A stretch of 64,000 bases of DNA from a bacterium (lineage in GTDB: Bacteria; Chloroflexota; Dormibacteria; Aeolococcales; Bog-877), in contig JAKATL010000001.1 of NCBI GenBank assembly GCA_021827985.1, positions 120,376 through 184,375 on the forward strand, written 5' to 3'. This document shows, one piece after another, positions 1 to 64,000 of this stretch. Position numbers and translations under genes: made by a program. Below the pieces are notes generated by a model, which ran no database searches, was not told where the DNA came from, and was given only the letters and a program-made list of their open reading frames with translations. How positions within the stretch are numbered: the stretch's first letter is position 1; every line of letters starts with the position of its first letter.

Positions 1-285
1 ACGGCCACTCCGGCACCACCCCCGGTCACTCGCCCTCGGCCAGCCCCAGCTCGGGCCACGGCCACTCCGGTACCACCCCCGGTCACTCGCCCTCGGCCAG
101 CCCCAGCTCGGGCCACGGCCACTCCGGCACCACCCCCGGTCACTCGCCCTCGGCCAGCCCCAGCTCGGGCCACGGCCACTCCGGTACCACCCCCGGTCAC
201 TCGCCCTCGGCCAGCCCCAGCTCGGGCCACGGCCACTCCGGTACCACCCCCGGTCACTCGCCCTCGGCCAGCCCCAGCTCGGGGC
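1..285. repeat. Tandem repeat, 5 copies of 57 bp
   Basis: Units start at 1, 58, 115, 172 and 229, with a degenerate start of a sixth at 286. Copies are nearly identical, differing mainly by c or t at the 14th base. There are no spacers between units. The 57-base period equals 19 codons, so the array sits in frame inside a coding region. Confidence 0.95.
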
Positions 286-305
286 ACGGCCACTCCAGAG
301 GCTGA
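1..305 (+). CDS. C-terminal end of a repeat-rich protein (partial, left edge)
   Basis: Open reading frame with codons starting at position 3 runs from the left edge to a TGA at 303-305. It encodes about five copies of a 19-residue Gly/His/Ser/Thr/Pro repeat (GHSGTTPGHSPSASPSS type). The frame was chosen by variation between copies: the c/t change at the 14th base of each unit and the c-to-g change near 286 are both silent here (Gly codons) but alter residues in the other two plus-strand frames. The composition suggests a disordered, possibly extracellular or histidine metal-binding tail. The body of the gene lies outside the window, so no function is assigned. Confidence 0.5.
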   Translation, partial: GHSGTTPGHSPSASPSSGHGHSGTTPGHSPSASPSSGHGHSGTTPGHSPSASPSSGHGHSGTTPGHSPSASPSSGHGHSGTTPGHSPSASPSSGHGHSRG

Positions 306-478
306 TCGTTACTAACGGCCCGTAGCCGCCCCCGCCGCCGCGGGTGCCATCCTTGGGCCGACCCCGTCCGTGGTTGGGTGATCCGGTTCATGGGCGCGTT
401 CCTATCAGTGGACACGGCCGTCACGAGGCCGCCATCGCCGCTGAGCATTGGGCAGGTACCCTCACCGGAAGGAACTAC

Positions 479-1888
479 ATGGAACCGAGATCTAGCGAGC
501 GCCAGCGGGGGGTCCCCAGGCCTGGGGGCTACAGGACAGAACACGCCCTCGCGGTCGACGCGTCGGCTAGGATCCCCGGGTTCCGCCCCGAGCCACCCCG
601 GTCGCTTGAGGAGCTGGCCCTCCCCTTCTCCTTCGTCGCCGAACTGGTGCTCAAGATCATGTACTTCAACGGCAACATCCTGGGCCGTGACATCGCCGCC
701 CGGGCATGCCTGCCCTGGTCGATCACCTCAGACGCCCTCAACTTCCTGGCTTCCGAGGGCTACTGCGGCACCACCGGCATCCGGGGCACCGCCGGCCCAG
801 GCACCGACTTCGCCGAGAGCCTTCAATACCTGGTGACCAGTCTCGGGCGCGAGCGGGCCCGTGAGCTGTTGGAGCTCAACCAGTACGCCGGTCCCGCTCC
901 CGTCCATCTCGATGACTACCTGGAGAGCGCCCGCTCCCTGGTTGACGAGGCACCCACGGTGGGGCGTGACCAGCTGCGGGAGGCCCTCAGCCACCTTGTG
1001 GTGCCCGACGAGCTGGTCGACATCCTGGGAACCGCCCTGACCAGCCGGCAGGCACTTTTCCTTTACGGGCCGCCCGGCAATGGGAAGAGCTCGATCGCGG
1101 AGGCCTGCGCCGGCGTCCTCGGGGATCCGATCTTCATCCCCCACGCCCTCTATGTGCACGGGGAGGTGATCCGGCTGTTCGACCCGGTGCACCACCGCCC
1201 GGTCTCTGGCCCGCCCCTGACCCACGACCAGAGGTGGGTACTGGTGTACCGGCCGGTGATCCATGCCGGGGGAGAGCTGAGAGGCAATGAGCTGGAGCTG
1301 GCCTTCGACCGGAGCCTAGGCTTCTACGAGGCGCCGCTGCAGCTGAAGGCCAACGGCGGCATCTTCCATGTGGACGACTTCGGCAGGCAGATGATCCCAC
1401 CCCGGCAGATCCTCAACCGCCTCATCGTGCCGCTGGAGTCCGGCATCGACTATCTCAACGTCGCCCGGGCGGGCACCACCGTGAGCGTCCCCTACGCCAC
1501 CATGCTGGTGCTCTCCACCAACCTGGACCCGGGCGAGCTGATCGACGAGGCCTTCCTGCGCCGGGTCCGCTACAAGGCGCACGTCCCTGACCCCAGCGCC
1601 GACCAATTCCGCCTCATCTTCGAACGCGTCTGCCGCTCCCAGGGACTGGCCCACTCCTCCCGAGCGGTGGAGTACCTGATGGAGCGCCACTACCATCCCA
1701 CCGGCCGACCGCTCCGCGGTTGCCATCCTCGCGACCTGGTGAGCCAGCTGATGGCGACCGCCCGCTATCTGGGGGTCCCGCCCGAGCTGTCGCCGGATCT
1801 GATCGACCGGGTGTGCCGGGCCTACTTCTCCGACATCAGGCCGTCCAGCACGGCCCACGTCGGCGGCAACGCCCGAACCCTCAACTGA
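479..1888 (+). CDS. MoxR-like AAA+ ATPase with N-terminal helical/winged-helix-like domain
   Basis: About 469 residues. Walker A GPPGNGKSS lies near residue 200 and a Walker B-like FHVDDFG near 295. A sensor-1 motif (STNLDP) near 346 is followed by an arginine-rich FLRRVRY, the layout of AAA+ ATPases of the MoxR/chaperone type. Residues about 40-95 look like a small helical DNA-binding-like domain. The ATG at 479 was preferred over an upstream one at 344 because GGAAGGA lies 6-7 bases before it and the upstream residues are low complexity. MoxR-type ATPases usually remodel or activate partner proteins; no partner gene is visible here, as the next gene is nadE. Substrate unknown. Confidence 0.8.
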   Translation: MEPRSSERQRGVPRPGGYRTEHALAVDASARIPGFRPEPPRSLEELALPFSFVAELVLKIMYFNGNILGRDIAARACLPWSITSDALNFLASEGYCGTTGIRGTAGPGTDFAESLQYLVTSLGRERARELLELNQYAGPAPVHLDDYLESARSLVDEAPTVGRDQLREALSHLVVPDELVDILGTALTSRQALFLYGPPGNGKSSIAEACAGVLGDPIFIPHALYVHGEVIRLFDPVHHRPVSGPPLTHDQRWVLVYRPVIHAGGELRGNELELAFDRSLGFYEAPLQLKANGGIFHVDDFGRQMIPPRQILNRLIVPLESGIDYLNVARAGTTVSVPYATMLVLSTNLDPGELIDEAFLRRVRYKAHVPDPSADQFRLIFERVCRSQGLAHSSRAVEYLMERHYHPTGRPLRGCHPRDLVSQLMATARYLGVPPELSPDLIDRVCRAYFSDIRPSSTAHVGGNARTLN

Positions 1889-1968
1889 TCTGACCCTGCC
1901 TATGCCCCCTGCCATCGTACGATGGCAGCAGGCGCCCAGGCGGGCCCACCGGACCGGAGGGACGCGCC

Positions 1969-4023
<2,055 letters not shown>

Positions 4024-4393
4024 GCGAGAGGAGCAAGCGGCGGTCGGTTTCGCAGCCGTCGAGAATCGGGCAGGGAGCGAGGAGACAACTCCAGCACGGG
4101 CGTGGTCCACAGCGATCCTCTGGCCAGGGGCGGTGGCCCGGCAAACCCCAGCACCACGACCACGAGCCTGCTTCAGGAGTCCCCGCCCACCCGGAGGCGG
4201 TTGTTACTGGTCCGGACCACGCTCCCGCCGGGCTGGTGTCCGGAGTCGGCAGGCGCCACCGTTTCCACCCTGGCGTCCCAAGCACACGCCACCTTTGGGG
4301 GGCGTCCCCCGAGTCGGCTGAGCAGCTGGCCTTTGGGGACCGCGGCCGCCTTGGCCTGCGAAACTCCTGTCCACCGCGAGCCGTTGCGCCGAG
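4024..4393. other. Intergenic stretch without a recognisable gene
   Basis: 370 bases between nadE and the lipoprotein gene. Short frames here have no recognisable protein features and I saw no tRNA, terminator with a T run, or repeat. It presumably holds the promoter and leader of the lipoprotein gene. Confidence 0.5.
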
Positions 4394-6484
4394 GTGACGA
4401 CGATCCGCCAGGTGCTGGCGAGCCGCAGAAGGTGGCCCTGGAGGGCGGCCCTGAGCGGAGCGGCTCTGAGCCTGGCGGTGGCAGTTTCCGGCTGTGGCTC
4501 TTCGAACTCACCCCGGCTTCCGACCAGTGTGACGTTCTCTCCGGCGCACCCGACGGCGCCCGCACCCAACTGCCAACAGACCGCAGCGGGTGGTGGAGCC
4601 CAGGTCACCGGAGGCCCCAACGTCGACTACGTGGTGGTCAGCTCCTCTGAGGGCCAGCTCTTCGCGTGGTGCAATCTGCTGGCCTTCCGCAGATCGACAT
4701 CGGCGTCCTGGCAGGTGCGGCACCTGGACTTCGACCTGACCGCCGCGGCGCTGCTCAGCGGGGGCCGAGTCTTTGGACTCGGCTATCAGTTCGCCGGTGC
4801 CGGGCTCCGAAATCTGTCGATCACAGGCTCCTTGAATCCGGCGGCGAAGTGGATGGCGAACCCGGTCTCCGGCACCTTCCCCGCGACCTATGACGCCATC
4901 AGCTGCTCGCCCTCAGGGTCCCTGTGCGCCGCCTACCCGGGCGCGCTCACTGTCTGGGCGCAGCTGTGCCCCCAGATGGGAATGGGACAGCCCGCGCCAC
5001 CAAAGTCCCTCACCCCCTTGCCCCTGTTCGTGTACCGCTCCGGCGAGGGGTGGTCCGAGGTAGCCAACCTGCCAGCCGGCGGGGTGTTCCCCACAGCCAT
5101 GGTCACCCAAGCCGGAGACCTGCTGGTGGGCGGCTCCCTGGATGGTACCGGGCTGATCGAACTCAGCTCGGATGGGGGGCGGAGCTTCCGGGTGGTGGCC
5201 TCGTCCCCTGAGCCCTTGGCCGCCATCGCTGGCGCGGGTCAACGGGGGGTCGCGGTCGGAGGCGCTCCAGGGTGCAACACGGGCGCCGGACCCGGCACCT
5301 CGCCCCAGGAGGTGCTGGATACCTTCGACGGCGGGACGAGCTGGAAAGCGGAACACATCGATGGCCACGGCGGCCTTCCACTCACGGCGGTCGGCATCTC
5401 CGGCTCCGGCCTGACCACCGTCGGAGCCGGGCTGTACCCGGTCTGTGCGCCGCTGTCGATTACGGCCTGCTCCCCATCACTCTTGAACCTGCTCCCATCC
5501 GGGGAGCTCACAGACTCCAGCCATCTGGCGCTCCACCCCTGCGCCTTCGCCACCGGTCCGGGCAGCAACCTGCTGGCCGTGACGGCACAGGGGCTGCTGG
5601 TCTCCTCGTCAGACGGCGGGGCCAGCTGGCAGCTGCAAGGCCAGGTGACCGCTCCCCAGCTGAGCGCGGTGCAATTCTTCGATGGCCACGCCCGCACCGG
5701 CGTGGCTCAACTGCAGGTGGGCGGCACCGATGTGAGCCTGCAGACTACCGACGGCGGCAGGGCCTGGGGGGCGGGGCCAACCTTGCCGGCCACGGCCACC
5801 TCCGCCATCTCCTGGGGATCACTGCAGGTCGGGTACGCCGTCACGAGCTCAGGGACTTTGCTCAAGACGATCGACCGGGGCCGGACCTGGCGGCGGCTCA
5901 TCTGGCCGGGACAGGGACTGCAGGTGGCCGCTCTCGAGTTCCAGAGTGCTGCCCGCGGCTGGGCGGAGGTGGACCTCGGCTTCGGCACCGACACCGTGGA
6001 GGTGCTTCAGACAGGTGACGGCGGACGCCGGTGGACCCCGCTGCAGCTTGCTAATCTCGCGCCGCCCTCCAGTCCCGCCGACTTCGCGGCCAGCGCGATT
6101 GGGGGACAGACCGTGGTTGTGACCCTCTATGGGTGGGGGTGGAGGAGCTGGACGGGCAACTCCGTCCCCCGATCCGTGGCCGTCCACGGCCCCCTCCTTC
6201 CCCAGGCGGTGACCGTGAACCCCGATGGATCGATCTGGGCGCTGGGGATCAAGGGCTGGTGGTACAGCCCTGCGCCCACCATGTGGGTCGGGGGACAGGG
6301 TCAGGCGGCCCCAGCGTCGCTCGGCCTGCCCGCGAGCACGGCCCCGTCCGCAATCGGGTTCACCAGCGCGGGCGACGGTTGGCTGCTGAGCTCAGGATCT
6401 CTGTTCCGAACCCTGAACGGAGGGAGCAGGTGGTCCGAGGTTCCCCTTCGCTTCTCCACCGTGGACGGCATATCACTCCCCTGA
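4394..6484 (+). CDS. Exported lipoprotein with BNR/Ycf48-like beta-propeller
   Basis: 696 residues from a GTG start. The N-terminus has arginines, then a hydrophobic stretch ending in the lipobox-like VAVSGCGSS, so C34 is the likely lipidated residue. The mature protein repeats Asp-box-like motifs (DGGRSFR, DGGTSW, DGGASW, DGGRAW, DRGRTW, DGGRRW, NGGSRW) typical of BNR/sialidase-type and Ycf48-type propellers. It is probably a surface-anchored propeller. Such folds serve as hydrolases, assembly factors or binding scaffolds and nothing here distinguishes them. The start lacks a strong ribosome-binding site, so the exact N-terminus is uncertain. Confidence 0.75.
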   Translation: MTTIRQVLASRRRWPWRAALSGAALSLAVAVSGCGSSNSPRLPTSVTFSPAHPTAPAPNCQQTAAGGGAQVTGGPNVDYVVVSSSEGQLFAWCNLLAFRRSTSASWQVRHLDFDLTAAALLSGGRVFGLGYQFAGAGLRNLSITGSLNPAAKWMANPVSGTFPATYDAISCSPSGSLCAAYPGALTVWAQLCPQMGMGQPAPPKSLTPLPLFVYRSGEGWSEVANLPAGGVFPTAMVTQAGDLLVGGSLDGTGLIELSSDGGRSFRVVASSPEPLAAIAGAGQRGVAVGGAPGCNTGAGPGTSPQEVLDTFDGGTSWKAEHIDGHGGLPLTAVGISGSGLTTVGAGLYPVCAPLSITACSPSLLNLLPSGELTDSSHLALHPCAFATGPGSNLLAVTAQGLLVSSSDGGASWQLQGQVTAPQLSAVQFFDGHARTGVAQLQVGGTDVSLQTTDGGRAWGAGPTLPATATSAISWGSLQVGYAVTSSGTLLKTIDRGRTWRRLIWPGQGLQVAALEFQSAARGWAEVDLGFGTDTVEVLQTGDGGRRWTPLQLANLAPPSSPADFAASAIGGQTVVVTLYGWGWRSWTGNSVPRSVAVHGPLLPQAVTVNPDGSIWALGIKGWWYSPAPTMWVGGQGQAAPASLGLPASTAPSAIGFTSAGDGWLLSSGSLFRTLNGGSRWSEVPLRFSTVDGISLP

Positions 6485-6619
6485 TCGTGCCTCCGGCCGC
6501 CAGGGCCAGAGGCCCTGTAGTTCCGGGCTTGCCGTAGTCGCGGGGGATCGCGCGCCGCGGCCGGATTGGCCGGCACCCCATAGGCGCGGTGGTGGGGATC
6601 CCGGCGGCGTTGTCGTTTC

Positions 6620-6889
6620 CAGAGTGACGTGCACTCGCCTTGCGACCCGCTTGGGCGCGCCGACCCTCCACGGAGCGGTTGGCCAGCTCTTGGTAGAAGG
6701 CCCGTCGCGCAAAGCCCGCGCGGCGCTCCCGTTCGGCGGGGTCGAGGATGAGGTCCGGGTCGACCTCCCGCTCCCAGCGGGCGGCAAGGGCGGCCCTCGC
6801 CGGGCCGGTGTTGGTCCCCCGTCGGCGTGGAGCAGGTAGGCGGCCCGACGAGCGCGCAACCGCCTTAACTGCGGCGTCTCGGTGGTCAT
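6620..6889 (-). pseudogene. Small hypothetical gene, apparently frameshifted
   Basis: From the ATG at 6889 the minus strand encodes a basic start (MTTETPQLRRLRARRAAYLL, then a few residues). A second frame then continues as an Ala/Glu/Arg-rich helical segment with AALAARWEREVDPD, LDPAERERRAGFARRAF and ELANRS. The two frames join cleanly at the run of five G/C bases at 6816-6820, so a one-base indel is likely. The intact product would be a small charged helical protein of a kind common on actinobacterial-type mobile elements. The end at about 6620 is approximate because the second frame runs on into the preceding gene. A sequencing error in the homopolymer is an alternative. Confidence 0.45.
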
Positions 6890-7014
6890 GGGCGCATGCC
6901 CTCCGCCCACCGGCTCCGCAGGGAGCGAACAGTCCTCGGCCGCAGCCGTCGCGAGACCGCACCAGCTGGCGGCGGTGCCGCCTGCTCGGCGGCTCCCTGT
7001 TGCTGGAGCGAAGT

Positions 7015-7562
7015 CTACACCCCGGGGGCACCTCCGCACAGCGTCGCCCCGGGATCATCCAGACTGAGCACCTGCGGGTCGAGCCGGTTCAACTGCCTGC
7101 AGGTTGGGCAGCGGACCTCGGCGTTCGGGTCAACGTAGGTGCCGACCGGAAAGCCGTAATCCACCCCGTCGAGCACCAGGTCGCGCGCTCGTCGGGCCGC
7201 CCGTCGGGCTGCCTGAGCGCCAGTGAGCTCCCCACTGCCGACGGCCGCGCGGTCACGCCTCAGCCGCTCGGCTGAGCGCCTGCCGGGGCCGTGGGTCCCG
7301 TCAGGCAGGCGGTGGAAGCCCACGGCCAATCGGAGTACCCACGGACCAAGCCGGTGGGAAGGTCCCCATCCGGCCCGACGTGGCGGTCAATGTGGGCCAG
7401 GATGCCACCGCACGTGCCGTTGGCCGCGCCGCAGCGCACCAATGTGTCGTCGCTCCGGTCAGGCCTGGCGACCACCGAGACCGGGCGGCGGCCGGAGCGA
7501 GCAGCCAGAGCGGCCGCCTCGGCGTTGGTCGCCTCGAATGGGTTCGCGGTCGGCACCCTCAC
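7015..7562 (-). pseudogene. Zinc-ribbon-like hypothetical gene, apparently frameshifted
   Basis: A GTG start at 7562 overlaps the hicB stop (GTGA). The first frame (to about 7325) has VRCGAANGTCGGILAHID and GDLPTGLVRGYSDWPWA. The sense then shifts to a second frame with FHRLPDGTHGPGRRSAERL and ends with a CPTCRQLNRLDP zinc-ribbon half near 7015. Neither frame alone makes a sensible protein, while the composite of about 180 residues does. It is probably co-transcribed with hicAB. Function unknown; a metal-binding cargo protein of the element is the best guess. Confidence 0.45.
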
Positions 7563-7981
7563 TCGGTGCCGTGCCCGCTACGTTCGAGGAGTTGGGACAC
7601 GCGCTGGTGGGACATGCCCAGCAGAGATCCGATGTCGCGCATGGTGAGTTGGCAGCCCTCCAGCAGCGTGGCGGCCACTTGCCTCGTGGCCGCCGTGGCC
7701 TCACGTTGCGCTCGCTCTGCGGTCTGCCGCAGTTCCTTCGCGGCGTCGATCTCGGCGCCGATGCCGCCGGGGAGGTCGGGGCTCACCCTCACGTCGAACG
7801 AGCCTGGGGGCACCTGCAGCATTGCCGCGATGGCGTCCCTGGCCATCCCCTCGGCCTGGTCCAGCCGGCGGGCCTGGCTGAACACTCCCGGCACCTCAGG
7901 GACGACGATGGCCCACCAGTCGCCCGCGCGCACGCAGCGGGCCGTGTACGTCGCGCGTTCAACCGCCACTGCGGCCGTCAT
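7559..7981 (-). CDS. hicB: HicB-like antitoxin with C-terminal HTH
   Basis: About 140 residues. The N-terminal part (YTARCVRAGDWWAIVVPEVPGVFSQ and on) matches the beta-strand pattern of the partial-RNase-H HicB fold, and LTMRDIGSLLGMSHQRVSQL near residue 112 is a helix-turn-helix. The start overlaps the hicA stop by ATGA, with a second in-frame ATG six bases upstream. HicB antitoxins bind and neutralise HicA and usually repress their own promoter. It sits between hicA and a broken zinc-ribbon gene in a mobile-looking segment. Confidence 0.7.
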   Translation of the reverse strand: MTAAVAVERATYTARCVRAGDWWAIVVPEVPGVFSQARRLDQAEGMARDAIAAMLQVPPGSFDVRVSPDLPGGIGAEIDAAKELRQTAERAQREATAATRQVAATLLEGCQLTMRDIGSLLGMSHQRVSQLLERSGHGTE

Positions 7982-8196
7982 CGCCACCAGTCCTCTCCCA
8001 ACTCCGATTCCAGGTACTTCATGATTCCCTCGGCCGTGTACTCGTTGATCTCGCGGTGGCGAGGGATGGCGACTTCGGTAGTCCCGCAGACCCAGATCTC
8101 ATGCTTGCCCCCCGGCGAGGTTCTCCTTTGGGTCCAGCTCTTTCCCGCATTGCGAGCCGCCTTCTGAATCCTCTTGACGAGGGTGGCCCGGTTCAT
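7978..8196 (-). CDS. hicA: HicA-like mRNA interferase toxin
   Basis: 72 residues from the ATG at 8196. The fold signature of the dsRBD-like HicA toxins is visible: a basic N-terminus, then GGKHEIWVCGTTEVAIPRHR with the likely catalytic histidine in GGKHEI and the conserved PRHREI. HicA cleaves translated mRNA and is silenced by HicB, whose gene overlaps this stop codon. Toxin-first order is the usual hicAB arrangement. An upstream extension of the frame to 8343 runs into the recombinase gene and was not used. Confidence 0.75.
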   Translation of the reverse strand: MNRATLVKRIQKAARNAGKSWTQRRTSPGGKHEIWVCGTTEVAIPRHREINEYTAEGIMKYLESELGEDWWR

Positions 8197-8243
8197 CGGC
8201 CCATAGTCTATCTTACTAGCCCGCGACAGGCTAAGGGTATAGC

Positions 8244-9160
8244 CTACAATCGGTCCGCCGGGCTCAGGGTCCGGTGCGCCTCCCGCGCCCGCTCGGAGGC
8301 GCGGCTGGCGGCATAGCGCTGGAGCATGGTCCTCGACCTCCAACCTGCCAGGGCCATCAGATCGCCCTCGTTGCCGCCGCTGGCGAGCCAGGCGTGCGCG
8401 AAAGCGTGCCGAAGCAGGTGGACGTGGAACCCCTCGATGCCGGCCATGCGTGCCCGCCGCTCCACCGCGAAGGCCACCCCGTCGGGGAGCATCGGTCCCG
8501 CATTGCCGAGCCAGAGCGCGTCCACCTGGCCCGCCAGGCGGTGCTCGGGCCGCTTGCGCAGGTACCGGTTCAGGGCCAGGGAGGCCTTGCTGCCGAGCGG
8601 CAGTACGCGGGGCCTGCGCCCCTTGCCCAGCACCTGGACCGAGCGACGCTCCAGGTCAACGTCGGAGAGACGCAGGTTCCCTACCTCGCTCCGCCGCGCT
8701 CCGGTGTCGATGAACATGGTCACGATTGCTACGTCCCGGCGGTCCTCGAAGGCCCGGCCGTCGCAAGCCCGAAGCAGACTCCGCAGGTCCTCCACGGCTG
8801 GCACCGGGGCCATGCTCTCGGGAGTGGCGGGAGGTCGCATTCCCGCCATCGGGGACCGCTCCACTTCCCCTTCCACTTCCAGCCAGCCGAAGAAACGCAG
8901 CAGGGCCCGGTACTTGGTGGCCGGGGTCGAGCCCCTGGTCGTCCGCTGGAGGTGGGCCAGCCACTCGACGATCTGGGGGCGCGTCACGTCCGCCGCCCTC
9001 AGAGGAAGACCGTGCGCCTCTGAGTACTCGATGAAGCTCCGGACCGAGTACTCGTAGCTGGCGATGGTGGCGGGCTCTTGCCCTCGGCCTCCATGGTGAG
9101 CATGAACGCCTCCGGGAGCGTCCTGAGATCGAGACCGGGCGCCTTGGGCCGCCTCGCCAT
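8244..9160 (-). pseudogene. Tyrosine recombinase (phage-type integrase), frameshifted near its N-terminus
   Basis: The long frame carries a SAM-like core-binding domain ([17 protein letters not shown]) and a complete catalytic domain: Arg in [11 protein letters not shown], Lys in [13 protein letters not shown], His-x-x-Arg in HLLRHAFAH and the Tyr in [11 protein letters not shown]. The natural N-terminus ([20 protein letters not shown] then [10 protein letters not shown]) lies in a different frame from an ATG at 9160. The two join at the CCCGCC/GGTGGCGGG tract around 9066-9074, consistent with a one-base loss. The gene ends about 80 bases from the 3' end of tRNA-Thr, a classic integration target. 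Either the element is decaying or the assembly has an indel. Confidence 0.75.
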
Positions 9161-9259
9161 CGCCCGGGGGCATATCACAAGTAGCAGGTCTTAGAGCGCT
9201 GTGCTCGACCGGACCAGGGGCGAATGTGTACAGTTATGTGGTCGCTACGAGATCAAAAG

Positions 9260-9331
9260 AGCCCAGGGCGGGGATTGAACCCGCGACCTCTTCCTTACCA
9301 AGGAAGCGCTCTACCACTGAGCTACCTGGGC
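9260..9331 (-). tRNA. tRNA-Thr (GGT)
   Basis: Minus-strand cloverleaf of 72 bases. The acceptor stem GCCCAGG pairs with CCTGGGC, the anticodon stem CTTCC/GGAAG encloses loop TTGGTAA with anticodon GGT, and the T-arm contains GGTTCAATCCC. CCA is not encoded. It lies beside tRNA-Tyr and the recombinase remnant. Confidence 0.95.
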
Positions 9332-9332
9332 G

Positions 9333-9414
9333 TGGGCGGGAGAGGATTCGAACCTCTGTAGGCGACGCCAGCTGATTTACAGTCAGCCCCGTTTGACCAC
9401 TTCGGTACCCGCCC
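9333..9414 (-). tRNA. tRNA-Tyr (GTA)
   Basis: Minus-strand, about 82 bases. The acceptor GGGCGGG pairs with CCCGCCC, the anticodon stem GCTGA/TCAGC encloses loop CTGTAAA (GTA), and a long variable arm (class II) follows as expected for bacterial tRNA-Tyr. The T-arm is AGAGGTTCGAATCCTCT. It is separated from tRNA-Thr by a single base. Confidence 0.95.
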
Positions 9415-9473
9415 GCCGGCGAGTATACCGGGAGTCGGCCCTGACCCTGTACTTCTCGGAGGTGAACTGAACC

Positions 9474-9833
9474 ATGCCTGAAGGCGCATTGCCACAGATC
9501 GATTTCGACCACTTCAGCGCCGTTGACATCCGCACCGGGGTGGTCCTCAGCGCGAGCTCGTTCCCCGAGGCCCGCAAGCCGGCGATCAAGCTCACGGTCG
9601 ACTTCGGCCCGGCCATCGGTGTCCGTCAGTCCAGCGCCCAGCTGACCCGGCACTACCGGCCCGAGGAGCTGGTCGGAACTGAGGTGCTCGCGGTGCTCAA
9701 CCTGCCACCCCGGCGGGTGGCCGGGTTCCGAAGTGAGGTCCTCATCTTGGGAATGATCAACCCTCAGGATCCTGGCGACGTGGTGCTCGTCCGGCCCGAT
9801 CGGGAGGGCACGCGCGGCTGGCGCCTGGGCTGA
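9474..9833 (+). CDS. csaA: CsaA-like tRNA-binding-domain protein
   Basis: 119 residues forming a single OB-fold tRNA-binding domain: FSAVDIRTGVVLSASSFPEA, KLTVDFGPAIG, SSAQLTRHY, and the family's AVLNLPPRRVAGFRSEVLILG. CsaA is a dimeric protein homologous to the tRNA-binding domain of MetRS and is described as having export-chaperone activity in Bacillus. The length is typical. ATG preceded by TCGGAGGTG. It is followed closely by the pspA locus, which fits an envelope/export theme, but co-transcription is not proven. Confidence 0.9.
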   Translation: MPEGALPQIDFDHFSAVDIRTGVVLSASSFPEARKPAIKLTVDFGPAIGVRQSSAQLTRHYRPEELVGTEVLAVLNLPPRRVAGFRSEVLILGMINPQDPGDVVLVRPDREGTRGWRLG

Positions 9834-9911
9834 GCGACTTGGGGTCCCAGCTCAGGAACAGCTAACATCCCATCTGGAGGGACGGAGCCCACCTGTGCCA
9901 AGGAGACGGCA

Positions 9912-11006
9912 ATGAGCATCATGCGGCGGATGTCGGACCTGTTCCAGCAGAAGGCCAACAAGGTCCTGGATCGGGCGGAGAACCCGGTCGAGGCGCTGGA
10001 CCTCTCCTACCAGAAGCAGATGGAGTCCCTCCAGCAGGTGCGGCGCAGCGTGGCCGACGTCCTCACTTCGGAGAAGCGGCTGGAGATCCAGGCCGCCCAG
10101 CTGCAGCAGAACCAGGAGAAGCTGCAGGGACAGGCCAAGCTGGCTCTCCAGCAGGGCCGGGAGGACCTGGCCCGCCTGGCCCTCACCCGCGCCCAGGACG
10201 CCCAGACGCAGCTCCAGAGCCTCCAGGTCCAGATCGCGCAGATGAAGGATCAGGAGCAGAAGCTGGAGCTGACCGCCCAGAAGCTGCAGGCCAAGGTCGA
10301 GGCCTTCCGCACCCAGCGCGAGACCATGAAGGCGCAGTACTCGGCGGCCAAGGCCACCACCCAGGTGGGCGAGGCGGTGACCGGCCTCAGCGAGCACATG
10401 GCCGACGTGAACCTCATGATGGAGCGCGCCCAGGACAAGACCCAGCAGATGCAGGCTCGGGCCGCCGCCATCGACTCCCTGGTGGACAGCGGCACCCTGG
10501 ACCAGATCGGGATCACCTCCGGGGACGACATCGACCGCCAGCTCCAGAGCGGGCTGACCACCTCCCAGGTGGACGCCCAGCTCGCGCAGCTGAAGCAGGA
10601 GGTGCTGGGTGCCCCGGTGGAGGCGCCCAAGCTGGAGGCGCCGGCAGCTGCCCCAACAGCGCCTGCGGACGCGCCCGCGGCCACCCCATCGGATTCCACC
10701 CGAGCCACCGTGGTGGTGCGCATCCAGGGTGAGGACCAGTACCGGTTGGCCGTCTCCGAGCAGCCGCAGCTGGAGCCGCTGGACCGCGCCCTCTCGGACG
10801 CCATCTCCGGGCAGGACCAGGAGAGCTACCGGTCAGCTCTGGCGGCCCTCCTCAACTTCGTCCGCGCCCACGGAGCCAAGGTGGCCGCGGACGACCTGGT
10901 GTCCTCCGACGTGGTCCTGCCGTCAGAGGACATGACCCTGGAGGAGGCCACCGCGCTCCTGTCCGAGGACGGCAACGTGGTGGACGCCCCGGCCAGCCCC
11001 GCCTGA
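9912..11006 (+). CDS. pspA: PspA/IM30 family membrane-stress protein
   Basis: 364 residues. The first about 220 are the PspA/IM30 coiled coil, beginning with MRRMSDLFQQKANKVLDRAE and rich in Gln/Glu/Lys heptads. These proteins polymerise on the inner leaflet of stressed membranes. An Ala/Pro-rich linker (about 238-262) leads to a C-terminal domain of about 100 residues (TVVVRIQGEDQYRLAVSEQP and on) that is not part of canonical PspA and resembles the accessory PspA-associated domains of actinobacteria and archaea. It is convergent with pspAB, two bases away, and a second PspA paralogue lies at 12.6 kb. Confidence 0.9.
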   Translation: MSIMRRMSDLFQQKANKVLDRAENPVEALDLSYQKQMESLQQVRRSVADVLTSEKRLEIQAAQLQQNQEKLQGQAKLALQQGREDLARLALTRAQDAQTQLQSLQVQIAQMKDQEQKLELTAQKLQAKVEAFRTQRETMKAQYSAAKATTQVGEAVTGLSEHMADVNLMMERAQDKTQQMQARAAAIDSLVDSGTLDQIGITSGDDIDRQLQSGLTTSQVDAQLAQLKQEVLGAPVEAPKLEAPAAAPTAPADAPAATPSDSTRATVVVRIQGEDQYRLAVSEQPQLEPLDRALSDAISGQDQESYRSALAALLNFVRAHGAKVAADDLVSSDVVLPSEDMTLEEATALLSEDGNVVDAPASPA

Positions 11007-11008
11007 GC

Positions 11009-11584
11009 TCAGACCGGCACTCCCCAGAGGGCGTACCAGCGCTCCAGGTCGGGCTCCACCGGTAGATCCTCCTTGGCCACCGCCGCCAACCGCATCTCGG
11101 TGGCGTTGTCCCGGCGCCGGTCCCCCGTGGGAACGAAGGGGTAGAAGGTGGCCTCCTTGTACCCGTAGATCCAGTAGACCGGCCCCGAGGCCGAGGTAAA
11201 GGGGAAGACCGCCGCCAGAAGGCAATCTCCCAGGCCCTCGTCCAATAGCCCGGTGGCGACCGCGTGCAAAGCGGCCAGCGTGGTGTCGAACTGCTTGCCC
11301 TCCACCAGAAGCCACTCGAACCCAAGGTCGTCCTTGACCTCGCTCACCGTGAGGGCGTCCTCCGGCGCCGCCTTGTCCTGCAGCCCGAGCATGGCTACCG
11401 TGTCCGCGGTCAGCTGCTGGAATCGTCCGCTGGGCAGGGAGCGGAACACCACCCCCACCCGTCCTGTGGGCTGGAGCCCGGCCGCGGTCTCCAGGGTGAG
11501 CATGGCGGTGCTCATGGCGAAGATCTTGTCCTCGTTGGACTTGGGGAGCTTGGTCCGGCCGAGGATGGAGTCGAGGAAGCCCAC
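11009..11584 (-). CDS. pspAB: PspA-associated protein PspAB
   Basis: 191 residues starting MGFLDSILGRTKLPKSNEDK, matching the PspAB family that co-occurs with PspA and HtpX. It is a soluble alpha/beta protein without signal peptide or membrane segment. It lies immediately downstream of htpX on the same strand (9 bases) and converges on pspA, so all three lie within 3 kb. The role is inferred from the family: a partner in PspA-based envelope stress response. The biochemical activity is unknown. Confidence 0.85.
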   Translation of the reverse strand: MGFLDSILGRTKLPKSNEDKIFAMSTAMLTLETAAGLQPTGRVGVVFRSLPSGRFQQLTADTVAMLGLQDKAAPEDALTVSEVKDDLGFEWLLVEGKQFDTTLAALHAVATGLLDEGLGDCLLAAVFPFTSASGPVYWIYGYKEATFYPFVPTGDRRRDNATEMRLAAVAKEDLPVEPDLERWYALWGVPV

Positions 11585-11593
11585 ACCCCAACT

Positions 11594-12517
11594 CTAACTG
11601 GAAATCTTCGCCTCCAGCTCGCGAAGCTTGGCCAGCCGATGCTCCAGGGAGGGGTGGGTGGAGAACACCTCCGCCAGGCTCCCCTTGCCGGCAGTGATCG
11701 CGGGGAAGATCATGAAGGCGTTGGCCGATTGCACCTGGCGGAGGTCCCGGCTGGGGATCCTGGTCATGGCGCCGCTGATCTTCTGCAGCGCCGAGGCAAG
11801 TTGAGATGGCTCCTGGGTGATGATCGCCGATCCTCGGTCGGCGGCGTACTCCCGGTAGCGGGAGAGGGCCCTGATCAGGACGAAGCTGATGGCCCAGACG
11901 ACCGCCGCGACCAGGATGATGACGATCATCCCCTCACCCTCATCCGAGCCCCGTCCGCGCCCGTAGCCGCCACCGTAGCCAAAGCCACCAAACATGCCAA
12001 ACCACATCCCCGACTGCACAATGAGGGAGGCAACAGTGGCAAAGAACCCGGCCATGGCCATGACCTTCACATCACGGTGGATCACGTGGCTGAACTCGTG
12101 CGCCAGCACCGCCTCCAACTCCTTGGGCTCCAGCTGGTCAAGGATGCCCGTCGTCACGGCCACTACGGCGTTCTTGGGGTTGCGGCCCGTGGCCAGGGCG
12201 TTGGGGACCCGGGATGGGATCACCGCCACCTTGGGCATGGGCATCCCGGTGAGCTGGGCCAGCCGACCGACGATGTCGTGGAGCTGGGGGTACTGCTGAG
12301 GCGTGACGATCTGAGCATGGAGCGCGGAGAGCACCATGCGGTCCGAGAAGTAGTACTGGGCCACCAGCAACACGGCCACCACCACCACGATGGTGACGAT
12401 TCCGGTGTGGAGCAGCAGCAGCACCCCGACGAAGGCGAGGTAGACCACCGCCAGCAGGAACAGCGTGAGGAACATCCGGGCCGTGAGCCCGACGTCGGTG
12501 CCCAATTTGCGTTGCAT
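11594..12517 (-). CDS. htpX: HtpX-like membrane zinc metalloprotease
   Basis: 307 residues from the ATG at 12517. Two N-terminal transmembrane helices (about 14-35 and 38-58) precede the M48 domain with zinc motif HEFSHVIHRD (HExxH) and the downstream glutamate in SRYREYAADRGSA. A pair of hydrophobic segments lies around 178-230, separated by a glycine/arginine loop. HtpX degrades misfolded membrane proteins. Upstream frames extend to 12850, but the short form starts at the natural MQRKLG and leaves room for a divergent promoter region shared with the second PspA gene. Confidence 0.92.
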   Translation of the reverse strand: MQRKLGTDVGLTARMFLTLFLLAVVYLAFVGVLLLLHTGIVTIVVVVAVLLVAQYYFSDRMVLSALHAQIVTPQQYPQLHDIVGRLAQLTGMPMPKVAVIPSRVPNALATGRNPKNAVVAVTTGILDQLEPKELEAVLAHEFSHVIHRDVKVMAMAGFFATVASLIVQSGMWFGMFGGFGYGGGYGRGRGSDEGEGMIVIILVAAVVWAISFVLIRALSRYREYAADRGSAIITQEPSQLASALQKISGAMTRIPSRDLRQVQSANAFMIFPAITAGKGSLAEVFSTHPSLEHRLAKLRELEAKISS

Positions 12518-12610
12518 GCAACCTCTATATACCCGTTTCCTGGGAACTGATGCAGAGGGGCATCTTGGGGACCGCCCCGCCGACCGCGCTAGGATGGGCC
12601 GGAGCAGGTC

Positions 12611-13462
12611 GTGGAGGTGGTTCAGCCCTTGTTTGTCGATGCCCTGGTCGGCGGCTTCATCCTCGCCCTCATGGGTCTGGGGCTGCGCACCAGTGCGGGC
12701 CGTCGCCTCACTCGTCTCTTGTCCCAGCGCTCCCGCGTCCTCCGGGGTCGGACCGCGGATCCCCTCGAGGCCCTGGACGTCGCCTACCGCCGCCAGGCCG
12801 AGGTCCTTCAGCAAGCGAGGCGAGGGATCGCCGAGGTGGTGACATCCCACAAGCGGCTAGAGCTCCAGGCCAAGGGGTTTCGTGAGAGCCAGGTTCGGCT
12901 CCGCGATCAGGCCCGCCAGGCTCTCCTCTCCGGGCGCGAGGACCTGGCCAGAATCGCCCTGACCCGGGCCCATGCCACCTCCGCCCAGTTGGCCTCCCTG
13001 GAGCTGCAGGTGGCTGAGCTGCGAGATCAGGAGGCCCGGCTGGAGCTGGCCATGGAGCGCCTGAAGACAAGAGTGGAGGGATTCCGCAGTCAGAAGGATG
13101 TGTTCCGGGCGCAGTACTCAGCGGCCCAGGCTTCGGCGCGCATCGGCGAGTCGGTCGGCGGGATCTCGCGGGAGATGGTGGACGTGGGCCAGATGCTGGA
13201 CGCTGCTCGGGAGCGCACGCGGCAGATGCAGGCTCGGGCGGCAGCCATGAGCACGCCCGGGGCCACCCTCCGCCCCGCTACCATTGGCCGAGGCGGAGAC
13301 GAGACCGGCCTTCAGCCGGGAGCCACGGACGGAAGCGCGGTCGGCGGAGAGCAGCCCATGACGCTGCGGCCCGAGCTCCCGCACCATCCTGACGGGGTAG
13401 CTCTGCTAAATTCCAGTTCCGCATCCACGTCAGAGCCGTCTTCACTGCCAGAGGGAGGTTGA
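12611..13462 (+). CDS. PspA/IM30 paralogue with N-terminal membrane helix
   Basis: 283 residues from a GTG. The PspA coiled coil (DPLEALDVAYRRQAEVLQQA through RTRQMQARAAAMS) aligns well with the first PspA at 9912, including shared QYSAA and GREDLARIALTRA motifs. This copy starts with a hydrophobic segment (about residues 4-25, DALVGGFILALMGLGL), unlike peripheral PspA. The C-terminal 60 residues are low complexity. It overlaps the next small membrane gene by four bases. It could be a membrane-tethered nucleator for PspA polymers (inference). Confidence 0.85.
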   Translation: MEVVQPLFVDALVGGFILALMGLGLRTSAGRRLTRLLSQRSRVLRGRTADPLEALDVAYRRQAEVLQQARRGIAEVVTSHKRLELQAKGFRESQVRLRDQARQALLSGREDLARIALTRAHATSAQLASLELQVAELRDQEARLELAMERLKTRVEGFRSQKDVFRAQYSAAQASARIGESVGGISREMVDVGQMLDAARERTRQMQARAAAMSTPGATLRPATIGRGGDETGLQPGATDGSAVGGEQPMTLRPELPHHPDGVALLNSSSASTSEPSSLPEGG

Positions 13463-13722
13463 ACCAAGTGCTCCACGTCATCGCTTTCATCGTCATCGGG
13501 GTGGTCATCGGGGCCCTCTACATCCGCCAGTCGCGCGGAGCGGCCGCGACCATCCGGGTCATCGCAGGGCTGGCCGGGAGCCTCATCGGTGGCTTCGTCA
13601 CCCTGGCGGTCCTAGGTGAGGGCCACACCTCCGGGAAGTACGGGAGCATCCTGGTGGCGATCGTGCTGGCCGTGATCCTCTCCGCCCTGGCCACGGCAGG
13701 CACCCGGCCCCGGACGGCCTGA
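13459..13722 (+). CDS. Small integral membrane protein, transglycosylase-associated (GlsB/YeaQ-like)
   Basis: 87 residues with three predicted membrane segments (about 4-20, 33-53, 62-80) and the Gly-rich LAGSLIGGFVTL motif typical of the GlsB/YeaQ/YmgE family. The start is a TTG overlapping the stop of the PspA paralogue (GGTTGA); a GTG four codons in is an alternative. The overlap implies translational coupling with pspA2 and a role in the same membrane-stress locus. Biochemical function of the family is not settled. Confidence 0.7.
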   Translation: MNQVLHVIAFIVIGVVIGALYIRQSRGAAATIRVIAGLAGSLIGGFVTLAVLGEGHTSGKYGSILVAIVLAVILSALATAGTRPRTA

Positions 13723-13734
13723 TCTCGGCTGCCC

Positions 13735-14694
13735 CTAGGTACCTCCGCCGAAGAACTTTTCCGCTCGACGACGGTCCTCGGCCATCTTGGCCACCAGCTC
13801 CGCGTCGGAGCGGAACGTCTCCTGGCCCCGGATTCGCTCTAGGACCTCAGCGATCAGCTCCTGGCCGTAGAGGTCCGGGGTGGGGCCGAGCCCGTGGACC
13901 TCAAACCGCCGGTCGCGCCCGGAGAAGTGGGGGCGTGTGCCGACGCTTCCCACCGCTGGCCTCGGCTCTCCGCCCGAGGCCGGCCTCCAAGTCATGACGT
14001 AAACCCCATCGGGAGGGAGGAGCTGGGCCGGCAGGGTCCTGAGGTTGGCGGTGGGGAAGCCCAAGAGACGGCCCAACCCCTCTCCCCTCACCACCTCCCC
14101 CATCACCTGGAAGGGGTGGCCCGCCAGGTGCGGATACTCCGAGACCCGGCCCTCCTGGAGCAGGCGGCGAAGTTCCGAGCTGCTCACAGCCACGGTCCCG
14201 ACGACCACCTGGTCGACAACCTCCAGCCCGAGCCGGTGTTCTCTGGCGTAGGCGCGCACGAAGTCCACCCCCCCGCTGCCATCACGACCCAGGGAAAGCC
14301 GAGGACCGGCCGCCAGGCCGACGACCGCCAGCTGGTGGCGGAGGCGGGAGAGGAACTCCCCCGGGTCTTGCGCACGTAGCCGGTCGTTGAAGGGGATGAC
14401 CAGCACCTTGTCCACATCAGCCTCCGCCAGCAGGCGGCGGCGAAACCTGAGCGGCGTGAGAAGGCCGGGCACTGACTGCGGACGCAGGAGGTGCGCCGGG
14501 TGAGGTTCGAAGGTCACTGCCACGACCATCCCCTGTGGACCCGCCATTTGGCGCGCTGCCCGCAGGAGCCGCTGGTGGCCCAGATGCACCCCGTCGAAAT
14601 TGCCCACCGCCACCACTGCCGGCGGGCCATCCTTGGGCGGGCCGTTGAGAGGGATCCCAAAGACTGCCGGGACCCCGACCCCCAAATCAGCCAC
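13735..14694 (-). CDS. ribF: Bifunctional riboflavin kinase / FAD synthetase
   Basis: 319 residues. The N-terminal adenylyltransferase domain has VAVGNFDGVHLGHQRLL near residue 30. The C-terminal flavokinase domain has GEVVRGEGLGRLLGFPTANL near 205 with the PTAN motif. It makes FMN then FAD from riboflavin and ATP, which matters here because the sulfur cluster encodes several flavoproteins. It overlaps truB upstream by eight bases, the standard truB-ribF order. Stop near 13735, converging on the membrane-protein gene. Confidence 0.95.
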   Translation of the reverse strand: MADLGVGVPAVFGIPLNGPPKDGPPAVVAVGNFDGVHLGHQRLLRAARQMAGPQGMVVAVTFEPHPAHLLRPQSVPGLLTPLRFRRRLLAEADVDKVLVIPFNDRLRAQDPGEFLSRLRHQLAVVGLAAGPRLSLGRDGSGGVDFVRAYAREHRLGLEVVDQVVVGTVAVSSSELRRLLQEGRVSEYPHLAGHPFQVMGEVVRGEGLGRLLGFPTANLRTLPAQLLPPDGVYVMTWRPASGGEPRPAVGSVGTRPHFSGRDRRFEVHGLGPTPDLYGQELIAEVLERIRGQETFRSDAELVAKMAEDRRRAEKFFGGGT

Positions 14695-15643
14695 CGATGG
14701 GGGCGATCACCTTGAGGGGCTGGAATCGCAGGCCGGCCAGGGTGCCGACCGCCAGGAGCCTACCGTCCGGGCCGTGGGCTCTCACCTCCCCCCCTGTCTG
14801 CTCTCCCAGGGGACCGCGCTGAAGCCAGGCCCCCTGGCCGCGCTGGACGGCGGCGGCGGCTCCGGGCAGGAGGTCGACCCGGGGCATCCCCTGAACAGCG
14901 GCCTCCGGAGGCAGGAGCAGCGACCGCGGGTCATCCGTCTCCAGCAGTTGCGAGACCGACACCGCCTGCTCCAGATGAAAGGGCCCGTAGGCGGTGCGTT
15001 CCAACCACCCCAGCACCCCTCCCACGGACAACCGCTCTCCCAGGTCGGTCGCCAACACCCGGAGGTAGGTGCCCTTGCCACAAACAACCTCGACCTCCGC
15101 CTCGGCCACCTCCCCCGGCGTGAACGAGAGGACCCGGATGCTGTGGATCTCGGCTACCCTCGGCTTGCGCTCCACGGTCACCCCCTGCCGGGCCAGCTCG
15201 TACAGGTGGCGTCCCTGATGACGCACGGCGGAATGCATCGGTGGGACCTGCTCGATCCTCCCCACGAACTCCTCCAGCGCCTTCTCCACCACGGTTCGGT
15301 CCAGAGCTGCGGCGGAGGAGCCGGGCCGCACCTCGCCCTCGAGATCGCCGGTGTCGGATGTCTCCCCCAGCCGTAGGCGTGCTCTGTAGGTCTTGGGTTC
15401 GCGCAGGATGTACTCCACCAGTCGGGTGGCCCGCCCGACACAGAGCGGGAGCACCCCGGTGGCCGCCGGGTCTAGGGTCCCAGCGTGCCCAATGTGCCGT
15501 TCCCCGAGCGCCCGGCGGGCGTCCCTGATTGCGGCGAAGGAGGTGATCCCGGCGGGCTTGGCCAGGTTGAGAACCCCAGTCACCCCCGGTGGCCGGCCGG
15601 TCCGGCGAAGCGGGTTGGGGACCACGTCTACCGGAGCCGTCAT
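14687..15643 (-). CDS. truB: tRNA pseudouridine-55 synthase
   Basis: 318 residues. The catalytic aspartate D58 sits in HIGHAGTLDPAATGVLPLC, preceded by the usual LNLAKPAGITSF. KTYRARLRLGETSDTGDLEG and VVCGKGTYLRVLATDLG are further TruB motifs, with a short PUA-like C-terminus. It modifies U55 in the T-loop of tRNAs. It overlaps nrnA by four bases and ribF by eight, in the canonical nusA-infB-rbfA-nrnA-truB-ribF string. Confidence 0.96.
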   Translation of the reverse strand: MTAPVDVVPNPLRRTGRPPGVTGVLNLAKPAGITSFAAIRDARRALGERHIGHAGTLDPAATGVLPLCVGRATRLVEYILREPKTYRARLRLGETSDTGDLEGEVRPGSSAAALDRTVVEKALEEFVGRIEQVPPMHSAVRHQGRHLYELARQGVTVERKPRVAEIHSIRVLSFTPGEVAEAEVEVVCGKGTYLRVLATDLGERLSVGGVLGWLERTAYGPFHLEQAVSVSQLLETDDPRSLLLPPEAAVQGMPRVDLLPGAAAAVQRGQGAWLQRGPLGEQTGGEVRAHGPDGRLLAVGTLAGLRFQPLKVIAPIGG

Positions 15644-16614
15644 CCCTCGCCCTCCTCCAGCACCGCAGCCCGTGCGCGCCGCAGCACCGCCTCCTCGGCC
15701 TCCAACAGGCCGGAGCGGAGCTCGGCGCCTGCTGCCCGGAAGTGGCCCCCACCACCGAGGTCGGCCACCAGCTCGTGCGCCGCCAGCCTGCCCCGCGTCC
15801 TCAGGCTAACCTTGGTCAGCCGCTCCCCCGCCTCCTTGAACAGGACTGCGCACAGCATGGTGTCCAACGTCTGCAGGAGGTCTATGATCCCCTCGGTCTC
15901 CTCCAGCTCCGCTCCGGCCTCGTGGAGCATCCGCTGGGTCACGGCTGTCCAGATCAGCCGGCCACCCAGCTCGTAGTGGGCGGCGCTGGCGGCCAACGCC
16001 TGGAGGCGCAGCGTGGTGGCGGGCCTCCACTTGTACGAGCGCAGCGCCACGAATGCCGGGTCTGCGCCCAAGTCCACCAACCCGGCCGCAGCATGCAGGA
16101 CCGGGCCTGAGGTGTTGTCGTGCCGGAACCCACCGGTGTCCGTGAAGATGGCGGCATACAGGTTGGTCGCCATGTCCGGCGTGATCTCCGCCCCCCACTG
16201 CCGCAGAAGGGACAGCACCACCATCCCGGTGGCGGCGGCCTGACGGTCGACCACCCCGAGATCACCGAAGCCGTCGTTGCTGATGTGGTGGTCGAAGAGG
16301 ATGGTGAGAGGAGCTTCGGCGATGCGCTGACCCAGGTCTCCGAAGCGCGACGGACTGCCGGCGTCGAAGGCGATCACCGTGGAGCCCGGGGACATGTCCT
16401 CCCGATTCACACGCGGGAACCCAGGCAGGTAGGCGAGCCCCTGAGGAACCGGCTTGGGGGCCAGGACGGCTACCCGCTTTCCCCGCTGATCCAGATACTC
16501 AGCGAAGGCAAGGGCTGATCCCAAGGAGTCAGCGTCTGCATCCTGGTGGGCGACCAGCGCGAAGTCGCTCTTCTCGTCCAGAGCGGCGGTGATCGCCGCC
16601 AGGCTCTCAATCAT
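15640..16614 (-). CDS. nrnA: DHH-family oligoribonuclease / pAp phosphatase
   Basis: About 324 residues. DHH motifs: HQDADADSLGSALA near the N-terminus, FDAGS, and LFDHHISNDGFGDL near residue 110. DHHA1 motif GGGHFRAAGAEL is near the C-terminus. NrnA-type enzymes degrade nano-RNA and 3'-phosphoadenosine 5'-phosphate. The start is set at the ATG at 16614, overlapping the rbfA stop; an ATG at 16641 would extend it by nine residues. Standard neighbour between rbfA and truB. Confidence 0.9.
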   Translation of the reverse strand: MIESLAAITAALDEKSDFALVAHQDADADSLGSALAFAEYLDQRGKRVAVLAPKPVPQGLAYLPGFPRVNREDMSPGSTVIAFDAGSPSRFGDLGQRIAEAPLTILFDHHISNDGFGDLGVVDRQAAATGMVVLSLLRQWGAEITPDMATNLYAAIFTDTGGFRHDNTSGPVLHAAAGLVDLGADPAFVALRSYKWRPATTLRLQALAASAAHYELGGRLIWTAVTQRMLHEAGAELEETEGIIDLLQTLDTMLCAVLFKEAGERLTKVSLRTRGRLAAHELVADLGGGGHFRAAGAELRSGLLEAEEAVLRRARAAVLEEGEG

Positions 16615-16987
16615 CGGTGCCAGCTCGGGACTCAGGGGCAAGGGAGGTGAGCAGCTGGTTCACCCGGGTGCCACGGACGATCGAGTCGTCCAGCCGAAAG
16701 TCGAGCCGGGGGACCCGCCTGAGGTTCTCCAGCCGGTCACCAAGAAGGTGCCGGAGGTACCCGGTCATCCCCTTGAGGGCGGTCAGGTTGCGCCGCCGCT
16801 CGGCGTCGTCTCCCAGGGAGCTCACCCGTACCAACGCCACTGACAGGTCGGGGGCGCAGTCCACCTCAAGCACTGACACCAAGTTCAGCCGGGGATCCTC
16901 CACGTCTTGGGCAAGCGCCAATGCCAGCTCCTGGCGCAGCTGAGCGTTGAGCCGCTCTCGCCGGTGGCCCGGGGAGGCAGGGCTCAT
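16607..16987 (-). CDS. rbfA: 30S ribosome-binding factor A
   Basis: 126 residues with the RbfA KH-like pattern: ERLNAQLRQELALALAQDVEDPRL, then NLVSVLEVDCAPDLSVALVRVS, and a final LRRVPRLDFRLDDSIVRG. It binds 16S rRNA late in 30S maturation. It lies directly downstream of infB (about 20 bases) and overlaps nrnA. Confidence 0.95.
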   Translation of the reverse strand: MSPASPGHRRERLNAQLRQELALALAQDVEDPRLNLVSVLEVDCAPDLSVALVRVSSLGDDAERRRNLTALKGMTGYLRHLLGDRLENLRRVPRLDFRLDDSIVRGTRVNQLLTSLAPESRAGTDD

Positions 16988-17008
16988 GTGCCGACCCCGC
17001 CACCGCCA

Positions 17009-18793
17009 TCAGCGATTGCGCTGCTGCACCACATAGGACTCCAGAACATCACCCTCAGCGAAGTCCTGGTAGGCGCCCAGGTCGATGCCGCACTCATACC
17101 CGGCGGCCACCTCACGCACGTCGTCCTTGAAGCGCCGCAGGGATTCGATCCGGGCCCGCTGCACCTCCTTGCCATCCCGCTTGACCACCACAGTGGAGCC
17201 CCTGGTGAGCTTGCCCTCAGTCACCTGAGAACCGGCGATCATGCCGCTCCGGGGCACCCGGATACGCATCTTGACCTCGGCTCGGCCCTCGAACACCTCC
17301 TCGAAGGTGGGCTCGTGCATACCCTGGATGGCCCTCTCGATGTCATCGGTGATCTGGTAGACCACGTCGTAGGTGCGGACGTCGATGCCCTGCCGTTCAG
17401 CGGCGGCCCGGGCGCCCACATCAGGACGGACATTGAAGCCGACCACTATGGCGTTGGCGGCCGCAGCCAGATCGACGTCGGCCTCGCTTATCGGGCCAAC
17501 CCCCTCGTACACCAGCCGGAGTCGGACCGTCGGGTCAGAGAACTTCACCAGAGTGGAGCGGAGCGCCTCCAGGGCACCGTGGGTGTCCGCCTTCACGACC
17601 AGGTCCAGGTCGCGAAGCTGTTCCTCGCCCTGGCGGCTCAGCTCCGCCAGGCTCACCCGGCGGGCGTCCACTCGCCCTTGGCGGACGGCCGCCCTGGCAG
17701 CCTCGGCCCGGGCCTTCGCCTCCTTTTCGCTGGCCACCACCAGCAGCCGGTCCCCCGCTACAGCCACCTCGGGCAGGCCCGCCACCTGAGCGGGCAGCCC
17801 TGGAGAGCAGCCCTCGATGCGCCGTCCGGTGTCGTCTATGAGGTCCCGGACCCGGCCGGCGACCGCCCCCACCACGAAGTGATCCTGGCGTCGCAGTGTG
17901 CCCTCCTGCACCAGGACCGAGGCCACGGGCCCCCGCCCCCGGTCCATCTGCGAGTCGATCACCACCGCCTCCGCAGGGGCATTCGGATCGGCCATGGGAG
18001 GATTGAGGTCGGTCACTAGAAGGATCATCTCCAGGAGGTGGTCCAGCCCCTCGCCGGTCTTGGCTGAGACCGGGACACTGACCACGTCCCCACCGAAGTC
18101 CTCCACCACCACCCCGTGCTCGGTGAGCTGCTGCTTTACCCGGTCGGGGTGGGCGTCCTCCAGGTCGATCTTGTTGATGGCCACGAGGATGGGGACCCCC
18201 GAGTTCCGCACGTGCTGGATGGCCTCCTCGGTCTGGGGCATCACCCCGTCGTTGGCAGCCACCACCAGCACCGCCAGATCGGTGATGTTCGCGCCTCTTG
18301 CTCGCATGGCTGTGAAGGCAGCGTGGCCCGGGGTGTCGATGAAGGTGATCAGCCTCCCCTCCCGCCGCACCACCGAGGCGCCGATCCGTTGAGTGATGCC
18401 ACCGGCCTCCCGCGCTGCCACGTTGGACTCGCGGATGGCGTCCAGCAGGCTGGTCTTGCCGTGGTCCACATGCCCCAGAACGGTCACCACGGGGGGCCGG
18501 GGCAGGAGCCCCTTGCGGCTCTCGTCCCTCTGGACCCGCCCGGAGGCCGGCGCCTCCCGAGCGGCGGCTTCGGCCAACTCTATCTCCAGGGATTCTGCCA
18601 CCAGCCGAGCCGTGCCCAGATCGAGGGACTGGTTGATGGTGGCCAGGATCCCCCGCTGCAGCAGGGCCTTCGACACCTCAGCGGAGGAAACCCCAAGAGC
18701 CTCGGCCAGTGACTTGACCGTGAGATTGTCCGGGAGTTCCACCCTCTTCAGCTTCGCGATAGCACTTCCTCCTGCCCCTGGACGGGGCCCCAT
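17009..18793 (-). CDS. infB: Translation initiation factor IF-2 (short form)
   Basis: Up to 594 residues, much shorter than enterobacterial IF-2, because the long N-terminal extension is absent: after a small IF2N domain (LTVKSLAEALGVSSAEVSKAL) the GTPase begins. G1 is GHVDHGKTSLLD near 108, G3 DTPGHAAF, G4 NKID; IF2 C domains follow. The annotated start overlaps ylxR by 46 bases. A GTG near 18741, giving MELPDNLTVKSL, is a plausible alternative start just after the ylxR stop. IF-2 places initiator tRNA on the 30S subunit. Confidence 0.95.
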   Translation of the reverse strand: MGPRPGAGGSAIAKLKRVELPDNLTVKSLAEALGVSSAEVSKALLQRGILATINQSLDLGTARLVAESLEIELAEAAAREAPASGRVQRDESRKGLLPRPPVVTVLGHVDHGKTSLLDAIRESNVAAREAGGITQRIGASVVRREGRLITFIDTPGHAAFTAMRARGANITDLAVLVVAANDGVMPQTEEAIQHVRNSGVPILVAINKIDLEDAHPDRVKQQLTEHGVVVEDFGGDVVSVPVSAKTGEGLDHLLEMILLVTDLNPPMADPNAPAEAVVIDSQMDRGRGPVASVLVQEGTLRRQDHFVVGAVAGRVRDLIDDTGRRIEGCSPGLPAQVAGLPEVAVAGDRLLVVASEKEAKARAEAARAAVRQGRVDARRVSLAELSRQGEEQLRDLDLVVKADTHGALEALRSTLVKFSDPTVRLRLVYEGVGPISEADVDLAAAANAIVVGFNVRPDVGARAAAERQGIDVRTYDVVYQITDDIERAIQGMHEPTFEEVFEGRAEVKMRIRVPRSGMIAGSQVTEGKLTRGSTVVVKRDGKEVQRARIESLRRFKDDVREVAAGYECGIDLGAYQDFAEGDVLESYVVQQRNR

Positions 18794-19098
18794 CCAGTCT
18801 CCGGGGTTGAATTGGAGATCATACCGGCCACCAGGCCAGCCACACGGTCCGGAACTGGCACTCCGGCCGCAAGGCGCAGCGCCCTTTGCAACGCCCGCCT
18901 ACGTTTGGCCGCCTCCCAGCACTCCATCTTGGCACAGATGTATGCCCCCCGTCCGGCGGCCCGCCCGCTGCTGTCCACGTCCAGCGTCTCGCCGGACCGG
19001 CACAGCCGGATCAGCACCCACTTCGAGTGCCGCTCCCGACAGCCCACGCAGGTCCGAAGCGGCGGATGCCCGGGCGACTCCCGCGATGACGCGGTCAC
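18748..19098 (-). CDS. ylxR: YlxR family RNA-binding protein
   Basis: 116 residues. RTCVGCRERHSKWVLIRL and GRAAGRGAYICAKMECWEAA are the family's cysteine and basic signatures. YlxR lies between nusA and infB in many bacteria and is described as a nucleoid-associated or RNA-binding regulator and an RNase P partner. It overlaps the annotated infB start and follows nusA by about 85 bases. An in-frame internal start is possible, since the first 12 or so residues are not conserved-looking. Confidence 0.92.
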   Translation of the reverse strand: MTASSRESPGHPPLRTCVGCRERHSKWVLIRLCRSGETLDVDSSGRAAGRGAYICAKMECWEAAKRRRALQRALRLAAGVPVPDRVAGLVAGMISNSTPETGWGPVQGQEEVLSRS

Positions 19099-19183
19099 CG
19101 GCGCCGGGCAGACGGGGCTCAGACCCGCCCCCAGACGGCACGGTGGATGGAGGGCACGATCACTGCTGGCTCCGCTCCCTGGA

Positions 19184-20161
19184 TCATGGCGCCGTCTCCG
19201 GCACCCGGATGTCGATTCGCCATCCCGTTAGCCGGGCCGCCAGACGAGCGTTCCGGCCCTCCTTGCCGATCGCCAGGGAGAGCAGTTCCGGAGCCACCTC
19301 GACCACTGCCCGGTGCCCCTCCTCGTCCAGCCGGACGCCGACCACCGGTGCCGGGGCCAGGGCGCGAGCCACGAAGGTGGCGGCATCGTCTGCCCACTCG
19401 ACGATGTCGACCTCCTCACCCGCCAGCTCCCCCACCACGGCTCGGATCCGGGTGCTCTTCGGCCCGATGCAGGCACCCTTGGGATCGAGGCCTGGCCGCA
19501 CTGATTCCACGGCGACCTTGGACCGCACGCCGGGCTCTCGGGTGGCCGCCCTTATTACGACCTCGCCGGACGCGATCTCCGGAACCTCTATCTCCAGGAG
19601 GCGTCGCAGGAGGAGAGGAGAGGTGCGCGAGGCCCGAACCTCGATCATCTCCGGTCCCCCGCGGCGGGACTCGAGCAGGACAACCTTGAGGTGGCGCCCG
19701 AGCGCCAGGCGCTCACCCGGGATCTGCTCACCGGGGCCGAGCACCGCCTGCAGATGGCCGGCCCGCAGAAACCAGGTGCCGCCGGCCTGGCGCTCCACCA
19801 CTCCGTCCATCAGCTGCCCGCGATGCTCAACCGCCTCTGCGGCCAGACGGTCACGCCTTGTCTCATCCAGCTGCCGAGCGAGCCGGACCCGAGCAAGCCG
19901 CGCCGCCCGCGCCACCACCTGGGGCGTCAAGGAGATGGGCTCCGCCTCCCCCTCACCGACGGACACGACCTCCACCTCACCCCCGGCGGCCAACCTCACC
20001 GCCACCTGGCCGGCGACAGGGTTGCCCGCTTCCGCCAGCGCCTCGGAGAGGGCGAGGGACACCTCCTCCATGAGCCGCGCGGGGTCCACGCCCAGTTCCT
20101 CCCAGACCGCCGCGAGCGCCGAGTCCAGCCCCCCCGAAGAGCCGCCCCCCTGGGCCGTCAA
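19184..20161 (-). CDS. nusA: Transcription termination/antitermination factor NusA
   Basis: 325 residues: N-terminal polymerase-binding domain, S1 domain (GVVERQAGGTWFLRAG and on), KH1 (GLDPKGACIGPKSTRIRAVV, near 225) and KH2 ending in LSLAIGKEGRNARLAARLTG. The C-terminal acidic repeats of proteobacterial NusA are absent, as is usual in Gram-positive-type NusA. It overlaps rimP by four bases, the conserved rimP-nusA order. Confidence 0.95.
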   Translation of the reverse strand: MTAQGGGSSGGLDSALAAVWEELGVDPARLMEEVSLALSEALAEAGNPVAGQVAVRLAAGGEVEVVSVGEGEAEPISLTPQVVARAARLARVRLARQLDETRRDRLAAEAVEHRGQLMDGVVERQAGGTWFLRAGHLQAVLGPGEQIPGERLALGRHLKVVLLESRRGGPEMIEVRASRTSPLLLRRLLEIEVPEIASGEVVIRAATREPGVRSKVAVESVRPGLDPKGACIGPKSTRIRAVVGELAGEEVDIVEWADDAATFVARALAPAPVVGVRLDEEGHRAVVEVAPELLSLAIGKEGRNARLAARLTGWRIDIRVPETAP

Positions 20162-20652
20162 AGGTCCACCACCACCTGGACCGAAACCAGTTCGGACCGC
20201 TCCAGCTCGATCCGCTGAGGCCTGCCGCTCCGGCGCCGAGCCTCCAGCTCCAGCAGCCGGTCCGAGATCGCAGTGAGCCGCCCCTCGATGACTGCCTCCT
20301 GGCCGGAACGCGCCACAACCACCCGGAGGCGGCGCCCAAGGCTCGCCCGCAACTCTTCCTCGGTGGCCAGTATCCGCTCAGCCCCGGGGGAGCTGACCTC
20401 CAGCGAGTAGGACTCCGGGAGCTCGGCCTCGTGCACGTCAAGCACGTCGGAGATGGCCAAGCTGGCGGCACCGCACTCGTCCACGGTGACCCCGCCGGGC
20501 CGGTCCACGGTCACCCGCAGGATCGCGCCGCGCCGCCCACTGGCCCAGGAGAGCCCGACCAGAGTCAGCCCGAGCTCCGCAACTGGTCCCTGCACCACAC
20601 TCCTGAGCCGGTCGCGGTCAATCTGGGAACCCGACGAGCCTTTCACCACCAA
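20158..20652 (-). CDS. rimP: Ribosome maturation factor RimP
   Basis: 164 residues. Typical elements are GPVAELGLTLVGLSW, ILRVTVDRPGGVTVDECGAAS and the LEVSSPGAERILATEEELRA segment. It is needed for 30S maturation. First gene of the rimP-nusA-ylxR-infB-rbfA string, about 20 bases downstream of the secDF stop on the same strand. Confidence 0.93.
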   Translation of the reverse strand: MVVKGSSGSQIDRDRLRSVVQGPVAELGLTLVGLSWASGRRGAILRVTVDRPGGVTVDECGAASLAISDVLDVHEAELPESYSLEVSSPGAERILATEEELRASLGRRLRVVVARSGQEAVIEGRLTAISDRLLELEARRRSGRPQRIELERSELVSVQVVVDL

Positions 20653-20670
20653 CCCACGGGGGGCCGGCCC

Positions 20671-23238
20671 TCAGCGCCGGGTGGCGGGGATCGCCACTAC
20701 CCGGGACCCGCCGCCTCGTCGCACTACCGCCTGGCGGTCGAGCTGCCGCCAGGCGGTGAGCAGGGTGGCGGCGTTGAAGATCGAGGAGTAGGTTCCCGAG
20801 AAGATGCCGATAAGCAGGGCGAGAACAAATCCCTGCACCGAGGCCCCTCCCAGGAGCACCAGGGTGAGCAGCACGAAGAGAACCGTGAGCGAGGTGTTCA
20901 GGGAGCGGGACATGGTCTGCGCGATCGAGAGGTTGACCACCTGGTCGAAGGTCATCCTCGGCCCCTGGACCCTGAGGTTCTCCCGGATCCGGTCAAACAC
21001 CACGATGGTGTCGTGGACTGAGAAACCGACCACGGTGAGCACCGCGCTGACGAAGAGGGCATCGACCGAGCCCAGTTGGCTGAAGTGCCCCAGGATGGCC
21101 CACAACCCGACCAGCACGAAGACGTCGTGCAGCAGGGCCGCCATGGCACAGAGGGCGAAGCGGCGGGCGCTGATCATGGTCTGGGAGAAGCGGAAGCCCA
21201 GGTAGACCGAGATGAGGGCGGCCGCCACGACCACCAGCAGCACCGAGCTGACCACCAGGCTGCTGGCTATGGTGGGGCCAACCGTGCTCTCACTGAGGTT
21301 GAGCGACCCCGTGTGGTCCTTGGTGATCCCGAAGTGCTGGTCGAGAGCCTGGTTGATCCTCGTGAGCTCGCTGGCTGCGATCGGCTGGGTGGTGATCGAG
21401 TAGTAGTGGTTCGACTCGGCCAGCACCTGAGCGTGGCTGGGCCGGTAGGTGTCGGTCACCACCTTCTGGACGGCTGCCGCAGTGGTCGGCTGGTGCAGCT
21501 GCACGCTGATGGAGTCGCCCCCGGTGAAGTCGATACCGAGGTTGAAGCCGGCGAACAGGATGGTGATGATCCCGGGCACGATCACGATCAGGGAGGCCGC
21601 GAAGTACCAGTTCCGGTGGGTGACGACGTCGAAGCGGCTCCCTGAGCTAAAAGTGGCCTTGAGGCGGTCGGTCGGCACGATCCGGGTGTAGAGGGTGGGA
21701 CGGCGAGCGAAGGCGAACCAGCGCTGGACGTAGTGCAGCAGCGAGTGGGTGATCACGATGGCCGAGAACATGCTCACGGCCACCCCGATGAAGAGGGTGA
21801 GGGCGAAACCCTGCACGTCCGCGGCCCCGAAGAAGTACAGGACGGTGCAGGTGATCATGGTGGCGATGTTGGAGTCCCGGATCGCCGGCCAGGCCCGGCG
21901 GAAACCGTACTCGACCGCCAGCTCCAGGGGCCTCCCCTGGCGCAGTTCCTCCTTGGTTCTCTCGAATATCAGCACGTTGGCATCCACGGCCATGCCCACG
22001 CTGAGGATGAAGCCGGCTAGCCCTGGCAGGGTGATGACCACCGGTATGAGTTCATAGACAGCCAGGACGATCAGGGCGTAGCAGACCAGGGCCACGCTGG
22101 CCAGGAAGCCAGGGAAGCGGTAGTAGGCGATCATGAAGATGATCACCAGGGCCAGCCCCAAGGCCCCCGCCCGAAGGCTCTGAGCGACCGACTGCCGGCC
22201 CAGGGTCGCCGACACCGTCGTCGACTGCAGGACCCCGATCTGGGCCGGTAGCGCCCCGGCGTTGATGTTGTTGACCAGCGCCTGAGCCGAGTTGAAGGTG
22301 AAGTTCCCGGTGATCTCAGTCTGGTTGCTGCTCGGCCCCTCGACGCAGGGCGCGGTCAGAACCTCGTTGTCCAGGAAGATCGCCACCTGCGCAGAAGGGG
22401 GTGGCGGGGTCGAACATGAGCCGCCCGTCCCAGTGGTGCTGCAGAGCGGGTTGTTGGCACAGGCCTTGGTGGTGACCTGGCTCCAGACCGACGCCCCCTG
22501 GCTGTCGAAGGTGATGTCCACGGCATAGCCGCCACCAGGATTCTGCCCCACCGCCGCCGAGGCCACCGCCGAGGCGGGGAGGTTCTTGATGATCTTCCAG
22601 TGGTAGGCGGCTCCGGTCGCCGACACCGGGTAGTCCGTGGTGCTGTTGAACTGGCAGGTGGGCTTGGCACGCCCCGGGGGGAAGCAGGAGCTGGGCACCA
22701 GCTGGTCCTGGTCGATGCAGGTCTGGGTGGTGCAGGTGCCGGGTTGACCGTTGACGGTGGGCTTGCCCGCCACCGCCACGGCAAAGTGCAGCTGGGCGGT
22801 GGAACCCAGGGTCTTGAGGGCCTGGCCGATGCCCACCCCTGGGAGCTGGACCAGGATCTGATTGCTCCCCTGGGCCTGAACCTGGGTGTCAGCTACCCCG
22901 AGCGAGTTAACCCGCCGCTGGATGATGGTGAGGCTGGCGGACTGCGCCTCGGCCAGGGTCTTCCCCTTGGGGAGGCCGGTGCGGCAGCCGATCCCCGGTG
23001 GGTTGTTGGGCCCCAAGCAGATGGCGAGGGTCAGTGACGTGCCTCCCTGCAGGTCCAGACCCTTGTGGATATAGGGCTGGGCCCCCAGCAAGGCCAGGTG
23101 CTGGTTCGCTGGGTAGGAGGCCGTGGGCGGCTTGTGGCGCACGAGCACGTTGTAGATCTGCGGGTAGGCGTCCACCACAATGGCGCCCACGACCAGCACG
23201 AAGACGAGGCCCAGCCACCACCTGTTGATCCGGATCAA
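20671..23238 (-). CDS. secDF: SecD-SecF fusion, protein-export membrane protein
   Basis: 855 residues combining both Sec accessory subunits in one chain. The SecD half has an N-terminal membrane helix (9-28), GLDLQGGTSLTLAI near 60, a large extracytoplasmic P1 region with many Cys, and five membrane helices after about 365. The SecF half begins near 530 with a helix and GFNLGIDFTGGDSISVQL, then five further helices. SecDF uses the proton gradient to pull exported proteins through SecYEG. Fusion into one gene occurs in several Gram-positive and Terrabacteria lineages. Its distance from ruvB (about 100 bases) suggests a separate or weakly linked unit. Confidence 0.95.
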   Translation of the reverse strand: MIRINRWWLGLVFVLVVGAIVVDAYPQIYNVLVRHKPPTASYPANQHLALLGAQPYIHKGLDLQGGTSLTLAICLGPNNPPGIGCRTGLPKGKTLAEAQSASLTIIQRRVNSLGVADTQVQAQGSNQILVQLPGVGIGQALKTLGSTAQLHFAVAVAGKPTVNGQPGTCTTQTCIDQDQLVPSSCFPPGRAKPTCQFNSTTDYPVSATGAAYHWKIIKNLPASAVASAAVGQNPGGGYAVDITFDSQGASVWSQVTTKACANNPLCSTTGTGGSCSTPPPPSAQVAIFLDNEVLTAPCVEGPSSNQTEITGNFTFNSAQALVNNINAGALPAQIGVLQSTTVSATLGRQSVAQSLRAGALGLALVIIFMIAYYRFPGFLASVALVCYALIVLAVYELIPVVITLPGLAGFILSVGMAVDANVLIFERTKEELRQGRPLELAVEYGFRRAWPAIRDSNIATMITCTVLYFFGAADVQGFALTLFIGVAVSMFSAIVITHSLLHYVQRWFAFARRPTLYTRIVPTDRLKATFSSGSRFDVVTHRNWYFAASLIVIVPGIITILFAGFNLGIDFTGGDSISVQLHQPTTAAAVQKVVTDTYRPSHAQVLAESNHYYSITTQPIAASELTRINQALDQHFGITKDHTGSLNLSESTVGPTIASSLVVSSVLLVVVAAALISVYLGFRFSQTMISARRFALCAMAALLHDVFVLVGLWAILGHFSQLGSVDALFVSAVLTVVGFSVHDTIVVFDRIRENLRVQGPRMTFDQVVNLSIAQTMSRSLNTSLTVLFVLLTLVLLGGASVQGFVLALLIGIFSGTYSSIFNAATLLTAWRQLDRQAVVRRGGGSRVVAIPATRR

Positions 23239-23337
23239 CTGTTCTGAGCCCGCCGTAGGGAGTTGCTGGTCATCGCGAGTTCTAGATTCTAGCCGTCCGG
23301 GCTCGCCACTCCCGCTCGGGCCACGGCCGCCTGGCCC

Positions 23338-24387
23338 TCAGTCCCCGGGGAAGAGCGGGGGCTCCGGCGGCGGAGCGACCAGATGTGGAGGTGGCGCCAT
23401 CCCCAGATGGCGGTACGCGCCAGCCGTGGCCATCCGGCCGCGGGGGGTCCGCTGCAGCAGGCCCAGCTGTAGGAGGTAGGGCTCCACCACTTCCTCCAAA
23501 GTGTGCGGCTCTTCGGAGAGAGCAGCCCCCAGGGTGCCGAGCCCCACGGGCCCGCCACCGAAGCTCATGCAGATGAGCCGCAGGAGTCGTCGGTCCGAGT
23601 CCTGAAGCCCGAGGGAGTCGACCTCCAAGAGCGCGAGTGCCGACTCCGTGGCCGCCTTCGTGACCGCGCCGCCGCTCCGCACCAGGGCGAAATCGCGCAC
23701 CCGGCGCAGCAGCCGGTTGGCGATCCTTGGAGTTCCCCGGGACCGGGCAGCGATCAGGGCCAGGGCCTCCGGGTCGGCCTCCAACTGGAGGAGGCGCGCG
23801 GAGCGTGAAACGATGGCCAGGAGCTGCTCTGGAGTGTAGAAGTCAAGCCGGAAGGTCGCGCCGAAGCGGTCCCGGAGGGGTGCCGACAGCATCCCCTCAC
23901 GAGTGGTGGCCCCGACAACCGTGAAGCGCTGCAGCGCCAGGCGCAGCGTCTGAGCCCCAGCCCCCTTGCCCGAAACGAAGTCGAAAGCGAACTCCTCCAT
24001 GGCCGGGTAGAGGCTTTCCTCCACCACCCGCTGGAGCCGGTGGACCTCATCGACGAAGAGGATGTCACGCTCTCCAAGGCTGGTTAACAGGCTCGCCAAG
24101 GCGCCCTGATGCTCCAGGGCCGGCCCGCTGGTGACCCTGAGGTTCACCCCCATCTCGAGGGCCACGATGTTGGCCAGGGTCGTCTTCCCCAGCCCCGGCG
24201 GTCCGCAGAGCAATAGGTGCTCCACCGACTCCCCACGCATGCGAGCAGCCTCCAGGAGGATGGCCAGCTGGTCCTTGACCTGCTCCTGGCCCACGAACTC
24301 GGAGAGTCGCTGCGGCCGCAGCTGGCGGTCGAGCTCCGGCTCGTCGGGACCGACCTGCGGCTCGTAGATTCCGTCCGCTTCGCTCAC
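23338..24387 (-). CDS. ruvB: Holliday junction helicase RuvB
   Basis: 349 residues. Walker [19 protein letters not shown], Walker [17 protein letters not shown], sensor [18 protein letters not shown] and a C-terminal winged helix. Motor of the RuvAB branch-migration complex. The GTG start overlaps the ruvA stop. Forms ruvC-ruvA-ruvB behind yebC, all minus strand. Confidence 0.97.
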
Positions 24388-25001
24388 CGGCGCACTTCCC
24401 TAGGGCCTAGGCGCTGCAAGGCGTCCCTCACCAGGTCTTCGACGGTGTGTGCCGACTCAGCCGGTGCGGCGGCCAGGGCCGTCCGGACCGCCTCCCGCGC
24501 TTGCGGGGCCGAGAAGCCCAGCTGGACCAACGCGTCGACCGCGCGCTCCGTGGGAGCCCCGCCGGCCGTCGACCTCCCGGGAGGCGGGACGATCCCCATC
24601 TGGTCGACGGTCCCCTTCAGCTCCAGCACTATCCGCCTCGCGGTCTTGACCCCGATCCCGGGGACCGCGGCCAGCACACCGTGGTCCTCGGCGGAGATCG
24701 CCTCGGCGAGAATCCTCCACTCGGTGCGCGAGAGGATGGCGAGCGCGGCCTTGGGGCCGATGCGCTCCACCCCCAACAGGTGGCGAAAGAACACCAGCTC
24801 CTGGGGGTCGAGGAAGCCGTATAGGGAGATGGCGTCATCCCGGACCACGGTGTGGACGTCGAGCCTGACATCACCCACCGCGGCACGCAGCTGGGCAGCC
24901 GTCCGCTGATGGACAAACACCAGGTAGCCGACACCGGCTACTTCGATCACCGCAGACTCCTCCTCGACTCGGCCTACCGAGCCCCGGAGCGAGGCGATCA
25001 A
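24384..25001 (-). CDS. ruvA: Holliday junction-binding protein RuvA
   Basis: 205 residues: OB-fold start [20 protein letters not shown], helix-hairpin-helix motifs ([17 protein letters not shown] and [19 protein letters not shown]) and domain III at the C-terminus. TTG start overlapping the ruvC stop. It tetramerises on four-way junctions and loads RuvB. Confidence 0.96.
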
Positions 25002-25498
25002 GCCCGGCTCGCGGCGAGCGCCAGGCGAAGCCCGCTGGCGTGCTGGTGGCAGATCCCCACGGCGCAGGCATCGGTGACATCGTCCGGTGAGCTCGGCACC
25101 TTGGCCCCGAGAATCAGCTGGACCATACGGGCCACCTGGCGCTTGTCCGCCGAGCCGGACCCGGTGACCGCCCGCTTCACCTCGCCCGGGGTGTACTCGG
25201 CGACGGGTAGCCCGCGGCGCGCGACGGCGCAGAGCAGGACGCCCCGGGCCTGGCTGACCGCCATCGCCGTGGAGACGTTCCGCTGGAAGAACAGCCTCTC
25301 GACCGCCACCACCTCGGCACCGGCCATCGCCACCAACTCCTCCGCCTGTTGGAACAGCGCCAGCAGACGCTGCGGCTCGCCCTGCTCCGCCTCGGTGGTG
25401 AGGCAGCCGGACCCTCGCAGCCGCAGCCGCCCTCCCCTACCATCCACCAGCGCCCAGCCGGTCAGGGCCAGGCCAGGGTCAAGCCCCAGAACGAGCAA
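24998..25498 (-). CDS. ruvC: Holliday junction resolvase RuvC
   Basis: 166 residues from a TTG. Acidic active-site residues are visible: D7 in LGLDPGLALTGWA, the glutamate in VVAVERLFFQRN and aspartates in SPDDVTDACAVGI. It cuts Holliday junctions symmetrically. Overlaps ruvA; about 25 bases downstream of yebC. Confidence 0.96.
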   Translation of the reverse strand: MLVLGLDPGLALTGWALVDGRGGRLRLRGSGCLTTEAEQGEPQRLLALFQQAEELVAMAGAEVVAVERLFFQRNVSTAMAVSQARGVLLCAVARRGLPVAEYTPGEVKRAVTGSGSADKRQVARMVQLILGAKVPSSPDDVTDACAVGICHQHASGLRLALAASRA

Positions 25499-25524
25499 CT
25501 TCCCGCCTCCGAGCGCCCGGCAGG

Positions 25525-26268
25525 TCAGACCTCGGCCAGGACGTCGTCAGGAAGGATGGCGTTGCAGTGGACCTCGCGGACGTCGTCGTGCTCCTCCAGC
25601 GCCTCCAGCAGCCTGACCACCGCTGCGGCATGTTTGGCCTCCACCTCGATGGGGTTGGTGGCCTGCATCGTCACCTCGGCCCGCTCCACCACCCGCCCGG
25701 CGTCCAGCAAGGCCTGGCGGAGGTCCTCCAGCCGCTCGGGGGCCACGTAGACCTCCACCAGGTCCCCCTCCACCTGGACGTCATCAGCCCCCAGTTCGAT
25801 CGCCTCCAGCGCCAGCTGCTCGGGGTCCTGGCCCTTGGGTTCGACCACTATCAGCCCGGTGCGGTTGAACATCCAGGCCACGGAATTGGTCTCGCCGAGG
25901 CTCCCCCCGGAGCGGGTGAACAGGTTGCGCAGCCCGGCCACCGTCCGGTTGCGGTTGTCGGTCAGGGCGTCGACCAGGATCGCGACCCCGCCGGGGCCGT
26001 AGCCTTCGTAGCGGATCTCCTCGATGGCCGCCCCCTGGAGTTCACCGGTGCCGCGCTTGATGGCCCGCTCGATGTTGTCGGCGGGCATGTTGACCTCCCG
26101 GGCCTTCTGGATGGCCAGGCGCAGGCGGAAGTTCCCGGCTGGGTCACCACCCCCTTCCCGAGCGGCCACTGTGATCTCGCTGGCCACCTTGGTGAAGGTC
26201 TGCCCTTTCCGGGCGTCGACCACCGCCTTCTTGTGCTTGATCCCCGCCCACTTGGAGTGCCCTGACAC
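25525..26268 (-). CDS. yebC: YebC/PmpR family protein (TACO1-like)
   Basis: 247 residues, starting MSGHSKWAGIKHKKAVVDAR, with the family's RLAIQKAREVNMPADNIERA and GYGPGGVAILVDALTDNRNRT. YebC family members act as regulators of transcription or, in recent work, in translation of proline-rich stretches. The gene conventionally precedes ruvC, as here. Confidence 0.95.
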   Translation of the reverse strand: MSGHSKWAGIKHKKAVVDARKGQTFTKVASEITVAAREGGGDPAGNFRLRLAIQKAREVNMPADNIERAIKRGTGELQGAAIEEIRYEGYGPGGVAILVDALTDNRNRTVAGLRNLFTRSGGSLGETNSVAWMFNRTGLIVVEPKGQDPEQLALEAIELGADDVQVEGDLVEVYVAPERLEDLRQALLDAGRVVERAEVTMQATNPIEVEAKHAAAVVRLLEALEEHDDVREVHCNAILPDDVLAEV

Positions 26269-26369
26269 CGCCTACCTCCGTCGCCTGCCCCGCCCGGGGT
26301 GGCTGGCGCGAACATGCATTCCCTGAAGTGTACCGCTGCCTCCAAGCCTAGCAGTCCGCGGAGCAGACT

Positions 26370-27590
26370 TCAGGGCCGGCCCACCTCGGGCAGAACGAGC
26401 CTCACGACTCGCCTCGGACCCACCCGAAGGATGGTTCCTGAGGGGAACTCCACGGGCTCCGGAGCCGCGGGGAGCCGGTGGTCTCCCAGCCTCACCGCAC
26501 CCTGGCTGAGGAGCCGCAACCCCGCGCTGCGAGAACTCGCCATTCCTGCCCGGACCAGGAGGTCCCGGGGGTCCACGGGGCCAGGTGGTACCAGCACCTC
26601 GACGATCTCCGAGGGCAGCTCCTTGAAACGGAAGCGCCTCAGAAACTCCTGGGCCGCCTGCTCAGCGGCCTCCTCACCGTGGAACTCGGCCACCACCCGT
26701 CTCGCCATCAGCTCCTTCAGGTCGCGGGGAAGGACCGTACCCGTGTCCAGCTTCCGGGCCAGCTCCCGGGACTCAACCAGGGGAGTTGAGGTCGCCAGCT
26801 CCAGGTAGGGAACGATCTCGGCGTCGGGGATCGACATCAGGCGACCAAACTGGTCGTCCGCGGGATCGGCCACACCCACGGCGTTGCCCAGTGACTTGCT
26901 CATCTTGCGCTGGCCGTCAATGCCCACCAGGAGGGGCACGGTGACCACATCCTGAGGGGCCATCCCGTAGGCCAGCTGCACCTCCCGACCCCGCAGGAGG
27001 TTGAAGAGCTGGTCAGTCCCTCCCAACTCCACGTCGGCCGCCACCGCCACCGAGTCGTACCCCTGGAGCAGGGGGTAAAGCAACTCGTGGAGTCCGATCG
27101 GCCGCTCCTCTGCCATCCGCTGGCCGAAGTCCGATCGCTGCAGGAGCTGGGCCACAGTGGCGGTACCTGCCAGGCGCAGGACGTCTGCGAGACCGAACTG
27201 GCCGAACCACTCACTCTGCCAGCGCACCTCCGCTCCCACCTGGTCCACCACCGTGAAGAGCTGCTCCAGGTAGGTCCTGGCGTTGGCCGCCACCTCCTCC
27301 GCAGTGAGCTGGGGGCGGGTGGCGGAGCGCCCGGTCGGGTCGCCGATGCGGGCAGTGACGTCCCCGATGATCAGGACCGGGGTGTGGCCCAGAGCCTGCC
27401 AGCGCCTCAAGAGGCGCATGGGTACTGTGTGGCCCAGATGGATGTCCGGGGCACTGGGGTCGATGCCGAACTTGATCCTGAGGTGGTCGCCCCGCTCCAC
27501 CCTTTCCCGGAGGTGGGCGGCGTCCACGCAGTCGACCACCCCCTGGAGAAGGGCATCCCACTTTTCAGCGAAGGGATCGGTGGCGTCCAT
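26370..27590 (-). CDS. tyrS: Tyrosyl-tRNA synthetase
   Basis: 406 residues. Class I signatures HLGHT (in PDIHLGHTVPMRLL) near residue 52 and KMSKS (in GQRKMSKSLGNAV) near 230, with a C-terminal S4 RNA-binding domain (LLVRAGMASSRSAGLRLLSQ). The product charges the tRNA-Tyr encoded at 9.3 kb. It is divergent from the metallo-beta-lactamase/rhodanese gene across about 140 bases. Confidence 0.96.
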   Translation of the reverse strand: MDATDPFAEKWDALLQGVVDCVDAAHLRERVERGDHLRIKFGIDPSAPDIHLGHTVPMRLLRRWQALGHTPVLIIGDVTARIGDPTGRSATRPQLTAEEVAANARTYLEQLFTVVDQVGAEVRWQSEWFGQFGLADVLRLAGTATVAQLLQRSDFGQRMAEERPIGLHELLYPLLQGYDSVAVAADVELGGTDQLFNLLRGREVQLAYGMAPQDVVTVPLLVGIDGQRKMSKSLGNAVGVADPADDQFGRLMSIPDAEIVPYLELATSTPLVESRELARKLDTGTVLPRDLKELMARRVVAEFHGEEAAEQAAQEFLRRFRFKELPSEIVEVLVPPGPVDPRDLLVRAGMASSRSAGLRLLSQGAVRLGDHRLPAAPEPVEFPSGTILRVGPRRVVRLVLPEVGRP

Positions 27591-27733
27591 GCGGGGAACG
27601 TTACCGAACCGGCCACCAGTCCAGCCTTACCTCTCAGGACGCCATCAACTCGGTGCCCCCCGGGCGTCGGTAAACTCGCGCCAAGACGGCGCGAGACGGC
27701 CCGGCCCCGGACGGTTCTGGGTGGAGGTCTGGC

Positions 27734-29104
27734 GTGCAAATAGAGGTCCTGGAGACGCCTGAACTGGGCGACCGCAGCTACGTGGTTGCGGACGGCCTGG
27801 AGGCGGCGGTGATAGACCCCCAGCGCGACCTGCACCGGTTCGTGGATCTCATCGAGCGTAGGGGCTGGCGGGTTCGGCTGGTCCTCGAGACCCACCTGCA
27901 CAATGACTACGTCACCGGCGGGCTGGAACTGTCTCGGCGGACCGGGGCAACCTATGTCGTGGCCGGAGGGGAAGAGGCCACCTTCGACTGCTGCCCGGCA
28001 CGCGAGCAGGACTCGTGGGAGCTGGGGCAGGCCCGGATCGAGGCCCTGGCCAGTCCGGGGCACACCCCCGGGCACTGCGCCTACTTGCTGCGAGGACCGG
28101 GGCCCGAGGATCTCGCGGTCTTCTCCGGGGGATCGATGCTCTTCGGTACGGTTGGCCGGACTGACCTGGTGGCACCGGACCGCACCGATGAGCTGAGCCG
28201 GCTCCAGCACCGCTCGGTGCGGCGCCTGGCCTTCGAGCTCCCAGAGTCCGTGGAGGTCCACCCCACCCACGGTTTCGGAAGCTTCTGTGCCTCATCACCC
28301 GGCAGCGGTGGCCAGCGCAGTTGGGTCGGAGAGGAGCGGCGGACCAACCTGGCCTGCCGCATCGAGGACGAGGAGGAGTTCGTCCGCACACTCCGGGCCG
28401 GACTCGGCGCCTACCCGAGCTACTACGCGCACATGGGACTCCTCAACCGGGCTGGCCCGGCCGCCCTGGACCTCACCCCACCACCCCGGGTGACCCCGCA
28501 GGACGTTCCCTTCCGGCTCAGCGCTGGCGAGTGGGTCGTGGATCTTCGGCCACGCCGCCAATACGCCCGCGCACACCTCCCCGGTACCGTAGGGGTGGAG
28601 CACGACCCCAGCTACTTCACCACCTATCTGGGTTGGGTCATCCCATGGGGCACCCCCATCACCCTGGCGGCGAGCTCGGAGGCAGAACTGGCCGGGGCCC
28701 AGCGGGACCTCGCCCGCATCGGGATCGACCGCCCCGCGGCCACGGTCCTCCTTCCGGCAGAGCTTGGCGACGACGCTCGCGGATTCCCGGTGGTCGGGTG
28801 GGAGGAGCTGGCTGCCGAGCTGAATTCGCCCCGCCCGCCCGCCGTCCTCGACGTCCGCTCCGAGGAGGAATGGCGGTCCGGGCACCTGCCCGGGGCCACC
28901 TCGGTCCCCCTGGGGGAGCTGCTCCCGCGTCTCGGCGACCTCCCCAGGGTGCCCACCTGGGTGCACTGTCAGGCCGGATACCGCGCCAGCGTTGCCGCCA
29001 GCTTGCTCAATCGAGTGGGCGTGCCAGTGGTGCTGGTCGACGATGACTTCGGGCGGGCACCCGCTTCGGGACTCCCCGTGGTGGTGGAAACCCAGAGGGG
29101 TTGA
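27734..29104 (+). CDS. Metallo-beta-lactamase-rhodanese fusion (persulfide dioxygenase-like)
   Basis: 456 residues from a GTG. The N-terminal MBL domain (about 1-240) has ETHLHNDYVTGG, SPGHTPGHCAYLL and FSGGSMLFGTVGRTDL, the pattern of ETHE1/persulfide-dioxygenase-like proteins, although the usual HxHxDH reads HLHNDY. Two rhodanese domains follow. The first (about 255-345) has no cysteine in the active-site loop. The second (about 360-456) has the catalytic cysteine in VHCQAGYRAS. Such fusions handle glutathione or protein persulfides and sulfane sulfur. This could feed the sulfur island 10 kb downstream, but no operon link is seen. Confidence 0.85.
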   Translation: MQIEVLETPELGDRSYVVADGLEAAVIDPQRDLHRFVDLIERRGWRVRLVLETHLHNDYVTGGLELSRRTGATYVVAGGEEATFDCCPAREQDSWELGQARIEALASPGHTPGHCAYLLRGPGPEDLAVFSGGSMLFGTVGRTDLVAPDRTDELSRLQHRSVRRLAFELPESVEVHPTHGFGSFCASSPGSGGQRSWVGEERRTNLACRIEDEEEFVRTLRAGLGAYPSYYAHMGLLNRAGPAALDLTPPPRVTPQDVPFRLSAGEWVVDLRPRRQYARAHLPGTVGVEHDPSYFTTYLGWVIPWGTPITLAASSEAELAGAQRDLARIGIDRPAATVLLPAELGDDARGFPVVGWEELAAELNSPRPPAVLDVRSEEEWRSGHLPGATSVPLGELLPRLGDLPRVPTWVHCQAGYRASVAASLLNRVGVPVVLVDDDFGRAPASGLPVVVETQRG

Positions 29105-29120
29105 CCCCCGCGGGCCGAAG

Positions 29121-30092
29121 CTAACTGGCGCCGGGATACGGCGCCATGGCCTGGAGCAACTCCACGGTTCTCACGGCGCCGTGATAGAGCGCCACGTGAT
29201 AGAGGTCGCTGCCCACGACCCAGCTGGCGGAGCTGTGCAGCCCGTCGGCAGCGATGTCGCAGCGGAAGAGGCCGATGCCTGATGGCAGCGGGTTGGCCTC
29301 GAAATGGGTGGCCACAGAGCGTGCCACCTCCAGCCAGGGCGGGCTAGCGTCCCCCGGCTGGCCCCCCCTCATGTCCCCGTACAAGTCGAACTGCCAGCCC
29401 CGGTCCTGCCACACGGCAGCACAGCCGCTCGGGCTGGCGGGCGAGTAGAAGAGGGTGGCGGTGAGCCCGGGGTCAATCGGCACCGAACGGCTGTCAGCGC
29501 ACCCCTGGGCTGGGGACCATCCAGCCATAAAGGAGGTGCGAGCCGCTGCCTGGCTGGGATAGGCCGAGGCCCCAAAGTTCCCGTAGATCGAGGCCATCGC
29601 TCCACAAGCACCGCTACCCACCGACGGCGAGTTGAGGGGCTGCGGTTGGGGACAGACGAAGAGTTGGGCAAGATACATGCTCTCGCCGGCCCGGACCTCA
29701 GCCGAATTCGGGGGCTGGGGCAGTGCGGGCAGAGCGGCAGGAGCCCAAACCGGGACTGCGGTTCTCCGCTGGGCGTACGACATGATCTCGACCACAAGAC
29801 TGGGCCAGTTGCGCTCCTCAGAGGAGGAGAGGCTGGGAGATGGCTGGGGCGAGGATCCTGCAGCGGCCGGTGCAGTCTGAGTTGGGCAGGTACCCGGTCC
29901 TACCCCCGCACCGGTGGCCGGAGCGCAGCCGGAGCCGCCCTGGGCGGGACCTGGCTTTCCCAGGTGAGCGGACGAGGCGCAGCCGGCCAGAGCCAGCGCA
30001 GCAGCAAGGATGAGCGGGGTCAGCCGGGCCGTCCGGGGACCCGTCTCCCACCTCCGGCAACCAGCCACCGTTCCCCTGAATCCCAACCGCAT
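29121..30092 (-). CDS. Putative secreted lipoprotein, function unknown
   Basis: About 323 residues from the ATG at 30092. Basic residues and a hydrophobic stretch end in LALAGCASS, a lipobox. A Pro/Ser/Gly-rich linker leads into a Cys-containing globular domain (CGAMASIYGNFG, CADSRSVPIDPG, GCAAVWQDRGWQFDLYGD, LFRCDIAADGL) in which pairs of cysteines may form disulfides outside the cell. I do not recognise the family. It converges on the MBL-rhodanese gene and diverges from the small RNA gene. Confidence 0.65.
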   Translation of the reverse strand: MRLGFRGTVAGCRRWETGPRTARLTPLILAAALALAGCASSAHLGKPGPAQGGSGCAPATGAGVGPGTCPTQTAPAAAGSSPQPSPSLSSSEERNWPSLVVEIMSYAQRRTAVPVWAPAALPALPQPPNSAEVRAGESMYLAQLFVCPQPQPLNSPSVGSGACGAMASIYGNFGASAYPSQAAARTSFMAGWSPAQGCADSRSVPIDPGLTATLFYSPASPSGCAAVWQDRGWQFDLYGDMRGGQPGDASPPWLEVARSVATHFEANPLPSGIGLFRCDIAADGLHSSASWVVGSDLYHVALYHGAVRTVELLQAMAPYPGAS

Positions 30093-30366
30093 CCGTACCG
30101 ACACGGGCAACGCGGAAACTCGCCCGGGGGTTTCGCCAGCGCCCGCTCGCGCGGGCGGGCGGTTTCCCAAGAGACGGCAGAAGTTGCGCCTGGAGATCGG
30201 GCCAGGAGGGATGGAACCGTCCGCCGGCCCTAGGGGCCGAGGGCCCCCGCGGCCGGTCACAGCCCGGGGCGGTCCACTCCCGGTGACGGCCTGAACTCAG
30301 TCCGCCTTGCCGGATAGGAGCGCCCACGCCAGCGGGAGGGGCTGACCCACGGTGCCCCGCTCCCCC

Positions 30367-30394
30367 TTGACAGCCGCGCATGACGTGCTATGTT
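30367..30394 (+). promoter_or_regulatory. Sigma-70-type promoter of the small RNA gene
   Basis: TTGACA at 30367-30372, a 16-base spacer, then TATGTT at 30389-30394. Expected start of transcription is about 30400. It is the best consensus promoter I see in this intergenic region and faces the terminator at 30608. Confidence 0.65.
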
Positions 30395-30399
30395 GGAGT

Positions 30400-30638
30400 C
30401 AGGTATCCGGGTTCAGACGGAGGTGTCACGTAGTGCGTACCGTCTGGAGCATGCTGAGGCACACCAGGGCGGAGTGAGCGGCCCCCCGGGGCCATCCCGG
30501 CGGAAGGTTCCGCCGCTTCGCGTTGGGCCCCGGCAGAGGGCGACTCGCCACGTATTTCGTTCCGGCTTATCCGCCGGACGCGGTGCCTACAGCACCGGTG
30601 ACTTATGGGAGCGGGCCATAGTGCCCGCTCCTCTTTTT
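30400..30638 (+). ncRNA. Unassigned structured small RNA, about 240 nt
   Basis: Between a consensus-like promoter and a strong intrinsic terminator lies about 210 bases without a plausible ORF but with several short inverted repeats: AGACGG/CCGTCT (30415/30440), GGCGGAA/TTCCGCC (30499/30508), TCCGGC/GCCGGA (30561/30573) and GGTGC/GCACC (30582/30592). No gene follows on the plus strand, so it is more likely a free-standing RNA than a riboswitch. I could not match it to SRP RNA, tmRNA, RNase P RNA or a T-box by their hallmark motifs. A 6S-like or lineage-specific RNA is possible. Confidence 0.5.
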
Positions 30639-31168
30639 GCCCTCAGCGCGCCCGCGAGGTAGTAGCGCAGGGAGGCAGGGTCCCTCACTCCTATCCGGGG
30701 TCCGGCCTCAACGGGTTGCTCCGGCATACCGGCCTCCAGCCACAGATCTGTGCTCCGGGAACAGAGGTCCAGGCGATTGTCCGCCAGGGTAACCCCGAGG
30801 GCGCGGCAGAGGAGCGCCGGGCCGCCCACCACCTCCCCGGAGGGGCGGCGGCCAGCCCGGAGCAGGACCGCCTGGGCCTCCCCGACGGGGCCGGTCACCA
30901 CGTTGAGGCAGTGATGCATCCCATAGATGAAATAGACGTAGGCGTGACCGGCCGGTCCGTACATGGGCAGGTTTCGGGGGGTGGGTCCGCGGCGGGCATG
31001 CGAGGCCGGGTCCGACTCCCCAAGGTAGGCCTCCACCTCCAAGAGTTCCAGCCTTATGGGGCCTGTCGGACCCCGCCGGACCAGCCAACACCCCACCAGC
31101 TCGCGGGCTACCTCGGGACTGGGGCGGGCGAAGAACTTTCGGCCCAGGCGCGATCCCAGCGGGCTCAC
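30587..31168 (-). CDS. mpg: 3-methyladenine DNA glycosylase (AAG/MPG type)
   Basis: 193 residues. Family motifs: ARELVGCWLVRR, LLEVEAYLGESDPASHARRG (catalytic glutamate in EAYLG), YVYFIYGMHHCLNVV and GEAQAVLLRAGRRP. It removes alkylated purines from DNA. Start overlaps the pheT stop by four bases, so it is the last gene of the thrS-pheT block. The C-terminal tail overlaps the plus-strand terminator of the small RNA. Confidence 0.92.
   Translation of the reverse strand: MSPLGSRLGRKFFARPSPEVARELVGCWLVRRGPTGPIRLELLEVEAYLGESDPASHARRGPTPRNLPMYGPAGHAYVYFIYGMHHCLNVVTGPVGEAQAVLLRAGRRPSGEVVGGPALLCRALGVTLADNRLDLCSRSTDLWLEAGMPEQPVEAGPRIGVRDPASLRYYLAGALRAKRGAGTMARSHKSPVL
30608..30638 (+). terminator. 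Intrinsic terminator
   Basis: Nine-base-pair perfect stem GGAGCGGGC/GCCCGCTCC with a six-base loop, followed by TCTTTTT. The T run is only on the plus-strand side, so it ends the small RNA gene. It lies inside the 3' end of the convergent mpg gene. Confidence 0.85.
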
Positions 31169-33552
31169 CGGGCCTTTGCGCCGACCTCCAGCTCGAGCAC
31201 GCGCAGCACCGCCTGCCGGGCTGCGTCTCCTTCGGCGGTCGTCAATGTCCGCTCCGGGTGACGAAGGCGGAGCCGGAGTGTCCAGCCCTTGAGCCCCGGC
31301 CCGAGCTGGTCCCCTAGGTACTCGTCGATCGGCATTACCAGCTCCAACCAGGGCAGCCCGAGCGCCGAGACCGCCTGGAGCGCCGGCCCCAGAAGGGCCC
31401 GGGTGGGGACTGCCACCGAGAGGTCGAGCACGAGCGCCGGCGTGCGGGGGAGGGGCGCGGCGTGGCCGGGGAGGCCGCCAGGCTTGAGCCAGCCATCCAG
31501 GCGGAGCTCGGCCACCTCCACGCGCCCCCGGACGTCGAAGGCATCCGCCACCGGCTGAGCCACCTCTCCCACGATCCCTCGGAGCTCAGCGCCGGCCCAG
31601 ACCTCGGCTGCCCGGGTGCGGTGCAGTGCCCGCCATGTGACCGGCCGGAATTCCACTGCCCCCCCGCCACCGACGCGGGAGAGGGAGGCAATGAGGGCCA
31701 TGAGGTGGCGCAGCCGGCTCACCCCGTCCTCCGGGGAATCGTCCGCCAGGTCCAGGAGTGCCACCATCCACGGCTCCTCCGGCCGCTCCTGGCCCCTTGC
31801 CCAGAAGACGGCTCCCTGCTCGAAAAGTCGGACCCTGTCCTGGCCGCGCGCCTGATTGTGGTGGGCGCTCAGGAGCAGCCCCTGCAGCAGGCCCTGGCGC
31901 AGGCTCCCCAATTGGGCGGAGAGGGGATTGGCCAGCTCCAGGTGGGCAAGGTCTCCGATGAGGCGTGGCGCCAGCTCCTCCCTCTCGCGAGACACGAGGC
32001 TGAGGCTAAGAGCTTCACTGAAACCGGCTGCCCGACAGGCAGCGGACGCCAGGCGGGCGACCGGCTCCGCCAGCGCCTCCAATGGTGGCGCCTGGTGGAT
32101 CGGAGGGAGTGTCCCAGGCACTTCCTGGTAACCGATGATCCGCCCGACCTCCTCAGCCAGGTCCACGGCGGTAGTGACGTCGGTGCGGTAGGGGGAGGGG
32201 GTGACGAGCATCTCGGGCCCCGCCTCCCGTACTTCGAACTGGAGGCGACGCAGGGGATTGGCGACCGCCTCCGAGCTGAGCTGCATCCCCAGGATTGAGG
32301 AGATCCGCCGGGGGGCGCAGCGGATGGCAGCAGCTGGGGCTAGCGGCGCGCCTCCCTCCGCCCCGGGGCCCAACGTTGCCCCCAGGTGTCGGACGGCCAG
32401 GTGGATGAAGCGGTCCGCGCCAGCTCTCGCCAGATGTGGCGACAGCTGGCGCTCGAATCGGCTGGAGGCCTCGGTCCTGAGGCGGAGCCGCCGGGAGGTG
32501 GAGCGGAGCCTCGCCCAGTTGAAGTTGGCTGCCTCCAGAAGCACCTCACCGGTGTCCGCGCCCACCGCGGACGCCTCCCCCCCAATCAGGCCGGCCACGG
32601 CCTGGGGAGCATCGCCCGCGGTGACCACCAGGGTCTCCGGGTCGAGCTCCCGCGTGACTCCGTCCAGGCAGGCGATCGACTCACCCTGCCGGCCGCGCCG
32701 CACCCCAACCGCCAGCTCCTTCTCCGGTGGTGACAGCCGGTTCAGGTCAAATGTGTGCAGCGGTTGTCCGACCTCGAACATGACGTAGTTGGCGAGATCC
32801 ACGATCCCACCCAGCGATCGCTGCCCGATGGCCGCCAGACGCCGTCGGATGAAGGCCGGCGCTGGAGTGTTCCCGATCCCCGTCAGGATCTCAGCCAGGT
32901 AGACGGGGCAGTCGGCGGACGAGTCGACGGTCACCCGGACCGTGGGGCCTGAGGCTGAGCGCGCCGGCCGGCTCACATCTGGGTCCCGCAGGGGGCGCGA
33001 GAGCAGAGCCGACAGCTCCCGCGCCACGCCCCAGTGGGAGAGGCAGTCGGCGCGGTTGCTGAGAACCTCCAGCTCGTACACGTGATCTGGGGGGTACACC
33101 CGGTCCAGCGGCATCCCGGCCTCGGCGTCGTGCGGGCTGAGTATCAGCACGCCGTCGTGCTCCGAGCCCAGCCCCAGCTCATCCGGAGCGCAGAGCATCC
33201 CCTCGCTCCAGATCCCCCGGAGCCGCTTGCGGCCGATCTCTACCCCGATCGGCAGGCTGGTGCCGGGACGGGCCCAGGGGACCAGCGCCCCCACGAAGAG
33301 GTTATCGGCGCCGCAGATCACCTCCCGGGGCTCCTGCCCAGGGGTGGCGACATGGGCCAGGAAGAGGTGATGGCTGCCCTCGACGCGGCGCAGCCCGATG
33401 ACTTCGCCCACCACCACCTGATCCAGCCCCACCCCGTAGGCAGTGACCTTCTCCACCTCGGTGCCGCTCAGAGTGAGGAGCTCCGCGGCCCGCGCCGGCT
33501 CGACTCCCTCCAGGTCGACCATCTCCCCCAGCCACTCGTGACTCACCCGCAC
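31165..33552 (-). CDS. pheT: Phenylalanyl-tRNA synthetase beta subunit
   Basis: 795 residues with the full domain set: N-terminal start MRVSHEWLGEMVDLEG, tRNA-binding OB domain (VVVGEVIGLRRVEGSHHLFL), B3/B4 editing, B5 (RISSILGMQLSSEAVANPLR) and C-terminal FDX-ACB domain (LGLPWLELVMPIDEYLGDQL). The heterotetramer with PheS charges tRNA-Phe. GTG start directly abuts the pheS stop. Confidence 0.96.
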   Translation of the reverse strand: MRVSHEWLGEMVDLEGVEPARAAELLTLSGTEVEKVTAYGVGLDQVVVGEVIGLRRVEGSHHLFLAHVATPGQEPREVICGADNLFVGALVPWARPGTSLPIGVEIGRKRLRGIWSEGMLCAPDELGLGSEHDGVLILSPHDAEAGMPLDRVYPPDHVYELEVLSNRADCLSHWGVARELSALLSRPLRDPDVSRPARSASGPTVRVTVDSSADCPVYLAEILTGIGNTPAPAFIRRRLAAIGQRSLGGIVDLANYVMFEVGQPLHTFDLNRLSPPEKELAVGVRRGRQGESIACLDGVTRELDPETLVVTAGDAPQAVAGLIGGEASAVGADTGEVLLEAANFNWARLRSTSRRLRLRTEASSRFERQLSPHLARAGADRFIHLAVRHLGATLGPGAEGGAPLAPAAAIRCAPRRISSILGMQLSSEAVANPLRRLQFEVREAGPEMLVTPSPYRTDVTTAVDLAEEVGRIIGYQEVPGTLPPIHQAPPLEALAEPVARLASAACRAAGFSEALSLSLVSREREELAPRLIGDLAHLELANPLSAQLGSLRQGLLQGLLLSAHHNQARGQDRVRLFEQGAVFWARGQERPEEPWMVALLDLADDSPEDGVSRLRHLMALIASLSRVGGGGAVEFRPVTWRALHRTRAAEVWAGAELRGIVGEVAQPVADAFDVRGRVEVAELRLDGWLKPGGLPGHAAPLPRTPALVLDLSVAVPTRALLGPALQAVSALGLPWLELVMPIDEYLGDQLGPGLKGWTLRLRLRHPERTLTTAEGDAARQAVLRVLELEVGAKAR

Positions 33553-34587
33553 TCAGAAGCACTCCAAGAGGCGCAGGTCGTTCTCATACAGGTCGCGCAG
33601 GTCGCTCAATCCGTAGCGCAGGACGGCGATCCGATCGGGTCCCATGCCAAAGGCGAAGCCGCTGTGGCTCTCCGGGTCCACCCCGCCGTTGCGCAGCACC
33701 GCAGGATGGACCATCCCCGACCCCAGGATCTCTATCCAGCCCTTCTGCAAACAGGTCCGGCAACCTGACCCCTGGCAGACGGCGCACGCTACGTCCGCCT
33801 CCAGGCTGGGCTCCGTGTAGGGGAAGAAGCTCGCCCGCAGCCGCACCCGTCGCTCTCTGCCGAACAGCGCCCGGATGGCGTACTCCAAGGTGCCCTTCAG
33901 GTCCCCCAGCGTCACCCCCCGGTCGACGCACAGCCCCTCCACCTGATGGAAAACGGGAGTGTGGGTGGGATCGGGGTTGTCCCGGCGGGCCACCTTCCCC
34001 GGGACGATGATCCGAAGCGGCGGCGGGGAAGCCAGCATCGCCCGCATCTGGACCGGGGAGGTGTGGGTCCGGTAGAGCCAGCCATAGGCAGGCGGGCTGA
34101 GGTAGAAGGTGTCGTGGGAGTCCCGCGCGGGGTGCTCCGGAGGCATGTTGAGCAGCTGGAAGTTGTGCTGGTCGTCCTCCAGCTCGGGACCTGCCACCGA
34201 CTGGTAACCCAGGAAGGCGAAGATGTCTTCGATCTCTCGAATCAGCCCCGCCACCGGGTGGGAGTGGCCCTGGCCAGGCCCCCGGAACGGGTGGCTCATG
34301 TCCACCCACTCCCCATCCTCCCGCTGCTCCTCCTCCCCGGCCGCCAGCTGACGCTGCCGAGCCTCCAGCGCCGAGCGCAACTGGCCGCTGGCTCGGTTGA
34401 ACTCCTGGCCGAAGCTGGCCCGCTCTTCAGGGGCGAGCTCCCGAAGCCGCTGCCCAGCGAGCGTCACCAGACCATCTCGTCGGCCGAGGTAGCGCAGCCG
34501 CACCTCGTCCAGCCGCTCCAGGCTGTCCGCCCTGGCGATCTCCTCCAGGGCCATCGCGGTGAGCTCCTGGAGGTCGACCGGGGTCAC
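33553..34587 (-). CDS. pheS: Phenylalanyl-tRNA synthetase alpha subunit
   Basis: 344 residues. Class II catalytic core: GHSHPVAGLIREIEDIFAFL, HPARDSHDTFYL, RTHTSPVQMRAML, VFHQVEGLCVDRGVT and the C-terminal GMGPDRIAVLRYGLSDLRDL. N-terminal coiled coil for tRNA binding. A CAVCQGSGCRTC insertion near residue 280 could hold a metal; this is seen in some PheS proteins. Overlaps rplT by four bases. Confidence 0.96.
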   Translation of the reverse strand: MTPVDLQELTAMALEEIARADSLERLDEVRLRYLGRRDGLVTLAGQRLRELAPEERASFGQEFNRASGQLRSALEARQRQLAAGEEEQREDGEWVDMSHPFRGPGQGHSHPVAGLIREIEDIFAFLGYQSVAGPELEDDQHNFQLLNMPPEHPARDSHDTFYLSPPAYGWLYRTHTSPVQMRAMLASPPPLRIIVPGKVARRDNPDPTHTPVFHQVEGLCVDRGVTLGDLKGTLEYAIRALFGRERRVRLRASFFPYTEPSLEADVACAVCQGSGCRTCLQKGWIEILGSGMVHPAVLRNGGVDPESHSGFAFGMGPDRIAVLRYGLSDLRDLYENDLRLLECF

Positions 34588-34946
34588 TGCGGGGTGGTCC
34601 CCTCCTTGGCCAGCTCAACCAGCTTGGCAAAGGCCCCGGGGTCCCTGACCGCCAGCTCCGCCATCTCCTTGCGCGAGAGCATCACTCCGGCGGCACCGAT
34701 GGCCGCCATGAAGCGGCTGTAGGTGATCCCGCTCTGCCGTACGGCGGCGTTGATGCGGGCGATCCAGAGGCGGCGGAAGTCGCCCTTGCGGCGGCGGCGG
34801 TCACGGTACTGGTAGGCCAGCTTGTGCATGACCGCCTCATGCGCGGGCCTATAGAGGCGGTTATGGGAGCCCGTGAGACCGGAGGCCTCCTCCAGGAGCC
34901 GCTTGTGGCGCTTGCGAGCGGTGACGCCCCGCTTCACCCGGGCCAT
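34584..34946 (-). CDS. rplT: 50S ribosomal protein L20
   Basis: 120 residues; MARVKRGVTARKRHKRLLEE and LWIARINAAVRQSGITYSRF are diagnostic. In the conserved infC-rpmI-rplT group, three bases after rpmI. L20 autoregulates this operon in several bacteria; no obvious leader copy was identified here. Confidence 0.97.
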   Translation of the reverse strand: MARVKRGVTARKRHKRLLEEASGLTGSHNRLYRPAHEAVMHKLAYQYRDRRRRKGDFRRLWIARINAAVRQSGITYSRFMAAIGAAGVMLSRKEMAELAVRDPGAFAKLVELAKEGTTPQ

Positions 34947-34949
34947 CGC

Positions 34950-35153
34950 TCAACCCTCCAAGTAGGGCGCGTTGCGCCGCACTACCTTGGCGTCCCCGCT
35001 GTCGACCACCTTCATCTGGGCGTAGCCCCGCTTGCGCTTGGCTGACTTGTGCTCCAGCAGATGGGACTGGAATGCTCCCCGGCGGAGCAGCTTGCCCCCG
35101 CCCGAGACCCGAAAGCGCTTCTGGGTCCCCTTATGGCTGCGGATCTTGGGCAT
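34950..35153 (-). CDS. rpmI: 50S ribosomal protein L35
   Basis: 67 residues, MPKIRSHKGTQKRFRVSGGG with a basic C-terminal half. Its start overlaps the end of infC by 23 bases, tighter than usual. Confidence 0.97.
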   Translation of the reverse strand: MPKIRSHKGTQKRFRVSGGGKLLRRGAFQSHLLEHKSAKRKRGYAQMKVVDSGDAKVVRRNAPYLEG

Positions 35154-35697
35154 TGTGGTTCGTCTCTCCCCTACTGGGCTTCTTCTGCATCGGATTGAGG
35201 ATCATGATCATGTTGCGCCCCTCCAGGAGGGGCTGACGCTCGACCTGGGCCACGTCCTTAACCTCTTCGGCCAGCCGCTGCAGCAGCGCCCGGCCGATTT
35301 CCTGGTGAACCAGCTCGCGACCTCTGAACATGATAGTGAGCTTGACCTTGTCGCCATCCTCCAGGAAGTGCCGCACGTACCCGTACTTGGTCTGGAAATC
35401 ATGGTCGCTGATCTTGGGGCGGAGCTTCATCTCCTTGAGGCGGATGGCGTTGTGCTCGCGACGAGCTTCCTTCTCCCTCTTCAGGGCCTCGAACTTGAAT
35501 CGCCCATAGTCCATGAGCCGACACACCGGAGGTTGGGCCTGGGGCGCCACCTCCACCAGGTCGAGCCCCCTCTCCTGGGCAAGCCGCTGGGCCTCCGCCA
35601 GGGTCACGATCCCCAGCGCCTCGTCGGTCGTGTCGTCGAAGAGCCGGACCTGCGGTGTCCGGATCTGGTCGTTGATGTGCAGCTCGCGAAACGCTAT
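35131..35697 (-). CDS. infC: Translation initiation factor IF-3, probable AUA start
   Basis: Conserved IF-3 sequence continues upstream of the first standard start (GTG at 35607): FRELHINDQIRTPQVRLFDD then TTDEALGIV. That stretch holds no ATG, GTG or TTG in frame at its beginning. An AGGAGG lies eight bases before an ATA codon at 35697-35695 (then Ala-Phe-Arg-Glu-Leu). With this start the protein is 188 residues, the normal length. IF-3 discriminates against non-standard starts, and infC itself classically uses one (AUU in E. coli) for autoregulation. N-domain, linker (KREKEARREHN) and C-domain are complete. Confidence 0.88.
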   Translation of the reverse strand: MAFRELHINDQIRTPQVRLFDDTTDEALGIVTLAEAQRLAQERGLDLVEVAPQAQPPVCRLMDYGRFKFEALKREKEARREHNAIRLKEMKLRPKISDHDFQTKYGYVRHFLEDGDKVKLTIMFRGRELVHQEIGRALLQRLAEEVKDVAQVERQPLLEGRNMIMILNPMQKKPSRGETNHNAQDPQP

Positions 35698-35768
35698 GGA
35701 CGCATCCTCCTTTGCTCAGGCCAGAGGGGCCGATGCTAACACGAACGGGGCGGTGCGCCCAGTGCTAT

Positions 35769-37511
35769 TCAACCCTGGTCCTTCTCCTCGGCCAGCCGCG
35801 CTACCAGCTCCTCGATCCCGAGGACGGTCTTGCTCCCGCGCCGGGTATCCCGGAGGTTGACCTGGCGGGACTCCACCTCCCGGCGCCCGACCACGGCCAG
35901 GTACGGCACCTTGGCCATCTCGCCGTCCCGGATCTGGGCCGGCATGGTCTCGCCGGAGCGCGGAGCAGAGCTCCTGACGCCCCTGGCCTCCAGAGCCGCC
36001 GCCACCTCAAGGGCGTACGGCAGCTGGTCGTCGCTCACCGTGACCATGCGCACCTGCTCCGGGCTAAGCCAGAAGGGAAGGGCGCCCCCGTAATGCTCCA
36101 GAAGCACGCCGAAGAACCGCTCCAGTGAGCCCAACAAGGCCCGGTGAACCATGATGGGCCGGTGGGCGGCACCATCCGCGCCGATGTACTCGAGGTGGAA
36201 GCGCTCGGGCTCGTTGAAGTCGAACTGCACCGTGCTGCACTGCCAGCGGCGGCCCATCGCGTCCCGGATGTGGATGTCCACCTTGGGGCCATAGAAGGCG
36301 CCTTCCCCGGGGTTCACCTTGAACTCCATGCCCCGTCGCCGGAGCGCGCGGTCCAGCGCCGCCTCCGCCAGCTCCCACATCCGATCCTCGCCCGCAGCCT
36401 TGGCCGGCTTGGTGCTGAGGTCCACCTCCAACTCTTCGAAGCCGAACCGGGAGAGCATCGCCGAGGCCAGTTCCAGGACCCCCACGATCTCCTCCTCGGC
36501 CTGCTCCTCGGTGCAGAAGATGTGGGCGTCGTCCTGGGTGATGCCTCGGACCCGCAGCAGCCCGTGCAGGGTGCCACTGCGCTGAAAGCGGTAGACCGAG
36601 GCGATCTCGGCCAGCCGCAAAGGCAGCTCCCGGTAGCTGCGGGGACGGGAGCGGTAGATGAGGATGTGGAAGGGGCAGCTCATCGGCTTCACCCGGTAGC
36701 GGTCTCCCTCCACGGCGATCGGCCCGTACATCTCGTCCGCGAAGAAGCCGAGATGGCCGCTCACCTCCCAGAGGCGCTCCCGAGCCAGGTGTGGGGTGTA
36801 CACAAGCTGATATCCGGTGCGCTGGTGCTCCCGCCGCCAGTAGTCCTCCATGACGGTGCGAACCACCGCCCCCCGGGGATGCCAGAGCACCAACCCTCCA
36901 CCCAGCTCCTCGGGCAGGGAGAACAGGTCGAGCTCCCGCCCCAACCGGCGGTGGTCGCGCTGGCGGGCCATCTCAAGCCGCTCCAGGTACTGGTCCAGCT
37001 CCGTGGAGCTGGGGAAGGCGGTGCCGTACACCCGCTGGAGCATGGGCTGGCTCTCGTCCCCGTGCCAGTACGCGCCCGCCGTATGGAGCAATCGGAAGGC
37101 TGGGATGCGAGAGGCGCGCTCAACGTGGGGCCCACGGCAGAGGTCGAAGAAGTCGCCGGTCCGGTAGCAGGTTATGAGCTCCCCCTCGGGGATCCTCTCG
37201 ATCAGCTCCACCTTGAAGCGCTGGGAGCGGCGGCGGAACTCCGACAGGGCGGCATCGCGATCCACCTCCATCCGCTCGTAGGCGGGGTCACGAGCCTGGA
37301 TCTCCCGCATCCTTTGCTCGATGGCAGGGAGGTCGGAATCGCTGATCCGGGCTCCCCCGGGCAACAGAAAGTCGTAGTAGAAGCCGTCTTCGATGGCCGG
37401 ACCGATGGCGTACTCCGTCCCCGGGAACAGCTCGCAGACCGCCGCCGCCATGAGGTGGGCGGCGCTGTGGCGCAGCACATCCAGATCGACTCCTTCCATC
37501 TGATCTCGCAT
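35769..37511 (-). CDS. thrS: Threonyl-tRNA synthetase without TGS domain
   Basis: 580 residues. The editing domain has HSAAHLMAAAV near residue 15. The catalytic core has zinc cysteine KPMSCPFHILIY, motif 2 YRFQRSGTLHGLLRVRGITQ and HRALLGSLERF, then the anticodon-binding domain. The chain begins directly with the editing domain, so the TGS domain found at the N-terminus of most bacterial ThrRS is absent. A natural start (MRDQMEGVDLDVLRHSAAHL) follows a non-coding region, so this is a real short form rather than a wrong start. First gene of the infC-rpmI-rplT-pheST block. Confidence 0.94.
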   Translation of the reverse strand: MRDQMEGVDLDVLRHSAAHLMAAAVCELFPGTEYAIGPAIEDGFYYDFLLPGGARISDSDLPAIEQRMREIQARDPAYERMEVDRDAALSEFRRRSQRFKVELIERIPEGELITCYRTGDFFDLCRGPHVERASRIPAFRLLHTAGAYWHGDESQPMLQRVYGTAFPSSTELDQYLERLEMARQRDHRRLGRELDLFSLPEELGGGLVLWHPRGAVVRTVMEDYWRREHQRTGYQLVYTPHLARERLWEVSGHLGFFADEMYGPIAVEGDRYRVKPMSCPFHILIYRSRPRSYRELPLRLAEIASVYRFQRSGTLHGLLRVRGITQDDAHIFCTEEQAEEEIVGVLELASAMLSRFGFEELEVDLSTKPAKAAGEDRMWELAEAALDRALRRRGMEFKVNPGEGAFYGPKVDIHIRDAMGRRWQCSTVQFDFNEPERFHLEYIGADGAAHRPIMVHRALLGSLERFFGVLLEHYGGALPFWLSPEQVRMVTVSDDQLPYALEVAAALEARGVRSSAPRSGETMPAQIRDGEMAKVPYLAVVGRREVESRQVNLRDTRRGSKTVLGIEELVARLAEEKDQG

Positions 37512-37553
37512 TCTAGAGGGGGGGCCACATTCTGGGGACGGACGAGCGGCGGC

Positions 37554-37559
37554 TATAAT
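37554..37559 (+). promoter_or_regulatory. -10 element of tRNA-Val
   Basis: A perfect TATAAT, 15 bases before the tRNA 5' end. No good -35 box is visible at the expected distance. Confidence 0.6.
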
Positions 37560-37573
37560 CCGAACCCTCCGGA

Positions 37574-37650
37574 GGGCGCATAGCTCAGGTGGTTAGAGCG
37601 CTACCCTGACACGGTAGAGGCCCCAGGTTCGACTCCTGGTGCGCCCACCA
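37574..37650 (+). tRNA. tRNA-Val (GAC), CCA encoded
   Basis: 77-base cloverleaf: acceptor GGGCGCA/TGCGCCC, anticodon stem CTACC/GGTAG around loop CTGACAC with anticodon GAC, T-arm CCAGGTTCGACTCCTGG, discriminator A and genomic CCA. The 240 bases after it hold no recognisable gene. Confidence 0.96.
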
Positions 37651-37894
37651 GACGGCGGCTCAAGCCCATCTGTCCGGGAAGGCGGTGGTGGACGGCTCCG
37701 GAGGCTCGGCCCAGGGAGCGGGCGGCCGGAAGCAGTGACACCGAAAGGTGACGTGGGATCCACCGCCCGGGCGGAGCAAGATACGCGCCGAGCCGTGGCC
37801 CCGAGCTCGGCTACGGGCTCCGCTCTGCTGGGGAAGCAGTCGTTGCCCATCTAGGCCCCAGCCACTTGTTCACAACAGGTCGGCCAAGTCACCA

Positions 37895-38446
37895 CTACCG
37901 CTGGCTGGCCGAGTCGCCGTCGGCGGACGCTAGTCGGTATACGGCCATCGGCCGGTCATGCCGCTCAGTGGCGAGAGGGCGAACGGACTCCAACCGAAAG
38001 CCGTTCTTCTCCAGGATCCTTCGGGACGGAACGTTGGCCGCCTCGGGTGCGATCACCATCCCGGCACCGGGGTGATGGCGTCGAACCTCGGAGATCAGGG
38101 CGGCGATCATCGCCGTCCCGAAGCCGCAGCCCAGAAGGTCCGCGTTGCCGATGGCGTAGTCAGCCCCTACCTCGCCGTCCTGGGCGTCCACCGCCGTCGC
38201 CTCAGCGGGGTAGTCACCCCACCGATACCACTGGCACCAGCCCGCGGGCTGGCCGTCAATCGAGACCAAGCACAACTTGGTGGCTGCCCCTGCCCCCTCC
38301 TCCAGGTGCGCCCGAAGCGTCTCCAGCGCCTGCTCAGCCGTCGACTCAGGGGTCCACCAGCGCGCCACGTGGGGCTGGCGAAGCCAATTCCCTACCGTCG
38401 TGAGATCTGCGAGTGTCATCGGCCGGAGAGTCACGAGCGTTGTCAC
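37895..38446 (-). CDS. GNAT acetyltransferase, AAC(6')-like
   Basis: 183 residues from a GTG at 38446 (MTTLVTLRPMTLADL). GNAT features: NWLRQPHVARWW, CLVSIDGQPAGWCQWYRWGD and the acetyl-CoA loop region GNADLLGCGFGTAMIAALIS, then ILEKNGFRLE. Similar in layout to aminoglycoside 6'-N-acetyltransferases, but the substrate cannot be told from sequence and general housekeeping N-acetylation is as likely. Single gene downstream of an IS remnant. Confidence 0.75.
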   Translation of the reverse strand: MTTLVTLRPMTLADLTTVGNWLRQPHVARWWTPESTAEQALETLRAHLEEGAGAATKLCLVSIDGQPAGWCQWYRWGDYPAEATAVDAQDGEVGADYAIGNADLLGCGFGTAMIAALISEVRRHHPGAGMVIAPEAANVPSRRILEKNGFRLESVRPLATERHDRPMAVYRLASADGDSASQR

Positions 38447-38785
38447 CGGTTCGAGACTACAGCTGGCCGGTATCGCCAGCACCGGACCAGCGGTGTCGGA
38501 CGGCAAATGCAAGCTTCTTCCTGGGCAGTGAGAGGTCACCCCGGAGACTCCGCTGCCGCTCCTGGTCGTGGTGCCATCTGGCCCCTTCCGACCGGGAACC
38601 GTGGCCAGCATCGGCCCCATGGGGAACTGAGCTATGGGTGCACGCGGGATTCCTCGTCCCGCCCGCCTCAGGGACCACGACCGTAGCGCCATGCGCGAGG
38701 CCTGATGACCCGCGGCCCAACCGGGCGGAAGATGTCATCGCTGAAAGGTGCTGAGCAGCGACGGCACCCACAAGAATCCTTCGGC
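38447..38785. other. Intergenic stretch without a recognisable gene
   Basis: About 340 bases between the acetyltransferase start and the IS630-type remnant. Frames here have no recognisable features; it may be further decayed IS sequence. Confidence 0.4.
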
Positions 38786-39050
38786 TCATCGTTGGCTCTT
38801 GCGCTATCCCCGGTGCCAGCTGCACTTCACACCGAACCACTCCTGGAGCAGCCCGGTGGATTGCTGGTTTGGGCTCCTTCAACACGGCCAGATCCGACGG
38901 GTTCCCACCACAGCGTGCGCGCCTAGGAGGACGGGATCCGCGTCTACCTCAAGGCCAACACCGAGCACCGCAAGCCCCTGACCTGGGTCCAGACTGGCGA
39001 CCAAATCCTCGCCAGCATTGCCCGCTTGTGCGTGGCTGCTTTAGAGGCAG
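38786..39050 (+). mobile_element. Remnant of an IS630-type transposase
   Basis: One frame reads HRWLLRYPRCQLHFTPNHSW, then VDCWFGLLQHGQIRRV; another frame from about 38930 reads DGIRVYLKANTEHRKPLTWV and QTGDQILASIARLC. Both match the C-terminal end of IS630-family transposases in order (HFTP...SW...WFGLL...IRRG; LTWVKTADQILASIARF). Frameshifts, an intervening stop and the missing N-terminal part make it non-functional. It marks the left border of the sulfur island. No terminal inverted repeats were identified. Confidence 0.75.
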
Positions 39051-39054
39051 GACT

Positions 39055-39321
39055 CTATCTCCGACGCGGGTTGCGAAACTCAAATTCCAGTTTGGGACAG
39101 ATGCACCGCTCTCTGAGCTCACCCAGACTCCGCTCCAACTTGTTGGTCATGCTGGTGCCATCCGCGCACCACCACTCAAGTTCGGCCGCAGGGTCAACGT
39201 CCAGGGCCTCCGCGGCCATCTGCCCAACGGTAGCGATGGTGGTCTCCCAGGGGAGCAGGAATGCCTTGGTCTGCCCCGCCCAGGTGACCGTCACATGCGC
39301 CTGATCCAAGTTGTCGTTCAT
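39055..39321 (-). CDS. Small beta-grasp-like (ubiquitin-like) protein, unknown function
   Basis: 88 residues: MNDNLDQAHVTVTWAGQTKA, PWETTIATVGQMAAEAL, then ELEWWCADGTSMTNKLERSL and a final LEFEF strand. The strand-strand-helix-strand-strand pattern suggests a ubiquitin/beta-grasp fold. It does not end in Gly-Gly, so a classical sulfur-carrier role (ThiS/MoaD) is not supported. Overlaps the upstream 64-residue gene by four bases, in an operon led by a DsrE-type sulfurtransferase, so a role in sulfur handling is inferred from context only. Confidence 0.6.
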   Translation of the reverse strand: MNDNLDQAHVTVTWAGQTKAFLLPWETTIATVGQMAAEALDVDPAAELEWWCADGTSMTNKLERSLGELRERCICPKLEFEFRNPRRR

Positions 39322-39512
39322 GGCTGCGACGCCGACTCCACCACGTATTCCGGCTCCTCATCGTTGGGATCCTCGCGGTTGAGCGCAGCGCACACCGCCT
39401 CGGCACTGTCCCTGGTCCCGAAGGTGAGGGGGCTTCCATCCGGGCTCTGGAGCCGGAAGGCCCCGCGACGACGGCTGCGGATCATGAATTCGACCGCGTC
39501 TGGCTCGATCAT
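39318..39512 (-). CDS. 64-residue conserved-looking small protein
   Basis: Starts with the ATG overlapping the dsrE stop (TGATG). Sequence includes VEFMIRSRRRGAFRLQSPDG and an acidic end. No family recognised. Tight overlap at both ends supports it being a real, translationally coupled gene of the dsrE operon. Confidence 0.55.
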   Translation of the reverse strand: MIEPDAVEFMIRSRRRGAFRLQSPDGSPLTFGTRDSAEAVCAALNREDPNDEEPEYVVESASQP

Positions 39513-39886
39513 CAGTAGCAGAAGACCCGGCAGTCGTCCTCCAGCCCCACCTCGGAATAGCGCGCCGCGCCCATGGCGGCGTCCACCTCGGGGATGAGGT
39601 CCTCCATGGTGAGGTCGTGGAGTGACAGGGAGGCGGGACAAACGTAGAGGCCGACTCCCGCCGCCTTGCTCTCCCGAATGAAGTCGAGGACCGTCTTCTG
39701 GGCACCCTCCTTAACCGTGAGGGTCTCGGCGACGCCCTTCTTGAGGAGGAGGGTGGCATCCATGGTGCTGACGATCAGCACCTCATAGTCGAGGGCGGCC
39801 GCGGCCATTGCCTGGAAGAAGGGAGTTCCGAGGCGATGGGGCGACTCCGGACCCGAAGTCATCATGATCAGCAGCTTGTTCGCCAC
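39512..39886 (-). CDS. DsrE-family sulfurtransferase
   Basis: 124 residues from a GTG at 39886 with TTGAGGAGG just upstream. DsrE/YchN fold: MANKLLIMMTSGPESPHRLG, FFQAMAAAALDYEVLIVSTM, and a cysteine in GLYVCPASLSLHDLT (C83), with two more near the C-terminus (C119, C123). DsrE-type proteins carry sulfane sulfur as cysteine persulfide between TusA and the oxidation machinery. It is divergent from the larger DsrE-type gene at 40018, across an intergenic region with a promoter and dyad. Subtype (DsrE3B or other) not assigned. Confidence 0.75.
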   Translation of the reverse strand: MANKLLIMMTSGPESPHRLGTPFFQAMAAAALDYEVLIVSTMDATLLLKKGVAETLTVKEGAQKTVLDFIRESKAAGVGLYVCPASLSLHDLTMEDLIPEVDAAMGAARYSEVGLEDDCRVFCY

Positions 39887-39920
39887 GGCAGCCTCCTCAA
39901 GATCGAATGGCACGAGCGCC

Positions 39921-39948
39921 TTGACTTGGAGCGCGAGAAGCATAATAT
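39921..39948 (+). promoter_or_regulatory. Promoter of the dsrE3A-arsR operon
   Basis: TTGACT at 39921-39926, 16-base spacer, TAATAT at 39943-39948. About 70 bases upstream of the ATG at 40018, which has GGAGGAG as ribosome-binding site. The -10 is overlapped by the dyad at 39945-39964. Confidence 0.6.
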
Positions 39949-39964
39949 TCCGACATCCGAATGT
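39945..39964. promoter_or_regulatory. Imperfect dyad over the -10, candidate ArsR operator
   Basis: ATATTCCGACATCCGAATGT reads as an inverted repeat (ATTC-GA/TC-GAAT arms) with few mismatches, AT-rich and close in style to ArsR-family operators. It covers the -10 and start region, as expected for repression by the ArsR gene at 40583 in the same operon. Confidence 0.5.
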
Positions 39965-39971
39965 GGTTGAC

Positions 39972-39986
39972 CTCCCGTTCCGGGAG
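39972..39986. promoter_or_regulatory. Perfect inverted repeat in the dsrE3A leader
   Basis: CTCCCG-TTC-CGGGAG, 6-base arms with a 3-base centre, 30 bases upstream of the dsrE3A start. It could be a second operator or an mRNA hairpin. Confidence 0.35.
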
Positions 39987-40017
39987 TTCCGGACAAGGCC
40001 GGCTCGGAGGAGTTGCG

Positions 40018-40581
40018 ATGCAGGTGCAAGGGTCAGCGGCGACGGAGGTGCAGGCGCTGGTGCGGCAGGAGGTGGACGCCTACCTCGCCGAAAGGGCTAA
40101 GCGGGAGGCCGAGCGCACCAAGAAGATCGCCCTCATCTCCACCAAGGGCACGCTGGACATGGCCTACCCGCCCCTGATCCTGGCCACCACTGCAGCCGCC
40201 CTGGGCTGGGACGCCGCCATCTTCTTCACCTTCTACGGGCTGAACATCATCCACCGCCAGAAGCAGACCAAGCTGCGAGTTGCGCCCTTGGGCAATCCGG
40301 CCATGCCGATGCCGGTCCCCAACCTCATCGGCGCGATCCCCGGCATGACCTCGATTGGCACCTCCGTGATGCGGTCCATGTTCAAATCGCACGGGGTGGC
40401 CTCAATCGATGACCTGCTGGAGGCGGCGGTGGCGAGCGGGGTGCGGCTGATGCCTTGCGCCATGACCATGGACGTCTTCGGCTACAAGACAACCGACTTC
40501 ATGGACGGCGCGGAGGCCCCCTGCGGCGCGGCGACATTCCTCGACTGGGCATCGGACGCGGACGTCTCCTTGTTCATCTGA
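40018..40581 (+). CDS. dsrE3A: DsrE/DsrF/DrsH-like (DsrE3A-type) sulfurtransferase
   Basis: 187 residues. N-terminal charged helix (about 10-33), then the DsrE-like core: TKKIALISTKGTLDMAYPPL, ALGWDAAIFFTFYGLNIIHR and, near the end, PCAMTMDVFGYKTTDFMDG with C147, plus C169 in APCGAATFL. The cysteine-containing CxMxMDVxG motif is the signature of the family whose members accept sulfur from rhodanese or TusA and pass it towards sHdr. Second gene is an ArsR regulator one base downstream. The subtype name is by resemblance and context. Confidence 0.75.
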   Translation: MQVQGSAATEVQALVRQEVDAYLAERAKREAERTKKIALISTKGTLDMAYPPLILATTAAALGWDAAIFFTFYGLNIIHRQKQTKLRVAPLGNPAMPMPVPNLIGAIPGMTSIGTSVMRSMFKSHGVASIDDLLEAAVASGVRLMPCAMTMDVFGYKTTDFMDGAEAPCGAATFLDWASDADVSLFI

Positions 40582-40582
40582 G

Positions 40583-40957
40583 GTGGAACGGGACTCGCCA
40601 GCCGCCGCCTACTACGAGATGCACGCCTACCTCTGCAAGGCGCTGGCCCACCCGGTTCGGCTCCTGATCATCGACCAGCTCCGGGACGGACCCCAGGCGG
40701 TGGGCGACCTCGCCGACCGGATGGGGCTCTCTCAGAGCAACCTCTCCCAGCACCTTGGCATCCTGCGGGCCAAGCGCCTGGTCAGCCACCGGCGCGAGGG
40801 CAGTAATGTCTACTATCAGATCCGTGACCCGCGCCTGATCCGAGCCTTTGATCTCCTGCGCGAGGTGCTCAGAGACGTGCTCCGAGAGGATGACTGGCTG
40901 GTGGGATCGTTCCAGGCCTCCACTCCGGCCCCACTGCCGAGTTTGGGTCGACTTTGA
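40583..40957 (+). CDS. ArsR-family winged-helix repressor
   Basis: 124 residues from a GTG. Classic ArsR layout: LCKALAHPVRLLIIDQLRDG, recognition helix region MGLSQSNLSQHLGILRAKRL and wing RREGSNVYYQIRD. Only one cysteine (C18) is present. The related sulfur-responsive repressor sHdrR/SoxR uses two cysteines, so sensing must differ or need a partner. Co-transcribed with dsrE3A and probably controls the divergent dsrE promoters. Confidence 0.85.
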   Translation: MERDSPAAAYYEMHAYLCKALAHPVRLLIIDQLRDGPQAVGDLADRMGLSQSNLSQHLGILRAKRLVSHRREGSNVYYQIRDPRLIRAFDLLREVLRDVLREDDWLVGSFQASTPAPLPSLGRL

Positions 40958-40973
40958 ACCCAGGGCAAGGAGC

Positions 40974-42116
40974 ATGGCCCTAGTCCCCAGCCCCGGGGCG
41001 GTTGGCACGGCCAGCCTGGCGAGCGCCGAGCTGAGGGCGTTGGAGCATCTCGCCATGGCGGCAACCGGCGGCACCGACATGGCCGGGGTTCAGGAGTGCA
41101 TCGTGACCGCCCTCGAAGAGGGGCTGGAGCTGGAGGCGGCCGCGGTGGGCCTGGTGGACAAATCCCAACTTGGAGTGGGCAACTGGAGCCGCAGCTGCCA
41201 CGAGGCCCTGGGAATAGACCCCAACCGGTTGTGGCCGATCGCCGACGGGGGAACTGTGGAGCAGGCCTTCGCGGTGCCGGGACGGCTTGTGCGCGCCCGG
41301 TGCGGGAATGGTCCCGCCGTCATCGCCGCTGTCTGCTATCGAGGCGAACCCCTGGGGCTGCTGGCCGTGCGGGTGCCTGCGGGGGGGTTGGCTCCGCCCC
41401 GGGCCGCCGCCCTGGAGCGATTCACCGCCCACGCCGCGGCGGCTCTCGCGGGAGTTCGGATGTGCATCGACCGTACCCGCCGATTGGCGGTAGAGGCGGA
41501 GCGAACCCGCATCTCGATCGACATGCACGACGCCGTGATCCAGTCGCTGTTCGCCATCGGCTGCACGTTGGAGGGCTGCGCCCGCGCCGCTGACTGCAGC
41601 GATCCAGAGCAAGCGCGGCGCCTGGATGAATGCCGCCGGCTGGTGGAGAAGACGCTCGGCCAGGTGCGGCAGAGCATCTACAACCTGTGGCCCGCCGAGC
41701 TCTTGGAGCGTCAGTTCCTCGGCCAGCTCCGGGAACACCTGGCAGAGCTGACGGGATCACCCCCCGCCCTGGAGTGGGAAACCCGCGGCCAGCTAGCCGA
41801 CCTGTCCGAGGAGGCCCGCCACGCCCTGCTGGCGGTGGCCCACGAAGCGCTCACCAACGTGGTTCGCCACGCTGGAGCGAGTCATGTGCGGGTGGTGCTG
41901 GACACGACTTGCGACCCGGTCCAGCTCCGGATCGCAGACGACGGGAGAGGACTGCCGCCGGACGACATGCAACCCCAGTTCGGGATCCGGGGGATGCGCT
42001 CCCGTCTCGAGAGGCTGGGAGGCAAGCTCTCGATCACTTCCGAGCCCAACTCTGGGACTGTGGTCCACGCCGAACTGCCGCGGCGCTCGCCTCCGCCCAC
42101 CGGCATGCCGCTGTGA
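40974..42116 (+). CDS. Cytosolic sensor histidine kinase, GAF-HisKA_3-HATPase
   Basis: About 380 residues from the ATG at 40974. No membrane segment. GAF-like sensor about 20-160, then HisKA_3 dimerisation helix with phospho-acceptor His near 184 in ISIDMHDAVIQSLFAIG, and an HATPase_c domain (HEALTNVVRHAGASHV, IADDGRGLPPDD, FGIRGMRSRLERLGG). Several cysteines in and after the GAF (NWSRSCHEAL, RARCGNG, VCYRGE, GCTLEGCARAADCSD) make redox or sulfur sensing plausible. Stop overlaps the response regulator start, so the two form a NarX/NarL- or DegS-like pair. Confidence 0.88.
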   Translation: MALVPSPGAVGTASLASAELRALEHLAMAATGGTDMAGVQECIVTALEEGLELEAAAVGLVDKSQLGVGNWSRSCHEALGIDPNRLWPIADGGTVEQAFAVPGRLVRARCGNGPAVIAAVCYRGEPLGLLAVRVPAGGLAPPRAAALERFTAHAAAALAGVRMCIDRTRRLAVEAERTRISIDMHDAVIQSLFAIGCTLEGCARAADCSDPEQARRLDECRRLVEKTLGQVRQSIYNLWPAELLERQFLGQLREHLAELTGSPPALEWETRGQLADLSEEARHALLAVAHEALTNVVRHAGASHVRVVLDTTCDPVQLRIADDGRGLPPDDMQPQFGIRGMRSRLERLGGKLSITSEPNSGTVVHAELPRRSPPPTGMPL

Positions 42117-42859
42117 TCCGGGTCCTGATCGCGGATGACCACGAGATAGTCAGTCAGGGGCTGGCCCTGATGTTCGCGGCCAGTTCGGACATTGAGGTGG
42201 TCGGCACCTGCGCCAGCGGCGAGGGGGCGATCCAACTGGCCACCGAGCGGCGACCGGACGTGATCCTGCTCGATCTGCGCATGCCCGGCATGGGGGGACT
42301 GGCGGCGCTCCGAGCCCTGGCGTCGACCGGGGCCCGAGTCCTCGTTCTGACCGGCATCGATAGCCCGCAAGAGGTGCTGGAGGCGGTGCAGGCGGGAGCC
42401 GCCGGCTACCTGCTCAAGCAAACCTCGGTCGCGCACCTCAGCGACGCCATCCGGGCCGTGGCCGAGGGCCAGGGTTACCTCGACCCGATGGTGACCGGTG
42501 AGGTACTCTCCATGGCCCGGGACGGGCTCCGCGTTTCCGGGGGTCCCTGGCACCTCACCCGCCGAGAGTTGGAGGTGTTGAACCTGGTCGCCCAGGGACT
42601 CAGCAACCGCGAGATCGCGGGCCGGTTGTTCCTCAGCGAGGAGACCATCCGCAGCCATGTCAAGACCACCCTCAGGAAGATGGGCAAACAGCACCGGCTC
42701 GAGGCGGTGCTGGCGGCCCTCCAAGCAGGCCTCCTGGAGAGTCCCCCGGCGAGCCACCCGGGCTCGGATTTCCCCCTTCCGGGGGATGGTATTCGACCCC
42801 CTCGGGGGAGCCCTGCGGCCCGGCCACCCCTGCATACTGAGGTGCGGTCCCTGACATAG
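42113..42859 (+). CDS. LuxR/NarL-type response regulator
   Basis: 248 residues from a GTG overlapping the kinase stop. Receiver domain with phospho-acceptor D54 (VILLDLRMPGMGG), acidic pocket IADDHE, conserved Thr and Lys (LLKQTS). C-terminal LuxR HTH: LTRRELEVLNLVAQGLSNRE, IAGRLFLSEETIRSHVKTTL. Best candidate for the activator of the shared promoter block, one copy of which lies inside the last about 31 codons of this very gene. Confidence 0.92.
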   Translation: MIRVLIADDHEIVSQGLALMFAASSDIEVVGTCASGEGAIQLATERRPDVILLDLRMPGMGGLAALRALASTGARVLVLTGIDSPQEVLEAVQAGAAGYLLKQTSVAHLSDAIRAVAEGQGYLDPMVTGEVLSMARDGLRVSGGPWHLTRRELEVLNLVAQGLSNREIAGRLFLSEETIRSHVKTTLRKMGKQHRLEAVLAALQAGLLESPPASHPGSDFPLPGDGIRPPRGSPAARPPLHTEVRSLT

Positions 42860-42876
42860 GAGGGAGGTCGCTCATG
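42766..42876 (+). promoter_or_regulatory. Shared promoter block, copy A (sat-apr-qmo operon)
   Basis: Begins GGATTTCCCC; first dyad C5-TTCC-G5 at about 42772-42785, second dyad C5-TC-G5 at about 42797-42808, then CATACTGA at 42833-42840 (probable -10), an AGGAGGGAGG ribosome-binding site and ATG at 42874. Ungapped alignment to copy B at 52139: dyads, CATACTGA and ATG have identical spacing (67 and 41 bases). No good -35 is seen. If transcription starts near 42845 the dyads are centred near -42 and -66, typical for a transcriptional activator. Confidence 0.75.
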
Positions 42877-43035
42877 GCGAACTGGCCGCTCCCGGTCGCA
42901 GTTCCGGTGGAAGTCCACCGTGGCTGGTCGGCGGCGTCGCGGCCGGGGGAGAAGCGAGCCCGCTCTGGTTTGGATTCTGCCCTACTTGGCCGGCCCGCAA
43001 AGAGGACAGGCGCCGAATGGCCGAATCGGAAGTAG
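42874..43035 (+). CDS. Possible 53-residue leader ORF
   Basis: ATG with a strong AGGAGGGAGG eight bases upstream, at exactly the position where shdrB1 starts relative to the same promoter block. It encodes a basic, Trp-containing peptide (MANWPLPVAVPVEVHRGW then Arg/Gly-rich) and overlaps the metallophosphoesterase start at 43017 by 19 bases. It may be a real small protein, a translation-coupling leader, or a remnant of a displaced first gene. Confidence 0.4.
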   Translation: MANWPLPVAVPVEVHRGWSAASRPGEKRARSGLDSALLGRPAKRTGAEWPNRK

Positions 43036-43808
43036 GCTTGCCGCACTTAGCGCAGGTCGCCAGCCGGCAGCAGGCAGCTGCCTTTGGCCAGCGGATCTGC
43101 GTGCTGTCCGACATCCACGGCAACGTCCACGGCCTGCAGGCTGTGCTGCGCGCGGCCCGGGCCGGGGGCTGTGATGGTTTCGTGGTGGCGGGCGACATCG
43201 CCGCCCACGGCCCCACGCCCTGTGAGTCCGTCGATCTGATTCGTGGCCTGGGATGTTTGGTCGTCCGCGGCAACACCGATCGCTACCTGGCCGAGGGCAC
43301 CGCCCCGGCGCCGGGCACCCGGGATCCGGAGCAGGCGATCTCGCTGGCCTGGACCCGGGACCAGCTGGGGCGGGATCGGCTCCGGTACCTGGGCGACCTG
43401 CCTCCTTCAGTGGCGATCCCCGGCGGCATGGTTGTCCACGGAGCTCCCGGCGATGACGAGCAGGGCATCTGGCCGGACACGCCCGATGCCGAGATCGAGG
43501 CCTACGGATGGACCGGCGTCCTCCTCTGCGGCCACACCCACCGGCCCTTTCAGCGCAAGCTCAGCTGTGGTGAGGTGGTCAACGTGGGCAGCGCCGGCTG
43601 GGCCCTGGATGGCGACCCCCGCCCCAGCTACGCGATCATGGAGCGCGCCGGCGCAACCGGTTCCTGGGTGACCACACTGCACCGGGTTGACTACGACCAC
43701 AGCCTGCCCCTGGTGGAACTGGAGCGGCGGCAGGTGCCCTGGCGCGGCGCGGTCGGCCACTACATCGCGACGGCCACCTGGCGTACCCCGGAGCGTCGAT
43801 CGACATGA
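43017..43808 (+). CDS. Calcineurin-like metallophosphoesterase (YfcE/MJ0936-like)
   Basis: 263 residues. Metal-ligand motifs in order: VLSDIHGN near residue 30, VAGD, VRGNTD near 84, and LCGHTHRPF near 170; VNVGSAGW follows. Such enzymes hydrolyse phosphodiesters or phosphomonoesters with two divalent metals. In this position, overlapping sat by four bases, it could act on adenosine nucleotides generated around APS metabolism, but that is inference. An alternative is a nucleotide or protein phosphatase unrelated to sulfur. Confidence 0.85.
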
Positions 43809-45040
43809 GCCTGGTCCCGCCTCACGGCCGAGATCGGACCCTTTGGCCCCGCCTGGTTCCCGCGCCCGAGCGAGCTGAGCGGCTGGCCCGGGCCGCGGGC
43901 CTCCCCCCGGTCCCCATGACCTCCCGGGAGACATCCGACCTGATCATGCTGGGGATCGGCGCGTTCACCCCCCTGGCAGGCTTCATGGGCGAGGTGGACT
44001 GGCGCCGAAGCTGCGGCGAGATGCAACTTGAGGATGGAACGTTCTGGCCCCTTCCGATCACCCTCTCCGCCAGCCGGGAGGTGGCAGAGGCGATAGCGCC
44101 GGGTGGTGAGGCTGCCCTGGTGGACGAGGAGACAGGCGAGATCATGGCCACCATGAAGGTGCTGGAGCGGTATCGCATTGACCCCAAGTACGAGTGCCGC
44201 GAGGTTTACCACACAACTGACCCCGATCACCCCGGGGTGGCCAAAGTTCTGGAACAGGGGGAGTTCAACCTGGCCGGCCCGGTGGAGGTGCTCTCCGAGG
44301 GTCGGTTCCCGGCGCAGTACGCCGGCCTTTACCTGCGACCTCAGGAGACACGCGACCTGTTCCGGCACCTGGGCTGGAGCACCGTGGCCGCCTTCCAGAC
44401 TCGCAATCCGATGCACCGGGCCCACGAGTACCTGGCCAAGGTCGCCGTCGAGGTATGCGACGGGCTTCTCATCCACCAGCTGCTGGGACGGCTGAAGGCG
44501 GGCGACATCCCAGCCGAGGTTAGGGTGCGGGCCATCGACGCCCTGGTCTCCGGGTACTTCGTGCCCGGGACCTGCGTCCAGGCTGGCTATCCCATGGAGA
44601 TGCGCTATGCCGGTCCTCGGGAGGCCCTGCTGCACGCGGTGTTCCGCCAGAACTATGGCTGCAGCCACCTGATCGTGGGGCGCGACCACGCCGGGGTGGG
44701 CAGCTATTACGGCCCCTATGAGGCCCAGGCGATCTTCAAGCAGATCCCCGAGGACGCCCTGGAGCTGCGCCCGATGTTCTTCGACATGACCTTCTACTGC
44801 TTCAGCTGCGATGGCATGGCATCCTCCCGGACCTGTCCCCATGATCCGGATCAGCGCCTTTCCATCAGCGGCACCGACCTGCGGAGGCTGCTCTCCCGCG
44901 GGGACCCGGTGCCCGAGCACTTCAGCCGCCCGGAGGTGCTGGAGATCCTCCGCCAGCACTACCTAGCCCAGGAGGGCAACCCCTCAGCCGACCACTCACC
45001 AGCCAGCCCCGCCCAGGGGGGAGATCAAAAGAGGAGATAG
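43805..45040 (+). CDS. sat: ATP sulfurylase (sulfate adenylyltransferase)
   Basis: 411 residues, homo-oligomeric dissimilatory type. PUA-like N-terminal domain ([20 protein letters not shown]), catalytic [15 protein letters not shown] near 198 (with the HxxH and QxRN elements), [14 protein letters not shown] near 295 and [18 protein letters not shown] with zinc-like cysteines. In sulfur oxidation it runs in reverse, making ATP and sulfate from APS and pyrophosphate. Two bases upstream of aprB; overlaps the phosphoesterase. Confidence 0.95.
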
Positions 45041-45042
45041 CC

Positions 45043-45495
45043 GTGCCCACCTATGTCAATCCCGACAAGTGCGACGGGTGCAAGGCACTCGACAAGCCCG
45101 CCTGCGCGTACATCTGCCCCAACGACCTCATGGTGCTGGACCTCGCCCAGGGCAAGGCTTTCAACCAGGAGCCGGACCAGTGCTGGGAGTGCTACGCGTG
45201 CGTCAAGACCTGCCCACAGTCGGCAATCGCGATGCGGGGCTACGCCGATGTGGTGCCGCTGGGAGCCAGCCTGACCCCGCTGCGCGGAACCGAGTCGATC
45301 ATGTGGACCGTCCAGTTCCGGGATCAGCGTATAAAGCGCTTCAAGTACCCGATCCGGAGCACCGCCTGGGGCTCGATCGAGCCCTTCGAGGGAGCCCCCG
45401 AGCCGGACGCCACGAGCCTCACCGATCCCCACCTGTGCGCCGAGGCCGCCTGGCTGGGGGTGGACAAACTGCCGGTTCCCAGTGGGAGGATGTGA
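45043..45495 (+). CDS. aprB: Adenylylsulfate reductase beta subunit
   Basis: 150 residues, the typical length, GTG start. Two [4Fe-4S] clusters: CDGCKALDKPACAYICP and CWECYACVKTCPQSAIAMRG; the C-terminal tail that wraps around AprA follows. It relays electrons between the AprA flavin and the Qmo-type complex. The stop overlaps the aprA ATG by one base. Confidence 0.96.
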   Translation: MPTYVNPDKCDGCKALDKPACAYICPNDLMVLDLAQGKAFNQEPDQCWECYACVKTCPQSAIAMRGYADVVPLGASLTPLRGTESIMWTVQFRDQRIKRFKYPIRSTAWGSIEPFEGAPEPDATSLTDPHLCAEAAWLGVDKLPVPSGRM

Positions 45496-47360
45496 TGAAC
45501 CAGCCGGAAGTCGAGGTCGTCGAAACCGACCTCCTGATCCTGGGCGGGGGCATGGCCGGCTGCGGGGCGGCCTTCGAGGCCGGCTACTGGGGCAAGGCCC
45601 ACGGCCTGCGCACCACCATCGTGGAAAAGGCGGCGGTCGAGCGCAGCGGAGCGGTGGCGATGGGGCTGTCCGCGATCAACTGCTACATGGGCATGCGCTG
45701 GGGGGAGAACCAGCCCGAGGATTTCGTGCGCTACGTCCGCCAGGACCTGATGGGGCTGTGCCGGGAGGATCTGGTCTACGACATCGCCCGCCATGTGGAC
45801 TCCTCGGTGCACATGTTCGAGAAGTGGGGTCTGCCCATCTTCAAGACCGAGGACGGCCACTACAAGCGCGAGGGCCGCTGGCAGATCATGATCCATGGAG
45901 AGTCGTTCAAGCCGATCGTGGCGGAGGCGGCCAAGAAGGCGATCGGCCCGGAGAACGTCTACGAGCGGATCTTCGTCTCCGACCTGCTCAAGGACCCGAC
46001 CACCGGGCACATCTCCGGCGCCATCGGTTTCTCCGTCCGCGAGCACAAGGTGTACGTGTTCAAGGCGAGGGCGGTGATCTCATCCGCGGGTGGCGCCACT
46101 GGGGTCTTCCGGCCCCACGCCGTCGGCGAGGGTCTGGGCCGGATCTGGTATGCACCCTGGAATACCGGCTCGGCCTACTCCCTGATGATCAAGGCCGGCG
46201 CCACCATGACCCAGATGGAGCACCGCCTGGTGGTGACGCGGTTCAAGGACGGCTACGGCCCGGTGGGGATGTGGTTCCTGCTCTTCAAGGGTAAGGTGCG
46301 CAACGCCTATGGAGAGCTCTATGAGGACACCCAGGTGAAGGCCCTGGACGACTTCCCTCCCTACGGGCAAACCCGCCCCATCCCGACCCCTTTGCGCAAC
46401 CACCAGATGCTGCTGGACCGTGCCCAGGGCAAGGGGCCCCACTACATGCGCACCGACGACGCGCTCCAGGCGCTCACCCAGGGGCTGGATCCCAAGGCGA
46501 TCCGAGCGGTTGAGAGTGACGCCTGGGAGGACTTCCTGGACATGACCATGTCCCAGGCGCTGCTCTGGGCCTCCAACAACATCGACCCCGCTGTGCAGCC
46601 GTCCGAGCTGACCCTGACCGAGCCCTACCTCATGGGCTCGCACTCGGCCGCCACCGGCGCCTGGGTGAGTGGCCCGGAGGACCTGGCTCCCGAGGGCTAC
46701 TTCTGGGGCTACAACCGCATGACCACCGTACCCGGGCTCTTCGCCGCCGGCGACGGTGTGGGGGCCTCGGCGCACAAGTTCTCGTCCGGCTCCTACACCG
46801 AAGGGAGGCTGGCGGCCAAGGCAGCGATCGCCTTCATAGCCGACCACCCGGACCGTCCGGGGGTGGATGGCGAGGCGGTCAACCAGCTGGTGGAGGCGCT
46901 CTTCAGGCCCTATCGGGTCTTCGAGGAGAACCAGGGTAGCTCCACCAAGCCAGACATCAACCCCAACTACTTCTACCCCAAGCAGGGCCTGCTGCGGCTG
47001 CAGAAGCTGATGGACGAGTACGTTGCCGGGCTGGGCGCCAACTACATCACCAACGAGCCCACCCTGCTGCGCGGCCTGGAGTTGCTGGACAGCCTGAAGC
47101 AGGACATGGCCAAAGTGGCCGCCCGCGACCGTCATGAGCTCCTGAGATGTTGGGAGCTGTGGGACCGGATCCGCTGCGCGGAGGCGCACACCCGCCACAT
47201 GCTCTACCGCAAAGAGACCCGCTGGCCGGGCTATTACTATCGCGGCGACTATCCCCGGCTGGACGACCAGAACTGGAAGGTCTTCGTCAACTCCCGCTAC
47301 CGAGCGGAAACGGGAGAGTGGGACATGGAGACCCAGCCCCACCACTCCATCGTCGCCTGA
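45495..47360 (+). CDS. aprA: Adenylylsulfate reductase alpha subunit
   Basis: 621 residues. Flavin-binding N-terminus TDLLILGGGMAGCGAAFEAG, then ERSGAVAMGLSAINCYMG, and the C-terminal FAD segment LFAAGDGVGASAHKFSSGSY. Other AprA-type pieces are MTMSQALLWASNNIDPAVQP and ETRWPGYYYRGDYPRLDDQN. It interconverts sulfite plus AMP and APS; with sHdr nearby the direction is expected to be oxidative. A longer frame extends upstream but the ATG at 45495 follows GGGAGG and abuts aprB. Confidence 0.96.
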   Translation: MNQPEVEVVETDLLILGGGMAGCGAAFEAGYWGKAHGLRTTIVEKAAVERSGAVAMGLSAINCYMGMRWGENQPEDFVRYVRQDLMGLCREDLVYDIARHVDSSVHMFEKWGLPIFKTEDGHYKREGRWQIMIHGESFKPIVAEAAKKAIGPENVYERIFVSDLLKDPTTGHISGAIGFSVREHKVYVFKARAVISSAGGATGVFRPHAVGEGLGRIWYAPWNTGSAYSLMIKAGATMTQMEHRLVVTRFKDGYGPVGMWFLLFKGKVRNAYGELYEDTQVKALDDFPPYGQTRPIPTPLRNHQMLLDRAQGKGPHYMRTDDALQALTQGLDPKAIRAVESDAWEDFLDMTMSQALLWASNNIDPAVQPSELTLTEPYLMGSHSAATGAWVSGPEDLAPEGYFWGYNRMTTVPGLFAAGDGVGASAHKFSSGSYTEGRLAAKAAIAFIADHPDRPGVDGEAVNQLVEALFRPYRVFEENQGSSTKPDINPNYFYPKQGLLRLQKLMDEYVAGLGANYITNEPTLLRGLELLDSLKQDMAKVAARDRHELLRCWELWDRIRCAEAHTRHMLYRKETRWPGYYYRGDYPRLDDQNWKVFVNSRYRAETGEWDMETQPHHSIVA

Positions 47361-47361
47361 C

Positions 47362-48648
47362 ATGCCGTCGACCACTTCCCGGGAAGGCTCCGAGAGCGTC
47401 CTGGTGATCGGCGGCGGGATCACTGGGATCACGGCCGCCCTGGAGGTGGCCGAGGCCGGCGCGCAGGTGTATCTGGTGGAGCAGGATCCGCATCTGGGCG
47501 GCCGGGTGGCTCAGCTTGCGCGCTACTTTCCCAAACTCTGCCCCCCCACCTGTGGCCTGGAGATCAACTTTCAGCGCCTCCGCGACAACCAGAGCATCCG
47601 TGTCTTCACCACCTCGGAGGTGCAGGACCTAGGCGGCCGGCCGGGTCATTATCGGGTCACGATCCGGCGCCATCCGCGCTACGTCAACGATCGCTGCACC
47701 GCCTGCGGCGTCTGCGCGCCGGTGTGCCCGGTGGAACGGCCCAATCGCTTCGACTACGGCATGAGCAGCACCAAGGCCATCTACCTGGGCCACGAGATGG
47801 CATACCCGATGCGCTACTCGATTGATGACTCCGCCTGCCTCTTCGAAGAATGTGGCAAGTGCGTCGAGGTCTGCCCGTACCAGGCGATCGACCTCCATAT
47901 GGAGGCGACCACCGTGGAGCTCGAGGTAGGAGCGGTGATCATCGCCACCGGCTGGCATCCGTACGATGCCAGCGCCATCACCAACCTCGCCTTCCAGCAC
48001 CACCCCGACGTTGTCACCAATGTCATGTTCGAGCGGATGCTGGCTGAGAACGGGCCCACCCAGGGTCACGTGCTGCGGCCTTCGGATGGCACCCCGGTCC
48101 GAAGTGCGGCCTTCGTCCAGTGCGCCGGTTCCCGAGACCGCCTGCACCTCCCCTACTGCTCGGGAATCTGCTGCCTGGCCTCGCTCAAGGAGGCCAGCCT
48201 GCTGCTGGAGCGCAACCCGGAGGCGCGGGCCCATGTCTTCTACATCGACCTGCGCACTCCGGGCACGTATCAGGCATTTGCCACCAAGGTGCTCGACCGG
48301 CCCCAGGTGCGCGCGGTCAAGGGCAAGGTGGCGGACATCCTGGCCGACCCCGCTAGCGGTCAGCTGCTGGTGGTAGCTGACGACATGGTCGGCGGCAGGA
48401 TGGAACGGACTCCGGTGGACCTGGTCGTGCTCGCCACTGGTATGGTGCCCAATCCGGGACCCGGCGGCCCGCTCGGCACCGAGGCCTTGGGCGCCTTCGG
48501 CTTCTTCGCGGATTCGATCAGCGGCGAGGGCGTGTTCGCCGCCGGCTGCGCTCGGGCTCCCGTGGATGTGGCGACCTCCACGCTGGACGCCACTGCGGCC
48601 GCGATGCGGGCCCTGGGGGTGGTTCGGGGCGCGAGGGTCGGGGCGTGA
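47362..48648 (+). CDS. qmoA: QmoA-like HdrA-type flavoprotein
   Basis: 428 residues. N-terminal FAD site VLVIGGGITGITAALEVAEA, then CPPTCGLEINFQRLRDN and two ferredoxin-like cluster motifs (CTACGVCAPVCPVERP near 112 and CGKCVEVCPYQAI near 165). C-terminal FAD-binding part has CAGSRDRLHLPYCSGICC. QmoA passes electrons between AprAB and the membrane. Starts one base after aprA and overlaps qmoB by four, so one operon. Confidence 0.92.
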   Translation: MPSTTSREGSESVLVIGGGITGITAALEVAEAGAQVYLVEQDPHLGGRVAQLARYFPKLCPPTCGLEINFQRLRDNQSIRVFTTSEVQDLGGRPGHYRVTIRRHPRYVNDRCTACGVCAPVCPVERPNRFDYGMSSTKAIYLGHEMAYPMRYSIDDSACLFEECGKCVEVCPYQAIDLHMEATTVELEVGAVIIATGWHPYDASAITNLAFQHHPDVVTNVMFERMLAENGPTQGHVLRPSDGTPVRSAAFVQCAGSRDRLHLPYCSGICCLASLKEASLLLERNPEARAHVFYIDLRTPGTYQAFATKVLDRPQVRAVKGKVADILADPASGQLLVVADDMVGGRMERTPVDLVVLATGMVPNPGPGGPLGTEALGAFGFFADSISGEGVFAAGCARAPVDVATSTLDATAAAMRALGVVRGARVGA

Positions 48649-50789
48649 GCGGCGCGACCGGCGTCTACATCTGCCGGGGCTGCAGCATCGGCGACAGCCT
48701 GGACGTCGACGCGCTGGCCGCCGTCGCCGCGGTGGAGGATGGGGTCGCGGTGACCAGGACCTCCGCCGCCTTCTGCCTCGAGGACGCCCAGTCGATCGCC
48801 GACGACGCCGCCGCCAAGGTGGACTCGGTCGTGGTGGCCGCCTGCTCGCAGCGAGTGAATCGGGGGGTCTTCAGCTTCGGCACCACCCCGGTGCGCCGGG
48901 TCAACCTGCGCGAGCAGGTGGCCTGGAGCCATACCCCCAGGGTGGATGCGACCCAGGAACTGGCGACGGATTTGCTGCGGATGGGGATCGCCGCGGCCCG
49001 GCTCACCAACCCGGCGGTGCCGTACACCAAGGACCACCTACGATCAGTGCTGGTGGTGGGCGCCGGCCCCGCCGGCCTGGGCGCCGCCCTGGCCGCCGGA
49101 GAGGCCGGATACCAGGTCACCGTGGTGGACCGAGCGCCCCAAGCGGGCGGGTTCCTGCGCCATCTGCACCGCGGGTACCCGGCCACCGGCGAGGCGCTTT
49201 CAGAGCTGCCCCCGTTCGACCCGGAGACGCTGGTGCAAACGGTCGCGGACCATGCCAACGTGACCCTTCTGACCGCCACATCGGTGCTGGAGGTGTCCGG
49301 CCAGCCCGGCCGATTCCGGGCCACCCTCGATCAGTCGGGAGAGCGCCGCCAGGTCGAGGTGGGCGCGGTGGTGTTCGCCACCGGCTTCCAGCCCACCCCC
49401 GACCAGCTCTTCTCCCGCTACGGCCTGGGCGAGCTGCAGGACGTTATCACCTCGGTGGGCATGGAGGAGCTCGCCCGCCGCGGGGAGATCGTGCGCCCCT
49501 CCACCGGAGCGCCGGCGCAGCGGGTGGTGATCCTGGCCTGCGACGGGCCGGCGGATAGCGCCAACCGCGCGTACTTGGGCAACGTGACCAGCATGGTGGC
49601 CTTGAAACAGGCCATGTACGTGCATGAGCGTCAACCCCGGGCGACCGTTCACATTGTCTACCAGGACATGCAGACCCCGGGTCTGGACGAGCTCTATTAC
49701 CGTCATGTCCAGGGCCAGCGGCGAATATTCTTGGTCCGTGGTGAGGCCGGGGGGATCCGGCTCCAGGAGGATGGCTCCCTCCGGGTCGCGGTGACCGGGT
49801 CGGTGCTGGCGCGCGAGCTAGAACTCGAAGCCGACCTGGTGGTGCTGCAGGTGGGCATGATCCCGACCTCGGATCCCCAATCAGGAGCGCCGGCCAGCCT
49901 CCACCTCAATTATCTCCAGGGGGAGAGCCTGCCGCCGCATCGGGCGGGCTTCCTCGACTCCAACTTCCTGTGCTTCCCATTCGAGACCCGGCGCACCGGC
50001 ATCTACGCCGCCGGCTGCGTGCACCGCGCCCAGGATGTCACCGCCAGCGCTCGCGACGGAGCCGCGGCGGCGCTGAAGGCGGTCCAGGTGGTGGAGAAGT
50101 CGGCCCAGGGGGCTGCGGTGCACCCGCGGGTGGGCGACCTCGGCTACCCCCAGTTCTTCATGCAGAAGTGCACCGCCTGCGGCCGCTGCACGCAGGAGTG
50201 CCCGTTTGGCGCCCTGGAGCTGGACGCTCAGCGCCATCCCGTGATCGAGCCCAATCGCTGCCGCCGCTGCGGCATCTGCATGGGCGCCTGCCCGGTGCAG
50301 GTGATCTCCTTCCCCGACTACTCAGTCGAGATGCTGAGCGCAATGCAGAAGTCGGTGGAGCTGCCTGAGGACGACGACAAGCCGCGGGTGCTGGTGCTGG
50401 CCTGTGAGAACGACGCCTATCCCGCGCTGGACATGGTCGGGATCAACCACCTGCAGTACCCCGCCGACTTCCGCGTCGTTCCCGTGCGCTGCCTGGGCTC
50501 GGTCAACTCCGTGGTGGTGGCGGATGCCGTCCAGCGCGGTTACGACGGGGTGGTGCTGCTCGGCTGCCGGGCCGGTGACAATTATCAGTGTCACTTCATC
50601 CAGGGCAGTGAGCTGCTCGGGGTGCGTATGGACAATGTCCGCGAAACCCTGGGCCGGCTGGCCCTGGAGACCGACCGGGTCAGGGTGATCGAAACCTCCA
50701 TCGCCGATGCCCGGGCGCTGCCGGGGGAACTGGCAGCTTTCGCCAGCAACCTGGCCGCCATGGGCCCCAACCCGATGAAGGGCTTTTGA
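48645..50789 (+). CDS. qmoB: QmoB-like HdrA-MvhD fusion
   Basis: 714 residues. N-terminal domain with VYICRGCSIGDSLDVDAL and VVAACSQRVN, then FAD-binding VLVVGAGPAGLGAALAAGEA near 135. Two [4Fe-4S] motifs (CTACGRCTQECPFGALELDA, CRRCGICMGACPVQVI near 505-555), then an MvhD-like domain with CRAGDNYQCHFIQGSELL. The MvhD-type end is the QmoB hallmark. Followed after 13 bases by an HdrC-HdrB fusion rather than by a QmoC gene. Confidence 0.92.
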   Translation: MSGATGVYICRGCSIGDSLDVDALAAVAAVEDGVAVTRTSAAFCLEDAQSIADDAAAKVDSVVVAACSQRVNRGVFSFGTTPVRRVNLREQVAWSHTPRVDATQELATDLLRMGIAAARLTNPAVPYTKDHLRSVLVVGAGPAGLGAALAAGEAGYQVTVVDRAPQAGGFLRHLHRGYPATGEALSELPPFDPETLVQTVADHANVTLLTATSVLEVSGQPGRFRATLDQSGERRQVEVGAVVFATGFQPTPDQLFSRYGLGELQDVITSVGMEELARRGEIVRPSTGAPAQRVVILACDGPADSANRAYLGNVTSMVALKQAMYVHERQPRATVHIVYQDMQTPGLDELYYRHVQGQRRIFLVRGEAGGIRLQEDGSLRVAVTGSVLARELELEADLVVLQVGMIPTSDPQSGAPASLHLNYLQGESLPPHRAGFLDSNFLCFPFETRRTGIYAAGCVHRAQDVTASARDGAAAALKAVQVVEKSAQGAAVHPRVGDLGYPQFFMQKCTACGRCTQECPFGALELDAQRHPVIEPNRCRRCGICMGACPVQVISFPDYSVEMLSAMQKSVELPEDDDKPRVLVLACENDAYPALDMVGINHLQYPADFRVVPVRCLGSVNSVVVADAVQRGYDGVVLLGCRAGDNYQCHFIQGSELLGVRMDNVRETLGRLALETDRVRVIETSIADARALPGELAAFASNLAAMGPNPMKGF

Positions 50790-50802
50790 GGAGGCGGCCC
50801 AG

Positions 50803-52008
50803 ATGAGCCAAAGCAGCTTGGTCCCACTGCCGTTACGACCCGACCTGGACTTCATCGGCCGCCTGGTCGAGCTGGCCGGGGACTCCTTCACCAAGTGCTA
50901 CCAGTGCGGCACCTGCTCGGTGGTCTGCCCATTCTCCTTCCAGGGGACGGGCCTTCCCCGCCGGGAGATGGCGCTGGCGCAATGGGGGCTCAAGGAGGAA
51001 CTGCTGGACAGTCCCAACCTATGGGTTTGCACGACCTGCGGTAACTGCGCAAGGGTCTGTCCGCGCGAGGTCGACATCCCCGGCACGATCCGAGCCGCCC
51101 GTGAACTCTTCCTGCTCGAGCGCGATCCAAGCCGGGAGCTGGCGACCGCTTTCGAGAACACCAGCCGCCACGGCAACCCGCTGGGCCAGTCGGCTCGCAA
51201 GCGAGCCGACTGGATCGCCGGCGCCGGGGTGGAGGTGCCGATCATGGCCCGGGTACAGCGGCCAGTGGAGGTGCTGTTCTTCACCGAGTGCTACTGGTCA
51301 TACCACCCGCGCGGGATGGAGGCGGCTCAGGCGTTGGCCAGGATCATGGCCGCTCTCGGAGTCGACTGGGCGGTGCTGGGCACCGAGGAGCGCTGCGTGG
51401 CGGACTCCCAGCGGCTGGCGGGCGAGAGTGGAATCTTCGAGGAGGCGGCCGCAGCCAACATCGCCACCCTTGGCAACTACCAGTTCGGCCGCCTGGTGAC
51501 CCCTGATCCCCACGCCTACAACGCCTTCCGCAACCTGTATCCCAGAATGGGGGGCACCTACCAGGTGCAGCACTACACCCAGTTCCTCGCCGAGCGATTG
51601 GCCGACCTCGCGCTGGCCCCGATACCCTCCCGCCGGGTGACCTTCCACGACCCCTGCTACCTGGGCCGCCACAATGGAGAGTACGAGGCGCCCAGACGCC
51701 TGCTGGAAGCGATCCCAGGCCTGGAGATGATTGAGATGGGGCACTGCCGAGCCAACGGCTACTGCTGCGGCGGCGGCGGCGGCGAAATCTGGAACAGTGG
51801 CTTCACCAAGGAGCATGTCGATGAGCGCCTGTCCGAGGTGCGGGTCCGAGAGGCCATCGCCTCAGGTGCCGATGTCCTGGCCGTGTGCTGCCCGTTCGAG
51901 GTGTCCCTCTTCGAGGATGCGGTGAAATCCACCGGGCACCAGGGCCAGCTGGCGGTACGCGACATCGTGGAGCTCATGGACGAGTCGCTCCGGGCCGCTC
52001 GCAACTGA
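50803..52008 (+). CDS. HdrC-HdrB fusion in the QmoC position
   Basis: 401 residues, no membrane helices. HdrC-like N-terminus with clusters CYQCGTCSVVCPFSF (near residue 35) and CTTCGNCARVCPREVD (near 73). HdrB-like C-terminus: the first CCG region is degraded (ECYWSYHPRG then ERCVADSQR), while the second is complete (PCYLGRHNGEYEAPRR, CCGGGGG, VCCPFEV). It is strikingly similar over its whole length to the gene at 55250, so the two are recent-looking paralogues. It replaces the membrane QmoC, as HdrBC does in Gram-positive sulfate reducers. Hence a soluble electron partner, perhaps Emo, is implied. Last gene of the operon. Confidence 0.88.
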   Translation: MSQSSLVPLPLRPDLDFIGRLVELAGDSFTKCYQCGTCSVVCPFSFQGTGLPRREMALAQWGLKEELLDSPNLWVCTTCGNCARVCPREVDIPGTIRAARELFLLERDPSRELATAFENTSRHGNPLGQSARKRADWIAGAGVEVPIMARVQRPVEVLFFTECYWSYHPRGMEAAQALARIMAALGVDWAVLGTEERCVADSQRLAGESGIFEEAAAANIATLGNYQFGRLVTPDPHAYNAFRNLYPRMGGTYQVQHYTQFLAERLADLALAPIPSRRVTFHDPCYLGRHNGEYEAPRRLLEAIPGLEMIEMGHCRANGYCCGGGGGEIWNSGFTKEHVDERLSEVRVREAIASGADVLAVCCPFEVSLFEDAVKSTGHQGQLAVRDIVELMDESLRAARN

Positions 52009-52019
52009 TCGATGAACCG

Positions 52020-52058
52020 GCTCCCCTAGCGCCCTCGGGGAGCGCGGCCATAGGCCGC
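52020..52058 (+). terminator. Two adjacent hairpins, possible factor-dependent terminator
   Basis: GCTCCCC/GGGGAGC at 52020-52043 and GCGGCC-ATA-GGCCGC at 52044-52058, just after the stop of the sat-apr-qmo operon. No T run follows, so a classical intrinsic terminator is not shown. Confidence 0.35.
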
Positions 52059-52138
52059 CGGTTGACTGTTCTAAGTTGCTGCCGCAGACGGCCTAGGCGG
52101 GCTCAGCCGGAGAGCTATGGGCGTCGGTACCGAAGCGG

Positions 52139-52249
52139 GGATTTCCCCGTTTCGGGGGATGGGAATCACCCCCCTTGGGGGAGTGTCAGCGGCCCCCCGC
52201 CGCCACATACTGAACCGCAGCCATTGACCAAGGAGGCAGACAGCTCATG
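52139..52249 (+). promoter_or_regulatory. Shared promoter block, copy B (shdr operon)
   Basis: GGATTTCCCC start, dyad C4-GTTTC-G5 at about 52145-52158, dyad C6-TT-G5 at about 52169-52181, CATACTGA at 52206-52213, AGGAGGCAG ribosome-binding site, ATG at 52247. It aligns without gaps to copy A at 42766, with clear conservation in the dyads, the CATACTGA and the CTCATG start. Lies in a true intergenic region, so conservation here is not from coding. Confidence 0.8.
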
Positions 52250-53449
52250 AGCGAAACGTCCTCCGCCACGATTGCGACGACCACGCTGGCCCGAAAGTTT
52301 CAACGAGACCCCGCCCAGGCTCCCACGGAGGACCTGCGGGAGGAGGTCTTCGCTCTGGAGAGGGAGGGCGAGTGGGTCGTGCAACGGGTGCCCGAGCCCT
52401 ACGTCGAGGTCGAGACCAAGTATGGGCGCAAGAAGAAGATCCCGATCCAGCACACCTGGCATCACAAGAGCTGCGGCCAGTGCGGCCACATTCCCGGCTA
52501 CTCCACCTCCATCTTCTGGTTGCACCGAGCCTTGGATCTGGACTACAACGATCCCCGCGACCAGACCTCCTGCACCGCATGGAACTACTACGCCTCCGCC
52601 ACCTCCAATGCCGGCGCCCAGGCCGCTGTTGCCCAGCGCAACTTCGCCGCCGCGTACGAGACCGGCTACTATCCCATGATCCACTGTGGCACCAGCTATG
52701 GGCACTACAAGGAGGTGCGCGAGCAGCTGGTCCACAACCCCGAACTGCGCCGCCAGGTACGCGAGATCATGGCCCGGTTGGGCAAGCCGCTGGTGATCCC
52801 CGAGGAGATCGTGCACTACAGCGAGTGGGTCCACGCCATGCGCCATGAGTTCGCCCTGCGCAAGGTGCTGGACCTGTCCCAGATCACGGTAACGGTCCAT
52901 CCCGCCTGCCATTACTACAAGCTGGTGGCGGAGGACGCCATTTACGACGCCGACATCTATAGCGGCCAGCGCACCGCCATCGTGTCGGCGGTGGTGGAGG
53001 CGATGGGAGCCAAGGTGGCCGACTACTCGACCTGGTTCGACTGCTGCGGCTTCGGCTTCCGGCACATCCTGGTGCAGCGCGACTTCACCCGCTCCTTCGC
53101 CACCCTGCGCAAGATCGAGGTGATGAAGAGCGAGGCCAATCCCGATGTGGTGCTGACCCATGACACCGGCTGCGTCACCACCTTGGACAAGAGCCAATTC
53201 GTGGGCCGGGCGAAGGGCTTCAACGTCGGCATCCCGGTAATGTCGGAGGCCCAGTTCGTGGCCCTGGCCATGGGCGCCCATCCCTACCGGGTGTGCCAGC
53301 TCCACTGGCACTCGGTCGACTACCGCCCCCTGCTCGAGAAGATGGGCATCGACTGGGAGGCGAGATGGGCCGAGTTCGAACAGGACCTGAGGCGGATCCA
53401 AAGCGGTGAGATGCAGTACCTCACCTGGGAGCAGACCGGTGTCAAGTGA
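52247..53449 (+). CDS. shdrB1: HdrB-like subunit of sHdr complex (sHdrB1)
   Basis: 400 residues. Two cysteine-rich CCG-type regions are complete: SCGQCGHIPGYS, TSCTAWNYY and HCGTSYG in the first half (about 80-150), and HPACHYY, FDCCGFGFRH and HDTGCVTTLD in the second (about 220-310). HdrB-type subunits hold non-cubane [4Fe-4S] clusters where sulfur-sulfur chemistry occurs. First gene behind promoter copy B. B1 is assigned because shdrA and shdrH follow, as in sHdr clusters; the matching C1 subunit gene lies 9 kb away at 62262. Confidence 0.85.
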   Translation: MSETSSATIATTTLARKFQRDPAQAPTEDLREEVFALEREGEWVVQRVPEPYVEVETKYGRKKKIPIQHTWHHKSCGQCGHIPGYSTSIFWLHRALDLDYNDPRDQTSCTAWNYYASATSNAGAQAAVAQRNFAAAYETGYYPMIHCGTSYGHYKEVREQLVHNPELRRQVREIMARLGKPLVIPEEIVHYSEWVHAMRHEFALRKVLDLSQITVTVHPACHYYKLVAEDAIYDADIYSGQRTAIVSAVVEAMGAKVADYSTWFDCCGFGFRHILVQRDFTRSFATLRKIEVMKSEANPDVVLTHDTGCVTTLDKSQFVGRAKGFNVGIPVMSEAQFVALAMGAHPYRVCQLHWHSVDYRPLLEKMGIDWEARWAEFEQDLRRIQSGEMQYLTWEQTGVK

Positions 53450-54509
53450 CACCGTCTTGGTCATCGGCGGAGGGCCGGCCGGCTTGGAGGCGGCGCGGGC
53501 GGTGGCCGGACTCGGCCACGAGGCGATCCTGGTCGAGCGCCGACAGCGCCTTGGCGGCACCCCGGACTCGGCCGGCTACTCCGCCTTCGCCCTCGACCCC
53601 CGGCCCGCCCAGGAGGTGCTGGAGGTCGCCCGGCAGGCGGTGCTGACCCAGCCGCTGGTCCAGCTCCACCTGGAAACCGAGGTCAAGTCCTTCGCGGGCG
53701 AGCCGGGCGATTTCAAGGTGACCCTTGAGCGGGCCGACGGCTCCACGGCCGATGTGAGCTGTGGGGCCGCCATCATCGCCACCGGGTTCGACCACTTCGA
53801 CCCCGGCCGGGAGACCCAGGCCTACGGCTACTACGAGTACGAGGATGTGATCACCCTGGTCGACGCCGAGCGGATGCTGGCCGCCAAGCATTTCGTGCGC
53901 CCCTCCACCGGCAAGCCGCCGGAGCAGGTCTGCTTCATCCAGTGCGTCGGCTCCCGGGACCGCCGCATCGGCAACGAGTACTGCTCCAAAGTCTGCTGCG
54001 GGGTAGCCAGCAAGGAGGCCTCCGAGATTCGCGAGCTGGTGCCCGACTGCCGGGTCTTCATCTTTTACATCGACATGCGCATGTACGGCTTCTGGGAGGA
54101 TCGGATCTACTGGAAGGCGCAGGAGCAACATCACGTCAACTTCGTGCGCGGCATCGTCACTGAGGTCATCAGCAAGGGCGACCGGTTGCTCGTCAAGGGT
54201 GAGGACACCACCATGAACCGGCCCATGGAAGTGGCCATGGACATGGTGATCCTGTCGGTAGGCATGGTGCCATCGGCAGGCACCCAGGCGATCGGCAAGC
54301 TGCTGGGGGTGGCCCAGGACAAGCATGGCTTCATCTCCCCCACGGCGAACGCTCTCGACACTGTGAGCACCTCGGTGCCCGGCGTCTACGTGGCCGGGGC
54401 GGCGGCGGGGCCCAAGGACCTCGATGACAGCGTCTCGATGGCAGGATCCGCGGCCGTGAAGGCGGTGAGCTTTTTGCGCCAAGGGTCAATGGCTGCCGCG
54501 GCGAGATGA
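53439..54509 (+). CDS. shdrA: sHdrA flavoprotein
   Basis: 356 residues from a GTG overlapping shdrB1 by 11 bases. Short HdrA without ferredoxin domains, the hallmark of sHdr: VLVIGGGPAGLEAARAVAGL, PEQVCFIQCVGSRDRRIGNE, YCSKVCCGVASKEASEI and C-terminal GVYVAGAAAGPKDLDDSVSM. FAD-binding; in sHdr it lies at the core between the two HdrB-type subunits. Confidence 0.92.
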   Translation: MSSDTVLVIGGGPAGLEAARAVAGLGHEAILVERRQRLGGTPDSAGYSAFALDPRPAQEVLEVARQAVLTQPLVQLHLETEVKSFAGEPGDFKVTLERADGSTADVSCGAAIIATGFDHFDPGRETQAYGYYEYEDVITLVDAERMLAAKHFVRPSTGKPPEQVCFIQCVGSRDRRIGNEYCSKVCCGVASKEASEIRELVPDCRVFIFYIDMRMYGFWEDRIYWKAQEQHHVNFVRGIVTEVISKGDRLLVKGEDTTMNRPMEVAMDMVILSVGMVPSAGTQAIGKLLGVAQDKHGFISPTANALDTVSTSVPGVYVAGAAAGPKDLDDSVSMAGSAAVKAVSFLRQGSMAAAAR

Positions 54510-55249
54510 GCGTGGCCAGTGGCCAGGTGGTGGATACCGAGGCCGCCCAGGAGTTCATGCGCGAAGCCAGCCGGCTGATTCAGGCACCGGAGCTGGAGGG
54601 GATCGCTGAGGAGCTGGGGGTCAAGTCGCGGCGCTTTGGGGAGCTGCTCAGCGCCGACACCCTGCCCGGCCTCTCCGGGGATCAGTTGCGCCGCCTGCTG
54701 CGAACCGTCTTCAGCTCGCGGCGGCACTGCGAGGAAGTGCTGGCCCAGATCGGGGAGGAGCGATTCCGCGAATCCCTGTGGAGCTTGCTCCATGGACCGG
54801 ACCCGGTCGCCACCCGGATCGACCGCTTCGATCTGGAGCTGGCCGCAGTCGACCCGGGGATCCGGCGTGACGTCGCCGGGGAGGTGCTCCACTTCTTCGA
54901 TCCCGAGCGGTACTGGCTCTGGACCAGGTGGATCTGGGACCCTCTGGTCGGGACCGGAGCGCTGCCCCTGGTCACCATGGCGGAGCACGATCTGGCCGCC
55001 GACTCGCCGGGCGCGACCTACCTTCGGGTCGGTCAGGGAATCGCCTTCGTCAACCAGACCGGGCGTGCCGTCGGCTTCACCCGCTTTGGCGAGGAGGTCT
55101 TCGGAATCGATGTCTACCTGGCCTGCGTTTACGGCGTCTATCTCTACACGATTACCAGGATCCGCATGACCCAGGAGTTCAACAAGGTCATCCCCCCCCT
55201 GCCGCAGCTAGCCCGTCGCCTGCTCGGCGTCCACCGGATGGAGGTCTGA
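54506..55249 (+). CDS. shdrH: sHdrH, conserved protein of sHdr clusters
   Basis: 247 residues, ATGA overlap with shdrA. No cofactor motif and hardly any cysteine; mostly helical, with FDLELAAVDPGIRRDVAGEV and HFFDPERYWLWTRWIWDP. In sHdr loci a hypothetical protein of this size always sits between shdrA and the next Hdr genes, which is the basis for the name. Biochemical role unknown. Confidence 0.78.
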   Translation: MSVASGQVVDTEAAQEFMREASRLIQAPELEGIAEELGVKSRRFGELLSADTLPGLSGDQLRRLLRTVFSSRRHCEEVLAQIGEERFRESLWSLLHGPDPVATRIDRFDLELAAVDPGIRRDVAGEVLHFFDPERYWLWTRWIWDPLVGTGALPLVTMAEHDLAADSPGATYLRVGQGIAFVNQTGRAVGFTRFGEEVFGIDVYLACVYGVYLYTITRIRMTQEFNKVIPPLPQLARRLLGVHRMEV

Positions 55250-56515
55250 ATGCCCGAGGTAGAGCCGGAGCGGGTCCACGAGGACCAGCGCCTAGTCTTT
55301 GAGGGAATGGACATATCCGGGGGCTGGAACCGGATGTTCGAGCAGCGGGTGATCTGGCAGCACGATATCAGCGCGCTCGACCGGGTGACCGGGATTCCGG
55401 GCGCGGAGTCCCTGGGCTACTGCTACCAGTGCGGCAAGTGCACCCCCGCCTGCCCGGTTGACCATGTCGGCGACTACAGCCCACGCAAGGTCTTCCGGCG
55501 CACCCAGGTGGGGGCTGACCTGCTGACCAGCCCGGACCTCTGGCTCTGCACCACCTGCGGCAACTGCCTGCGTGTCTGTCCCAAGGAAGTCAACATGCTC
55601 CAGATCATGCCGGCGGTGCGGGAGCGGGCCGTGGCCGCGGGCCAGGTCCCTGCCGAACTGCAGAAGGCGTTCGAGAACACCTTCCAATACGGCAACCCGA
55701 TGGGCGAGCCGGCACGCAAACGGGCCGACTGGGTGGCCGAGGCAGGCGCACCGGTGACCATCCTCAGCCGCGGACCGCGCCCAGTGGACGTGCTCTTTTT
55801 CGTCGAGTGCTACTGGTCGTATCACCCTCGCGGTCGCGATGCCGCGCGTGCGTTCGCCCGCACCATGGCAACCCTCGGGATCGACTGGGGCATCCTGGGG
55901 GCCGAGGAGAAGTGCTCCTGCGACAGTCAGCGCGCGGCCGGTGAGCGCGGACTCTTCGAGATGGTGGCGGAGCAGAACATCGCCACCCTGGGACGCTATC
56001 AGTTCCAGCGGCTGGTGACCCCGGACCCGCACGCGTACAACTCATTTCGCAACGAGTACCCCCGCCTCGGCGGCGCCTACGACGTCAGCCACTACACCCA
56101 GTTCCTGGCCCCGTTGATGGCGCAGCTCCCCTGGCAGCGTGAGCTCCCCTACCGGGTCACCTTCCATGATCCCTGCTATCTGGGTCGCCACAACGGCGAA
56201 TACGACGCTCCGCGGGAGATGATCCGTCAGATTCCGGGGCTGGAGTTCGTGGAGATGTTCCGCTGCAAGGAGAACGGCTACTGCTGCGGAGGGGGCGGGG
56301 GGGGCATGTGGCTGGACAGCTTCACCGGGCAGCACACCCAGCAACGCCTCAGCGAGCGCCGGGTCAGGGAGGCGGTGGAAACCGGCGCCGAGATGCTGGT
56401 GGTCTGCTGCCCATACGAAGTCTCCCGCTTTGAGGACGCGGTGAAATCAACTGGGAACCAGGGCAAGTTGCTGGTGCGCGACATCATCGAGCTGGTCGAC
56501 GAGGCCCTTCACTAG
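55250..56515 (+). CDS. shdrB3: sHdrB3, HdrC-HdrB fusion of type II sHdr
   Basis: 421 residues starting on the base after the shdrH stop. HdrC part: CYQCGKCTPACPVDHVG and CTTCGNCLRVCPKEVN. HdrB part: ECYWSYHPRG and EEKCSCDSQRAAGERG (modified first CCG), then PCYLGRHNGEYDAPRE, CCGGGGGGMWLD and VVCCPYEV (complete second CCG). In type II sHdr systems one fused protein of this design replaces HdrC2 and HdrB2 and is followed by etfBA, exactly as here. Close paralogue of the 50803 gene. Confidence 0.87.
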   Translation: MPEVEPERVHEDQRLVFEGMDISGGWNRMFEQRVIWQHDISALDRVTGIPGAESLGYCYQCGKCTPACPVDHVGDYSPRKVFRRTQVGADLLTSPDLWLCTTCGNCLRVCPKEVNMLQIMPAVRERAVAAGQVPAELQKAFENTFQYGNPMGEPARKRADWVAEAGAPVTILSRGPRPVDVLFFVECYWSYHPRGRDAARAFARTMATLGIDWGILGAEEKCSCDSQRAAGERGLFEMVAEQNIATLGRYQFQRLVTPDPHAYNSFRNEYPRLGGAYDVSHYTQFLAPLMAQLPWQRELPYRVTFHDPCYLGRHNGEYDAPREMIRQIPGLEFVEMFRCKENGYCCGGGGGGMWLDSFTGQHTQQRLSERRVREAVETGAEMLVVCCPYEVSRFEDAVKSTGNQGKLLVRDIIELVDEALH

Positions 56516-56525
56516 GAGGCTTTTA

Positions 56526-57293
56526 GTGCACATCGCCGTGATCTTGAAGCAGGTGCCCGACCTGGTCGAGGAAGTAGAGGTGGATTCCCAGGGCACTGAC
56601 ATCGACCGGGACAGCGTCAAATGGAAACTCAATGAGTTCGACGACCATGCCCTGGAGCAGGCCGTGCTGCTGAAGGAGAGCTCCGGGGCCGAGGTGACCG
56701 CGGTCGCGCTGGCGGCGGATGGGGTCGACCAGCTGCTCTATGCGGCAGTCGCCAGGGGGGTGGACCGGGCGATTCGGGTGACCACCGCCAGCGCAAGGAC
56801 CGATGCCCCCGCCGCCGCGGCGGCCCTGGCCGGGGTGCTGGCCGACATGGGGGTCGACCTGGTCCTGACGGGAGTCCAGGCGGTGGATGATCTGCACGGT
56901 CAGCTGGCCCCGATCCTGGCCACCCGTCTTGGTTGGCCCCACGTCAGTGTGGTGAGCAGGGTCAGCCTGGAGGGGACCGAGGCGGAGGTCACGCAGGAGT
57001 ACTCCGGGGGCAGGATGGCGACCCTTGAGGTCGACCTACCGGCGGTCTTGGGAGTCCAGGCGGCGCCCCGGCCGCCGCGCTACGTGCCCATCAGCCGGCT
57101 CCGCCAGGTCATGGCTTCGGCCGAGCTGGGGTCGGCGGCGGCGGCGGCCGCGGCGCCCGCCTTGGGGTCCACGGTGACCCGGCTGGCCGCGCCCCCGCAG
57201 GGGCAGGGCGCCCAGATGCTAGAGGGCAGGCCCGAAGCGGTGGCGGAGCAGATCGTGGCGCTGCTTCGGGAACGCGGGTTGGTGGAGGCCTGA
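56526..57293 (+). CDS. etfB: Electron transfer flavoprotein beta subunit
   Basis: 255 residues from a GTG after TAGGAGGC. HIAVILKQVPDLVEEVEVDS, NEFDDHALEQAVLLKE and the C-terminal ATLEVDLPAVLGVQAAPRPP are EtfB features; an Ala-rich linker sits near 205. With EtfA it forms the soluble flavoprotein that takes electrons from sHdr and passes them to the membrane oxidoreductase encoded two genes on. Confidence 0.94.
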   Translation: MHIAVILKQVPDLVEEVEVDSQGTDIDRDSVKWKLNEFDDHALEQAVLLKESSGAEVTAVALAADGVDQLLYAAVARGVDRAIRVTTASARTDAPAAAAALAGVLADMGVDLVLTGVQAVDDLHGQLAPILATRLGWPHVSVVSRVSLEGTEAEVTQEYSGGRMATLEVDLPAVLGVQAAPRPPRYVPISRLRQVMASAELGSAAAAAAAPALGSTVTRLAAPPQGQGAQMLEGRPEAVAEQIVALLRERGLVEA

Positions 57294-57295
57294 CG

Positions 57296-58264
57296 ATGGC
57301 TGGAGTGCTGGTGTACGTCGAATCCGACGGTGAGCGGGTGGCGCCGATCAGTTTCGAGCTGCTGGCCGCCGCCCGGGAGCTGGCCCAGTCTCTGGGCGGC
57401 GACGTCGAGGCCTTGGTGGCGGCTGCGGATACCGGTCCTCTCGTCGGGGAGCTGGGGGCTGCCGACACCATTCTGGAGGTGACCAGTCCGGCACTGGCCG
57501 GCTATTTGCCGGAGGCTCAGCAGCTGGTCTTGGTGGAGGCCATCCGCGCCCGCAAGCCGGCGGTCGTGCTCGTGGGGTACACCTCGGCCGGCCTGGACCT
57601 CGCCGCCGGGGCCGCCACCGCCACCGGCCTGCCTGTGGTCGCCTACTGCACGGGGCTGCGGGCCGAGGGGTCCGATGTGGTCGCCGACAGCCAGCTCTAC
57701 GGGGGCAAGCTGGTGGCCACCACCACGACCTCGACCCCGGCAGTCTTCTCAGTGGTGGCGGGATCCTTTGCGGAGGCCAACGGGCATGCCGGTGGCCGCG
57801 GGGAGCGGATCGTGACCGCCCCCCCGGCAGGCTTGGCACAGCTCAGAAGTCGGGTTCTGGGAACCACGGGAGCCGGCGGAGGGGCGGTGGACATCACCAA
57901 GGCGGAGCGGGTGGTCAGCGTGGGGCGCGGCATCGGCGGAGCCGACAACATCGAACTGGCCGAGGAGTTGGCGACCGCCATGGGGGCCGAGCTGGGCGCC
58001 TCCCGCCCGGTGGTGGACAGCGGCTGGCTGCCCAAGGAACGACAGGTGGGCAAGTCGGGAATGACGGTCAAGCCCAAGCTGTACCTGGCGGTGGGGATCT
58101 CAGGCGCTCCGGAACACCTGGAGGGCATGCATGATGCCGGACTGGTGATTGCCATCAACACCGATGGCGACGCCCCCATCTTCAAGGTGGCGGACTACGG
58201 CACCACCTGCGACCTCTTCGACCTGCTCCCCGCAATCACCGCACTGCTGAAGCCGGCAGGCTGA
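57296..58264 (+). CDS. etfA: Electron transfer flavoprotein alpha subunit
   Basis: 322 residues. C-terminal FAD domain is clear: VVSVGRGIGGADNIELAEEL, GASRPVVDSGWLPKERQVGK, YLAVGISGAPEHLEGM and INTDGDAPIFKVADYG. Two bases after etfB. No ferredoxin domain is fused at the N-terminus. Confidence 0.95.
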   Translation: MAGVLVYVESDGERVAPISFELLAAARELAQSLGGDVEALVAAADTGPLVGELGAADTILEVTSPALAGYLPEAQQLVLVEAIRARKPAVVLVGYTSAGLDLAAGAATATGLPVVAYCTGLRAEGSDVVADSQLYGGKLVATTTTSTPAVFSVVAGSFAEANGHAGGRGERIVTAPPAGLAQLRSRVLGTTGAGGGAVDITKAERVVSVGRGIGGADNIELAEELATAMGAELGASRPVVDSGWLPKERQVGKSGMTVKPKLYLAVGISGAPEHLEGMHDAGLVIAINTDGDAPIFKVADYGTTCDLFDLLPAITALLKPAG

Positions 58265-58268
58265 GCCC

Positions 58269-60263
58269 GTGGCCGCAACCTCGATCGCGCTGCTTTCCCT
58301 GATCCTGGTCACCTTGGCCTGGGCGGGATACCGCTTCTGGAGGCTGTTTCGGCCCCTGACCCGGGCCGCCCCGGAGAATCGCTTCGACCAGCCGCTGCGC
58401 CGCATCTGGGGAGTCGTCACCAATGTCGGGGGGCACACCCGGCTGCTCCAGATCCGGTATTCGGGGACCCTCCACCTGCTGATCTTCAGTGGCTTCGTGG
58501 TGCTGCTCACAGCGGTGGTCCAGGAGTTCGGCAAGGGGCTGGCGCCCGGATTCAGCCTGGCCGTCATCGGCGGCAACACCTGGATCGCCTTGCTGCAGGA
58601 CATCTTCGAGGTGCTGGTGGTGGTTGGAGTAGCGATGGCCGCCTACAACCGCTATGTGCGCCGCCCGGATCGATTCAAGGGCTCCAACGAGCGCGACGCC
58701 ACCGTCATCTTGGTACTGATCTTTTGCGTCGTGGCCAGCCTGCTCTTGCACGATGCCTTTCGCATCGCCGAAGGCCACGACCCTTCCGCCAGCTGGCGGC
58801 CCGTCAGCTCGGCGCTGGCTGCGGTGGTGAGAGCGGTGGGCCTGCATGGCGCTGCCTCCCAGCCCTGGGCCCACGTCTTCTACTGGACCCACATCTTGGC
58901 CATCCTCGGCTTCCTCGCCTACATCCCCACCTCCAAGCACCTGCACATCTTCGTGGGCATCCCCAACGTCTACTTCCGGGACCTGGGGCCCAAGGGGACC
59001 CTGCCGGCGGCCGACCTCACCCAGCCATCGGTCGGCCTCAAGGAGATCCACCAGCTGGGCTGGAAGCAGATGCTGGACCTCTACGCCTGCACCGAGTGCG
59101 GGCGCTGCCAGGCGGTGTGCCCGGCCTATGCGGGCGGACAGCCACTCAGCCCCAAGCTCCTGATCATGGACCTGCGCGATCACCTCTTGGAGCAAGAGGG
59201 GATCGGCTCGCACCGCCAGGGCGTCGGCGGCGGGGCGCTCCTGGGCGACGCCATCCACGACGACACGCTCTGGGCCTGCACCACCTGCCGGGCCTGCATG
59301 CAGGTCTGTCCGCTCCACATCGAGCATGTGCCCAAGATCGTGGGCATGCGCCGGCAGCTGGTGGAACAGGGGCGGCTGGAACCCAGGTTGCAGGACACCC
59401 TGGCCAGCCTGGCTCAGTACGGCAACTCCTTCAACCAGTCGGAGAGGATGCGGTCCAAGTGGGTCAAGGACCTAGGCTTCACCATCAAGGACGCCCGCAA
59501 GGAGCCAGTCGACGTGCTCTGGTTCGTGGGCGACTTCGCCTCCTACGATCCCCGGGTGCAGCGGCTCACCCAGACCGTGGCCAGGGTCCTGACCAGAGCG
59601 GAGGTGGACTTCGGCATCCTCTATGAGGGCGAGCGCAACAGCGGCAACGATGTCCGCCGGGTGGGCGAGGAGGGCCTCTTCGAGATGCTCGCCCAGCACA
59701 ACATCGAGACCCTCGGCAAATGCGACTTCAAGCGCATCATGACCACCGACCCGCACAGTCTCAACGCCCTGGGCCAAGAGTATCCGCGGCTTGGGGGCGT
59801 CTACCCGGTGATGCACTACACCCAGCTGCTGCTGGAGCTGCTGGAGGAGGGTCGGCTGCGGCCGACCAGGGGCCAGCAGATGGTGGCCACCTATCACGAT
59901 CCCTGCTATCTGGGCCGGTACAACAATGGTTTCGACGCCCCGCGTCAGGTAATGGAGTTGCTGGGCGTGAAGGTGCACGAGATGCCCCGTTGCCGCGAGA
60001 ACAGCTTCTGCTGCGGCGCCGGTGGCGGCAGGATCTGGATGGACGACAAGGGAGTTAAGGAACGTCCCAGTGAAAACCGCATCCGCGAGGCCGTCGCCCT
60101 GGGTGACGCCGGCTACTTCGTGGTCGCCTGCCCCAAGGATGTCGTGATGTACAGTGCCGCCGTGCAGTCGACCGGAATGGAGGGCCGCATCCAGGTGATG
60201 GACGTGATCGAGCTGGTGGAGGCGGCGATGGAGCCGGTGGCGGTGCCGGTTGGTGCCGGGTGA
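58269..60263 (+). CDS. emo: Membrane ETF:quinone-type oxidoreductase, HdrDE-like (Emo)
   Basis: 664 residues from a GTG. About six membrane helices in the first 235 residues (starting SIALLSLILVTLAWAGYRFW) with histidines suited to heme b, as in NarI/HdrE. Two cluster motifs follow (CTECGRCQAVCPAYAGG near 277, CTTCRACMQVCPLHIEH near 338), then an HdrD part with complete second CCG (PCYLGRYNNGFDAPRQ, CCGAGGGRIW, CPKDV). The first CCG has lost its cysteines (GERNSGNDVRR). It should move electrons from EtfAB into the menaquinone pool. Confidence 0.9.
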   Translation: MAATSIALLSLILVTLAWAGYRFWRLFRPLTRAAPENRFDQPLRRIWGVVTNVGGHTRLLQIRYSGTLHLLIFSGFVVLLTAVVQEFGKGLAPGFSLAVIGGNTWIALLQDIFEVLVVVGVAMAAYNRYVRRPDRFKGSNERDATVILVLIFCVVASLLLHDAFRIAEGHDPSASWRPVSSALAAVVRAVGLHGAASQPWAHVFYWTHILAILGFLAYIPTSKHLHIFVGIPNVYFRDLGPKGTLPAADLTQPSVGLKEIHQLGWKQMLDLYACTECGRCQAVCPAYAGGQPLSPKLLIMDLRDHLLEQEGIGSHRQGVGGGALLGDAIHDDTLWACTTCRACMQVCPLHIEHVPKIVGMRRQLVEQGRLEPRLQDTLASLAQYGNSFNQSERMRSKWVKDLGFTIKDARKEPVDVLWFVGDFASYDPRVQRLTQTVARVLTRAEVDFGILYEGERNSGNDVRRVGEEGLFEMLAQHNIETLGKCDFKRIMTTDPHSLNALGQEYPRLGGVYPVMHYTQLLLELLEEGRLRPTRGQQMVATYHDPCYLGRYNNGFDAPRQVMELLGVKVHEMPRCRENSFCCGAGGGRIWMDDKGVKERPSENRIREAVALGDAGYFVVACPKDVVMYSAAVQSTGMEGRIQVMDVIELVEAAMEPVAVPVGAG

Positions 60264-60651
60264 GTCAACGCCGCGTGCGGAGGCGCTCCGGGCCGGCCTG
60301 GCGGAGCGAATGATGACATTTGCCCGGGCTCAGGAGCGGCTGCGGGCGCTAGAGGCGAGCGCTGAGCCCGCCCCGGCGGCGGGCCGCGAGCTGGCGGAGG
60401 CCCTGCTGCGACAGGCGCTGGAGTGCTTGTCGGGAGCGCCTGAGTATCTGCTGGCTGCCCGCCTGCTGCGGTCTGGCGGCCTCCGCCCTGACCGGGAGTC
60501 CGCCCTCGACCCTTCCCTCCGGGCCATCTCCCAAGCGGGTCTGGCAAGCTGGGACCCCAGCACCGATGAGCTGCGCCCCACCCCGTTGCTGGCAGCGCTG
60601 GTGGGAATCTTCAACTCGGCGATTGAGGCGCTGCTGGCCGAGGCACCTTGA
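60253..60651 (+). CDS. Small helical protein of the shdr operon, unknown
   Basis: About 132 residues, GTG start overlapping the emo stop; an ATG at about 60310 is an alternative. Ala/Leu/Arg-rich amphipathic helices, with one cysteine in ALECLSGAPEYLLAARLL. No family recognised. Overlaps at both ends and codon usage like its neighbours make it a credible gene. Confidence 0.55.
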   Translation: MPGESTPRAEALRAGLAERMMTFARAQERLRALEASAEPAPAAGRELAEALLRQALECLSGAPEYLLAARLLRSGGLRPDRESALDPSLRAISQAGLASWDPSTDELRPTPLLAALVGIFNSAIEALLAEAP

Positions 60652-60941
60652 TGACATGCCCCTTCTGCGACCTTGGCGGAGACCGGCGCGCCCTCCATGG
60701 ACACATGCTGGCGGAGCACCGTGACCGGTTGGTCACCCGGTCTGCGGCCGGACGCACCTTCCTGGAGGTGAACTGCCCTGCCTGCCCGGAGGGGATCAGC
60801 AAGGAGGTGAACCCGCGCGGCCGGGATCCCGAGTTCGCCGAGAAGTTCGCCGACGAGATAAGAATGGTCGGCTTCGATCTTCTCCTGTATCACTGGGAGA
60901 CGCACGATCTGGCCGCCGTGCCAGGGGCTGAGGAGGATTAG
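60651..60941 (+). CDS. Small zinc-finger-like protein of the shdr operon
   Basis: 96 residues, ATG overlapping the upstream stop (TTGATGA). CPFCDLGGDRRALHGHMLAE then H gives a C2H2-like finger, followed by CPACPEG. Likely metal-binding or a redox/persulfide carrier. Function unknown; located just before two lbpA genes. Confidence 0.6.
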   Translation: MTCPFCDLGGDRRALHGHMLAEHRDRLVTRSAAGRTFLEVNCPACPEGISKEVNPRGRDPEFAEKFADEIRMVGFDLLLYHWETHDLAAVPGAEED

Positions 60942-60944
60942 TCA

Positions 60945-61382
60945 GTGACGGTCGTGAACAACTGCAACCTGCCCGATGATCTGCACTACCTGATCGAGAA
61001 GCACATTTGGGTGCAGCGGGAGGGCGACGGCGCGGCTTTGATCGGGATCACTGACGTGGCCCAGAAGCTGGCCGGCAAGATCATTGTCATCACCACCAAG
61101 AAGGTGGGACGGGCGATCGCGGCGGGCCAGAGCGTAGGCACCATCGAGAGCTCCAAATGGGTGGGTCCGATCCCGAGCCCCTTGACAGGCGAGATAGTCG
61201 CCGTCAACCCCGGCCCCCAGGAAGACCCGGCCAGCCTCAACCGAGACCCCTACTCCAACTGGATCGTGCGCCTGCAGCCCACCAATTGGGACGAGGAGAG
61301 TGCCCAGCTGGAGACCGGCAGCGAGGGCGTCGAAGCCTACCGCCGCCTGCTCCAAGCGGAGGGAATCGACTGTGGGAACTGA
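60945..61382 (+). CDS. lbpA1: Lipoate-binding protein LbpA (GcvH-like), copy 1
   Basis: 145 residues from a GTG. GcvH fold: HIWVQREGDGAALIGITDVA, AAGQSVGTIESSKWVGPIPS with lipoyl-lysine K71, PLTGEIVAVNP, and DPYSNWIVRLQPTNW. The ESxKW motif separates sHdr-linked LbpA from glycine-cleavage GcvH. LbpA carries the sulfur substrate on its lipoyl arm between the catalytic sites of sHdr. No lipoate-attachment genes lie in the window. Confidence 0.9.
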   Translation: MTVVNNCNLPDDLHYLIEKHIWVQREGDGAALIGITDVAQKLAGKIIVITTKKVGRAIAAGQSVGTIESSKWVGPIPSPLTGEIVAVNPGPQEDPASLNRDPYSNWIVRLQPTNWDEESAQLETGSEGVEAYRRLLQAEGIDCGN

Positions 61383-61384
61383 CA

Positions 61385-61846
61385 GTGCCGCAGATTCAAA
61401 GCCACCGTGGATGCGCCTTGCCCCAGGACCTCGAGTACGAGCTTGAGAGCGACGTTTGGGTCCGGTTCGAAACCGACGGCAGCGTCACCCTGGGCATGAC
61501 GGACCTTGCCCAGACCAGAGCGGGCAAACTGGTGAGCATCCTGTTCCGGCGCCCGGGAAAGCTGCTGGCGGCCGGGCATAGCGCCGCGACCATCGAGAGT
61601 GCCAAGTGGGCGGGACCATTCCCCACCCCCCTCTCCGGTGAACTCCTGGCCCACAACCAAGAGGGCTTCGAGCGAGACATCCTGATCGCCAACCGCGATC
61701 CCTATGGGGCCGGCTGGCTGGTGCGGCTGCGGCCCACGGCGCTGGACCAAGAGCGGCACCGGCTGACCCCGGGGCGGCAGGCATTCGAGTTCTACAAGGA
61801 GCGCATCGACCGTGATGGAATCCAATGCTTCCGCTGCGCCGACTGA
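61385..61846 (+). CDS. lbpA2: Lipoate-binding protein LbpA (GcvH-like), copy 2
   Basis: 153 residues from a GTG two bases after copy 1. DVWVRFETDGSVTLGMTDLA, AAGHSAATIESAKWAGPFPT with lipoyl-lysine K74, PLSGELLAHN and DPYGAGWLVRLRP. Diverged strongly from copy 1 outside the core motifs. It carries an extra N-terminal Cys (C10) and a C-terminal CFRC pair absent from copy 1. Tandem but non-identical copies suggest distinct partners. Confidence 0.88.
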   Translation: MPQIQSHRGCALPQDLEYELESDVWVRFETDGSVTLGMTDLAQTRAGKLVSILFRRPGKLLAAGHSAATIESAKWAGPFPTPLSGELLAHNQEGFERDILIANRDPYGAGWLVRLRPTALDQERHRLTPGRQAFEFYKERIDRDGIQCFRCAD

Positions 61847-62033
61847 GCCGCTCTGCCGGCTCTGCCAGATGATGCCGGTGGAGCCGGGACGACCGATGTG
61901 CCTGACCTGTTGGCAACTGGCACCCACCTGGGTGCGCCGAAGCTTCAAAGAGGACCAGCGGGTGGAGTGGTCACATCTGCTGGAGAATGACTCCATCCGC
62001 GCCCCGCAATTGGAGGACTCTGATGGCCATTGA
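61815..62033 (+). CDS. 72-residue zinc-ribbon-like protein
   Basis: ATG 32 bases before the end of lbpA2 and overlapping the tusA start. CRLCQMMPVEPGRPMCLTC forms two CxxC knuckles about 15 residues apart, then WVRRSFKEDQRVEWSHLLE. Probably metal-binding. No family recognised. Position between lbpA2 and tusA suggests a sulfur-transfer accessory. Confidence 0.55.
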   Translation: MESNASAAPTEPLCRLCQMMPVEPGRPMCLTCWQLAPTWVRRSFKEDQRVEWSHLLENDSIRAPQLEDSDGH

Positions 62034-62262
62034 AACCGCCGACCTGACGCTGGACTGCCTGCACATGATGTGCCCGATGCCGATCGTCAGGGTCTCCAAG
62101 GCGATCAAGGAGGTGGCCGTGGGGAAGACCCTGCTCCTGATCGCCGACGACCCCGGCGCCACCCCTGACATCGAGACCTGGGCACGCCGCACCGGCCATG
62201 AACTGGTCGCAAGCGAGCGGGAGGGCAAGGTGCAACGCTTCCTGATCCGGCGGACTAGTTGA
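62023..62262 (+). CDS. tusA: TusA-type sulfur carrier protein
   Basis: 79 residues; ATG preceded by TTGGAGGAC. DLTLDCLHMMCPMPIVRVSK contains the Cys-Pro-x-Pro motif (C17 carries the persulfide), and the second half keeps the alpha/beta TusA fold. It feeds sulfane sulfur from DsrE/rhodanese proteins to sHdr. Stop overlaps the shdrC1 start. Confidence 0.92.
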   Translation: MAIETADLTLDCLHMMCPMPIVRVSKAIKEVAVGKTLLLIADDPGATPDIETWARRTGHELVASEREGKVQRFLIRRTS

Positions 62263-62945
62263 TGCGGCCCACGTCCGTGCCGGAGGCCACCCTGGAGGAG
62301 AAGCAACGCCTGTTCGCCGAGGTCCAGGGGGACATTCGCTTCCCTGAATACCTCAAGGGTTGCTACGAATGTGGAATCTGCGTGGCGGCCTGCCCGTCGG
62401 CGCGCTTCTACAACTTCAGTCCCCGCCGAATAACACAGGCGGTTGCCCGCCAGGACGTGGAGTTGGTCTGGGAGCAGATGAACGGAGAGGTCTGGGACTG
62501 TTCGCAGTGCTTCTCCTGTCTGCGCTGCCCACGCGGCAACAATCCCGGGGGCGTCATCACCATCCTGCGTGAGGTCGCCGTGCGCAATGGACTGCGCTCC
62601 GCCAAGGAGGCGCTGGAAGGGTACGGCCGGATCATCTACAAGATCATGGGCAGCGGCACCCAGGTCTCCCCGGACATGATCCAGCCCGAGGCTTTCCCGG
62701 ACTGGGGCCCGGACACCAGGGAGGTCTCCGCCAATCTCGAACTCTGGCGCAAGGCGCTGCCCCCGGAAACGCTCCACACCACCAGCGTCTCCTGGGATGT
62801 GGCCGAGAAGACGCTGACAGAGCTCTATTTGATCTGGCACATGACCGGCGTCCTGGACATGATCAAGGGCATCGACGTCAACCTGCACACGATTCTGGGA
62901 GACGTCATGGAGGATCTGCTGGAAGAGCAGGGCTACTCGGTCTGA
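62262..62945 (+). CDS. shdrC1: sHdrC1, HdrC-like iron-sulfur subunit
   Basis: 227 residues. Two [4Fe-4S] motifs: CYECGICVAACPSARF near residue 35 and CSQCFSCLRCPRGNNPGG near 77. HdrC-like C-terminal helical part (LIWHMTGVLDMIKGIDVNLH). It pairs with sHdrB1, whose gene starts the operon 10 kb earlier. This completes the C1-B1-A-H-B3 set, with C1 unusually placed last. Its 3' end overlaps the convergent J-domain gene by 41 bases. Confidence 0.87.
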   Translation: MRPTSVPEATLEEKQRLFAEVQGDIRFPEYLKGCYECGICVAACPSARFYNFSPRRITQAVARQDVELVWEQMNGEVWDCSQCFSCLRCPRGNNPGGVITILREVAVRNGLRSAKEALEGYGRIIYKIMGSGTQVSPDMIQPEAFPDWGPDTREVSANLELWRKALPPETLHTTSVSWDVAEKTLTELYLIWHMTGVLDMIKGIDVNLHTILGDVMEDLLEEQGYSV

Positions 62946-64000
62946 GGCGGCGGAAATCGCCTTCGGCGAAGAATAGGTAGAGGTCGGGCCCGACCCAGTC
63001 CCCTTGGGCCGGACGCAGGAGCCGGCTTTGCTGGACGCCGCCGCCCGGGCCAATCACCAGCACCCGGTCACGACCATAGGCCACCACCCCGGCCGCAGTG
63101 GCGCGCAGCCGGTAGGGCAAGCCGGCCGGTAGGCAGATCCGGCGACCGTCACCCAGCTCCACCAGCTGGCCGCCACCCACCGCCGCCAGCTGCCCTTGGT
63201 CATCGACCGCCAGCACCGCCGGACCACCGCCGCTCAGCCAGCCCCGATCGATCTCATGGCCCCGGTAATCGAGCCGATGCCAACTCCCGGAGCTGGTGGC
63301 GACCCAGACCCCATCCGAACCGGCCGCCGCCACGTCGCTGACCACAGTCAGCCCGGCACCTGGAGCATGCCTGCCCCCTGCGTCCTCCCGCAGCAGCCGG
63401 TAGGCGCTCGCCACCGAGCGGAATCGCTCCGCGGCGCGAGGATCGTCCGGATGGTGGTCGGGATGAGTCGCCCTGGCACGGCGGTGGAAGGCACGTCGGA
63501 GCTGCCGAGCGGGCGCATCCGGCGCCACCCCCAGAACGTCGGCCGCCTGGCATCGCTGGGCGCCCGAGATCGGGTCTGGGGCGAGTGGCGCTGGCAACTC
63601 CGCCCTCCAGCGCCGCGTCCCAGATCGGTCCAGCTCGCTGATCCCATCCCCGTCGGCAACCCATATTCTGGCCCCTTCCGGGTCGGCCCAGACGCGGCGT
63701 TCTGCGGGAGCGGACCAACCCGGAACCTGAAGGCGCCATCCGAGCCGCCCGTCCGCGTCGAAAGCGTGCAGTGACCCTCCCGCCGCAGCCAGCATCAGGG
63801 GGCCAGCTGCAAGCAATTGCGCCAGGGCTCGATCCAGGGTCAGCCGCCGCAGGACCTCCTCACCCGGTGCCAGGACCAGCAGTTCGCGCCCAAACGGACG
63901 GGTTAGAGCACGCTCGGCGATCCGAGCTGGCCAGCATCTCAGCCACAGGCGGCCCCCGGCGGCAGGCACGATCTGCTGAGCAGGCAAGGAGAGCTGGGCG
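62905..64000 (-). CDS. Beta-propeller protein with an internal J domain (partial, right edge)
   Basis: The frame is open to the right edge, so the N-terminus is outside; the first in-frame start inside is a TTG at 63987. Propeller-type repeats (WADPEGARIWVADGDGISEL, VWVATSSGSWHRLD) flank a J domain of about 55 residues: AADVLGVAPDAPARQLRRAF, then HPDHHPDDPRAAERF with the HPD tripeptide. The J domain would recruit DnaK. The propeller halves look like a PQQ/WD-type fold. Convergent with the sulfur operon; function unknown. Confidence 0.75.
   Translation of the reverse strand, partial: AQLSLPAQQIVPAAGGRLWLRCWPARIAERALTRPFGRELLVLAPGEEVLRRLTLDRALAQLLAAGPLMLAAAGGSLHAFDADGRLGWRLQVPGWSAPAERRVWADPEGARIWVADGDGISELDRSGTRRWRAELPAPLAPDPISGAQRCQAADVLGVAPDAPARQLRRAFHRRARATHPDHHPDDPRAAERFRSVASAYRLLREDAGGRHAPGAGLTVVSDVAAAGSDGVWVATSSGSWHRLDYRGHEIDRGWLSGGGPAVLAVDDQGQLAAVGGGQLVELGDGRRICLPAGLPYRLRATAAGVVAYGRDRVLVIGPGGGVQQSRLLRPAQGDWVGPDLYLFFAEGDFRRLRPSSPALPADPP

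Follow-up and report, generated by a model that had tools for sequence, protein, structure and literature searches.

What is encoded by an interval of about 240 bases that carries what appear to be its own promoter and terminator but is followed by no gene? The interval lies in a 64,000-nucleotide stretch of bacterial DNA (the window), and a first-pass annotation had proposed that it is an unassigned small RNA gene, rich in hairpins and without an ORF. Comparison with relatives indicates that a free-standing RNA gene almost certainly exists here, with its own promoter and terminator and with covarying homologues across the order. However, because a conserved ORF of 14-15 codons lies inside it, the gene is not purely noncoding.

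All elements of the RNA are on the plus strand. The promoter (30367..30394) comprises a TTGACA -35 element (30367-30372), a 16-nucleotide spacer and a TATGTT -10 element (30389-30394) that is preceded by TG. Transcription starting roughly 6-7 nucleotides past the -10 element would yield an RNA of 238 nucleotides (30401..30638), which would end at the intrinsic terminator P5 (30607..30638), a 10-pair stem (30607-30632) followed by CTTTTT. Between positions 29800 and 31300, this promoter is the sole sigma-70-like site (0.1 ± 0.3 expected from shuffled sequences), and the stem with its T run is the sole terminator-like site (0.2 ± 0.5 expected), so both elements named by the annotation hold up. 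Many relatives retain a TTGAC-type -35 and a TAT-type -10 element. The impression of a hairpin-rich interval also was correct: the transcript has a folding energy of -125.7 kcal/mol, versus -104.3 ± 4.8 for dinucleotide shuffles (z = -4.4), and is more stable than all 200 of them. As the annotation had stated, the RNA gene has no plus-strand gene behind it; the neighbours mpg (30587-31168, minus strand) and pheT are convergent with it. The mpg stop codon (30587-30589, minus strand) falls inside the P4 hairpin described below. The mpg frame therefore enters the RNA gene, and in the window's genome the RNA's final 52 bases lie antisense to the 3' end of mpg. This overlap is absent or barely present in several relatives.

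A search of the whole window against the covariance models of Rfam returned only tRNAs at gathering thresholds, and the transcript matches no family. The annotation had found the hallmarks of SRP RNA, tmRNA, RNase P RNA and T-box to be absent by eye and had left 6S RNA to such a search; the lack of a match at these thresholds excludes all five. A permissive scan of the RNA gave matches that are at chance level or involve only the terminator. Two of these, sX14 (RF02233; cmscan E 0.013, score 24.7 against a gathering threshold of 80) and sot2652 (RF02657; E 0.021, 20.2 against 61), cover only the 3' end of the RNA and chiefly its terminator. Elsewhere in the window's genome, outside the window, a 6S-like match occurs on the minus strand (G000 C47:212733-212845) at 39.8 bits, below the cut-off of 46.4, and 15 further genomes of the order have similar sub-threshold hits. 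This candidate is probably a diverged 6S RNA.

Homologues of the RNA were detected by DNA search in all genomes of the same genus and in most of the family. A sequence profile built from the 5' part of the RNA extends this distribution to 44 of 50 genomes of the order (Ca. Dormiibacterota), of which 43 matches are firm and one is weak (G028, E = 0.0014; by eye, it lacks a normal start codon). Several of the order genomes without a match are incomplete, and the region adjacent to yebC is different in G020, G021 and G032. In sister families of the class, the profile gave a handful of hits at E about 0.001-0.007, none of them firm, and a simple pattern found no counterpart in the vicinity of yebC, whose start was unrecognised at three loci. 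Nothing firm was found outside the order in a phylum sample of 301 genomes, and viral contigs gave no match. A pattern scan of named genomes returned 22 records, 19 of which are metagenome-assembled genomes labelled Candidatus Dormiibacterota, Chloroflexi or bacterium; the other three are isolated matches in unrelated genera. The clade is represented here by metagenome-assembled genomes only, and none of the papers searched treats both Dormibacterota and small RNA.

The annotation had suggested comparing the interval between mpg and the lipoprotein gene in relatives. Nearly all copies examined at the main locus have a divergent yebC or tyrS and a convergent mpg as their neighbours; in a few genomes mpg is replaced by a different convergent gene. 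Flanking genes were called with a simple ORF script and recognisable protein starts, not with curated annotation, and by these calls no same-strand gene directly follows the terminator in main-locus copies with enough flank. For this reason, the RNA is not regarded as the leader of a gene. In genus g13, further copies occur at other loci (G025 and G041), with peptides such as MRTCWQRLRRGRAET. Extra copies in this genus include L126 6529-6606 (minus), L127 6187-6262 (plus) and L128 1454-1535 (minus); two of these are located just 3' of a conserved gene of about 210 amino acids on the same strand (MHEKLDVLAERGFVVLRD...) and have their own promoter-like sequence.

The claim that the interval holds no ORF was wrong. 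A micro-ORF (30433..30477) with a GTG start, 14 codons and a TGA stop encodes the peptide MRTVWSMLRHTRAE, lies behind a Shine-Dalgarno sequence GGAGGT (30419..30424) and is kept as protein across the order. In the mechanical ORF list it appears only as the tail of a spurious 41-amino-acid frame that starts upstream of the promoter. GGAGG precedes the micro-ORF in all 43 copies, at 8-15 nucleotides from the start codon in aligned copies. Relatives encode versions such as MRTVWRLLRQTRAE, MRTVWQRLRHGRAEG, MRSVYETLRHTRAER and MRTVFELLRHTRAER, among others, and the consensus is an arginine-rich peptide of 14-15 residues, M-R-T-V-W-Q-x-L-R-H-[T/G]-R-A-E-[G/R]. R9 is invariant, R2, R12, A13 and E14 are nearly so, and position 5 is W, Y or F.

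The pattern of change in the micro-ORF is that of a coding sequence. A permutation test was run on 42 copies, in which 34 different 13-codon stretches occur; it left out G031 (its peptide, read by eye, is MRSVYELLRHTRAER). Where codons differ, the synonymous fraction of pairs is 0.451, versus 0.194 ± 0.054 when columns are permuted, and the mean BLOSUM score of the peptide is 2.05, versus 0.07 ± 0.42; in neither case did any of 1000 permutations do as well, although the copies are related and so do not represent independent events. Up to 4-7 codons are in use at the arginine positions, and the synonymous changes are specific to the frame (AGA/CGN, AGG/CGA, TTA/CTG). The +1 and +2 frames contain stops and score low, and the stop codon of the micro-ORF is TGA, TAG or TAA, depending on the copy. 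The G033 copy (L037) lacks the usual stop codon, so that its peptide has 20 residues (MRTVWQSLRHGTAEGSRPAR) and runs into the P2 arm. Comparison of the copies shows the predicted micro-ORF to be under selection at the protein level, and it is very probably translated.

The remainder of the RNA comprises a series of hairpins. The P2 arm (30481..30541) pairs GCCC (30481-30484) with GGGC (30538-30541) and continues with CCGGGGCC (30486-30493) pairing with GGCCCCGG (30526-30533), with an inner hairpin between these strands; the arm varies in length among relatives. P3 (30561..30578) is a TCCGGC/GCCGGA stem capped by the hexaloop UUAUCC, and P4 (30581..30597) is a CGGTGC/GCACCG stem. When run on automatic alignments, RNAalifold failed to recover most of P2 and, in the order-wide set, P3 as well. 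The counting was therefore done, in 12 sequences of the window's family, on a structure that had been named by eye from the window sequence. In these sequences, 91.7% of cells are paired, and there are 33 two-sided changes, versus 9.9 ± 2.6 with shuffling and 2-12 with partners slid; since the structure was picked after the alignment had been seen, these two controls are the sole guard on the count. Covariation is seen in P2, P3 and P4, with compensatory changes present in P3, P4 and P5 and weaker in P2. Order-wide, a simple hairpin scan, which mislabelled hairpins in two paralogues, showed that 42 copies contain 30 different stems for P3 and 22 for P4. The P3 loop remains UNNUCC-like in most copies of both families, with larger or different loops in a minority. 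A C-U-N-A/G sequence opening such a loop would be akin to the U-turn motif (YUNR) known from antisense recognition loops. Comparison also shows the predicted RNA body to be under selection for RNA structure.

Other pairings were considered. A possible hairpin P1 (30411..30445; CAGACGG with CCGTCTG) is predicted and would partly hide the Shine-Dalgarno sequence; it is 84.5% paired in the 12 sequences, with no compensatory change. In 40 of 43 copies, the Shine-Dalgarno sequence is predicted to be unpaired with a mean probability below 0.5. Covariation supports neither this nor an alternative fold that a ribosome would open. A long-range interaction between the P3 loop (UCCGCC) and the end of the ORF (GGCGGA) was dropped because, by eye, it is lost in genera whose ORF reads GCCGAG. 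In the minimum-energy fold of the window sequence, the ORF codons CTGAGGCAC pair with P4; the local P4 hairpin is preferred because this pairing, by eye, is not kept where P4 changes.

The ORF and the body are closely spaced. The GCCC that begins P2 starts 0-3 nucleotides past the stop codon in 42 of 43 copies, and at 1 or 3 nucleotides in 41 of 43: the offset is 3 nucleotides with a 14-codon ORF and 1 nucleotide with a 15-codon ORF. Since the families differ by one codon in the position of the stop, GCCC stays 6-7 nucleotides away from codon 14 in nearly all copies. A ribosome positioned at a stop codon covers more than this gap between stop and P2. It would therefore cover the 5' strand of P2, and P2 could not close in the meantime.

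Because the folded RNA and the peptide are both kept across nearly the whole order, we consider the RNA to be a real, order-specific family, unnamed and absent from Rfam, that is a micropeptide message and a structured RNA at once. A dual-function small RNA is expected to be a discrete transcript with its own promoter and terminator, to contain a translated small ORF and to have a structured part under its own selection. The predicted transcript has the first and last of these properties, and comparative evidence argues for the second. On balance, we lean toward a dual-function small RNA whose micro-ORF abuts a structured regulatory part. Both promoter and terminator would be the RNA's own; the message for the arginine-rich peptide would fill the 5' third, and the rest would form a structured body in which P2, beginning at the stop codon, is followed by P3, P4 and the terminator P5. 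Translation and folding of the body might be coupled by a stop-codon ribosome on the 5' strand of P2, and the exposed P3 loop might act in trans on an RNA, or perhaps on a protein. The peptide might have a role of its own, or might mainly serve to place the ribosome. We suggest only tentatively that the RNA is a stand-alone small RNA gated by the ribosome, such that translation of the 14-15 codons decides whether the regulatory body folds.

A simpler proposal is that the RNA is a plain micropeptide mRNA in which P2 to P5, as a 3' UTR, serve protection or processing and play no role in trans. In its favour, no other part is as well conserved in sequence between the two families as the ORF, which is clearly selected as protein; this proposal, though unlikely, deserves real weight. 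Yet the body makes up more than half of the RNA, covariation extends over P2, P3 and P4, and the P3 loop persists while its stem changes, all of which exceeds the needs of a terminator; moreover, P2 stays at a fixed distance from the end of the ORF. The opposite proposal, that the RNA is purely noncoding and that constraint on the RNA itself produces an ORF-like pattern, could draw on the potential of parts of the ORF to pair with the leader in P1. It is hard to reconcile with synonymous changes specific to one frame, the exchange of W, Y and F, the use of three stop codons and a Shine-Dalgarno sequence that does not vary, and we consider it quite improbable.

The anatomy of a short ORF, a stop codon beside a hairpin arm and an intrinsic terminator also resembles that of a transcription attenuator, in which a leader peptide and terminator control a downstream gene, whether at present or until recently. 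However, the main-locus copies with enough flank have no co-directional gene behind the terminator, the ORF has no run of control codons but one aromatic codon and scattered arginine codons, and a conserved alternative partner for the terminator stem was not found. An attenuator therefore seems improbable, if slightly less so than a purely noncoding RNA. Least probable, and by our estimate very remote, is a diverged member of a known family. 6S RNA (RF00013) likewise is stand-alone and of similar length, but its fold is different, Rfam finds no match to it here, it has no conserved ORF led by a Shine-Dalgarno sequence, and the order has a separate 6S-like candidate below the cut-off, in the same genome and 15 others.

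The dual-function reading has partial precedents. In Sinorhizobium meliloti, rnTrpL is a short terminated RNA that carries an ORF for the 14-residue peptide peTrpL, and both RNA and peptide act in trans; it arises through attenuation upstream of trpE(G) and is leaderless, with a run of Trp codons (PMC7298713). This is the closest known arrangement, as the RNA described here also is short, terminated and endowed with an ORF for a 14-residue peptide. Yet rnTrpL is the product of an operon attenuator, whereas the present RNA is its own gene, with a Shine-Dalgarno sequence and extra covarying hairpins and with neither a downstream gene nor a control-codon run. SgrS/SgrT is an independent small RNA gene that combines a small ORF with a regulatory RNA part (PMC4021124). 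The same is true of SR1/SR1P. Rfam detects no relation of either to the present RNA in sequence or structure, and the ORF here is far shorter and lies directly against the first structural arm.

With this RNA, an uncultured phylum gains a conserved small RNA family that has strong comparative support and is absent from Rfam, together with a family of 14-15-residue peptides below the size reach of gene callers. A protein-level signal can hide in an apparently empty 240-nucleotide interval between a promoter and a terminator. Because ORF and fold are both selected and their spacing is fixed, the family offers a clean case in which to ask how a ribosome on a micro-ORF might control the folding of a small RNA. 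If the gating reading is true, the RNA would represent an attenuator-like sensor that has been uncoupled from any downstream gene, acts in trans and is specific to this order of Dormibacteria.
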